This document shows, in pieces, positions 1 to 39,248 of a stretch of DNA of 39,248 nucleotides. Below the pieces are notes generated by a model. That model worked only from the letters and a program-made list of their open reading frames with translations. It had not been told where the DNA came from and made no database searches. Source of the DNA: Hyphomicrobiales bacterium. Its GTDB lineage: Bacteria; Pseudomonadota; Alphaproteobacteria; Rhizobiales; Methyloligellaceae. Numbering within the stretch: the stretch's first letter is position 1; every line of letters begins with the position of its first letter. The DNA is taken from positions 1-39,248 of the forward strand of contig PLBV01000056.1 in assembly GCA_003135455.1 (NCBI GenBank), in the 5' to 3' direction. A program made the position numbers and the translations under genes.

Positions 1-2
1 TC

Positions 3-548
3 CTCGACGAACCGACCAACGACCTCGACCTCGAGACCCTCGACCTCCTCCAGGAGATGCTCGCCGCCTATCCGGGCACGCTCCTCCTCGTCAGCCACGA
101 CCGCGACTTCCTCGACCGCACCGTCACCTCGGTGATCGCCTTCGAGGGGGAGGGGAGGTGGATCGAATATGCGGGCGGCTATTCCGACATGGTGGCGCAG
201 CGCGGCCATGGCGTCGGCATATTGGCGCAAGACAAGCCCGCTTCTCCGAGCACGGCGCGACCGGCGCCACAAGCGCGACGCGGGCAAGAACCGCGCAAGC
301 GCTTAAGCCCCACCGAGCAACATGCCTTGAAGACCTCGCCCGCCCGCATCGCCTCACTCAATGAAGCGATCCGCCGGCTGGAGCATCGGCTCGCCGACCC
401 GGATTTCTATGCCCGCGACCGTACGGGCTTCGCCGCGGCGGGAGCCGAGCTCGCCAAAGCTCAGGCCGAGCTCGCGGCGGCAGAAGAAGAATGGCTTAGG
501 CTCGAGCTGCTGCGCGAGGAGTTCCAAGACGCACCGAGCGGCGGCTGA
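3..548 (+). CDS. ABC-F family ATPase (Uup-like), C-terminal part only
   Basis: The gene is cut by the window edge and only the last 181 or so residues are seen. They begin in the Walker B region (LDEPTNDLD), followed by the H-loop stretch LLVSHDRDFLD. This double signature is typical of the second ATPase domain of ABC-F proteins, which are soluble and act on ribosomes or DNA rather than in transport. After the ATPase core comes a charged linker and a C-terminal helical stretch rich in Leu, Glu and Ala (about residues 105-175 of the visible part). This matches the coiled-coil C-terminal domain of the Uup branch. The reading frame is clean to the TGA at 546-548. The Uup assignment rests on the C-terminal coiled coil; another ABC-F subfamily is possible. 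Confidence 0.85.
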   Translation, partial: LDEPTNDLDLETLDLLQEMLAAYPGTLLLVSHDRDFLDRTVTSVIAFEGEGRWIEYAGGYSDMVAQRGHGVGILAQDKPASPSTARPAPQARRGQEPRKRLSPTEQHALKTSPARIASLNEAIRRLEHRLADPDFYARDRTGFAAAGAELAKAQAELAAAEEEWLRLELLREEFQDAPSGG

Positions 549-676
549 GGCCCGATCCTTCTGGCCTGGTTGAAATTTAGGGGCAGCTCGCCAGCGCCCA
601 GGCTATGTTGGCGCTAGCGCTATCGTTCGCGAGGCGCGGCTAACCGGCCGCCATTGCCGCTCCAGGAGGGATCATC

Positions 677-2258
677 GTGGCTCGTTTGCTTTTTGCTTCC
701 CTGATCACCTTCGGAATTCTGGTCGGCATGGTCATCGGCCTCGTCTTGGCCGCGATGGTCGCGACGGGCGCGGTCAACCTTCCCGTCGCCATTGCCATCA
801 CCGTCGCCGCCAATCTCCTGCTCTGGCTGATCAGCCCTTGGGTGTCGGACCTCACGCTCAGATGGTTCAACAAGCTCGCATTTCTCGATGACGCGACGGT
901 CAAGGAGCGATACCCCGGCGTGCACCAGCTGATCCATCAGGTGGCGCAGGACTATCGTTTCAGCCCTCCGCGCGTTGGCCTCATTCCTGACCGCAACCCC
1001 ACGGCCTTCACCTATGGCCGTTTGCGCGGCAACGCCCGCATCATCGTGACCGAAGGCATTTTCGAGTTCCTGAGCGAGGACGAGGCAAAGGCCGTCGTGG
1101 CGCATGAACTCGGCCACATCGTCAATCGCGATTTCATCTTGATGACCATGGCCGGCATGGTCGTGCAGGTCCTCTACCAGATCTACGCGAGCATGATACG
1201 GGTGGACGGCAGCGACAAGAAAGGCAAGGGCGCCATCGTCGGCGTGGCCGCGCTCGTCTGCTATTACATCGGCATCTATCTGCTGTTCTATCTCAGCCGC
1301 ACGCGCGAATATCTGGCCGACTCCTTTTCGGCGAGCCGCGTGGAGCCGAGGCACCTGGCCAGCGCTCTCGTCAAGATCGCCTATGGCATCGTCAAGGTCG
1401 AGGATACGCAAGCGACGCAGAGTCTGTTGCGAAGCACGCGCCATCTCGGCGTCATCGACGTGAAGAATGCCGGACCGTTGGGCCTCGTCGCCGAGAGCAC
1501 GGCGGACAGCCCCGGCTCCGCCGCCGAGGCGATGCTGTTCGACTATTACAATCCCTGGGCGAAGCTCATCGAGCTCAATTCCACCCACCCTTTGACGGGG
1601 CGCCGCATCGCGCTTCTTGGGCGAATTGCCAAGGAGAAGGGGCAAAGCATCGGGGACTACGACGTCGAGGCAGCGGCCGAGCGGACGCATCTCAGCCGGG
1701 GGAGGCTTCGCCTGCGGTTCCTCGCCGAGCTCATGCTGTTCCTGCTGCCGCCTGGCGGGGTTGGTGGTGGGGCTGCTCGGCGCCTGGCCGCTGGCGCCCG
1801 CGGCGGTGGCTATTGGCGTGCTGGTGACGCTTCCGCGTCGCTATCCGTTCGGCGCCCCCAGCGACGCCACCGTAATGGCGCTGATGAGCGATCCCGCCGC
1901 CTCGCCCATCCGCGGCCGGTCCGTGCGCCTGGAGGGCAAGCCCATCGGCCGCGTCGACCCCGGCTTCTTCGCCGGCGAGGATTTCATCTTTCAGGATCGC
2001 TCCGGGCTGATCGCCGTTGATTTTCGGTCGATGCTCGGGCTGGTCGGCAATCTCTTCGCCGGCTGGAAGCGCGTGCCTAAGCATTTCGGCCAGCCGGGAG
2101 AGGTCAGAGGCTGGTTCCGGCGGAGCATGGGCGGCTATGTGATCCTGCGCGAGCTCTCAACCACTGCCGGACGGCTCCGGTCAAGGCCGCTCTTCTGGCA
2201 AATCCTGCTCAGCCTTCTCGTCATTGTCGGGACTGCGGTAGCCTTGCTGGCAGCATGA
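677..2258 (+). pseudogene. M48 family (HtpX-like) membrane metallopeptidase, frameshifted
   Basis: The gene starts at GTG 677 behind a strong ribosome site (aggaggg at 664-670). The N-terminus has two hydrophobic segments. The zinc motif HELGH lies at 1103-1117 and the downstream Glu in EYLADSF near 1308 would be the third ligand, as in HtpX/M48B proteases that cut damaged membrane proteins. Two more membrane segments follow the active site. Near 1748-1753 (gccgcctgg) the frame changes by +1: before it the protein reads LMLFLLP, and after it hydrophobic sequence LAGLVVGLL continues in the next frame to a TGA at 2256-2258. Restoring the frame gives about 526 residues. Unshifted translation would run into low-complexity Arg/Gly sequence ending at 2020, so the shift is real in this sequence. 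The catalytic domain is intact. The stop codon lies inside the repeat that follows. Confidence 0.75.
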
Positions 2259-2472
2259 TCGGCGAAAAGTGGGAACCGGTTTTCGCCAAAGGATTATGCG
2301 TCAAGAAAGAGCATGATCGGCGAAAAGTGGGAACCGGTTTTCGCCAAAGGATTATGCGTCAAAGAAGAGCATGATCGGCGAAAAGTGGGGACCGGTTCTC
2401 GCCAAAAGATCATGCTCCAACAAGAAGTGGGAAGCGCTGTCGCGATTGGAACCTGACGCGATAGGGTTCTAG
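2252..2472. repeat. Triple 58-bp palindromic intergenic repeat plus tail
   Basis: Three head-to-tail units begin at 2252, 2310 and 2368, with a period of exactly 58 bases. Each starts agcatgatcggcgaaaagt and contains ggcgaaaa paired with ttttcgcc (degenerate in unit 3) around an accggt centre. The third unit ends gatcatgct, restoring the outer palindrome, and is followed by a tail (gcgctgtcgcgatt to ttctag) shared with the copies at 20574 and 21132. The first unit contains the TGA stop of the M48 gene. The units can fold into hairpins, but no T-tract follows, so I do not call a terminator. Confidence 0.85.
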
Positions 2473-2571
2473 GGACGCCCACGCGGCGCTTTTGCCCATT
2501 GGCTCGAATAGGTATTGTTGCCTCGACAGCTCCCCGCTCATAAGGGGGTGCTGGCGACGAGGAGTGGCAGG
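2259..2571. other. Intergenic stretch filled by palindromic repeats
   Basis: This 313-base gap is mostly the triple repeat and its tail (to 2472). The remaining 100 bases up to the O-antigen ligase relic hold no promoter or RNA gene that I can support. A minus-strand open frame across the repeats (2294-2581) is a by-product of the 58-base period. Confidence 0.6.
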
Positions 2572-3583
2572 GTGCCGTCACTGGTCGAGATCGACGAGCG
2601 TTGGACGAAGGTCCGGACCTTTCTCGCCCAGCTCGAGCGCCGTCTACCGGGCCCGCTCCTTGGCGCCGCGGCCTTCATTGCCATCGTCTTTCCGCGCAGC
2701 ACGCCATTCTGCCTCGTCCTGTTTGGCCTTTGGGGCGCGCTCGAGGCAAGGCGCAACCCCACCGCGCTTAAGGCCGACCTCGTGGCCCCGGTCACGCTCA
2801 GTCTCGCCGCCTGGTCGCCGATGCCGGAGCGCGCGGGCGACCTGCGTCGCGAGTGTGCTGCTCATACCCGGTCTCCTGTTGGCGAAGGAGTGGAACGCGC
2901 GGCTTGGCCTTTACCTCTATGCCGTGCTTGCCGCCGTCTTCACTGCCTGCGTGCTGCTCGCAAGCCACCACCAGTCCTCGCAAGTGGCGCTGCTCGCGGC
3001 GATGGTGGTGGGTCTGCTCGCCTGGCTCGGTGGGGCATGGGCCCGCAAGGCTGTCGTGCTGGTGTGGTGCGCTCTGGTTCTGCTCGCGCCGCTAGGGGCG
3101 CTGGCTATGGGGAGCGCGCGGCTCGAGAGCGCGCCTTGGCTCTTCGAAACCGCCAAGCTGCGCGTGGCCATCTGGGAGAGCGTGGCCGAGAAGATCAAAG
3201 AGCACCCGCTGCTGGGCGCGGGCGCCACCACCGCCGAGCAGACCATGCAGGTCGACCTCACCGGCATCGAGCCAGCGCCCCAAGGGGCCGGCGTTGCGGT
3301 CGCGCCAGGCACGCCGACCAAGCAACGCGCGCTGCGCGCGTGGCACCCGCACGACATTTATGAGCTCGGCCTCGTTGGCGTCGTCATTCTGTTGCTGCTC
3401 GGCTGGAGCGTCTTTCGCTCCATCGAGAGCATGCCCCCCGACGTGCAACCCTACCTGCTGGCCCTGTTCGCGCTCACCGCCACGATGGCGGCGACGAGCT
3501 ATGGGCTTTGGCAGTTCTGGTTCGAGGGCCTACTGGCGCTGAGCTTCGTCACTGCAAGCCTCGCGCGCGCCCAAAATTCCTAA
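2572..3583 (+). pseudogene. O-antigen ligase (Wzy/WaaL-like) membrane protein, frameshifted and internally shortened
   Basis: The N-terminal part (from GTG 2572; a TTG at 2515 is also in frame) reads as a hydrophobic membrane protein with the family-like motif LSLAAWSP near 2800. Around 2830-2865 the frame changes by +1. Membrane segments then continue (VLLIPGLLLAK, ACVLLASHHQSSQVALLAA) to a periplasmic loop containing WHPHDIYELGLVG and the final helices. Joined, the two parts give about 335 residues. O-antigen ligases are usually above 400, and the segments that normally lie between the AAWSP motif and the SSQ-type helix appear to be missing. I infer an internal deletion as well as a frameshift. 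An inactive relic is the best reading. The family call is based on membrane pattern and two motifs. Confidence 0.6.
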
Positions 3584-3604
3584 GCAAAATGTTTCTTTCC
3601 GAGT

Positions 3605-4156
3605 ATGAAATATGCTTATGCAAGGCCGACTGACATGACAAGCTTCGTCCTTCCCTTGCGCTGGCTTTGGGTCACGCCGCCGGAGCCACCCCCGCCCGAT
3701 GACTTCACGGGCAAATTTATCATCCTCGCCTCGGAGGGGCGCCCCATCCCGCGGGCCGCGCTGGAGCTCGCCCGGCGCATGGCCGAGAGGGCCGGAGCCG
3801 AGGTCCATGTGCTTTCGATCGCCCGCATTTGGGGTACGAGCGTCGGCGTGCCCCATCCCGGGCTGAAGCCCAATAAACGAGAATTGCAGGAGCAGCACGA
3901 TTGCGCGGCGGGCGCCGTCACCTGGCTGAAGCGCCGCGACATCAGGGCTAGCGGCCAGGTCGTTAGCACGCGCAATGCCGCCAAGCGGATCCTGGCCGAG
4001 GCTCGCCGGCACCGCGCCGATGCGATCGTAATGGCCGCCGACCCGCCGCAGCACTGGCTCCTCGCCAACATGTCATGGTCGCAAGAGCCCTATCGCGTGC
4101 GTCGGCTGGCACCTGTCCCGGTCTATCTGGTGATCGAGGCCAAGCAGGCCGGCTAA
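3605..4156 (+). CDS. Universal stress protein (UspA-like) domain protein
   Basis: This 183-residue soluble protein has one Usp-type alpha/beta domain. The first strand is KFIILASEG (residues 39-47), the middle contains AGAEVHVLSIAR, and the C-terminal half has the pattern ADAIVMAADPPQ followed by RRLAPVPVYLV, the usual last strand. The canonical ATP-binding GxxG-x9-G(S/T) motif is not preserved, so nucleotide binding is doubtful. The start is uncertain: ATG 3605 and ATG 3635 are both in frame and neither has a strong ribosome site. Other Usp genes occur in the window (25232-26074, and a possible relic near 6840-6930), so stress-type Usp proteins recur in this region. Confidence 0.7.
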   Translation: MKYAYARPTDMTSFVLPLRWLWVTPPEPPPPDDFTGKFIILASEGRPIPRAALELARRMAERAGAEVHVLSIARIWGTSVGVPHPGLKPNKRELQEQHDCAAGAVTWLKRRDIRASGQVVSTRNAAKRILAEARRHRADAIVMAADPPQHWLLANMSWSQEPYRVRRLAPVPVYLVIEAKQAG

Positions 4157-4337
4157 ATCATGGTGCGCGTGTCAGTATTGTTCGGAGAATCCATCTTGCT
4201 TAGGCTTGATCCACGCGTTCATTATAATCGGACATGTGCGAGGGCCGATCCAAGAAGGACGGATTCGGGATGAGTGGTTTGGTAAGGCCAAGCCTCGAAG
4301 TCACGCGAATTGACCGGCGACGGGCCGGCCGTAGAGA

Positions 4338-4949
4338 ATGATCGCGTTCATCGGCGACGTGCATCGGGCGTTCGACCGCCTCGCAGGGGCGGTGGCGGAG
4401 CTCCCGGCCCGAGTGGAGGTGGCAATTCAGGTCGGCGATCTCGGCCTCCACCGTGACGATTTGCATCCGACCGGGCGCGGTGTTCCGCCGCTTGCCCGCC
4501 GCGTCTACTACATCACCGGAAATCACGACCACGAGCCGTCCTACCGGGGGATTGGCCGGCCGACCGAGATGGCGCCCAACCTGGTGTTTGTTCCCCGTGG
4601 TACGGTGCTGGAGCTGGACGGGCGGCGGGTCGCCTTCCTCGGGGGCGGAGACTCCGTGATCGACCGGGCTGAACGGCGGGATGGCGTGGATTGGTGGCCC
4701 GAGGAGCAGGTCACCATGGCCGATGTCGCCCGGTTCGAGGGGGTGGGCCGGGTGGATTTACTGGTGTGCCACACGCCGCCGGCCTTCATATACCATTTCC
4801 TTCACCTGACTCCCGATCCGTCGGCCGTGGCGGTGGGGCAGGCATGGCAGATCTTGGGGCGCCCCCCGGTGATTTGCGGCCACCTGCACAAGCCGCGGGA
4901 GGTCGGCCGCGTGCGGGTATTGGGTGAGCTAGAGGTCCTGATCGCTTAG
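4338..4949 (+). CDS. Calcineurin-like metallophosphoesterase
   Basis: The 203-residue protein carries the full metal-binding set of the calcineurin-like phosphoesterase fold in order: GDVH (residues 6-9), GDLG (33-36), GNHDHE (about 60-65), a His in VCHTPP (about 146), and GHLHKP near residue 180. It should be a cytoplasmic phosphodiesterase or phosphatase using two metal ions; the substrate cannot be read. The length is typical of small single-domain members. It starts at ATG 4338 after a 181-base gap with no obvious strong promoter, and converges on the minus-strand gene ending at 4955, with only five bases between them. The frame is intact. Confidence 0.8.
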   Translation: MIAFIGDVHRAFDRLAGAVAELPARVEVAIQVGDLGLHRDDLHPTGRGVPPLARRVYYITGNHDHEPSYRGIGRPTEMAPNLVFVPRGTVLELDGRRVAFLGGGDSVIDRAERRDGVDWWPEEQVTMADVARFEGVGRVDLLVCHTPPAFIYHFLHLTPDPSAVAVGQAWQILGRPPVICGHLHKPREVGRVRVLGELEVLIA

Positions 4950-4954
4950 GACGC

Positions 4955-6772
4955 TCATATCCCGGCGGGCACGAATCGGTTGAGCTGCTGCTGGGCCCGG
5001 CCGATGGCTTGGAACGCCCCGCGCAGTTCTGCGCGCGCGAGCGGCAGCAGCTGGTCGGGACGGATCAAATTGTCGGGCGGGAGGCCAGCACGAATCTGCT
5101 CGACGTGGTGATCCAGTCGAACCTGGCAGATAAAGGCAAAGGCCTCCCGCAGTGATTGGCCGGTCTCTTTGTTGATGGCTCCTAGCCCCTCCGCGGCAAC
5201 GAGCCGGTCGAGGGTGGCGGAGATGGTGATGCCGTTCGCCAGGGCGTGGAACCGTGCCAGGTTGGCGATCGGGACGACCCCGCCTTTCTTGAGGTCCACC
5301 TCCTGCCGTTCCCATCGCCTCACAAAGAACCGGTGTGGTAATGCCGGAGGGACGTCGGTGGCGGTTCGGGCGAGCTGGCCGAGGAAGCCCGGATAATCGC
5401 GGGCCTCTCTGAGCACGGCCACCAGTGGAGGCGTGACCTCCAATCCACCCGCGACATGCCGGAAATCGAACGCCACCGCAGCCCGGACCAGATGCGAACG
5501 GTCGGGTGACTCAAGACAGTCCCGGAAGGTCTGAACCCATTGTGATTCGGACATGCGCCAAAGGGCGTTGCCGGCCACCACACCCGAGATGTCGGCGCCG
5601 AACCCGGCGCGTGCCAGACCCGCATTCACGTCCTGGGCAACGCGCTCGAAATAGGCGTCCACCTCAGGGTCGGGGGGATCGGCGTAGGCCAGGGCATTGT
5701 CCTGATCCGAGGCCAGCGTGAGTTCCCGGCGGGCCACGCTCCCCAGCGCGAGCCAGGCCCAGGCACGGGGGGCCGGTCCGTGGCGGGCAATGGCGAAATC
5801 GAGCAGGCGTGTCGTGACGGCGTCGCAGTTGAGCGCCAGGACGCGTCCGATGTCCGGGGCTTTGAGTCCGGCCTGGACCAGAGCCGCGAAAAGTCCGGGA
5901 AGCTCTTTGGTCGCGGTGTCGAGGGCCGCTTCGCCGGATGCATTGAAGATGGCGGCCCGGAAGGCAAAGGGGCTCCAATAGGCCAGTGCCATGAGGTCGC
6001 CGGCGGACACGAGCCCTATGATCGCCCCCCGCGAATCGGTCACGGCCAGGTGCTGGACGCCCGCGTAGAGCATGTCGAGCGCGGCATCAACCGCATATCG
6101 ATCCGACCGGACGGTCTGGAGCGGGCGGCTCATGATCGCGGTGACGGGCGCTTCAGGCGCGACGCCGCCCGCCACCACCTTTTGACGGAAGTCGGTGTCG
6201 GTCACAATGCCGAACGCGCCGCCCGCTGCGACCAGCAACGCCGAGACGTGGTGCGCGCTCATCAAGCTGGCGGCTTCTCGCACCGATCGTTCCGCAGGAC
6301 AGAACACCGGTGGCCCCGTCATCAGTTTGCTGATGTGGACGGTGCGCACCTCCGGCAGGCCATGGACGGTGTGCCCGGTACGGGTGAGCCGCTCGCGCAT
6401 GGTCCGGGCAACGAAGATGGCCCCGGCAGGCCGGCCAAGAACTTCTAGCGCCGGCTCCCGCCCGATCAGGTAGCAGGTGGTGTCTTCGTGCGCCCGGACG
6501 GTGAACGCCGCCGCCAGGCCCGTCAGCAGCGATGGGTGGCCGAAGCTCTCCCCGGGCTCGAGGATGTCCACCACCTCGTCTTGGTGGCGCAGCTCGATCG
6601 AGCCGCTCCGGATGACGAAAAGCTCCGCCGCTGGCGGGCCGTCCTCGACCAGAATGTCGGTGCCTGCGGAGTAGGACCGAAGCGTCGCCGACGCGGCGAT
6701 GCGCAGCAGAGTGTCCCTGACAATCTGATCGAACGGGGGGAAACGGGCGAGGAAAGCGGCGATCTCTTCCAC
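4955..6772 (-). CDS. cNMP-binding / CBS-pair / DUF294 nucleotidyltransferase-like signalling protein
   Basis: The protein has 605 residues and a GTG start. Residues about 1-115 form a cyclic-nucleotide-binding barrel (LVEDGPPAAELFVIRSGSIEL, GESFGHPSLL). Residues about 150-265 form two CBS motifs (KLMTGPPVF, VTDTDFRQ, TAIMSRPL, GLVSAGDL). Residues about 295-435 are a DUF294-type nucleotidyltransferase-like domain with GSVARRELTLASDQDNA, the usual GSxxRxE/DxD active-site pattern. Residues about 455-600 are the DUF294 C-terminal helical domain. This four-part order is a known bacterial family, thought to sense nucleotides and modify or regulate a partner. The partner is unknown here. It lies 224 bases downstream of the APC permease on the same strand. 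Confidence 0.85.
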   Translation of the reverse strand: MEEIAAFLARFPPFDQIVRDTLLRIAASATLRSYSAGTDILVEDGPPAAELFVIRSGSIELRHQDEVVDILEPGESFGHPSLLTGLAAAFTVRAHEDTTCYLIGREPALEVLGRPAGAIFVARTMRERLTRTGHTVHGLPEVRTVHISKLMTGPPVFCPAERSVREAASLMSAHHVSALLVAAGGAFGIVTDTDFRQKVVAGGVAPEAPVTAIMSRPLQTVRSDRYAVDAALDMLYAGVQHLAVTDSRGAIIGLVSAGDLMALAYWSPFAFRAAIFNASGEAALDTATKELPGLFAALVQAGLKAPDIGRVLALNCDAVTTRLLDFAIARHGPAPRAWAWLALGSVARRELTLASDQDNALAYADPPDPEVDAYFERVAQDVNAGLARAGFGADISGVVAGNALWRMSESQWVQTFRDCLESPDRSHLVRAAVAFDFRHVAGGLEVTPPLVAVLREARDYPGFLGQLARTATDVPPALPHRFFVRRWERQEVDLKKGGVVPIANLARFHALANGITISATLDRLVAAEGLGAINKETGQSLREAFAFICQVRLDHHVEQIRAGLPPDNLIRPDQLLPLARAELRGAFQAIGRAQQQLNRFVPAGI

Positions 6773-6996
6773 GGTGTGCCGATCGTGGGAGCGAGTGGAG
6801 GCAGCGTCATTAGCGGCGCACGCCTGGTGACGTCAAGGTGTGACGCGGTGGCTCGGCGGCCACGACAATGGCATCGCACCCATGGCAGCGCCCTTGCGCG
6901 ACGATCCCACTCCTCGCGTGGCGGGCGCCGATCACCTGCCCAGCGTTATTCGCGCTCCGGTCGCCTTGGCAACGACTGGCCGTCCGGCCGCCCCCT

Positions 6997-8514
6997 TCAA
7001 GCAGGCTTGCGCTTGCCTCCCACAGCAGGGCTGCGCTTGTCTTCGACGTAGACCCGGTACCAATACAGCGGGAGGTAAGCAAGCAGCGTCGCCCAGCCGA
7101 GCCAGTAATAGATCTGGACATTGCCCAGCTTCGAGTACCAGAGGCCACCGAACAGCCAGAAGATGAAGTAGATCACGGCTAAAACCAGAGCGACATATTT
7201 CATGAACTCCGGCAGCTTGAAGGGCCGCCGCAGATGGGGTTTGTCCTTGCGCAGCAGGTAGTAACCGATCAGCACCGGCAGGAAGGACACCGTGTAGCCG
7301 ACGTTGGAGAAGCTGTAGATCTCCACCGCGCCGCCCAGGAAAACGATAATGAGTGATGCGAAGACGTTGAAGGCCATGGCCCGCGCCGGCACGCCATGCT
7401 CGTTGATCTTGGCGAAGAAGGTCGGGAATTCGCCGTCGAGCGCCATCTGATAGAGGGCTCGGCCCGAGCCCAAAATGGCGTTGAGGGCCGAGAGCGCCAG
7501 CGCGATGATGAGCATGAAGGCGATGATCCAGTTGAGGAGCTCGCCTCCAATGCCGGGGAAGACCTTGCCGGCGAAGGTCACGAAGATGGTCTTCGGGTCG
7601 GCTAGCGCGGGATCGGCGAGCGCCTTGGACCCGAGAACGACGATGAAGGCGATGGGGATCAGCGTGTAGATGAACACGCCATAACCGCCTTCTAGGTTCA
7701 TCGCGATCTTGGCGTCGTGATCCGGATTGGCGCATTCGCCGATGTAGCAAGCGGCCGCCTCCATGGCGATCACGTTCCAGGTCAGCAGGAAGGCGAACGC
7801 GATGTAGATGGTGAACCAGCCGTGGCCGAAGTGCGAGGCGAAGAAGCCGCCGCCGTCGGGTGCCTTGAACGCCGTCAGCTGGTGGAAGTCGACAACCGAG
7901 GGATGGAAGATCCACGCGATCGCGAGGAACGTCAGCGGGATCATCGACAGCAGCGCGAGCGCCGTCGCGAAGAACGTCCCGAAGCGCAGGCCGCGGTAGG
8001 CGGGGATGAACAGCAGCAGGATCCCTCCGACCGCGATCGCCACGGTCCACCAGGCGATGAAGGTGTGGATCGGGGTGAACCCGGACGTCGTGTTCAGCTT
8101 GAAGCGGTCGGCGATGTAGAACGACGCGAGGATCATGTTCAACGGCGCGACCGGGAACCAGCCGAGCCAGTAGGCCCAGGCGGTGAAGCCGTTGATGTGC
8201 TCCGCGAAACGCGGCCAGCGGTCCTTGTAGGCCGGATAGGCGTAGGATGGCGATCCGCCGGTGCGCTCGGGCATCATGGCCGCCAATTCAGCCAGAATGA
8301 GGCAGAGCAGCCAGCCCGTAAGGGTGATGAAAATGGTGATTGGAATCGACGAGGCGCCGAGCGAGGTCACCATGACCGGGGCGATACCGGTCACCAAAAT
8401 CGTACCGGCGAGGCCGATGACGAAGGCGCCCCACCAGCCAGTCTCGCGTTTGAGCCCTGCTGAAGCGTATTTCAGCTCTTCGGAAGCCGTGGTCTGCTTG
8501 GAATCTGCACCCAT
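6997..8514 (-). CDS. APC-superfamily amino acid/amine permease
   Basis: This is a 505-residue integral membrane protein with about 12 hydrophobic segments. The start is at 8514 because ggagggggaaatt sits directly upstream of that ATG; a longer reading to 8559 would lack such a site. The first transmembrane helix carries the unwound-helix type motif GLAGTILVTGIAPV, and helix 3 contains AELAAMMPERTGGSPSYAYPA, the conserved Glu/Pro/Gly-rich stretch of APC permeases. The C-terminal tail is short, basic and cytosolic. Substrates in this family include amino acids, ethanolamine and other amines. The methylamine cluster starts about 2.2 kb away, so uptake of an amine or a glutamate derivative is conceivable, but that is inference from location only. 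Confidence 0.85.
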   Translation of the reverse strand: MGADSKQTTASEELKYASAGLKRETGWWGAFVIGLAGTILVTGIAPVMVTSLGASSIPITIFITLTGWLLCLILAELAAMMPERTGGSPSYAYPAYKDRWPRFAEHINGFTAWAYWLGWFPVAPLNMILASFYIADRFKLNTTSGFTPIHTFIAWWTVAIAVGGILLLFIPAYRGLRFGTFFATALALLSMIPLTFLAIAWIFHPSVVDFHQLTAFKAPDGGGFFASHFGHGWFTIYIAFAFLLTWNVIAMEAAACYIGECANPDHDAKIAMNLEGGYGVFIYTLIPIAFIVVLGSKALADPALADPKTIFVTFAGKVFPGIGGELLNWIIAFMLIIALALSALNAILGSGRALYQMALDGEFPTFFAKINEHGVPARAMAFNVFASLIIVFLGGAVEIYSFSNVGYTVSFLPVLIGYYLLRKDKPHLRRPFKLPEFMKYVALVLAVIYFIFWLFGGLWYSKLGNVQIYYWLGWATLLAYLPLYWYRVYVEDKRSPAVGGKRKPA

Positions 8515-8724
8515 AATTTCCCCCTCCGAACCGCGGCGCTCGGGCCGTCTAATCCCCAAACCACACTAACAGGAAAGAAAGTTTCTCGCCAGTCCAACAT
8601 GTATGCGTTTATTAACCGAATATGCCCTTTTTTTGGGCAGATTTTGTCACCTAGCATTTGTGCAGTGACCGATCGCAGTTTCGTTGGAAAACGCGCGGGT
8701 GCACTTCATTGTCGTCCGAGACAC

Positions 8725-8744
8725 CTAGCCTCTTTTATTCATGA
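8725..8744 (+). repeat. Left 20-bp inverted repeat flanking the TetR-like gene
   Basis: ctagcctcttttattcatga matches, at 19 of 20 positions, the reverse complement of 9419-9438. It contains the ATG (8741) that probably begins the TetR-like gene. No target-site duplication is evident at the outer borders. Confidence 0.75.
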
Positions 8745-9357
8745 AGCATCTCCACCAGCAATCCAGCACGCAAGGGCGTGCGGCGTCAGCCGGGTTGACG
8801 GATTTTTGGAATTGGGTTTCGAGCGCACGTCGATGGACGAGATCGCAGCGCGTGCCAATACCTCCAAGCGCACGCTCTATGCGCACTTTGAAAGCAAAGA
8901 GAAGCTGTATCTGGCTGTGATCGAGCTGGTGCGTGGACTTTATCTCGACAAGCTCAAGACGCCAGCTGATTACGCGGCCGATCCCACTGAAGCCATCGTG
9001 CTGTTCTGTGGCCGGTTCATGGAACTGTTGCTATGGGCTCCTGCGATCGGCATGTGCCGACTGGCAATCTCTGAAGCTGAGCACTTTCCGGAAGGCTCTA
9101 CGCGGTTCCATGATGCGATTTTTGCAACCGCGCATGAGCGGCTCTCGGGCTTCATCGCTGAGCGCTGGAAGAAAACTCCGAAGGCTGCGACGACATTGAC
9201 CGATGCCCTGCTTGGAACAATCCTCTACCCGAGGTTCCCGCGCGCTTTGTTCGGGCTTGATCACGTTTCGGACGAGTGGCTCGATGAAGAAAAGCTCGAT
9301 CCCTCGTTCGATCTGACACCCATTCGCGGCGCAGTGACCATGTTGGGACTCCAGTGA
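8741..9357 (+). pseudogene. TetR/AcrR-family regulator, probable N-terminal frameshift
   Basis: The clear part, from about 8806, reads FLELGFERTSMDEIAARANTSKRTLYAHFESKEKLY, a textbook TetR DNA-binding helix-turn-helix. A helical ligand domain with several Trp, Met and Cys residues follows, to the TGA ending at 9357. Upstream in the same frame there is no TetR-like helix. The ATG at 8741 in another frame gives QGRAASAGLTDF, which would join well if one T were restored in the T-run at 8803-8807. I therefore call a one-base loss. The alternative is a longer open frame from 8599 with an unrelated N-terminus. The gene is less GC-rich than its neighbours and sits between 20-bp inverted repeats, suggesting acquisition by transfer. 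Confidence 0.6.
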
Positions 9358-9418
9358 GTGATAGGGCGCTACTTTTGTTCGCTGCGAACATCCTTCATGG
9401 AAGCCTCAAACAAGCCTC

Positions 9419-9438
9419 TCATGAATAAAACAGGCTAG
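9419..9438 (-). repeat. Right 20-bp inverted repeat flanking the TetR-like gene
   Basis: tcatgaataaaacaggctag is the inverted partner of 8725-8744 with one mismatch, 62 bases past the TetR-like stop codon. The two repeats enclose 674 bases. Confidence 0.75.
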
Positions 9439-9516
9439 CATCGCCAAGCTCGGGAGTGCCTCAGTTTGGATAGGGGCAGTGTCTTGACTCCACGCTTGAG
9501 CGCGGATTATTAGCCA

Positions 9517-9747
9517 ATGGATTCGCTCACCTTATTCGGCCTGCTAGCTGTTACGGCCATGCTGATCTTCTATGCGCTGGAGGATCGCAGCCCGTGGTTT
9601 ATTCTGGCCTTCGCAGGCTCGTGCGTCCTAGCATCAGCATACGGCTTCCTACAGGGCGCGTGGCCTTTCGGCGTTGTTGAGGCCATATGGGCAGGTGTAG
9701 CCGCCTGGCGATGGCGCATGAAAATCAGCGATGCCCAAAGGCCCTAA
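9517..9747 (+). CDS. Small conserved membrane protein of unknown function
   Basis: The 76-residue product is mostly hydrophobic: segment one at about residues 5-20, segment two at 28-46, and a third amphipathic stretch around 48-66 ending in a basic WRWRMK tail. The motif EDRSPWFILAFAG and the following YGFLQGAWPFGVVEAIWA look like a small inner-membrane protein I know as a recurrent hypothetical in Rhizobiales. No function is established. The frame is clean. The last residues overlap the start of the small reading frame at 9731. Confidence 0.6.
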   Translation: MDSLTLFGLLAVTAMLIFYALEDRSPWFILAFAGSCVLASAYGFLQGAWPFGVVEAIWAGVAAWRWRMKISDAQRP

Positions 9748-9847
9748 GGGCGAAAAGCGACCAGCCGAATTGACCGGGACTGCCATTAAGGTCGCCAATG
9801 GCGAGAATGCCGAGAGCCACCGATTTTCCTATGCCGTCACACATTGA
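9731..9847 (+). CDS. Short basic protein, N-terminus like MPKGP-type small RNA-binding proteins, truncated
   Basis: A 38-codon frame begins ATG 9731 with MPKGPKGEKRPAELTGTAIK. This start strongly resembles a family of about 65-75-residue alphaproteobacterial proteins that I recall as beginning MPKGPxGxKRPAD and ending in a Gly/Ala/Arg-rich stretch. Here the sequence departs after about residue 22 and stops at TGA 9845-9847, so only the family N-terminus is present. It overlaps the end of the preceding membrane protein by 17 bases. It is either a truncated relic or a divergent short form. Translation is not shown, and no clear ribosome site lies just upstream. Confidence 0.4.
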   Translation: MPKGPKGEKRPAELTGTAIKVANGENAESHRFSYAVTH

Positions 9848-9923
9848 CTCAATGCTCGCGAACGAGGATGAGGTCAGTCTTGAGCGATGAATAGACCTTA
9901 GCGCGCGCCGAGCAGGGGCTTCC

Positions 9924-10610
9924 ATGACCGCGGAGAAGAAGGCAACACGGCCGGTTAGCGCCCAAAGGTCCAAAGCCAAGCAGCCCAAGACCAAAGACGA
10001 ACCGCTGACGACGGGATCGCTCGCGCCGCAGCCGGCCGCCTCTCGCTCCATCGCCGCGTCGATCGGCGCCCAGGTCCGCAGCCTTCGTCGCAAGCTCGAT
10101 CTGACCGGCGCCGAGCTCGCCGACCAGGCGGGCCTCTCGGCCGGCATGCTATCCAAGATCGAGAACGGCGCGGTATCGGCCTCGATCGAAAGCCTCGAGG
10201 CGCTCGCCCGCGCGCTGAACGTGCCCCTCACCACCTTCTTCGCCAGCTACGAGGAGCAGCGGGACTGCTCCTATGTGCTGGCGCGCCAGGGCGTGACCAT
10301 CGAGCGCCGCGGCACCAAGGCCGGACATCAATATCAGCTGCTCGGCCACTCGATTTCCGGTGAGGTCGTGGTCGAGCCTTATCTCATCACGTTGACCGAG
10401 GAAGCCAAGCCCTACGCCATGTTTCAGCATGCGGGCGTCGAGTTCATCTACATGCTGACCGGCAAGGTGCTCTACCGTCACGCCGACAAGGCCTACCCTC
10501 TGGCGCCCGGCGACGCGCTGTTCTTTGACGCGGCCGCTCTGCACGGTCCGGAGGAGCTCACCAAGCTCCCCATGACCTACCTGTCCATCATCATCTACCC
10601 GCGCGGCTGA
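9924..10610 (+). CDS. XRE-family regulator with C-terminal cupin domain
   Basis: The product has 228 residues. Residues 1-45 are a charged, disordered tail. Residues about 46-105 are an XRE helix-turn-helix (QVRSLRRKLDLTGAELADQAGLS, then MLSKIENGAVSAS). Residues about 155-228 form a small cupin barrel (FQHAGVEFIYMLTGKVLYRH, LAPGDALFFDA). HTH-cupin proteins commonly sense a small metabolite and repress or activate an adjacent operon. It ends 109 bases upstream of mgsA on the same strand, the classical position for the local regulator of methylamine genes, with the inverted repeat at 10623-10641 as a candidate operator. The ligand is unknown; methylamine, glutamate or N-methylglutamate are guesses. 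Confidence 0.85.
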   Translation: MTAEKKATRPVSAQRSKAKQPKTKDEPLTTGSLAPQPAASRSIAASIGAQVRSLRRKLDLTGAELADQAGLSAGMLSKIENGAVSASIESLEALARALNVPLTTFFASYEEQRDCSYVLARQGVTIERRGTKAGHQYQLLGHSISGEVVVEPYLITLTEEAKPYAMFQHAGVEFIYMLTGKVLYRHADKAYPLAPGDALFFDAAALHGPEELTKLPMTYLSIIIYPRG

Positions 10611-10622
10611 CGCCGTCTGCTC

Positions 10623-10684
10623 AATTTCTCAGCAGGAAATTAATATTCTGGACAGTTGACACCGTTCCGCTTGAGCGGCTAGTT
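10623..10684 (+). promoter_or_regulatory. Candidate operator and promoter of the mgs-gmaS-mgd operon
   Basis: A perfect 6-base inverted repeat aatttc-N7-gaaatt (10623-10641) is followed by TTGACA (10656-10661), a 17-base spacer and a weak -10-like CTAGTT (10679-10684), 36 bases before the mgsA start. The -35 and spacing are good, the -10 poor. The inverted repeat could be the XRE-regulator site. Confidence 0.4.
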
Positions 10685-10719
10685 TCTGGGGAGCACTCAG
10701 GGAGAAGTGGCAGGTTGAA

Positions 10720-11619
10720 ATGTGCGGAATCGTCGGGCTGTTTCTGAAGAACAAGGCGCTTGAGCCTGAGCTTGGCAGCCTGATGGCCAAGATGCTCGGC
10801 ACCATGTGCGATCGCGGGCCGGATAGCGCGGGCTTCGCCATCTATGGCTCGGGCAATCGCGAGCATGTGAAGCTCACGCTTCGCGCCGCGTCGGCGGACA
10901 CCGATTTTGCCGCTCTCGCCAAGAAGGTCGAGGCCGCGATCGGCGCTCCCGTCACCGTTGAGACCCACGCCACCCACGCTGTATTCAAGCTGCCCACGGC
11001 GTCGGAAGATAAGGCCCGCCAGGCGATCGAGGGTTCAAGCTGCGGCGTGAAGGTGGTGGGCGCTGGCACCCGCATGGAGCTTTATAAAGAGGTCGGTCGG
11101 CCCGACGCGGTGGCCAAGCGCTTCGATCTCGCGCACATGGCCGGCTCCCACGCCATCGCCCATACCCGCATGGCGACGGAATCGGCGGTGACCACCGATG
11201 GCGCCCATCCCTTCTCCACCGGCCGCGATCAATGCCTCGTGCATAACGGCTCCCTCTCCAACCACAACGGGCTCCGCCGGCAGCTCGAGCGCAAGGGCCT
11301 GCACTTCGAGACCGAGAACGACACCGAGGTGGCGGCGGGCTATCTCACCTGGCGCATGAGCGAGGGCGCTAGTCTGGGTGAGGCGCTGCAGAAGTCGCTT
11401 ACCGATCTCGACGGCTTCTACACCTTCGTCGTGGGCACCGAGAATGGCTTTGGCGTGCTGCGCGACCCTATCGCTTGCAAGCCCGCGGTGATGGCCGAGA
11501 CCGACGACTATGTCGCCTTCGGCTCCGAATATCGCGCGCTTGCCGGGCTTCCCGGTATCGACAAGGCCAAGGTCTGGGAGCCCGAGCCCGCCACGGTCTA
11601 TTTCTGGGAGCACCACTGA
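10720..11619 (+). CDS. mgsA: N-methylglutamate synthase subunit A (glutamine amidotransferase-like)
   Basis: The 299-residue product begins MCGIVGLF, so Cys2 becomes the N-terminal nucleophile of a class II glutamine amidotransferase after Met removal. CDRGPDSAGFA, HTRMATESAV and HNGSLSNH are the conserved binding loops of this domain (GlxB/PurF type). N-methylglutamate synthase, a three-subunit relative of glutamate synthase, transfers methylamine-derived nitrogen onto 2-oxoglutarate in the indirect methylamine pathway. The subunit A call follows from the three-gene order with GltS-like B and C subunits and the adjacent gmaS. The stop overlaps the next start by one base (TGATG at 11617-11621), implying coupled translation. 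The same family is sometimes named glxB, but the gmaS/mgd context decides. Confidence 0.9.
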   Translation: MCGIVGLFLKNKALEPELGSLMAKMLGTMCDRGPDSAGFAIYGSGNREHVKLTLRAASADTDFAALAKKVEAAIGAPVTVETHATHAVFKLPTASEDKARQAIEGSSCGVKVVGAGTRMELYKEVGRPDAVAKRFDLAHMAGSHAIAHTRMATESAVTTDGAHPFSTGRDQCLVHNGSLSNHNGLRRQLERKGLHFETENDTEVAAGYLTWRMSEGASLGEALQKSLTDLDGFYTFVVGTENGFGVLRDPIACKPAVMAETDDYVAFGSEYRALAGLPGIDKAKVWEPEPATVYFWEHH

Positions 11620-12308
11620 TGCCGGTGGTCGATCTCGAGGTTACGAGCTTGCGCGACTTCAATCAGATGCTGCATGGACTGGGGGATGGCACCAACGAGA
11701 CCTATTTCCGCGTCATCAATCCGCGCGGGCGCCACGCCATAGCCGCCGGCATCGACGCAGCCGTGACCGTCGAGATCGACGGCAATGCCGGCTATTACTG
11801 CGCCGGTATGAACAAGCAGGCGACCGTCATCATCAATGGCAGCGCAGGCGTGGGCGTCGCCGAGAACATGATGTCGGGCTCCGTCCGCGTCAAAGGCGAT
11901 GCCTCGGCGTCGGCCGGCGCCGCGGGCTGCGGCGGGTTGCTGGTCATCGACGGCAATGCCTCGGGCCGCTGCGGCATCTCCGCTCGCGGCATCGAGATCG
12001 TGGTCAAGGGCTCGGTGGGCCACATGTCGGCCTTCATGGCACAGGCCGGCACGTTGGTGGTGCTGGGCGATGCGGGCGAGGCCCTCGGCGACTCCATCTA
12101 TGAGGCGCGGCTTTTCGTTCGCGGCGAGGTGAAGAGCCTCGGGTCGGACTGCATCGAGAAACCCATCTCCGACGGACACAAGGACAAGCTGGGCAAGCTG
12201 CTGGAAGAAGCGGGCATGGGCGGCGAAGTGGATCTGAGCGAGTTCCGCCGCTTCGGCTCCGGCCGCACCCTCTATCACTTCCACATGGACAATCTGGGGG
12301 CTTATTGA
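11619..12308 (+). CDS. mgsB: N-methylglutamate synthase subunit B (GltS C-terminal beta-helix-like)
   Basis: The 229-residue protein is made of short Gly-rich repeats with alternating hydrophobic residues (INGSAGVGVAENM, GSVRVKGDASASAGAAGCGG, VIDGNASGRCGI). This is the right-handed beta-helix found at the C-terminus of the glutamate synthase large subunit (GXGXG domain, also in FwdC and GlxC). In GltS it is structural and helps couple the amidotransferase and synthase sites. Here it is a separate subunit of the NMG synthase. Start and stop overlap neighbours by one base on each side (11619 and 12308), so the three mgs genes are translationally linked. Confidence 0.88.
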   Translation: MPVVDLEVTSLRDFNQMLHGLGDGTNETYFRVINPRGRHAIAAGIDAAVTVEIDGNAGYYCAGMNKQATVIINGSAGVGVAENMMSGSVRVKGDASASAGAAGCGGLLVIDGNASGRCGISARGIEIVVKGSVGHMSAFMAQAGTLVVLGDAGEALGDSIYEARLFVRGEVKSLGSDCIEKPISDGHKDKLGKLLEEAGMGGEVDLSEFRRFGSGRTLYHFHMDNLGAY

Positions 12309-13648
12309 TGGGCGCGGAAAGCCGCTGGGTGCATACGCCGCCGCGTACCTCGGCCACCTTCGACGAGCACGCCATCGCCGAGATCCATCGTGCGGCGGCG
12401 ACGGGCATCTACGACATCCGCGGCTTCGGCGCCAAGCGCAAGGTGCCGCATTTCGACGATCTCCTGTTCCTCGGCGCCTCCATGAGCCGCTATCCGCTCG
12501 AGGGCTATCGCGAGCGCTGCGCCACCGACGTGGTGCTCGGCGAGCGCTTCGCCAAGAAGCCGGTGCACCTCAAGATACCCATCACTATCGCCGGCATGAG
12601 CTTTGGCTCCTTGTCGGGCGGGGCGAAGGAGGCGCTCGGCCGCGGTGCCTCGGCCGTCGGCACCTCGACCACCACCGGCGATGGCGGCATGACCGAGGAG
12701 GAGCGCCAGTCTTCCAAGATGTTGGTCTATCAGATCCTGCCCTCCCGCTATGGCATGAACCCCGATCATCTGCGCCAAGCCGACGCCATCGAGATCGTCA
12801 TCGGCCAGGGCGCCAAGCCCGGCGGCGGCGGCATGCTGCTCGGCCAGAAGATCTCGCCCCGCGTGGCCGCGATGCGCACGCTGCCCGAGGGGATCGACCA
12901 GCGCTCCGCCTGCCGCCACCCCGACTGGACCGGACCCGACGATTTGGAGATCAAGATCGAGGAGCTGCGCGAGATCACCGACTGGCAGAAGCCCATCTAC
13001 GTCAAGATCGGCGCCGCGCGCCCTTATTTCGATACCGCGCTCGCGGTGAAGGCGGGCGCCGATGTTGTGGTGCTGGACGGCATGCAGGGCGGCACCGCGG
13101 CCACGCAAGAGGTGTTCATCGAGCATGTCGGCATTCCCATCCTCGCCGCCATCCGCCCGGCGGTGCAGGCATTGCAGGAACTCGACATGCACCGCAAGGT
13201 GCAGCTCATCGTCTCGGGCGGTATCCGCAACGGCGCCGACGTGGCCAAGGCCTTGGCGCTTGGCGCCGACGCGGTCTCGATCGGCACGGCGGCGCTGATC
13301 GCGCTTGGCGACAATGCGCGCGAGCTCGACGAGGAATACCGCAAGATCGGCAGCCAGGCCGGCTCCTACGACGACTGGCACGAGGGGCGCGACCCCGCCG
13401 GCATCACCACGCAAGATCCGGAGCTGATGCAGCGCTTCGACCCCATCGCGGGCGGGCGCCGGCTCGCCAACTATCTTGCTGTGCTGACGCTGGAGACCCA
13501 GACCATCGCGCGCGCTTGCGGCAAGAGCCACGTGCACAATCTGGAGCCCGAGGACCTCGTGGCCCTCACCGTCGAGGCGGCGGCGATGGCGAAGGTGCCG
13601 CTCGCCGGCACGAATTGGATACCAGGTAAAGAGGGCGGTTCGCTCTGA
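12308..13648 (+). CDS. mgsC: N-methylglutamate synthase subunit C (FMN-binding GltS-like synthase domain)
   Basis: The 446-residue protein is the central/FMN domain of glutamate synthase as a free-standing polypeptide. Visible family features include ITIAGMSFGSLSGGAKEALG (substrate loop), GQGAKPGGGGMLLGQK, the barrel strand KIGAARPYFDTAL, and the FMN phosphate-binding stretch IVSGGIRNGADVAKALALGA. It would catalyse the reductive or transfer step of N-methylglutamate formation with the A and B subunits. The ATG 12308 overlaps the mgsB stop (TGATG); a TTG three bases earlier is not needed. The gene is intact and of normal length. GlxD is the closest alternative name. Confidence 0.9.
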   Translation: MGAESRWVHTPPRTSATFDEHAIAEIHRAAATGIYDIRGFGAKRKVPHFDDLLFLGASMSRYPLEGYRERCATDVVLGERFAKKPVHLKIPITIAGMSFGSLSGGAKEALGRGASAVGTSTTTGDGGMTEEERQSSKMLVYQILPSRYGMNPDHLRQADAIEIVIGQGAKPGGGGMLLGQKISPRVAAMRTLPEGIDQRSACRHPDWTGPDDLEIKIEELREITDWQKPIYVKIGAARPYFDTALAVKAGADVVVLDGMQGGTAATQEVFIEHVGIPILAAIRPAVQALQELDMHRKVQLIVSGGIRNGADVAKALALGADAVSIGTAALIALGDNARELDEEYRKIGSQAGSYDDWHEGRDPAGITTQDPELMQRFDPIAGGRRLANYLAVLTLETQTIARACGKSHVHNLEPEDLVALTVEAAAMAKVPLAGTNWIPGKEGGSL

Positions 13649-13668
13649 AGTCGGGGAGTAACGAAGGC

Positions 13669-14976
13669 ATGGCTATGGATCTCGCGCAGGCCGCCAAAGA
13701 ACGCGGCATCAAATATTTCCTCATCAGCTATGTCGATCTGTTCGGCACCATGCGGGCGAAGCTCGTGCCGGCGGCCGCCATCGGCGGCATGGCCAAGTCG
13801 GGAGCGGGCTTTGCCGGCTTTGCCAGCTGGCTCGACATGACGCCGGCCGATCCCGACATGCTCGCGATCCCTGATCCGGACCGCCTGATGCAGCTCCCCT
13901 GGCGCAAAGAGGTGGGCTGGCTCGCGGCCGACCCCTATATGAGCGGCAAGCTCGTCGCCCAGGCGCCGCGCAACGTGCTGAAGCGGGTGATCGCCGACGC
14001 CGCGGCCAAGGGCTATGAGCTCAAGACCGGCGTCGAATGCGAGTTCTTTCTCATCGGCGCCGACGGACAGACCATCTCCGACCTGAGCGATCATCAAGCC
14101 AAGCCCTGCTACGACCAGCAGGCGCTGATGCGCCGCTACGACGTCATCACCGAGATCTGCGATTCGATGCTGGAGCTCGGCTGGTGCCCGTATCAGAACG
14201 ACCATGAGGACGCCAATGGCCAGTTCGAGATGAACTGGCAATATGACAGCGCCCTGCGCACCGCCGATCGCCACGCCTTTTTCAAATATATGGTCAAGTC
14301 GATCGCCGAGAAGCACGGGCTCCGCGCGACCTTCATGCCGAAGCCGTTCTCGAATCTGACCGGCAATGGCTGCCACGTGCACGTCTCGCTCTGGTCGAAG
14401 GAAACGGGCAAGAACCTGTTCGAGGACGCGCAAGACCCGATGGGCCTGTCGGCGCTCGGCTATCAGTTCATCGCCGGGCTGATCCACTCGGCCGAAGCGC
14501 TCGCCGCCATCACCAATCCCACCGTCAACTCCTATAAGCGCATCAACGCGCCGCGCACGCTGTCCGGCGCGAGCTGGTCGCCCAACACCGTCACCTATAC
14601 CGGCAACAACCGCACCCACATGATCCGCATCCCCGAGGCTGGACGCTTCGAGCTCAGGCTTGCCGACGGCTCGGTCAATCCTTACGCGTTGCAGGCCGCC
14701 GTGCTCACCGCGGGGCTCGACGGCATGGAGCACAAGCGCGACCCTGGTCCGCGGCTGGACATCGACATGTATGCGGAAGGCCACACGGTGAAGGACGCCA
14801 AACGCTTGCCGCTCAATCTGCTCGATGCGCTGCGCGCGCTCGACACTTCGAGCATCCTGCGGGCCGGGCTCGGCGAGTCCTTTGTGTCGGCCTATCTCAA
14901 GCTGAAGCACGCCGACTGGAACGAGTATGCGAGCCACCTGACCGAGTGGGAGCGGCGCACGACGCTTGATTGCTGA
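13669..14976 (+). CDS. gmaS: Gamma-glutamylmethylamide synthetase (type III glutamine synthetase-like)
   Basis: GmaS ligates methylamine to glutamate with ATP, giving gamma-glutamylmethylamide, the entry step of the indirect methylamine pathway. The 435-residue product has the glutamine-synthetase core: the N-terminal beta-grasp ends in YVDLFGTMRAKLVPA, GVECEFFL supplies metal-binding Glu residues, NGCHVHVSLW contains the conserved His pair, NPTVNSYKRI is the ATP-binding signature, and RFELRLADGSVNPY follows. A pathway-specific role is supported by the location between mgsABC and mgdABCD. The start at ATG 13669 has ggggagtaacgaagg upstream; a second ATG two codons later is also possible. The frame is complete. 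Confidence 0.92.
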   Translation: MAMDLAQAAKERGIKYFLISYVDLFGTMRAKLVPAAAIGGMAKSGAGFAGFASWLDMTPADPDMLAIPDPDRLMQLPWRKEVGWLAADPYMSGKLVAQAPRNVLKRVIADAAAKGYELKTGVECEFFLIGADGQTISDLSDHQAKPCYDQQALMRRYDVITEICDSMLELGWCPYQNDHEDANGQFEMNWQYDSALRTADRHAFFKYMVKSIAEKHGLRATFMPKPFSNLTGNGCHVHVSLWSKETGKNLFEDAQDPMGLSALGYQFIAGLIHSAEALAAITNPTVNSYKRINAPRTLSGASWSPNTVTYTGNNRTHMIRIPEAGRFELRLADGSVNPYALQAAVLTAGLDGMEHKRDPGPRLDIDMYAEGHTVKDAKRLPLNLLDALRALDTSSILRAGLGESFVSAYLKLKHADWNEYASHLTEWERRTTLDC

Positions 14977-16242
14977 GTGGGCCCAAGAAGCTTGCGCTAC
15001 TCGCTTTTCAACCTCGTTTCGCAGACCTTCGCCGGCAATCGCGGCTGGACGCCCGCTTGGCGCAAACCCGCGCCCAAGCCCGCCTATGACGTGGTCATCG
15101 TCGGCGGCGGCGGCCACGGCCTCGCCACCGCCTATTACCTCGCCAAGCAGCATGGGATCTCAAATGTCGCGGTGGTGGAGAAGGGCTATCTCGGCTCGGG
15201 CAATGTTGGGCGCAACACCACCATCGTCCGCTCCAACTATCTGCTTCCAGAGAACATCGCCTTCTATGAGCGCTCGCTCAAGCTGTGGGAGGGGCTGGCG
15301 CAAGAGCTCAACTTCAACACCATGGTGAGCCAGCGCGGCGTCATCAACGTCTACCATTCCGACCCCCAGCGAAACGCCTATGTGCGGCGTGGTAACGCCA
15401 TGCGGCTCTCCGGCGCCGATGCCGAGCTGCTCAGCCGCGACCAGGTGCGCGAGCTCTTGCCCTTTGCCGATTTCGACAATGCCAGATTTCCCATCCGCGG
15501 CGCGCTGATGCAACGGCGCGGCGGCACGGTGCGCCATGACGCCGTTGCCTGGGGCTATGCGCGCGCGGCGGATGCGCAGGGCGTGGACATCATCGAGAAT
15601 TGCGAGGTGACGGGGATCAGCATCGAGCAGGGCCGGGTGAGGGGGGTGCAGACCACGCGCGGCTTCATCGGCGCGGGCAAGCTTGGGCTGGCGGTCGCCG
15701 GCAACAGCTCCCACGTCGCAGCACTCGCCGGGCTGAGGCTGCCCATCGAGAGCCATGTGATCCAGGCCTTTGTCAGCGAAGGGCTGAAGCCGCTCATCGA
15801 CAATGTCGTCACCTTCGGCGCCGGCCATTTCTATGTCAGCCAGTCCGACAAGGGCGGCCTCGTCTTCGGCGGCGATCTCGACGGCTACAACTCCTATGCC
15901 CAGCGCGGCAATCTGCCGGTGGTGGAGGACGTGGCGGAGGGCGCTTGCGCGCTGTTCCCCAATCTCGCGCGGCTCCGCATCCTGCGCAATTGGGGCGGCA
16001 TCATCGACATGACCATGGACGGCTCGCCCATCATCGACAAGACCGGGATCGGCGGCCTCTATTTCAACGGCGGCTGGTGCTATGGCGGCTTCAAGGCGAC
16101 GCCTGCCTCGGGTGCCAGCTTTGCCCATCTCATCGCCAAGGATGAGCCCGACGCGCTGATCCGCCCCTTTCGTCTCGACCGTTTCGCCCGTGGCGCGATC
16201 CTCGACGAGAAGGGCATGGGCGCCCAACCCAATCTCCATTAG
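14977..16242 (+). CDS. mgdA: N-methylglutamate dehydrogenase subunit A (sarcosine oxidase beta-like flavoprotein)
   Basis: The product (about 421 residues) carries an N-terminal dinucleotide fold VVIVGGGGHGLATAYYLA (residues about 39-56), followed by VEKGYLGSGNVGRNTTIVRSNY, which matches the covalent-flavin and substrate region of the sarcosine oxidase beta subunit. The C-terminal part has GGIIDMTMDGSPIIDK and YFNGGWCYGGFKATPASG, typical of DAO-fold oxidases. It would oxidise N-methylglutamate back to glutamate and release the methyl carbon. GTG 14977 directly follows the gmaS stop; TTG 14992, giving MRYSLFNL, is an equally plausible start because sarcosine oxidase beta subunits usually begin this way. 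The context settles the NMG dehydrogenase role over true sarcosine oxidase. Confidence 0.9.
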   Translation: MGPRSLRYSLFNLVSQTFAGNRGWTPAWRKPAPKPAYDVVIVGGGGHGLATAYYLAKQHGISNVAVVEKGYLGSGNVGRNTTIVRSNYLLPENIAFYERSLKLWEGLAQELNFNTMVSQRGVINVYHSDPQRNAYVRRGNAMRLSGADAELLSRDQVRELLPFADFDNARFPIRGALMQRRGGTVRHDAVAWGYARAADAQGVDIIENCEVTGISIEQGRVRGVQTTRGFIGAGKLGLAVAGNSSHVAALAGLRLPIESHVIQAFVSEGLKPLIDNVVTFGAGHFYVSQSDKGGLVFGGDLDGYNSYAQRGNLPVVEDVAEGACALFPNLARLRILRNWGGIIDMTMDGSPIIDKTGIGGLYFNGGWCYGGFKATPASGASFAHLIAKDEPDALIRPFRLDRFARGAILDEKGMGAQPNLH

Positions 16243-16251
16243 CGGCAGAGC

Positions 16252-16521
16252 ATGCGCATCAAATGTCCCTATTGCGGCGAGCGCGACGCGGCCGAGTTCA
16301 CCTATCTCGGTGCCGCCGATCTCGTGCGCCCCGATGCGGCAGCAAAGGACGCGGCAAGCGCCTTTTATGAGTACGTTTATATTCGCGACAATCCGGCCGG
16401 CCCCCATGCCGAGCTCTGGTATCACGCCGGCGGCTGCCGCTCCTGGCTCAGGGTCGTGCGCGATACGCGCACCCACGCGATCGCGAGCGCCGAGCTCGTC
16501 AAGCGCGACGGGACGGGCTGA
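16252..16521 (+). CDS. mgdB: N-methylglutamate dehydrogenase subunit B (sarcosine oxidase delta-like, zinc-binding)
   Basis: This is a small 89-residue subunit. It begins MRIKCPYCGERD, giving a Cys-x2-Cys pair (residues 5 and 8), with a His and Cys in WYHAGGCRSW near residues 58-63. Together these form the single zinc site of the SoxD delta family. The C-terminal VVRDTRTH pattern is also family-typical. It has a structural role in the heterotetramer. It starts ten bases after mgdA and its TGA overlaps the mgdC start by one base. Confidence 0.9.
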   Translation: MRIKCPYCGERDAAEFTYLGAADLVRPDAAAKDAASAFYEYVYIRDNPAGPHAELWYHAGGCRSWLRVVRDTRTHAIASAELVKRDGTG

Positions 16522-19508
16522 TGACGTCCTTGAGCCAAACGCAGGAGCCCTTTCGGCTCAAGACCGGCGGCCTCATCGACCGGTCGCAACCCCTTTCCTT
16601 CCGCTTCGACGGCAGGAGCTATACCGGGCGTCCGGGCGACACGCTCGCATCGGGGTTGCTGGCGAACGGCGTGCATCTCGTCGGCCGCTCGTTCAAATAT
16701 CACCGCCCGCGCGGTATCTTCACCGCCGGCCCCGAGGAGCCCAACGCGCTGGTCGAGCTCAGGCGGGGGCCGCGGGCCGAGCCCAACAGCAAGGCGACCA
16801 CCGTCGAGCTTTATGAGGGGCTGGAGGCCACGAGCCAGAACCGCTGGCCATCGCTCTCACTTGATCTTCTCTCCATCAACTCGGCTTTGAGCCCGTTCCT
16901 GGCGGCGGGCTTCTACTACAAGACGTTCATGTGGCCGGCGCGCTTCTGGAAGCGCCTCTACGAGCCGGTGATCCGCCGCGGCGCGGGGCTGGGGCGCGCC
17001 TCGCTGCAACCCGACCCCGATCTTTACGAGAAGGCTTACGCCCATTGCGACGTGCTCATCATCGGCTCTGGGCCTGCGGGGCTGATGGCGGCGCTCGCCG
17101 CCGCGCGCGCTGGCGCTCGCGTCATCCTGGCGGAGGAGGATTTCCGCTTCGGCGGGCGGCTGCTTGCCGAGAGGTTCAGCATCGACGGCATGTCAGCGGC
17201 GGAGTGGGTGGAGCGCGCGCTTGCCGAGCTTGCAAGTTTTGACAGCGTGCGGCTGATGCCGCGCACCACCGTCTATGGCGTCTACGACCAGGGCACCTAT
17301 GGCGCCGTCGAGCGCGTCAACGACCATTTGGCGGTGCCACAGGAGTTCCAGCCGCGCCAGCGTAGCTGGCACATCGTGGCCAAGCGCGCGGTGCTTGCCT
17401 CGGGCGCCATCGAGCGGACCATGGCTTTTGCCAACAACGACCGTCCCGGCGTGATGCTGGCGTCGGCCGTGCGCGCTTACGTCAATCGCTTCGGCGTGGC
17501 GCCGGGAAAACGCGTCGTGGTTTTCGCAAGTTGCGACGACGGGTGGAGGACGGCTGAGACCCTCGCCGCGACTGGCGTGGCTATCGAGGCCGTCGTCGAC
17601 ACGCGGGAGGACCAAGCGCTGCTCGCGAGCAGCTTTCCCTGGCGGGTTATCCCAGGTGGCGCGGTCGAGCGCGCACACGGCGGCCATCGTCTCCGCGGCG
17701 TCACGGTGCGCGACGCAAGCGGCGCCGCCATCGAACTCGACTGCGACCTGCTCGCCGTCGCCAATGGCTGGAACCCGTCGCTGCATCTCACCTGTCATCT
17801 GGGCGGCCGACCCGTTTGGAATGATTCAATAAGTGCGTTTGTCCCAGGCCCGCTCCCGCCCCGCATGAGCGTCGGCGGCGCGGCAGCCGGACATCTGACG
17901 CTCGCCGAAGCGATCGCCGATGGCGCGCGGCTCGGCGCCGAGGCGGCGAAAGAGACGGGGTTTGACGCCTCGCCGCCGGCTCTGCCTGGGGTCGAAGTCG
18001 AGGAGGGGACGGCCCATGTCCCGCTCTGGCGCGTGGGCGGCGGTAAAGGCCCAGCCTTTGTCGACCTGCAGAACGACGTGACCACCAAGGACATCGAGTT
18101 GGCCCACCGCGAGGGCTACGGCGCCGTCGAGCATCTGAAGCGCTACACCACGCTCGGCATGGCCACCGACCAGGGCAAGACCGCCAACGTCAACGGGCTT
18201 GCCATCATGGCCGAGATCACCGGCCGTTCGATCCCGCAGACCGGCACGACGGCATTCCGCCCACCCTATGGTCCCGTGACCTTGGGGGCGCTTGCCGGCC
18301 AGCATAGGGCCTCGCACTTCCGCCCCAAGCGCCTGCCGCCGTCCCATGCCTGGGCGGAAGAGCAGGGCGCGGTCTTGGCCGAGGCGGGGCTCTGGATCAG
18401 AGCCCAGTGGTATCCCAAGGCAGGGGAGGAGCGCTGGCAGCAAAGCGTGGCGCGGGAGGCCGCGACGGTGCGGCGCGCCGTCGGTGTCTGCGATGTCTCC
18501 ACCCTCGGCAAGATCGACATTCAGGGCGCCGACGCGGGCACCTTCCTCGATCGCGTCTACATCAACAAGATGATGATGCTCGCGGTTGGCAAGGCACGCT
18601 ATGGCGTCATGCTGCGCGAGGACGGCTTCGCCATGGATGACGGCACCGTCGCGCGGCTCGGGGTCCAGCACTTCGTCACCACCACCACCACCGCCAACGC
18701 CGCCAAGGTCATGCAGCATCTTGAGTTCTGCCGTCAGGTGCTGTGGCCAAATCTCGATCTGAAGCTCGTCTCGGTGACCGACCAATGGGCGCAATATTCC
18801 ATCGCCGGCCCGCGCGCCCGCGACGTGCTCGCAAAGCTCGTTGATCCCGCCTTCGACATTTCCAATGAAGCGCTGCCCCGCATGGGCGTGACTGCGCTCG
18901 AAGTCTGCGGCGGCGTGCCGGCGCGTCTCTTCCGCGTCTCCTACTCCGGCGAGCTCGCCTATGAGATCGCGGTGCCGGCACGCTATGGCGATGCCTTGAT
19001 GCGGGCCCTGATCGAGGCGGGCGAGGAGTATGGCATCGTGCCTTACGGCACCGAGGCGCTCAACGTGTTGCGCATCGAGAAGGGCCATGTGGCCGGCCCG
19101 GAGTTCAACGGCCAGACGACGGCGCGCGACCTCGGCCTTGGCGGCATGATGGCGCGCGATAAGGACTATATCGGCCGGGTGATGGCGGAGCGTCCGGCGC
19201 TGCAGGGCGTCGAGCGACCCATCCTGGTGGGGGTGATGCCGCTCCGGCCATCGCGCATCCTCTCGGCGGGCTCGCATTTTCTTGCTGCCGGCTCAGGCTA
19301 TGTCGCCGCCAATGACGAGGGCCATCTCACCTCAGTCGCCTGGTCGCCCGAGCTTGGCCACGACATCGGGCTGGGCTTCTTGAAGCGTGGGACCGACCGG
19401 TTGGGCGAACGTATCCGCGCCGTCGACCTCCTGCGTGGACAGGACGTCGAATGCGTGGTGTGCGCGCCCGTGTTCGTCGACCCGAAGGGAGAGCGGACCC
19501 GTGCCTAA
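16521..19508 (+). CDS. mgdC: N-methylglutamate dehydrogenase subunit C (sarcosine oxidase alpha-like)
   Basis: This is the large subunit, 995 residues, the usual size for this family. Domain order: residues about 25-110 are a ferredoxin-like Fer2_4-type domain (SFRFDGRSYTGRPGDTLAS, GRSFKYHRPRGIF); about 173-440 are the FAD/NAD-binding part with VLIIGSGPAGLMAALAAARAG; about 440-600 a linker with KTANVNGLAIMAEITGR; and about 605-985 an aminomethyltransferase (GCV_T) domain that binds tetrahydrofolate, with RLFRVSYSGELAYEIAVP and YGTEALNVLRIEKGH. The folate domain can capture the released C1 group as methylene-tetrahydrofolate. The protein is uninterrupted, which argues against a generally high local error rate. 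Its last bases overlap mgdD. Confidence 0.92.
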   Translation: MTSLSQTQEPFRLKTGGLIDRSQPLSFRFDGRSYTGRPGDTLASGLLANGVHLVGRSFKYHRPRGIFTAGPEEPNALVELRRGPRAEPNSKATTVELYEGLEATSQNRWPSLSLDLLSINSALSPFLAAGFYYKTFMWPARFWKRLYEPVIRRGAGLGRASLQPDPDLYEKAYAHCDVLIIGSGPAGLMAALAAARAGARVILAEEDFRFGGRLLAERFSIDGMSAAEWVERALAELASFDSVRLMPRTTVYGVYDQGTYGAVERVNDHLAVPQEFQPRQRSWHIVAKRAVLASGAIERTMAFANNDRPGVMLASAVRAYVNRFGVAPGKRVVVFASCDDGWRTAETLAATGVAIEAVVDTREDQALLASSFPWRVIPGGAVERAHGGHRLRGVTVRDASGAAIELDCDLLAVANGWNPSLHLTCHLGGRPVWNDSISAFVPGPLPPRMSVGGAAAGHLTLAEAIADGARLGAEAAKETGFDASPPALPGVEVEEGTAHVPLWRVGGGKGPAFVDLQNDVTTKDIELAHREGYGAVEHLKRYTTLGMATDQGKTANVNGLAIMAEITGRSIPQTGTTAFRPPYGPVTLGALAGQHRASHFRPKRLPPSHAWAEEQGAVLAEAGLWIRAQWYPKAGEERWQQSVAREAATVRRAVGVCDVSTLGKIDIQGADAGTFLDRVYINKMMMLAVGKARYGVMLREDGFAMDDGTVARLGVQHFVTTTTTANAAKVMQHLEFCRQVLWPNLDLKLVSVTDQWAQYSIAGPRARDVLAKLVDPAFDISNEALPRMGVTALEVCGGVPARLFRVSYSGELAYEIAVPARYGDALMRALIEAGEEYGIVPYGTEALNVLRIEKGHVAGPEFNGQTTARDLGLGGMMARDKDYIGRVMAERPALQGVERPILVGVMPLRPSRILSAGSHFLAAGSGYVAANDEGHLTSVAWSPELGHDIGLGFLKRGTDRLGERIRAVDLLRGQDVECVVCAPVFVDPKGERTRA

Positions 19509-20121
19509 GCTCGCCCCACTTAGCCCTCTTGCTGCCGTTGCCGTGCCGGGCCGCTATGGCAAATGCATCGGCGGACCACGGCCGGTGGTGCTGACCGAGC
19601 GGCCGGACATGCGGCTCTGCGTGCTCTCCGCCCGGCGGGGTGCATCCGCGCAGGTCGCAGAAATGGTGCAGGGGCTGACGGGTCTGACCTTGCCGCAAGG
19701 TCCCAAGCGCGTGGCGAAGCAAGGCCTCGCGCTCATCGGCACGGCGCCCGACCAATGGCTCGCTGTTGCCGAAGGCGATGCCGCAAGCGCCTCGCTGGAC
19801 ACCCTGATTGAAGCGCTTGCCGGGACCGCCACAACCGTCGACCAGTCAGGCGGCAAGGCTGTCCTGCGTGTGTCGGGCTCCCGAGCCCGGGCCGTGCTCG
19901 CCAAGGGCTGCATGCTCGACCTCGACCCGCGCGCCTTTACCCCTGGAGATGCAGCCACCACGCCCATTGCGCTGATCGATTGCGTGCTCTGGCAGCTGGA
20001 TGAGGCGCCCAGTTACGACCTCGCTATGCCCTCGACCTTCGCTACCAGCTTCTGGGCCTGGCTCACAGCGTCCGCCGCGGAGTTTGGCTATGAGGTCGCC
20101 GCTCCCCAGCAACCCCGCTAG
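19501..20121 (+). CDS. mgdD: N-methylglutamate dehydrogenase subunit D (sarcosine oxidase gamma-like)
   Basis: The 206-residue product matches the SoxG gamma subunit: a GCV_T-like fold that packs against the alpha subunit. Visible marks are LTGLTLPQGPKRVAKQG, GTAPDQWLAVAEGD, VDQSGGKAVLRVSGSRARAVLAKGCMLDLDPRAF and the end VAAPQ. I chose GTG 19501, which overlaps the mgdC stop by eight bases; a longer reading to 19387 would lie inside mgdC and add no family sequence. It is the last gene of the operon. No hairpin terminator is visible before the FixK-like box at 20144. Confidence 0.88.
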   Translation: MPKLAPLSPLAAVAVPGRYGKCIGGPRPVVLTERPDMRLCVLSARRGASAQVAEMVQGLTGLTLPQGPKRVAKQGLALIGTAPDQWLAVAEGDAASASLDTLIEALAGTATTVDQSGGKAVLRVSGSRARAVLAKGCMLDLDPRAFTPGDAATTPIALIDCVLWQLDEAPSYDLAMPSTFATSFWAWLTASAAEFGYEVAAPQQPR

Positions 20122-20143
20122 ATCAGGTCTGCGATCGCCACCT

Positions 20144-20157
20144 TTGACCCGCATCAA
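20144..20157 (+). promoter_or_regulatory. FixK/FNR-type box upstream of the cytochrome c gene
   Basis: TTGACCCGCATCAA matches TTGAT-N4-ATCAA with one mismatch. A -10-like CTAATA lies at 20178-20183, the distance expected if the box is centred at -41.5. The box centre is about 82 bases before the cytochrome c ATG. Confidence 0.6.
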
Positions 20158-20231
20158 GGACGCCGCGGCAATCCCCTCTAATAGGGATAGAATGTCGGCC
20201 GACGCAACGCGGCAAGCAGTGGAGTTCAGCG

Positions 20232-20577
20232 ATGAAACGTCTCTTTGTGAGCTTGAGCCTTCTGCTCGCCGCCTCAGGCGCGGCCAGCGCGGCCGCCCCC
20301 GGTCGGGGACGAGGGTGATCCCCAGGCCGGATTTGATTACGCCAAGGGGGTCTGCTCGAAGTGCCACGGCATCTCGGCGGAGAAGTCGCCGCTTGCCAAG
20401 GCGACCCGCTTCCGGGAGGTGGCCGACCGGCCCGGCATCAATGGTACGGCGCTTCGGGTTTGGCTGGAGACCTCCCATCCCACCATGCCCAACATCGTCG
20501 TCGAGCCGCAGGACATGCGCAACGTCGTCGCCTATATCCTGAGCCTCAAGGGCCGCGACGCCGCGTCCGGGCACTAG
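20232..20577 (+). pseudogene. Small secreted c-type cytochrome, frameshifted after the signal peptide
   Basis: ATG 20232 opens a signal peptide MKRLFVSLSLLLAASGAASA and then runs into TGA at 20316 in that frame. In the +1 frame from about 20302 the sequence continues VGDEGDPQAGFDYAKG, then the haem motif CSKCH, a possible distal Met in SHPTMP, and the closing helix NVVAYILSLKG to the TAG at 20575-20577. The change fits one extra base in the run gccgcccccggtcgggg (20291-20307). With the frame restored the protein has about 114 residues, normal for a class I cytochrome c. A FixK-like box precedes it, so it belongs to the oxygen-responsive set. It may be functional if the extra base is an error. 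The stop codon touches the next repeat. Confidence 0.7.
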
Positions 20578-20681
20578 AGCATGATCTTAGAAAAGTGGGA
20601 ACCGGTTTTCGCAAAAAGATCATGCTCCAACAAAAAGCTAGAGCGCTGTCGCGATTCAACCTGACGCGAGTAGCGCTCTAG
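20574..20681. repeat. Palindromic dispersed repeat, copy 2 (complete)
   Basis: This 108-base element begins ctagagcatgatc and ends gcgctctag. It contains the hairpin gagcatgatc/gatcatgctc (20577-20586 and 20618-20627) and a second hairpin ctagagcgct/agcgctctag (20638-20647 and 20672-20681). It fills the gap between two convergent genes and supplies the TAG of both: 20575-20577 on the plus strand and 20678-20680 on the minus strand. Confidence 0.85.
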
Positions 20682-20944
20682 CGTCGGGTGAGCACGCCGT
20701 AGAGGAAGCCGATGCCGACGGCGATGGCGATCGCCGAGAGGGGGTTGCGCCGGATCGTCCCCTCCAGCTCGGAAGCCGCGTCGCTCGCGGTGCTCTTGGC
20801 GCGGTCCAACTGATGGCCGCCGATGCGCGCCAGGGCGCCGGCAAGGCTCTCGAGGTCCTGGCGGATGGATTGGATGTGCTTGGCGATCTCTTGCGCATCG
20901 TCGCCGAGCTCACTGGTCGGCATGTCGGCATCGTTCACAGCCAT
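20678..20944 (-). CDS. Small membrane-anchored DUF883/ElaB-like protein
   Basis: The 88-residue product has a long amphipathic helical part (residues about 15-60, with HIQSIRQDLESLAGALARIG) and ends in the hallmark RRNPLSAIAIAVGIGFLYGVLTRR, a tail anchor with basic residues on both sides. ElaB/YqjD proteins of this family sit on the inner membrane and can bind ribosomes in stationary phase. The start at 20944 has aaggagg about nine bases upstream. Its stop codon lies within the palindromic repeat. The family call is secure; the role here is inferred. Confidence 0.8.
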   Translation of the reverse strand: MAVNDADMPTSELGDDAQEIAKHIQSIRQDLESLAGALARIGGHQLDRAKSTASDAASELEGTIRRNPLSAIAIAVGIGFLYGVLTRR

Positions 20945-21298
20945 GTCTTCTAGCCTCCTTGCAACGTGGGACGCCTAGGGGTGAATCCGGTTCCACATTA
21001 TGCCAAAGCCGATACCGAACCTATGCCGTCAATCCATTCCATTGCGGCGACCTCTTGTTCATGGTCTACCCGCGGGCCAATTGACACCGTTCCTGGCCCA
21101 GGGCTTTGATTTGCGGCAACCGTCGGCCGCATCGAGCATGATCTTAGAAAAGTGGGAACCGGTTTTCGTCAAAAGATCATGCTCCAACAAAAAGTGAGAA
21201 GCGCTGTCGCGACTCAACCTGAAGCGATAGCGCTCGAGCAGATCCGGCGAGACCCAGGCGTGGCCCAGCCTGAGCAGGACCGATAAAGTCGAGGCAGG
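20945..21298. other. Intergenic region upstream of fixL with repeat copy 3
   Basis: Of this 354-base gap, 21132-21237 is a palindromic repeat. The part before it (20945-21131) contains no gene, and its only FNR-like candidate (21106-21119) has two mismatches. A promoter for fixL probably lies here or downstream of the repeat, but I cannot place it. Confidence 0.5.
21132..21237. repeat. Palindromic dispersed repeat, copy 3
   Basis: This copy runs from tcgagcatgatc to gcgctcga and shares the gaaccggtttt core and the gcgctgtcgcga tail with copies 1 and 2. It differs from copy 2 at only a handful of positions, and the outer arms carry tcga where copy 2 has ctag. Confidence 0.85.
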
Positions 21299-21310
21299 GT
21301 GGCTTTCAGC

Positions 21311-22831
21311 ATGGCACTTCAATCGGAAGCGGGTGGCTTGGCGCGACTGAGGAACGGCATTCTCAAGCCGCCTCCCGCCGCCGCCGCCTATTGGCTGGCG
21401 GGGATCGCGATTGCCGTGCTGTTCGGCATCCATGCGGCGCTTGAGCAATGGCTGCACGGTCAGGCGCTGTTCCTCCTGTTCATCCCGGCGATCCTGCTGG
21501 CCGCGGGCCTTGGCGGGGTCAAGCCCGGTTTGTTGGCGACCGGCCTCGGACTTTGTCTTGGCCTCGTCTTCGCCAGCGCCCCCGACGGGCTCACCAAGCC
21601 AGCGCTGATCGAGGGCGCCATCTTTGCCGTCGTCGGCCTCGGCATCTCCCGGTTCGGCGAGCAGCTCTGCCGCATCCGCACCCGGGACCAGGAGATGGCG
21701 CGGACGCTGCTGGCGCGCGAGGCGCATTTGCGCTCGATCCTCGATGCCGTGCCCGACGCTACCGTGGTGATCGACGCAAGCGGCACCATCCAGTCCTTCA
21801 GCGCCGCTGCCGAGCGCCTGTTCGGCTATCGCCAATCCGCCGTGGTTGGTCAGAATGTGAGCCTGCTGATGCCGGCGCCGTTTCGCGAGCACCATGACGG
21901 TTACATCACCCGCTATCTTGAGACGGGCGAGCGCCGTATCATCGGCATCGATCGCGTCGTGACCGGCCAGCGCCAGGACGGGTCGACCTTCCCGATGAAG
22001 CTCGAGGTCGGCGAGATGCGGTCCGGCGACAAGCGCTACTTCACCGGCTTTATCCGCGACCTAACCGAGCGGCAGGCGACCGAGCAGAAGCTGCAGGAGC
22101 TGCAATCGGAGCTCGCGCGCTTATCGCGCCTGACCGCCATGGGCGAGATGGCCTCCACGCTCGCCCATGAGATGAACCAGCCGCTCTCGGCCATCGCCAA
22201 TTATCTGCAAGGCTGCGGGCGCCTGCTTGAAGGCGTCGAGCACCCGAGCACGCCCAAGATCCGGGACGCGCTCGCCGAGACCACCAAGCAGACGCTGCGC
22301 GCCGGCCAGATCATTCGCCAGCTGCGCGAGTTCGTCGCCCGTGGCGAGACCGAGAGGCGCCCTGAGAATATCAACAAGCTGGTCGAGGAAGCGAGCGCGC
22401 TTGCGCTGGTAGGTGCCAAGGAGGAGGGCGTGCGGCCGATCTTTCGCTTCGATGCACAAGCGGGCTCGGTGCTGGTGGAGAAGATCCAGATCCAGCAGGT
22501 CCTCCTCAATCTCATCCGCAACGCCATCGAGGCCATGCATGGCTGCGAGCGGCGGGAGCTGGTGGTCACCACGGCGTTGACGCAAAGCGGCATGGTCGAG
22601 ATCAGCGTGTCCGATACCGGCACCGGCCTTGCCGAGGACATCGTCTCGCGCCTGTTCCAGCCTTTCGTAACCACCAAACCCACCGGCATGGGGGTCGGAT
22701 TGTCGATCTCCAAACGCATCATCGAGGCCCATGAAGGAGAGATGTGGGCGGAGCCCAATCCCGAAGGCGGGACCCTGTTCCGCTTCACCTTGGAGCCTTC
22801 AACGGGAACGGGCAGCAGCGATGGCCGATAA
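21311..22831 (+). CDS. fixL: FixL-like haem PAS oxygen-sensor histidine kinase
   Basis: FixL phosphorylates FixJ when its haem loses oxygen. The product (506 residues from ATG 21311; an in-frame GTG lies four codons earlier) has an N-terminal membrane domain of four hydrophobic segments (residues about 25-115), then a PAS domain (about 145-270). That domain carries [13 protein letters not shown], containing the expected proximal His, and [22 protein letters not shown], with the Arg that gates oxygen. The kinase part has the phospho-acceptor box [13 protein letters not shown], then [21 protein letters not shown] and [14 protein letters not shown]. All key residues are present. It overlaps fixJ by 11 bases, as expected for a pair made together. 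Confidence 0.92.
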
Positions 22832-23435
22832 TTTCGTGGTCCATATCGTTGACGACGATGAGGCGGTGCGCCAGTCGCTCGCCTTTCTGCTCGGTACCGC
22901 CGGCATCCCGGTCCGCCTCTACGAATCGGCCGGTTCCTTCGTGGCGGCGCTTCCCGGCGTCAAAGGCGGCTGCGTCATCACCGATGTGCGCATGCCCGGG
23001 ATGACCGGATTGGAGCTGCTGCGCGAGCTTGGCGCCAAACAGGCCAGCCTTCCCATCATCGTGATCACCGGCCATGGCGACATCTCGCTCGCGGTGGAGG
23101 CGATGAAGGCGGGCGCCGTCGATTTCATCGAGAAGCCGTTCGAGGAGGAGGCCATCTTGCGCGCCGTCCGCATGGCCGAGCAGCGCGCCCGTAAGGAAGG
23201 CCGCCAGTCGGAGGACAGCGCGGCACTCGCCGCCAAGCTTGCCTCGCTCTCCGAGCGGGAGCGCCAAGTCCTGCAAGGCCTGGTGGCCGGACATGCCAAC
23301 AAGGTGATTGCCTTTAACCTCGGTATCAGCCCGCGCACCGTCGAGGTCTATCGCGCCAATCTGATGACCAAGATGCAGGCCAAGAGCCTGTCCGAGCTGA
23401 TCCGCATGGCCCTGCTCGCCCATCTCTCCGCCTGA
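22821..23435 (+). CDS. fixJ: FixJ response regulator
   Basis: The 204-residue product has a receiver domain (residues 1-125) with the acidic pair in [11 protein letters not shown], the phospho-acceptor Asp in [13 protein letters not shown], the Thr in IVITGHGD and the Lys in FIEKPF, the full catalytic set. Residues about 135-204 are a LuxR-type helix-turn-helix ([38 protein letters not shown]). In Bradyrhizobium-type bacteria FixJ-phosphate activates fixK2, and a matching site lies in front of fixK here (24411-24430). Its start codon lies within the end of fixL. It is intact and of normal length. Confidence 0.93.
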
Positions 23436-23455
23436 TCGGTGGTTCGACCGTCCCT

Positions 23456-23469
23456 TTGATGCAGCTCAA
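23456..23469 (+). promoter_or_regulatory. FixK/FNR-type box upstream of the receiver-like gene
   Basis: TTGATGCAGCTCAA has one mismatch to TTGAT-N4-ATCAA. A -10-like TATCTT lies at 23491-23496, the spacing expected of a class II FNR promoter. The start of the next gene is about 97 bases from the box centre. Confidence 0.6.
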
Positions 23470-23559
23470 AGCCAGGATTGCCACGCCGTCTATCTTGCTC
23501 GGTGTCACAACTGAAGGCTGCGTGGACTAAGCGCGTCAGGTAAGCAGGAAGGTCGTGGA

Positions 23560-23943
23560 GTGCTCGGGACGATCCTCATCGCCGTAGGGGACGGAGTTCT
23601 GGCCGATTCCTTGTGCTTCTCGTTGGAGCTCGAAGGCTACACCGCCAAGCTCTGCGATGAGCTATCCTTGGCGCGCGGCGTGGCCCAGACTGGGCCGGGA
23701 CTGCTCGTGCTCGACCAGGACGTGTTCCTGCGGCTGGACGGCGACAAGGCCAGCACGTTGAAGAAAGTCGGTATGCCCGTGGTCCTTATGGTCGGTCAAA
23801 AAAGCCAGCGCCTGATGGCGAAGGCGGAGGCGGCCGGCGTGAGCAAGGTGATCGAGAAGCCGCTCCTTGGCGGCGTTCTGTTCGACGCTATCCGGACGAC
23901 GTTCGCCGGTCTGGAGTCCAAGGACAGCGAGAGCTCGACCTGA
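23560..23943 (+). CDS. Stand-alone receiver-like protein in the fixLJ-fixK cluster
   Basis: This 127-residue single-domain protein with GTG start has a CheY-like fold. The putative phospho-acceptor Asp is in LLVLDQDVF and the Lys in VIEKPL. The usual N-terminal acidic pair is reduced (AVGDG), and the Thr/Ser before the loop is replaced (VLMVGQK). Signalling by normal phosphorylation is therefore doubtful. I recall a receiver-like gene in the same position, between fixLJ and fixK2, in Bradyrhizobium (bll2758). Conservation of position hints at a modulating role. It has its own FixK-type box, which would give feedback. No DNA-binding domain is present. Confidence 0.7.
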   Translation: MLGTILIAVGDGVLADSLCFSLELEGYTAKLCDELSLARGVAQTGPGLLVLDQDVFLRLDGDKASTLKKVGMPVVLMVGQKSQRLMAKAEAAGVSKVIEKPLLGGVLFDAIRTTFAGLESKDSESST

Positions 23944-23965
23944 AGGAGAGGCAACGCGCCTGACC

Positions 23966-24346
23966 ATGCTGTCATATAAGGAAATGGACAATCTCGCCGC
24001 GGTCGAGATCGTGATCGCCGACCGCGTCTCCACGGCCGAGTTCGACCAAATCGCCAAGAAGCTCGAATCCTTCATCGCCCGCCACGGCCGGGTCCGCGTG
24101 CTGGAAATCATCAAGGATTTCGAAGGCATGGATGTTCACGCTTTCTGGCATGACCTGAAGTTCAGCCTCAGGCATCTGGGCGATTTCAGCCGCTGCGCCA
24201 TCGTGACCGATGCCAAATGGCTCGCGCTGTGGTCGGCGATCGTGGCGCCGTTCCTTGACTGCGAGGTCTGCTATTTCCGCCCCGACGAGGTGGAGAAGGC
24301 CCGCGATTGGCTGCTATGGCCGGAAGGTGCGGTCGACGAAGTTTGA
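23966..24346 (+). CDS. SpoIIAA/STAS-like small protein
   Basis: The 126-residue product resembles the SpoIIAA-like (STAS-related) family: strand NLAAVEIVIADRVS, the central RVRVLEIIKDFEGMDVHAFWHDLKFSLRHLGDFSRCAIVTDAKW, and the tail FLDCEVCYFRPDEVEKARDWL. Family members are often membrane-associated or stress-linked, but no function is firmly known. I place the start at ATG 23966; a longer reading from 23867 would overlap the preceding gene by 77 bases. It follows the receiver-like gene by 22 bases, so both are likely transcribed from the FixK-type promoter. Confidence 0.75.
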   Translation: MLSYKEMDNLAAVEIVIADRVSTAEFDQIAKKLESFIARHGRVRVLEIIKDFEGMDVHAFWHDLKFSLRHLGDFSRCAIVTDAKWLALWSAIVAPFLDCEVCYFRPDEVEKARDWLLWPEGAVDEV

Positions 24347-24360
24347 AGGTTGGTCCTTGA

Positions 24361-24390
24361 GCCTGCGGGCCAAGTGCCTGCGGGCCAAGT
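24361..24390 (+). repeat. 15-base tandem duplication
   Basis: gcctgcgggccaagt occurs twice in direct succession (24361-24375 and 24376-24390), just after the SpoIIAA-like gene. It is a short slippage-type repeat and no function is evident. Confidence 0.8.
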
Positions 24391-24410
24391 GCCGGCGGCA
24401 GGGCCCCTGC

Positions 24411-24430
24411 CTACGTAGAATTCCCTAAGG
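24411..24430 (+). promoter_or_regulatory. Candidate FixJ-binding site in front of fixK
   Basis: The 20 bases ctacgtagaattccctaagg resemble FixJ sites as I recall them: a GTAMGTAG-type element (seven of eight match) followed by ttccctta-like bases. It ends 72 bases before the fixK ATG, in the right place to let FixJ drive fixK. Confidence 0.5.
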
Positions 24431-24502
24431 AGACGACACGGGTTTCGCAAGCCAAGGCCCGAGCATAACACTTTGAGTCAGGTAGCCCGGGAGGATCGGA
24501 CG

Positions 24503-25195
24503 ATGCTGACGCAAACCGCAGTTTCCCAATCATTTCAAAGCCGGCCGAGCTTTCCCTTCAGCGTGGATGTGGATTGGGCTTTGCCCGATCGGGAAAGAGA
24601 CGCAGGGCCAGCGGGCATTCCCATGAGTTTTGCCCGCAATTCCGAGATCTACGGCGAAGCCGAGCCTGCCGGTCTCATCTATCTGGTCGTGGCCGGCGTG
24701 GTGCGGGCCTCCAAGCTCTTGCCCGATGGGCGGCGTCAGATCAGCGCCTTCCACATGGCGGGTGATCTGTTCGGCTTCGAGCCGGACGAGGTGCGGCACT
24801 TTTCCGCCGAAGCTGTGGTGCCCACCAAGCTCGTCGCGTTTAAGTGGCAGGGCCTGATCGCCGCGGGCGTCAGGTCAGGAGCCTTCATCCGCGAGCTCTT
24901 GCACGTGACCATGAAGGGCCTCAGGCACACCCAGGAGCAGCTCCTCCTGATCGGCCGCAAGAACGCGCTGGAGCGGGTCGCGGCCTTCCTGCTGGAAATG
25001 GGCAACCGCACGGGCAACCGGGGAGTGGTGGAATTGGCCATGCCGCGCCACGACATCGCCGACTATCTCGGCCTTACCCTTGAGACGGTCTCGCGCATGT
25101 TCGCCGAGCTCCGCAGCCTTGGCGCAATAGAGCTCGACGGAGCACGCTGCGTGCGTGTGCTCGACTTGGAGCAACTCACGGCGCTTGGCAGCTAA
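24503..25195 (+). CDS. fixK: FixK-like CRP/FNR-family regulator
   Basis: The 230-residue product has a CRP-type effector barrel (residues about 40-130: EIYGEAEPAGLIYLVVAGVVRAS, ISAFHMAGDLFGFE) and a winged helix with RHDIADYLGLTLETVSRMFAELRSLGAIEL near residues 180-210, the FNR/FixK recognition helix with E-SR. There is no N-terminal Cys cluster as in FNR, so it should not sense oxygen directly. FixJ would control it instead. I chose ATG 24503 because gggagga lies eight bases upstream; a TTG at 24473 is the longer option. Several TTGAT-N4-ATCAA-type boxes in the window are its probable targets. Confidence 0.88.
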   Translation: MLTQTAVSQSFQSRPSFPFSVDVDWALPDRERDAGPAGIPMSFARNSEIYGEAEPAGLIYLVVAGVVRASKLLPDGRRQISAFHMAGDLFGFEPDEVRHFSAEAVVPTKLVAFKWQGLIAAGVRSGAFIRELLHVTMKGLRHTQEQLLLIGRKNALERVAAFLLEMGNRTGNRGVVELAMPRHDIADYLGLTLETVSRMFAELRSLGAIELDGARCVRVLDLEQLTALGS

Positions 25196-25231
25196 GCGCG
25201 CGACGGTCGCGAGGATAGCGGAGCCGGCCGC

Positions 25232-26074
25232 ATGTGTTCTTGGCGCAAAATTCTGGTGCCGGTGAGCGGCGAGCAGGCTTCGAGTTGCGCCGGGCCGCTG
25301 AGTGGGGCCTTCACACTCGCCAAGCGTTTCGGCGCCCAAGTCGAGGGCGTCTACCTTACCAAGACGCTGGAGGTCCCGGCGGGTGACGATTTCCCGGCTG
25401 GCGCGAGCTACGCCCAAGGCGGCACGGCGACGCTCGAGCGGCCGGCGGTAGGGAATGCGGACCGGGCGCTCGCGGCCTTCTCCATCTACTCCCGTCAGTT
25501 CCCCGAGGTGCAAGCCGCCCTGACCGGTTTGGACGGCGAGCTTGGCTTAAGCCTTGCCCGCCACGCCCGCCTCGCCGACGTGACCGTGGTCGGCAATGCC
25601 GGCCGGTACCAGACCGAGTTCTGGCAGGCCGCGCGCGAAGCGGCCCTTTTCGAGAGTGGCCGCCCGGTGCTCGTGGTGCCCACCGGCGAGATCATCGAAA
25701 GTGCGGGCGAGACGTTGCTGATCGCCTGGAAGGATGACGCCGCGGCGGCGCGGGCGCTCGCCACCGCGCTGCCGCTCATTGCCAAGGCGCGCTATATTTG
25801 CGTGATGGCCATCGGTGAGGAGAGCAAGGTCGGCGCGTCGTTACGGGCGGCGCATCGCCATCTCCGCCTGCACAACCCAGATGTCTATATCGAGCTTGTC
25901 GAGGCTGGCGACCGGCTGGCTGGAGAATTGCTGCTTGCCAAGGCCGATTTGTGGGATGATGTCATTCTGCTCATGGGCGCCTACGGCCATTCGCGGCTGC
26001 GTGAGCGGGTGACGGGCGGCGTAACGGAATATATCCTGCAGCACACGACCGTCCCCGTGCTGATGGCGCACTAG
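25232..26074 (+). CDS. Tandem universal stress protein
   Basis: This 280-residue protein has two Usp-type folds. The first half starts WRKILVPVSGEQ and ends SGRPVLVVPTGE. The second half begins TLLIAWKDDAAAARALATALP and ends LMGAYGHSRLRERVTGGVTEYILQHTTVPVLMAH, the canonical Usp closing stretch with a G-x-x-x-R/G-x9 nucleotide motif. The second domain may therefore bind ATP while the first is degenerate. In Rhizobiales such proteins are often induced at low oxygen. It starts 36 bases after fixK on the same strand and may be co-transcribed; no separate FixK-like box was found. Confidence 0.82.
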   Translation: MCSWRKILVPVSGEQASSCAGPLSGAFTLAKRFGAQVEGVYLTKTLEVPAGDDFPAGASYAQGGTATLERPAVGNADRALAAFSIYSRQFPEVQAALTGLDGELGLSLARHARLADVTVVGNAGRYQTEFWQAAREAALFESGRPVLVVPTGEIIESAGETLLIAWKDDAAAARALATALPLIAKARYICVMAIGEESKVGASLRAAHRHLRLHNPDVYIELVEAGDRLAGELLLAKADLWDDVILLMGAYGHSRLRERVTGGVTEYILQHTTVPVLMAH

Positions 26075-26111
26075 CGCCGGTACCGCAATTTCTGTCGAAG
26101 TGAGGGTTAGA

Positions 26112-26459
26112 ATGAACGCGAAGATCACCGCCTCGGGCATCGCCCTGGGCGCCATTCTCCTGCTAGCCGCGGGCCTTGCCTTCGGCGCGCCGGCGCCGGG
26201 CATGCCTGATCCTGTCGCCGGCAAGGTCTTGGCGGAGAAGCTCTGCACTAACTGTCATCTCATCGGCGGTGCCGAGCAGAAGAGCGCCAATGCCGATGTG
26301 CCGAGCTTCCCCGAGATCGCCAACCAGCAGGCGCAGACGGCGGGCGACATCGTTGCCCATATCGTGCTGCCCAAGCACCCGATGCCGACAATCCCGCTCA
26401 CCAGGAACGAGCTCGCCGACTTCGCTGCCTATATTATGAGCTTGCGTGATCGGCCATAG
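26112..26459 (+). CDS. Small secreted c-type cytochrome
   Basis: The 115-residue product has a signal peptide (residues 1-25, LGAILLLAAGLAFGAPAPG), one haem motif CTNCH near residue 45, and a likely axial Met in KHPMPTIPLT. The end ELADFAAYIMSLR is the usual C-terminal helix of class I cytochrome c. It would carry electrons in the periplasm, perhaps toward a high-affinity oxidase or from C1 dehydrogenases. The start ATG 26112 has gaggg upstream. It is intact, unlike the related frameshifted gene at 20232. Its end overlaps the convergent minus-strand gene by 26 bases. Confidence 0.85.
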   Translation: MNAKITASGIALGAILLLAAGLAFGAPAPGMPDPVAGKVLAEKLCTNCHLIGGAEQKSANADVPSFPEIANQQAQTAGDIVAHIVLPKHPMPTIPLTRNELADFAAYIMSLRDRP

Positions 26460-26697
26460 CACGCGAGTTGCAGGGGCAGGACTTGCCGGCACCATGCTCA
26501 TGATTGGGATCGTGATCGGCCTCGATCTCGATCAGGTCTTCCGGCGGCTCGCTTACCGCGACGTAATCGTTCTTGTCGCCGGGGAAGGCGATGATCGTAC
26601 CCCCCTTGCGTCCCGGCGTGAGCGACATGGCGCGCGCGATGTTCACATAGATCGTCTCGCCGCTCTTGTTCTCGGTGCATTTGATCCATTGAGGCAT
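26434..26697 (-). CDS. Small conserved protein of unknown function
   Basis: The 87-residue product begins MPQWIKCTENKSGETIYVNIARAMSL and has the sequence GGTIIAFPGDKNDYVAVSEPPEDL, a compact beta-rich pattern, followed by an acidic/His segment ending with CPCN. I do not recognise a named family. It has a gaggg ribosome site ten bases before the ATG. It is divergent from the 2TM gene across the perfect FixK-type box at 26785-26798; the box centre lies 94 bases from its start and a TAGCAT hexamer sits where a -10 would be expected (26762-26757). The sequence shows possible FixK control, but not the function. Confidence 0.6.
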   Translation of the reverse strand: MPQWIKCTENKSGETIYVNIARAMSLTPGRKGGTIIAFPGDKNDYVAVSEPPEDLIEIEADHDPNHEHGAGKSCPCNSRAMADHASS

Positions 26698-26784
26698 GGC
26701 TTTTATTCCCTCAAAATGTTGGTGGCGCGAGCGCGCTCACGAACGCGCCCAACCAAATGCTAGTCCACGCGTTCTCCTCTAATG

Positions 26785-26798
26785 TTGATCTCGATCAA
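26785..26798. promoter_or_regulatory. Perfect FixK/FNR anaerobox between divergent genes
   Basis: TTGATCTCGATCAA is an exact TTGAT-N4-ATCAA palindrome. A plus-strand -10-like CTAATT (26821-26826) and a minus-strand -10-like TAGCAT (26762-26757) both fit a box at -41.5, so one site could drive both directions. Confidence 0.8.
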
Positions 26799-26881
26799 CA
26801 CCGGCATCGGCAGGGCCTGGCTAATTCGCTTTAAAGACGCGCGCTCTTTGTCCACACGCAAACCAGGAAGGGACTTTTCCG

Positions 26882-27319
26882 ATGACGCGTCCGGATCCAG
26901 CGATGCGTGGATTTCTCATCCACCTCGGCCTTTTCATCGTCGCCAATATCGGCCTCGCTGCCTTGAACCTCATGCGGACGCCCTCGCACATCTGGTTCAT
27001 TTGGGTTCTTGCCGGCTGGGGAATTGGGCTTGCCGCCCATGACATCGCCCTACTGTTGCAGCGGACCCCGCGACGTGAGGCGATCTTCATCGACCCGAGG
27101 GTGCGGGCATTTTTCATCCACGCCTTCGTCTATCTCGCGGTCAACGTGCTGTTGATCGTGGTGAACCTGCTGGTCACGCCAGACCGGTACTGGTTCTATT
27201 GGCCGCTGATCGGCTGGGGCGTGGCCCTGGTCGCCCACGGCTATGCCGTGTACCGTCGCCGCAATCAAACTCGCGCCGGCCGCAACTCGGGCCAGGCGCG
27301 GACAGGAGCCAGACAATGA
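26882..27319 (+). CDS. Protein with two tandem 2TM domains
   Basis: The 145-residue product has an internal duplication. Residues about 9-58 (RGFLIHLGLFIVANIGLAALNL, then HIWFIWVLAGWGIGLAAHDIA) and about 75-125 (RAFFIHAFVYLAVNVLLIVVNL, then YWFYWPLIGWGVALVAHGYAV) repeat the same two-helix hairpin. This gives four membrane segments. Each half matches the small 2TM domain family, usually found singly or fused to sensors. The C-terminus is basic and disordered. The gene sits 84 bases from the perfect FixK box and its stop overlaps the next start by four bases (ATGA), so the two form an operon. The function is unknown. Confidence 0.8.
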   Translation: MTRPDPAMRGFLIHLGLFIVANIGLAALNLMRTPSHIWFIWVLAGWGIGLAAHDIALLLQRTPRREAIFIDPRVRAFFIHAFVYLAVNVLLIVVNLLVTPDRYWFYWPLIGWGVALVAHGYAVYRRRNQTRAGRNSGQARTGARQ

Positions 27320-27750
27320 AGCGAAAGAGGCTGTGGTACGTCATCGCCGATGGTGGACGGGCGCGTTTCGTCGAGCGCGACTTAAACGGTGCCTTCCGCA
27401 CCATCTCGAATTTCGTCTCGACGGAGCTCCATGCCGAGTCCCATGACCTCGGCGTCGACCGCCCGGCGCGGGTCAGGGAGAGCGCCAACGCGGAGCGTCA
27501 TGCCATCGAGCCGCGCCGCGATTTGCACGCCGCCGCCAAAGAAGATTTCATCCGCAGCGTGGCGGACGCGCTTGCCGCCGAGGACGGGCAGTTCGACGAG
27601 CTCGTGCTGGTGGCCCCGGCGCGTGTGCTGTCGCAGCTGAAGGACAGTCTCGCCAAGCCGCTTGCCAGCCGCGTGGTCAAGGACCTGCAGAAAGACCTGA
27701 CCAAGGTCCCGGACCACGACCTCGCCACGCATCTGTCTCCGCCGCTCTGA
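27316..27750 (+). CDS. Host-attachment-protein family (AtsE-like) protein
   Basis: The 144-residue soluble product reads KRLWYVIADGGRARFVE at the start, a signature of the family named after a plant-attachment gene in Agrobacterium. It ends with LVLVAPARVLSQLKDSL, VVKDLQKDLTKVPDHDLATHL, also typical. Despite the name, members occur widely in free-living Alphaproteobacteria and appear in low-oxygen and stress regulons, so I do not infer host interaction. The start ATG 27316 overlaps the stop of the 2TM gene, so it is translationally coupled. A strong hairpin follows at 27787-27825. Confidence 0.82.
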   Translation: MKRKRLWYVIADGGRARFVERDLNGAFRTISNFVSTELHAESHDLGVDRPARVRESANAERHAIEPRRDLHAAAKEDFIRSVADALAAEDGQFDELVLVAPARVLSQLKDSLAKPLASRVVKDLQKDLTKVPDHDLATHLSPPL

Positions 27751-27786
27751 GAGACCGCTTGGTCGAAACGACGGAAACCGCACCTT

Positions 27787-27825
27787 GCTCCCTGCTCCCC
27801 CGCAAGGGGGGAGGGGGTCAGGAGC
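27787..27825. terminator. Hairpin between convergent genes
   Basis: gctcc (27787-27791) pairs with ggagc (27821-27825), and the inner ctccccc (27795-27801) with gggggag (27807-27813) over a short loop. It lies between two convergent gene ends, but there is no long T-run, so it is a hairpin with probable rather than certain terminator role. Confidence 0.45.
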
Positions 27826-27849
27826 GGGCCGCCCAGTCGTGCAGGCCCG

Positions 27850-30570
27850 TTAAGCCGAATGAGCGCTCGGAGCGGCCTTCCCCCCGACGGGCAGCGTAAG
27901 CCTCACCTTGCGCAAGCCGAGATCCTCCGGTTCGGGGGTGATGTCGAAGCCCATATCGCGGCACATTTGCAGCATGCGGCTGTTGGTGGCGAGCACGTCG
28001 CCATGCAGGTCGCGCAAGCCTTCGCTCTCGGCATACCCGATGAGGTGGCTGAGCAGCGCCCAGCCGATACCTTGGCCTTTGACGTCGCTGCGCACGATGA
28101 TGGCGTATTCGCCTGAAACATAGTCGGGATCGGCCTCGAGCCTCGCCACGCCGAGCAGCTCCTTCTGGTCCTCCGAGAGCGCGATGAAGGCCATGGCGCG
28201 GCCATAGTCGATCTGGGTGAAACGGGCGTTCGTCTTGTGGGAGAACTCCTTGCGCGGGGCGAGGAAGCGAAAGCGGATGTCGTCCGGCGACAGTTTGGCC
28301 TGAAAGGCGGCAAGGAGCGCCTCGTCGGTGGGTCGGATCGGCCGGATCGACACCGCCACGCCGTCGCCCGTCTCCGCCCTCGTCTCCCATTGGTTGGGGT
28401 AGGGCCTGACCGCGAGCCGCGGATTGGGCCCGGGCAGCTCAACCTCCCTGGGCTCGATGCGGATGCGGGCGTCGAGCGCGATCACGCCCTTCGTGTCGGC
28501 GAGCAGCGGATTGATGTCGAGCTCGCGGATGCAAGGGCAGTCCACAACGAGCTGCGACAACCGCACCAGCGTGTCGGCGATGGCGGCGAGGTCCGCGGCC
28601 GGCCGGTCGCGATAGCCCTGGAGCAGTCTATAGACGCGCGTCTGCGCCATGAGGTCGCGCGCCAGCTCCACATCGAGAGGCGGCAACGCCGCGGCCGTGT
28701 CGCGGATGATCTCGGTCGCCGTGCCGCCCGCGCCGAACAGGATCACCGGGCCGAACAGGCGATCGTCGAAGACGCCGATCAAGAGCTCTTGCGCGTCGGG
28801 GCGCACGATCATTGGCTGCACGGTGAAGCCGATGATGCGCGCCTCGGGTCTTAACTCGGCGACGCGTCGCAAGATCGCCTCGGCGGCGGCGCGGGCCTCT
28901 GCCGGGGAGGTGAGCCCGAGCTTCACCCCGCCCACATCGGATTTGTGCGGCACATCCTCCGACAGGACCTTGACCACGACGGACGGCGCTTGCTCCAGCA
29001 GCTCGCGCGCGATCTCCTCGACTTCCGCCGCCGACGTCGCCACCCTGGTCGGGACGGTTTCGATGCCATAGGCGGCGAGCACCGCCTTGGCCTCGGGCTC
29101 GGTGAGGAGTGCGCGGCCGTCATTGGCCGCGCCCCGCATGGCGCTCCGCGCCGCCTCGTTGTCGAGTTTAGAGAGATCTGCCTCGCGCGGCGGCGTCCGC
29201 ATCAGGGCGTCCTGCCCTTGTGCGTAGTGCCAAAGGAAGCCGAAGCCTTTGATCGCTTGCCTCGGCGTTTGGTAGGTCGGAATGCGGGCCTCCTGAAACT
29301 TTGCCCGCGCCTCGGCTGCCGCCGTCTCGCCGAGCCAGCTGGTCAGGATAGGGGGCACGCGGCCCTGTTTCCGGTGGGATGCGACGGTGTCGATGACGGC
29401 TTGTGCAGCGTCGCTCGACGAGGCAAGCGCGGTCGGGCAATTCATGACGAGGATGGCGTCGTCACCCTTGTGTGCCAGCACCGCGTCCATGGCGGCGGCA
29501 TAGCGGTCGGGCTTGGCGTCGCCGATGATGTCGATGGGGTTGGCGCGCGACCAATTGGCAGGCAGCACCTGGTCGAGCTCGGTGACGAGGTCGGGAGCAA
29601 GCTCTGCCAGTTCTGCGCCTGAGTCGATCAAATCGTCGACGGCGAGGATGCCGGCGCCGCCGCCATTGGTCACGATCATCAGCCGATTGCCGGCGATGGG
29701 CTTGAGACAGGTCAGCGTCTCGGCGGCGATGAACAGCTCCTCTAGATCGCCAACGCGCACCAGCCCCGCCCGCCGGAAGGCAGCCTCCACGGCGGCGTCG
29801 TTCCCGGCGAGCGCGCCGGTATGGGTCGCCGCGGCCCGGGCCGATGCTTTGTGGCGCCCGGACTTGATCACGACCACGGGCTTGGCACGCGCCGCAGACC
29901 GCGCTGCCGACATGAACTTGCGCGCCGCGGGAATCGTCTCGAGATAGAGGAGGATGGCCTCGGTCGAGACGTCGGAGGCCAGCATATCGAGCAGGTCGCC
30001 CACATCCACATCGGTCATGTCTCCCATGGACACCACATAGGAGAAGCCGATGCCGCGGGCGGCGGCCCAGTCGAGCACGCCGGTCACCAGCGCGCCGGAC
30101 TGGGAGAGAAAGGCGAGCTTGCCGGGCGCAAGCCTCGTCATGCCGAAATTGGCGTTGAGCCCAAGGGCGGGCACCGCGATGCCGAGACAGTTCGGGCCGA
30201 TGATGCGGAGACAGTAGGGCCGTGCGGCGTCGAGCATAGCTTGCTTGAGATCGGGCCCGAACCCCGCGGTGATGACGACGGCGGCGCGGGTGCCCTTCGC
30301 CCCCAGCGCTCCGATGAGAGCGGGCACCGTCTTGGGCGGCGAAGCGATCACCGCAAGCTCGGGCGGCTCCGGCAGCGCCTCGACCGTCGGAAAGCACGGC
30401 TTCCCGCTGATCTCCCGATGGCTAGGATTGACGAGATAGACGGGTCCGGAGAAACCGCCCGCGAGCACGTTCCGGGTCAGCGTCTCGCCGACGGAGCCCG
30501 GCTCCGAGCTTGCGCCAATCACCGCCACCGAGCGCGGACGCAAGGCATGGTCGAGATTGCGGATGGTCAT
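27850..30570 (-). CDS. Acetyl-CoA-synthetase (ADP-forming)-like / GNAT acyltransferase fusion (Pat-type)
   Basis: The protein has 906 residues. Residues about 1-140 form a CoA-binding Rossmann fold (SVAVIGASSEPGSVGETL); about 150-300 are a succinyl-CoA-ligase-like part (LAFLSQSGALVTG, SMGDMTDVD); about 480-700 form an ATP-grasp part (VVKVLSEDVPHKSDVGGVKLGL). The last 150 residues are a GNAT acetyltransferase with VRSDVKGQGIGWALLSHLIGYAE. This architecture is that of bacterial Pat-type protein lysine acetyltransferases, which regulate acyl-CoA synthetases and other enzymes. The ligase active-site His is not evident to me, which would fit a regulatory rather than catalytic ligase part. It lies 40 bases downstream of the small gene carrying a FixK-type box, so it may form an operon with it. 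Confidence 0.85.
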   Translation of the reverse strand: MTIRNLDHALRPRSVAVIGASSEPGSVGETLTRNVLAGGFSGPVYLVNPSHREISGKPCFPTVEALPEPPELAVIASPPKTVPALIGALGAKGTRAAVVITAGFGPDLKQAMLDAARPYCLRIIGPNCLGIAVPALGLNANFGMTRLAPGKLAFLSQSGALVTGVLDWAAARGIGFSYVVSMGDMTDVDVGDLLDMLASDVSTEAILLYLETIPAARKFMSAARSAARAKPVVVIKSGRHKASARAAATHTGALAGNDAAVEAAFRRAGLVRVGDLEELFIAAETLTCLKPIAGNRLMIVTNGGGAGILAVDDLIDSGAELAELAPDLVTELDQVLPANWSRANPIDIIGDAKPDRYAAAMDAVLAHKGDDAILVMNCPTALASSSDAAQAVIDTVASHRKQGRVPPILTSWLGETAAAEARAKFQEARIPTYQTPRQAIKGFGFLWHYAQGQDALMRTPPREADLSKLDNEAARSAMRGAANDGRALLTEPEAKAVLAAYGIETVPTRVATSAAEVEEIARELLEQAPSVVVKVLSEDVPHKSDVGGVKLGLTSPAEARAAAEAILRRVAELRPEARIIGFTVQPMIVRPDAQELLIGVFDDRLFGPVILFGAGGTATEIIRDTAAALPPLDVELARDLMAQTRVYRLLQGYRDRPAADLAAIADTLVRLSQLVVDCPCIRELDINPLLADTKGVIALDARIRIEPREVELPGPNPRLAVRPYPNQWETRAETGDGVAVSIRPIRPTDEALLAAFQAKLSPDDIRFRFLAPRKEFSHKTNARFTQIDYGRAMAFIALSEDQKELLGVARLEADPDYVSGEYAIIVRSDVKGQGIGWALLSHLIGYAESEGLRDLHGDVLATNSRMLQMCRDMGFDITPEPEDLGLRKVRLTLPVGGKAAPSAHSA

Positions 30571-30610
30571 CGACGACCGCGCGAGGTCCGGACTTGCGTC
30601 GCCAGCAACC

Positions 30611-30985
30611 TCATTCCAGCGGCCGCACGAAGGTCACCCTGAACGTCCGGAGCACGTCGTCATGCTCCTTGATGGAGACATACTCGCCGGGCACGAAGCG
30701 ATGGTCGCCGAAGCGGTATCCCGTCTCTTCATCGTCGGCATCTCCCATCACGTCGTAATGAAAAGCCCAGGACCCGCCGGGCTTGCGCACCAGATGCCCG
30801 ATCTCGTCGTCTTGGCGGTCCCAAAAGCGGCGCACGCGGCAGCGATCACGATCGGACTTCCACTCCGTCGGCGAAATCCTGCCGTCGTCGGCGAGTGGCG
30901 CGGTGAACTCATAGCCGCGCTCGCTGCTTCCGTCGGGAAAGTCATGATCGCGGGCGAGCTCGAGGCGAATTTGGCTGAAACTCAT
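30611..30985 (-). CDS. Small conserved protein with FixK-type promoter, unknown function
   Basis: The 124-residue soluble product has no membrane segment and several charged and aromatic clusters (RGYEFTAPLADDGRISPTEW, CRVRRFWDRQDDEIGHL, SWAFHYDVMGDADDEETGYRFGDHRFVPGEYVSI). I recognise it only as a recurrent hypothetical of Rhizobiales, not a named family. The start at 30985 is supported by ggaggatctcaa directly before the ATG; longer frames upstream are unsupported. The box at 31059-31072 is centred about 80 bases from the start. It leads the acetyltransferase gene by 40 bases. Confidence 0.65.
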   Translation of the reverse strand: MSFSQIRLELARDHDFPDGSSERGYEFTAPLADDGRISPTEWKSDRDRCRVRRFWDRQDDEIGHLVRKPGGSWAFHYDVMGDADDEETGYRFGDHRFVPGEYVSIKEHDDVLRTFRVTFVRPLE

Positions 30986-31358
30986 TTGAGATCCTCCGGG
31001 CAATGTTAGGGCGGCATCGTTGCTAGGCGATGACAGTCTCATTATGGGCGGCCAGGCATTGACAAAAATCAAACTGCCGAGCGGGTTCGAAGACGGCGGC
31101 CACACCGGAGCCTAAGGACATCTAGCGACCGTCATCGAAATGGCGTCGCTCAAGGCGGAGAAATCGGTGCCCGTGGAGCGGCTTCCCTGGGGCGTCGCCG
31201 TCATTCCATAAAAGGTGAGTGGGGCCATAAAGGCGAGTGGGGGAAGCGGCGCCACTTCGCCCCTAAGATATTTTGCCCCTAAGATATAAAACCATACCGG
31301 ACGCACCTTGAGCGCGCCCGGCACGCATCGGGCAACTTGGCGGGACTTTCGTCGCGCC
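30986..31358. other. Intergenic region with a FixK-type box and short direct repeats
   Basis: This 373-base gap holds the box at 31059-31072. Near 31214-31283 it has imperfect short direct repeats (gtgagtgggg/gcgagtgggg and cgcccctaagatat/tgcccctaagatat). A possible 70-codon minus-strand frame (31112-31324) spans the repeats and shows no family features, so I see no gene here. Confidence 0.5.
31059..31072 (-). promoter_or_regulatory. FixK/FNR-type box upstream of the 30611-30985 gene
   Basis: TTGACAAAAATCAA has one mismatch to TTGAT-N4-ATCAA. On the minus strand it lies about 80 bases from the gene start. No -10-like hexamer at ideal spacing was found, so this is weaker than the others. Confidence 0.5.
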
Positions 31359-31661
31359 TTATTTTTTCATGTCTTTGACGGTCGACGAGTCTTTCACGTA
31401 GCCCGCCCCGCAGCCGGACTTGAACTCGTCCGCGGTGACCTTGCCGTCGCCGTCGGTGTCGACCGTGGTGTAGTTGAGGACATAGGGCACCACCTGATCC
31501 TTCGACAGGGTGTCGCCATTGGGCGATGCCATGGTCCAAGCGGCCTGGCATTTGGCGTCATCCAGCGGGGCGCCCTTCTCATCGGCAGCTTGTGCCGCGG
31601 CAGCCAGGAGAAAACCCGTACCAAGCAACACAGTCACGCGTGTCAGGGTCGCCAGTCTCAT
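31359..31661 (-). CDS. Secreted EF-hand protein
   Basis: The 100-residue product has a signal peptide (MRLATLTRVTVLLGTGFLLAAAAQA) and a mature part of about 75 residues. It carries one canonical EF-hand loop, DTDGDGKVTADE, with acidic residues at positions 1, 3, 5 and 12. A second, degenerate loop (ASPNGDTLSKDQ) lies earlier, lacking the first ligands. Two Cys (KCQAAW and SGCGAG) could form a disulfide. I chose the start at 31661 because aaggag lies eight bases upstream; a GTG three codons earlier is less likely. It lies 3.4 kb from xoxF. Calcium is the usual metal for such loops; lanthanide binding would be a guess. Confidence 0.75.
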   Translation of the reverse strand: MRLATLTRVTVLLGTGFLLAAAAQAADEKGAPLDDAKCQAAWTMASPNGDTLSKDQVVPYVLNYTTVDTDGDGKVTADEFKSGCGAGYVKDSSTVKDMKK

Positions 31662-32305
31662 CGCTCGCACTCCTTGGGTTGATGTTTAAGTGCTGATGTC
31701 GAACTGAAACGCTCATGAGCAGACGCGCACAAGTTTCCGACCGGCGCGAGGCTCACGCCCGCTTTCGAATCGGCGCAGAACGACAGAGGGGCATGCTTGC
31801 CGGCTGCTCTGCGCAAGCCGTCCTGCCTCCAATTCAGCTTGAACTCTGGCGGGGCGTCGTGGCCTAGCCGCCTTGGTGCCGGGCATCCTGTCGGACTTGC
31901 CGGAGGATCGGCTCGTGCTCCGCAAAGGTTGCTGTCTTCATGGGGCGTTTCCGCTCCATGTTTTAGGGGAAGTGCCCAATAAATGTGCTGTGATGCGATC
32001 GGTTCCGCGCCTGCCGGGTCCGCCCGCATCCTTCGCTGAGAAGTTGAGCCGCTACATCCGCGCACGTCTTTAGGCTAGTGCCCGGCCGGCCTGCCGTCTC
32101 TACCCGCCTTCCCAAGTGTGACCGGGATAATTTGGCAATCGAATTGCCAACCTTGACCTTGCTTTTTCTCCCCTTCCATATGCAGTGCTTAGTTTGCGGG
32201 GTCAGCCCTGCCAAAGCTCGGCACGTCGACCATGAAACAAGAGACCCATAACGCGGGCACAATGAATTCGGGACTGAGCATTCTGGGGCCTGCGCGCTCG
32301 GGTCG
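31662..32305. other. Intergenic region before the two-component pair
   Basis: This 644-base stretch contains no convincing gene in either strand; the open frames found in it have no family features and no good ribosome sites. Its only clear signal is the palindrome at 32132-32150 followed by TTGACC at 32153-32158. Confidence 0.5.
32132..32158 (+). promoter_or_regulatory. Palindromic operator and -35-like element of the two-component genes
   Basis: TTGGCAAT-cga-ATTGCCAA is a perfect 8-base inverted repeat. It is followed after two bases by TTGACC, a likely -35, with a -10-like CATATG 18 bases later. The same arms occur before xoxF. Confidence 0.6.
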
Positions 32306-33784
32306 GTGGTCGAAGGCGTGGACCACGTACGGGTGGCTGGCGCGCTCCTGCAACGGCTCTGGTATGACAGGCCAGTCCGCACCCAGCTTCTCGTCGCCGT
32401 GGGCGCCATCAACCTTCTCGCCGCGGTCGCCGGTGGTGCGGTGTCGATCCTCAACACCCGCACCGCCACTCGGGTTGAGATCGAAGCCTCGCTCGAGGTC
32501 GCCCAGCGCTTCGTCGGCGCCACCATCAAGGACCTCGCCGCGCAAGGGGAGCTCGATCAGCTCGACCAGCAGCTCCCCCTGCAGCTGAAGCATCTCCGCC
32601 ACGTGCGCATCCTGATCATGGACACCATGGGCCAGCTCACCGTGGTGTCGCCCCAGCGGGATGAGAACGCCGCCGCCACGCGTACGGCGCCCGCCTGGTT
32701 TGCCGCCTTGGTGCGTCCGCGGCTCGTCGGCCGCGCCGTGCGCGTCGTCGCCGCCGATGAGGGCAACCCCGTGGTCATCGTGGGTGAGCCGGCCGATGAG
32801 ATCGCGGAGGCCTGGCAGGATTTCTATTCGCTCGCCCTTGTCTGGCTCCTGCTCGACGCTTTGATTCTCGCGTGCTCTTTGTGGTGCTCGGCCGGGTCCT
32901 CGATCCGCTCGCCAATCTCTCCCTCGGCATGCTCAATCTCGAGGACGGCCATTACGCCACGCGCCTCAGGGCGCCCAAGGTCAAGGAGCTCGCCGTCATC
33001 ACCAATCGCTTCAATATGCTGGCCAGTGCCCTCGATACGGCGCGCGACGAGAACAGCCGCCTCTATCAGCAGCTCATCTCGGTGCAAGAGGAGGAGCGTC
33101 GCGAGATCGCCAACGAGCTGCATGACGAAGCCGGCCCCTGCCTGTTCGGCATCACGGCGAATGCCTCCTCGGTGAAGAACCTCGCCGAGCAAGTCGCCGA
33201 CGGACCCCACGCCGAGATCTCGCGGCGCGTGGGGGAGATCCTCTCCATCGCCGAGCGGCTGAAGCTGATGAACCGGGCTCTCATCAAGAAGCTCAGGCCT
33301 GGCTCGCTTGGCCGCGTCGGGCTTGCCGAGCTGCTCGACGAGCTCGTCGCGGGCTTCGAGCGCCGCCACCCGGACACCGAGATTATTCAATCCCTAGAGA
33401 CACTTGCGTCTTCCTATGGCGAGGCGATCGACCTCACCCCTCTATCGCTGCGTGCAAGAGGCGATCACCAACGCCATCCGCCATGGCAAGGCCGGCACCA
33501 TCACCATGGATCTCGTCGAGGATCTCGGGCCCCGCGGCCAAGGCCGCAAGCCGCAGGCGAACACCATTCGCCTGAGCATCAGAGACGACGGCAAGGGCAT
33601 GGCCAAAGACACGCTCAAAGGCTTCGGGTTGTCGACCATGATCGAGCGGGTGCGTTCGCTTGGCGGCAGCTGCGCGATCGACGGTGCGCCGTCCAAGGGC
33701 ACCACCATTCGCATCGAGATTCCCGTCGAACGCGGCACCGCGCCGCGCGCCCAACGCCGCGAGCTGATTGGAGTGCTGTCGTGA
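32306..33784 (+). pseudogene. MoxY-like sensor histidine kinase with two frameshifts
   Basis: The joined product would be about 492 residues from GTG 32306. It has a first membrane segment (LLVAVGAINLLAAVAGGAV), a periplasmic part and a second segment near 32840-32890. A HAMP-like region (GRVLDPLANLSLGM) follows, then the HisKA_3-type box EERREIANELHDEAGPC and an ATPase part with EAITNAIRHG, IRDDGKGM and GLSTMIERVRSLGG. Two frame changes interrupt it: one base missing near 32868-32871 (ctcgcgtgctc) and one extra C near 33436-33440 (acctcacccctc). All motifs are conserved, suggesting either recent loss or sequence errors. The NarL-type pair next to a methanol dehydrogenase recalls MoxYX of Paracoccus. 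Its stop overlaps the regulator start by four bases. Confidence 0.75.
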
Positions 33785-34444
33785 CCCGCGCCCTGGTCAT
33801 CGACGATCATCCCATCGTGCTGCAAGGGTACCGGCAGCTGCTGGAGGACGCCGGCGTCGAGCATATCGCGCAGGCGCAGAGCCTGGCCGATGGCTTCCGT
33901 CTTTACCGCATGGAGCGCCCCGACGTGATCATCGTCGACCTTGCCATGCGCACCGGCGCGCTGGGCGTGCTCTCCTTCATCCGCCGCTTGCGTCTGCATG
34001 ATCAGCGTACGCCCATCCTCGTCTTCACCATGCACAGCGATCCCGTCATCGCGAGCCGCGCGCTGGAGATGGGCGCCAACCGGCTACGTGCTCAAGGACA
34101 CCTCCCCCGAGGAGGTGCTGAACGGCTTCCAGAGAGTGCGCGACGGCAGGCCTTATCTCAGCCACGACCTCGCCTCGGAGGTCGCCTTCATGGAGGCGCG
34201 GGGGACGACCAATCCCTTGAAGCGCATGACGGTACGCGAGCTGCAAACGCTCGCACTCGTGGCCGAGGGCAAGCCTTACGGCGTCATCGCCGAGCATCTG
34301 CATGTCAGCTACAAGACGGTGGCCAACACCTCCACCCAGCTGAAGGCGAAGCTCGGCGTGCGCACGCTGCCCGAGCTCATGCGCATCGCTATCCAGCACC
34401 TGCCGGCGACGCCGGCGCGAGGTCCCAAGGGGGAGTGGTCCTGA
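33781..34444 (+). pseudogene. MoxX-like NarL-family response regulator with one frameshift
   Basis: Joined, the product is about 220 residues from GTG 33781. The receiver has VIDDHPIVLQGYRQLLED, the phospho-acceptor Asp in VIIVDLAM and the Thr in LVFTMHSD; the helix-turn-helix has MTVRELQTLALVAEGKPYGVIA and SYKTVANTSTQLKAKLG. Between them, at gccaaccggctacg (about 34077-34083), one extra base breaks the frame, before GYVLKDTSPEE, which holds the catalytic Lys. It reads as a regulator of the methanol genes downstream by location, with the candidate operators at 32132 and 34738 as targets. Confidence 0.75.
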
Positions 34445-35082
34445 TCCGCCCATGATCGGCCCATGATCGGAAGCCGAGCCCCTGGTCGGATCGAGAGGAA
34501 GGGGAGCAGGTAGCGCCACGCGGCGACAAGGGTGATTCGATCCGCCGACGGATGGCCACGCGTCGGGAAAGAAGGCGTCACCCCTCCCGAACGGTTGCAG
34601 CGCACAATGAAAACCTGCCATCTCGACGCGCGCTAGGTGCCGCCTAAGCTCGTACGCCTAACGCACTGCAGTGAAACGCGATGAGGTTCGACTCATTTTC
34701 CCGTACGGAGAACTTTTCACTTGCAAAGCGAAGACATTTGGCAATTATGAGCGGGCGGCTTGCCAACGGGTTGACCGTTCGTTTCCATCAAGATTCGATA
34801 ACGGCCATGCTCTGCGATAAGCTGTGAATCCTCGTGAGGTGTCACTGCGTGATGTGGTCGTCAGGGAACCCGCTGCCAGAAGCGGGCGCGAGGCGCGTTG
34901 AAAAGCCTTGCCGCTTTTGGGCAGCCCTCCAACATATCCAACGTGACAAATTGCAATCTCGCAAGGGATCGATGCTCGTCTGAGCGTTCGGCTCAGGGGA
35001 GAAGCGCAACAGAAACGCAAACAGACTCGAACAACTCAGCTTCGGTGAACGTGAACTGAGTAGCTAGGGAGAGGAGAAACAA
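34445..35082. other. Long leader region before xoxF
   Basis: This 638-base region includes the candidate operator (34738-34776). A minus-strand open frame (34745-35020) shows no family features. The rest is probably the xoxF promoter and an untranslated leader of up to 280 bases. The ribosome site gggagaggag (35066-35075) lies directly before the xoxF ATG. Confidence 0.5.
34738..34776 (+). promoter_or_regulatory. Candidate operator and -35-like element of xoxF
   Basis: TTGGCAAT (34738-34745) and the inverted half TTGCCAA (34760-34766) flank a longer spacer than at 32132. TTGACC (34771-34776) follows four bases later. The arrangement mirrors the two-component promoter, although the centre spacing differs. 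Confidence 0.5.
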
Positions 35083-36972
35083 ATGAACTACCTGAAAACT
35101 GGCGTTGTCGCCGGGGGGCTCATCGCGTTGATGATGGGTCTCTCGGGGGCAGCTATTGCCGGCTCCGATGAGGAGCAGCTGGCAAGAATGAAGGATCCGG
35201 ATCAGTGGCCTGCCCCTGGCCGTGATTTCGCGATGACCCGTCACAGCAACTTGGCTGACATCAACACGGGTAACGTCAGCAAGCTGCAGATGGTTTGGCT
35301 GCAGGGAACCAACGCGCTCCGTGGCCATGAGGGTCAGCCCCTCGTGATCAAGGACGTCGGTGGCAAGCCCATGCTGTACATGATCAGCGGCTGCCCGGCC
35401 ATGGTCAACTGCAACGTGGTGCAGGCTTTGGATCTGACCGATGCGGACAACCCGAAAGAAATCTGGAACTACGTCAAGAAGACCGACCGTGATGAGTCCG
35501 CTGTTCCGCGCGCTTGTTGCGACACGGTCAACCGTGGCGGTTCCTATGCCGACGGCAAGTTCGTGTTTGGGACCCTCGACGGCTTCGTGATTGCCCTCGA
35601 CGGCCAGACCGGCAAGGAAGTCTGGGTGGTCAAGAGTGCATGGCCCGAGAAGGGTGAGACCATCACCCCGGCTCCGCTGATTGCCGACGACAAGGTCATC
35701 ATCGGCTTCGGCGGCGACGAGTTCGCTGCACGCGGTCGCGTGACGGCATATAACCTGAAAGACGGCAGCATCGCTTGGCAGTGCCACTCGACTGGTTCTG
35801 ACAAGGACGTCTGCCTGACGGCCGATACCAACAAAGCCAACCCGCAATTCGGTCAGGCTGGTTCCGATCTCGGGATCAAGACTTTCCCGGGCGAGGATTG
35901 GAAGATTGGTGGCGGCGCCGCTTGGGGCTGGTACACCTACGACCCCGAGCTGAAGATGGTCTACTACTCGACCGGTAACCCCGGCCTGTGGAGCCCGGCC
36001 TATCGTTGCCCCGACAAGACCAACGAAGAGTGCCAGAACGGCAACTTTGACAACAAGTGGTCGATGACCATCTTCGGCCGCAAGGTTGATAACGGTGAGG
36101 CAGTCTTTGCCTACCAGATGACACCCTTCGATCAGTGGGACTATGACGGTGTGAACGAGAATATCCTCACCGACATGGACGTCGACGGCAAGAAGCACAA
36201 GACGCTTAGCCACTTCGACCGTAACGGCTTTGCCTACGTGCTCGATCGCACTGACGGCACCCTGCTCCGCGCCACGAAATATGTGACCGTGGACTGGGCC
36301 GAGAAGATCGACATGAAGACGGGCCGTCCGGTGAAGGTGCTTGAGCACTCTCCGCTGGAGCGTGGTCGTAACGTCGAAGCTTGCCCGTCGGCCATGGGGG
36401 GCAAGGACCAGCAGCCTGGTTCAGTCGATCCCAAGGAGCCGAGCAAGTTCTACATGCCCACCAACAACTGGTGCATGGAGCTTGAGCCGCAGGAGCGCAC
36501 GCACACGAACCAGGGCACGGTCTACGTGTTCGCGAACGTGTACATGTATCCTGAGAAGCCCGGCACGACTGGCAAGGTCAAGAAGTTTGACGTCTTGACT
36601 GGCAAGTCCGACTGGGAAGTTGCGGATCAGTATCCCAACTGGGGCGGCACGATGAACACTGACGGTGGTCTGGTGTTCTACGGTAGCTTGGGCGGTGATT
36701 TCCGCGCACTCGACCGGAAGAGCGGCAAGATCCTGTGGAGCCGCAGGCTCGGTTCCGGCATTATCGGCAACCCGATCACCTACAAGCTCGGTGGCAAGCA
36801 GTATGTCGGCGTCTATTCGGGCATCGGCGGCTGGATTGGTGTGCCGGTTACCGCTGGTCTGGATCTGACCGACAAGTTCGGCGCCATCGGTGCTACGGCC
36901 ATGACCAAGGCCGCCAACCTGGACAAGATTCCCCAGGGCGGCGAGCTGAACACCTTCCGGGTCTTCGAATAA
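35083..36972 (+). CDS. xoxF: XoxF-type lanthanide-dependent methanol dehydrogenase, large subunit
   Basis: The 629-residue PQQ enzyme oxidises methanol in the periplasm. It has a signal peptide (residues 1-26) and an eight-bladed propeller pattern with W-docking repeats (GKEVWVVKSAW, GKILWSRRLGSG). The vicinal disulfide CC is at 145-146 (RACCDTVNRG). The catalytic Asp is D353 in FDQWDYDG. D355, two residues on, is the extra Asp that coordinates the lanthanide and marks XoxF as opposed to calcium-type MxaF, which has Ala there. Family members often read HDEWDYDG; here it is FDQWDYDG. The upstream gggagaggag is a strong ribosome site. Codon choice (many GGT, CGT, GCT) differs from the neighbours and suggests high expression. 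No mxaI-like small subunit is seen nearby. The clade within XoxF cannot be assigned with confidence by eye. Confidence 0.95.
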   Translation: MNYLKTGVVAGGLIALMMGLSGAAIAGSDEEQLARMKDPDQWPAPGRDFAMTRHSNLADINTGNVSKLQMVWLQGTNALRGHEGQPLVIKDVGGKPMLYMISGCPAMVNCNVVQALDLTDADNPKEIWNYVKKTDRDESAVPRACCDTVNRGGSYADGKFVFGTLDGFVIALDGQTGKEVWVVKSAWPEKGETITPAPLIADDKVIIGFGGDEFAARGRVTAYNLKDGSIAWQCHSTGSDKDVCLTADTNKANPQFGQAGSDLGIKTFPGEDWKIGGGAAWGWYTYDPELKMVYYSTGNPGLWSPAYRCPDKTNEECQNGNFDNKWSMTIFGRKVDNGEAVFAYQMTPFDQWDYDGVNENILTDMDVDGKKHKTLSHFDRNGFAYVLDRTDGTLLRATKYVTVDWAEKIDMKTGRPVKVLEHSPLERGRNVEACPSAMGGKDQQPGSVDPKEPSKFYMPTNNWCMELEPQERTHTNQGTVYVFANVYMYPEKPGTTGKVKKFDVLTGKSDWEVADQYPNWGGTMNTDGGLVFYGSLGGDFRALDRKSGKILWSRRLGSGIIGNPITYKLGGKQYVGVYSGIGGWIGVPVTAGLDLTDKFGAIGATAMTKAANLDKIPQGGELNTFRVFE

Positions 36973-36993
36973 TCTAGACCCGCTAGGCTAATG

Positions 36994-37029
36994 GGACGCC
37001 CGGTGCCCTTGTGGCATCGGGCGTCCTTT
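36994..37029 (+). terminator. Rho-independent terminator after xoxF
   Basis: ggacgcccggtgcc (36994-37007) pairs with ggcatcgggcgtcc (37013-37026), with one weak pair, over a five-base loop and a short T-run. It would limit read-through from xoxF into the next gene, so xoxF can be produced in excess. Confidence 0.8.
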
Positions 37030-37151
37030 CCAATATTATGGGTGTTCCGATAACCCGGGTTGAACGCCGCGAGTTGAACTGCGCGCCCGCGTCCCCGAAC
37101 ACCAACGAAGATGACGAACCCCAAGCCAACGCAAGCGAGACAGTGCCCCCC

Positions 37152-39002
37152 ATGCCCATGCCCCTGTCCTTGCCCATATCGCTGCGCATGTCGCTGCGCC
37201 CCCTTCTGTTAGCGCTTTGCCTTGCTGCTTTCGGAATGGCCTCGGGCCAGGTCCTCGCCGCCAAGGGCGACATGAAGCGAGACCTGAGCAAAGAATTCGA
37301 CGATCTCACCCCGAGCGAGAAGATCGCCACCCGGGCCGCAGCCAAGGCGGTTTACAAGGGCAAGAAGCTCGGCCGGTTTGTGATCTGTGCCGACCCCGGC
37401 AACATGCCGTTCTCAAACGACAAGCTTGAAGGCTTCGAGAACAAACTCGGTAACCTGCTTGCCGAGGCCATGGGCGCGAGAGTCAGCTTCTATTGGCGTC
37501 CGTTTCTCGAGCGCGCCTTGACTCGGGACACTTTCGACGCCGCGATGTGCGACGTGATGATTGACGTCCCCGCTAATTACGGCCGTATGCTCACGACTAA
37601 CCCGATCTATCGCACAACCTACGTGCTTGCGACCCGGAGCGACAAAAACCTCGACATCAAAAGCCTCGATGACCCGAGACTCAAGGAACTGAAGATCGGC
37701 GTGTTCCAGACCTCCGGCATCCGCGAGGTGCTGGCCAAGCACGGCATCGTCAACAATGTGTCGCTGCACGTGGTCACTCACGACGCGGATCTAAAGGTGG
37801 AGCATCAGCCCTGGTATCAGGTGCAGCAGGTGGTGGACGGCGATCTCGACATCGCGGCGGTGTGGGGACCGTTTGCCGGCTGGGTCAAGGCCAAGGGCGA
37901 GCCGATCAACATTCAGCCGGTCAATCTCATGGAAGATCGGGTGCCGCTCGAGTTCGACCTGGCCATCGGCGTGCGCAAGACCGACGCCTTTCTGAAATAC
38001 ATGCTGGACTTCGCCCTCGACGACAAGAAGGCAGAGGTGGAGACGATCCTCAAGGATTACGGCGTGCCGCTCGTGCAGTGCAGCCGCTGCCTCGTGCCTG
38101 GCGACCTGCCGTCCCACGGCAACTACATCGAGCTGACCCAGCAAGACTTCAAGCCGCGGCCGGACTTGGCCTCGCCTGACCAGGTGGTGACGCAGGAGAA
38201 GCTCGAGCGCTGGCTCGCTGAAGGCTCCGACCTGACCCAGGAACTGAGCAACGCCATCATCGCCAACGATCCCACCCGGGTGAAATTCCTGGTCGGCAAG
38301 GGCGCCGACGTCAACCAGCAGGACAGCCAGGGCTATCCGCCGCTGCACAACGCGGCGCGCCAGCGCCAGGCAGAGATGGTCAAGCTGCTGCTCGACCTGA
38401 AGGCCGACGTGAACGGCGTCGACAATGGCGGCATGACGCCGCTGCTCTATGCGGTGATGCGCGATCACGTGCCGACCATCAAGGTTCTGGTCGACCACGG
38501 CGCCAATGTCGAGCAGCTGGGGCCGGAAGGCTTCGGCCCGATGGCCGTCGCTATCGCCGAGGACAAGTACGAGGCGGCGAAGGCGCTTATGGAAGCCGGC
38601 GCCGACGTCAACACCACCGCCGGCGAGGAGAAGATCACGCCTTTGATGGTGGCCGCCGGTCAGACCTCGCCTGCCGAGGGCGCCATGTTCATGCCCGGCT
38701 CCACACGGCCGCTGGATATCGCCCAGGGCCTCGTCGAGCGCCGTGCCGACGTCAATGCGAAGTCGACCAAGGGCGTCACCGCGCTCATGATCGCCGCCAC
38801 CCACAACAATTCGCCCATGATCGGGCTGCTGATGCAATCGGGCGCCGACGTGACGGCAAAGGACGCGCAAGGCAAGACCGCCCTCGAAATAGCCGAGCTC
38901 AACGGCAACCACGAGGCCGCGCAAGCGATCTCGGTGTTGGGCTCGGCCATGTCTGCGAGCGCCCCGGCGCCGCAAAATGGCCAAGGGACCACCAGCCAAT
39001 GA
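37152..39002 (+). CDS. XoxJ-like periplasmic binding protein fused to C-terminal ankyrin repeats
   Basis: The 616-residue product has a signal peptide (core SLRPLLLALCLAAFGMASGQVLAA; ATG 37152 or the later ATG 37188). Residues about 72-310 are a family 3 solute-binding fold: FVICADPGNMPFSND, FDAAMCDVMIDVPANYGRM, TNPIYRTTYVLATR, VDGDLDIAAVWGPFAGW. This is the MxaJ/XoxJ family, needed for methanol dehydrogenase function. A short linker with CSRC (about residue 313) precedes about six ankyrin repeats (residues about 365-605), with repeated GADVN and TPL motifs (KGADVNQQDSQGYPPLHNAA, AGADVNTTAG, SGADVTAKDAQGKTALEIA). Standard XoxJ lacks this tail. The fusion places an ankyrin interaction surface in the periplasm. 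It is the first gene after xoxF, separated by a terminator, and overlaps the next start by four bases. Confidence 0.88.
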   Translation: MPMPLSLPISLRMSLRPLLLALCLAAFGMASGQVLAAKGDMKRDLSKEFDDLTPSEKIATRAAAKAVYKGKKLGRFVICADPGNMPFSNDKLEGFENKLGNLLAEAMGARVSFYWRPFLERALTRDTFDAAMCDVMIDVPANYGRMLTTNPIYRTTYVLATRSDKNLDIKSLDDPRLKELKIGVFQTSGIREVLAKHGIVNNVSLHVVTHDADLKVEHQPWYQVQQVVDGDLDIAAVWGPFAGWVKAKGEPINIQPVNLMEDRVPLEFDLAIGVRKTDAFLKYMLDFALDDKKAEVETILKDYGVPLVQCSRCLVPGDLPSHGNYIELTQQDFKPRPDLASPDQVVTQEKLERWLAEGSDLTQELSNAIIANDPTRVKFLVGKGADVNQQDSQGYPPLHNAARQRQAEMVKLLLDLKADVNGVDNGGMTPLLYAVMRDHVPTIKVLVDHGANVEQLGPEGFGPMAVAIAEDKYEAAKALMEAGADVNTTAGEEKITPLMVAAGQTSPAEGAMFMPGSTRPLDIAQGLVERRADVNAKSTKGVTALMIAATHNNSPMIGLLMQSGADVTAKDAQGKTALEIAELNGNHEAAQAISVLGSAMSASAPAPQNGQGTTSQ

Positions 39003-39248
39003 TCTACGCCACGTCTGATCGGCATCTTGTTTCGATTGCGCGGGCCGCGGCGATCGCCGTGGCCCTTTGTTTTGGTGCGGCCAGCGCTGCCCTGGCAGAG
39101 GACGCCGCGGCGCCGGCCGCTCCGAATGCGGCGCCCACGATGATCCCGGTGCCGGCGGCGGCGCCAACGCCCGCCAAGGGGGAGTTCGATGCGAGCTGCG
39201 CCATGGGGCTGGCTGAAGGCCAGGTGGTGAAGACCGATTGCTCGGTCA
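38999..39248 (+). CDS. Secreted protein of the xox cluster, N-terminal part only
   Basis: ATG 38999 overlaps the stop of the XoxJ-like gene (ATGA), so it is translationally coupled. The visible 83 residues include a signal peptide (residues about 12-33, AIAVALCFGAASAALA), a Pro/Ala-rich linker (VPAAAPTPAKG) and the start of a small domain EFDASCAMGLAEGQVVKTDCS. The two Cys and the pattern Met-Gly-Leu-Ala resemble small metal- or YHS-like domains that I associate loosely with methylotroph clusters, but I cannot name it. No CxxCH haem motif is visible before the window ends, so a XoxG cytochrome is not proven. Confidence 0.6.
   Translation, partial: MIYATSDRHLVSIARAAAIAVALCFGAASAALAEDAAAPAAPNAAPTMIPVPAAAPTPAKGEFDASCAMGLAEGQVVKTDCSV

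Follow-up and report, generated by a model that had tools for sequence, protein, structure and literature searches.

Members of the Hyphomicrobiales encode, directly beside the gene for a XoxF1-type methanol dehydrogenase, a protein in which a XoxJ-like binding protein is joined in one reading frame to an ankyrin-repeat domain. We call this protein J-Ank and consider it probable that it is a dedicated maturation factor for XoxF1, acting as a two-site clamp whose ankyrin arm also rests on XoxF. The fusion is real: 29 genomes (of Hyphomicrobiales and one other alphaproteobacterium), some of them assembled as a single contig, carry it at the 44 places read, and it is therefore not an accident of assembly. 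A preliminary description of the sequence had expected that such fusions may exist among relatives, and they do. Ankyrin and XoxJ proteins are each already known; their fusion and its tie to XoxF1 are not described in anything we have seen, and a full-text literature search returned no description of the fusion, of that tie or of the linked cysteine features reported below.

Domain structure of J-Ank

The stretch of DNA analyzed here (the window) is a whole contig (C9) of 39,248 bases, from a genome of 2.68 Mb in 138 contigs that is 84% complete and has Methyloceanibacter MAGs as its closest named relatives. On the forward strand, positions 37152-39002 form a single open frame of 616 codons. 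Translation probably starts at 37188, Met13 of this frame, because the three closest relatives align from residue 13 onward; the gene as delimited by frame, profiles and relatives thus spans 37188-39002 (+). Judged by eye from the translation, a signal-like N-terminus is visible from Met13, with a hydrophobic stretch ending in VLA (37188-37259, +), and the protein is predicted to be exported.

The binding-protein domain (residues 77-309; 37380-38078, +), delimited by TIGR03871, the structure 6onp and alignments, belongs to the XoxJ/MxaJ family, as had been proposed from the sequence. TIGR03871, the profile for quinoprotein-dehydrogenase-associated binding proteins, scored 247 bits, above its cut-off of 212, over about residues 76-309, and XoxJ 6onp was matched at 2e-38 over residues 78-308. 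The corresponding half of an AlphaFold2 model superposed on 6onp with a Z score of 24.9 and an rmsd of 1.7 (209 aligned residues, 35% identity) and on MxaJ 5sv6 with a Z score of 24.9 over 232 residues. With the XoxJ/ExaJ/PedG family (TIGR03871) J-Ank shares the fold, a PQQ alcohol dehydrogenase as neighbor and two cysteines of the domain, Cys79 and Cys133 being common to unfused J proteins in alignments, but it adds about 300 residues that comprise a CxxC linker and seven ankyrin units. With MxaJ of the calcium methanol dehydrogenase it shares the fold and the kind of partner enzyme, but its score on TIGR03870 (MoxJ/MxaJ), 138 bits with a cut-off of 258, places it outside that family.

It is very improbable that J-Ank is an ordinary ABC-importer solute receptor with an ankyrin tail. 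The fold class is shared with such receptors and the Pfam family SBP_bac_3 was detected at 22 bits, but this score is under the cut-off of 26.4, TIGR03871 is above its own, and the neighbor is always xoxF. The same scores removed the earlier doubt that the domain might be a common amino acid receptor.

The ankyrin domain (residues 361-602; 38232-38957, +), defined by Pfam, the AlphaFold2 model and structure comparison, is likewise a real and conserved domain, not noise. Ank_2 scored 132 bits over three stretches against a gathering score of 27, and the ankyrin half of the model aligned with the ankyrin protein 6moj at a Z score of 27.7 over 223 residues. The repeats had been put at about six; the model shows seven helix pairs, with a loop insertion in the fifth unit at about residues 503-518. 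With TIGR03871 and Ank_2 both above their cut-offs in one frame, the fusion first read from the translation is confirmed. Alignment and model place a linker between the two domains (residues 310-360; 38079-38231, +), which carries C310-S-x-C313 and G317-D-L-P-x-H-G323. The model, built from 14 sequences, has a mean pLDDT of 74.6 and a pTM of 0.47, and pLDDT is below 50 at linker residues 312-345.

Distribution and origin of the fusion

Fused genes were found in the family sample (30 genomes), in 23 of the 397 genomes of the order sample at E<=1e-60, in one of 385 genomes of the class sample (the window's own) and in two of 349 of the phylum sample (the window's own and G1023); the E<=1e-60 screens used the full-length query and would thus miss truncated forms. 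A contig scan by short exact peptides, which detects close relatives only, gave 20 loci, three of them fused; loci L031-L033 represent three genomes also present in the family sample. Plasmid records with a match to some part of J-Ank number 357, and none covers 80% of the protein. Many genomes carry two copies, each within its own xoxF cluster.

The alignment comprised 40 of the 44 proteins (39 and that of G1023), with L065 taken without its first part and with L059, L064, L070 and L095 excluded for broken or partial frames. In a quick tree of the binding-protein domains of 40 fused and 21 unfused J proteins, the fused forms make up one clade (support 99) with one state change, and the fusion is of single origin.

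Association with XoxF1

The window's xoxF (35083-36972, +) ends 180 bases before position 37152. A xoxF gene lies directly upstream of J-Ank, on the same strand, at 44 of 44 places, and the linkage expected of a XoxJ protein thus held across genomes. Within the order sample, XoxF at E<=1e-180 was found in 24 of 397 genomes, of which 23 are exactly the J-Ank genomes of that sample and no others; in the 24th, G038, the contig stops within a J gene after about its first 68 codons. This contig of G038 (a genome of another family, f10, in 500 contigs), C28 (L112), is 3.4 kb long, carries an xoxF 84-85% identical to that of the window and is possibly a stray contig.

The solved structure closest to the window's XoxF is the XoxF1-type 7o6z, with 851 bits, the next scoring 557. 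According to the portion of PMC8546591 available, an Asp before the metal-binding Glu is diagnostic of XoxF1. This residue (Asp212 of the window's protein, in GGDEF) is found in the window's XoxF and in all 35 J-Ank partners, and it is absent from nine XoxFs beside unfused J proteins and from one MxaF; by this sequence signature, the partner XoxFs are XoxF1-type. All 35 also have the additional Asp that lanthanide enzymes carry, in the motif WDYDG (as in the window) or WDFDG, the MxaF of G004 having WDYAG, and the partner XoxF1 would probably be lanthanide-dependent. Tandem xoxF pairs occur at five loci (L054, L056, L063, L065 and L070), where the copy adjoining J-Ank has GGDEF and the upstream copy has GGSEF in 5/5, with Ser for the diagnostic Asp.

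Other J proteins provide a comparison. Matches to mxaJ, mxaG and mxaI lie close together in five J-Ank genomes (G004, G009, G018, G020 and G021), and no ankyrin match was found beside mxaJ in these five mxa clusters. The MxaJ of G004 scores 342 bits on TIGR03870; unlike J-Ank, then, true MxaJ in the same genomes is without an ankyrin part. Among 11 loci with unfused J genes, ten have a XoxF nearby that is only 42-45% identical to the window's and that is provisionally labeled XoxF5, and at L048 no XoxF was found within its 9.3 kb. Because, at the loci read, neither the MxaJ of mxa clusters nor the J proteins of distant XoxFs carry ankyrin repeats, the ankyrin arm belongs with the XoxF1 branch and not with J proteins generally. 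Separately, the window's own genome holds an unfused J gene, 35% identical, on contig C15 (L051:7744-8550), with no XoxF-like gene in the 17.8 kb read.

Evolution of the ankyrin domain

Purifying selection acts on the ankyrin part. In 36 pairs more than 72% identical, omega was 0.02-0.34 for the ankyrin part and 0.01-0.24 for the XoxJ part (one value undefined), and in two pairs with the window it was 0.25-0.26 and 0.09-0.12, respectively, all of these values being rough because many dS are near or above 1. The ankyrin part is also the faster-evolving half, with a mean top-residue frequency of 0.61 vs 0.69 for the XoxJ part (39 proteins) and a mean tree distance of 1.50, against 1.01 for the XoxJ part and 0.53 for XoxF. 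The six DARPin-variable positions showed no higher conservation than the rest of the surface (0.46 vs 0.52, one-sided p 0.92, in four regular units), a null result that argues against simple binding through the concave face. Rapid change and unexceptional binding positions would suit an inert extension that adds stability or bulk only and has no specific partner. We judge such an extension quite improbable, as omega is well below 1 in 36 of 36 pairs, the ankyrin part is kept at every one of the 44 places (as found with the full-length query), and its divergence tracks that of XoxF.

Distances of the ankyrin part correlated with those of XoxF at 0.87, of the PQQ-linked binding protein at 0.83, of the XoxJ half at 0.82, of XoxG at 0.78 and of the YVTN protein at 0.76 (n=16). 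With the YVTN distances removed, the values were 0.68 for XoxF, 0.57 for the XoxJ half, 0.52 for the binding protein and 0.40 for XoxG (n=16). XoxF was still the highest correlate in 28 clusters (0.78, or 0.61 with YVTN removed), and the tree of J-Ank is in accord with that of XoxF (Mantel r 0.82, 0/2000 permutations, 34 pairs); in these correlations and in the Mantel test, species history and an old split into two paralogue groups are not fully removed, and as tests of ankyrin co-divergence they are weak because all the genes share much history. XoxF would be the likeliest target of the ankyrin arm, because it is the only neighbor constant at all places and because, of the genes compared, its divergence tracks the ankyrin part best. 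Its permanent adjacency also fits a regulatory or a storage role.

Gene neighborhood

Neighbors were counted by tblastn in the 39 clusters whose downstream side could be read. A PQQ-linked binding protein (TIGR03863-like) was present in 34 and a YVTN propeller (TIGR03866-like) in 35, and a XoxG-like cytochrome lay downstream in 23; the other 16 had no XoxG match and no CxxCH frame from J-Ank to the next conserved gene. The preliminary description had named XoxF, the cytochrome partner and the next small secreted protein as possible ankyrin ligands. XoxF stands as the likeliest of these, and the other two do not hold as a general rule because xoxG is absent from those 16 clusters, and a DUF277 protein and a YHS-like protein occur in ten and in one of the 39, respectively.

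The distribution of these neighbors bears on whether the ankyrin arm might be a scaffold for electron transfer that docks XoxG (or else the small secreted protein encoded next) at the side of XoxF. The 23 clusters with xoxG and the correlation of ankyrin with XoxG distances would agree with such docking, as would the XoxJ-XoxG fusions of Methylacidiphilum (XoxGJ, or cytochrome cGJ; PMC8498564, as far as its accessible text goes). We nevertheless find it improbable: xoxG is missing from many clusters (a count that covers the clusters only), the small proteins are rarer still, and the XoxG correlation falls to 0.33 after removing the XoxF distances, the reverse operation leaving 0.66. J-Ank resembles XoxGJ in that XoxJ is fused to a second domain, but what is joined to XoxJ is a cytochrome c domain there and ankyrin repeats here, with xoxG separate or absent; the CSRC of J-Ank is without the haem-binding His, and no cytochrome family was among the profile matches of J-Ank.

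Several further features of these loci were recorded. In the window, the J-Ank stop shares an ATGA with the start of the next gene (38999-39247, +), which is truncated where the contig ends and whose product appears secreted and, by resemblance to L067, YHS-like. In 10 of the 39 clusters, the interval between J-Ank and xoxG encodes a secreted protein roughly 280 residues long (L054:12177-13010, L032:3907-4884) that gave no match in Pfam and NCBIfam searches. A GC-rich hairpin recognized by sequence and folding (36993-37027, +) lies directly 3' of the xoxF stop, before J-Ank, and a long stem was found in each of 34 folded xoxF/J-Ank intergenic regions, a count made with no shuffled control. The hairpin may trim or protect the message, with far more XoxF than J being made.

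Upstream of xoxF are a histidine kinase and a response regulator (32345-34420, +), assigned by homology to the intact pair of relatives. In the window their frames are broken, the kinase into three pieces and the regulator into two, by either assembly indels or decay. Farther away, positions 10720-19508 hold glutamine amidotransferase, glutamate synthase large subunit and type III glutamine synthetase-like genes together with genes resembling the sarcosine oxidase beta and alpha families, a combination like that of methylamine use through N-methylglutamate. Elsewhere, in nine of nine genomes read, a stand-alone and apparently exported ankyrin protein is encoded convergently to a different PQQ dehydrogenase (L053:2368-5891 on contig C68 of the window's own genome, and L100-L107), which is a second, separate link between ankyrin and quinoprotein dehydrogenase genes.

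Cysteines of the linker and of XoxF1

The cysteine pair noticed at the junction, residues 310 and 313, is strictly kept: both are Cys in 40 of 40 aligned fused proteins, as Gly317 and Gly323 are also invariant, with Pro320 in 39 and His322 in 38. CxxC occurs in 0 of 21 readable unfused J proteins (of 22; L030, with a frame of only 95 residues, was omitted from the tail count). The partner XoxFs in turn hold two or three extra cysteine pairs, namely 104/110, 234/244 and 309/317 in the window's protein. Cys234, 244, 309 and 317 are present in 35/35, Cys104 in 31 and Cys110 in 30, the 104/110 pair being complete in 30 of the 35. These extra cysteines are absent from the nine XoxFs beside unfused J proteins, from one MxaF and from 7o6z, and two of the three pairs close loops that are missing at one end elsewhere (gap columns 110 and 317). 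Because ten XoxF1 copies not paired with an aligned J-Ank also have Cys234, 244, 309 and 317, the extra cysteines mark the XoxF1 branch and not the J-Ank-adjacent copy. The adjacent pair Cys145-146 is present in all XoxFs and the MxaF compared.

Together, the CxxC of the linker and the extra cysteines of XoxF1 suggest a redox step. J-Ank might then be an oxidative-folding factor whose CxxC makes or corrects XoxF1 disulfides, either in the extra pairs or in the ring that adjacent cysteines form over PQQ, a role we regard as unlikely. The CxxC and the XoxF1 pairs do go together, and both are missing on the unfused side, but a CxxC can instead bind metals or form structural disulfides, this one lies in a disordered linker with no thioredoxin-like fold, and the adjacent-cysteine ring is present where the J protein is without CxxC. 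The 35 XoxFs and the 40 J proteins moreover each form one clade, and the match may therefore be a single shared event. It is similarly doubtful that J-Ank combines cofactor loading and oxidative folding in one machine for a single branch of lanthanide methanol dehydrogenases. There, unfolded XoxF1 would be clamped by the ankyrin arm together with the XoxJ lobes, and the CxxC at the hinge would form or reshuffle its extra disulfides.

A proposed role in XoxF1 maturation

The reading we favor, a dedicated XoxF1 maturation factor, builds for its XoxJ half on the literature on XoxJ. XoxJ and MxaJ may bind the partly folded apo-dehydrogenase and ease the insertion of PQQ and metal (PMC12997753, in the part available), and in M. 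extorquens grown with lanthanum, loss of xoxJ equals loss of xoxF1 and xoxF2, as stated in an excerpt of PMC7391723. In PDB entries 9ism and 9iso, MxaJ is found along with the large subunit of the dehydrogenase. By analogy, J-Ank would be exported and serve the XoxF1-type, lanthanide-dependent methanol dehydrogenase. Its XoxJ half would hold the partly folded, cofactor-free enzyme while PQQ and metal enter, and the ankyrin half would be a second arm on a flexible linker that grips the same XoxF, on either that monomer or the second subunit of the homodimer.

The view that ankyrin repeats are uncommon in the periplasm, taken in the preliminary description, needs qualifying, as there are precedents in which they help enzymes. 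Exported ankyrin proteins raise catalase activity, for which stabilization of the enzyme or help in haem binding was proposed, and AnkB is such an exported protein, encoded beside a cofactor enzyme that depends on it for full activity (PMC10294975, from the sections available). The likeness is one of analogy only: AnkB stands alone, serves a haem enzyme and has no XoxJ domain, whereas J-Ank is fused and has xoxF as its neighbor. Nearer in lineage is the "xoxJ1" of Methylothermalis aethiopiae LS7-MT, a Methyloceanibacter relative, given as the cognate of xoxF1; it is probably an orthologue of J-Ank, likened here by description only, and the accessible part of PMC7996495 mentions no ankyrin part. 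For M. caenitepidi Gela4, xoxF transcripts are reported, and J-Ank is not named in the portion of PMC6417678 available.

XoxJ is the main suspect for the entry of PQQ and the rare-earth ion into XoxF. Genomes that have an armed XoxJ for XoxF1 and, for the calcium enzyme, a MxaJ with no ankyrin repeats offer a ready-made comparison, and the matching cysteine features of J-Ank and XoxF1 provide a second testable idea. A combined loading and folding machine, if true, would be a novel role for ankyrin repeats in the assembly of cell-envelope enzymes. If the arm binds XoxF, J-Ank would be a clear case of ankyrin repeats that help to assemble enzymes in the envelope of bacterial cells.
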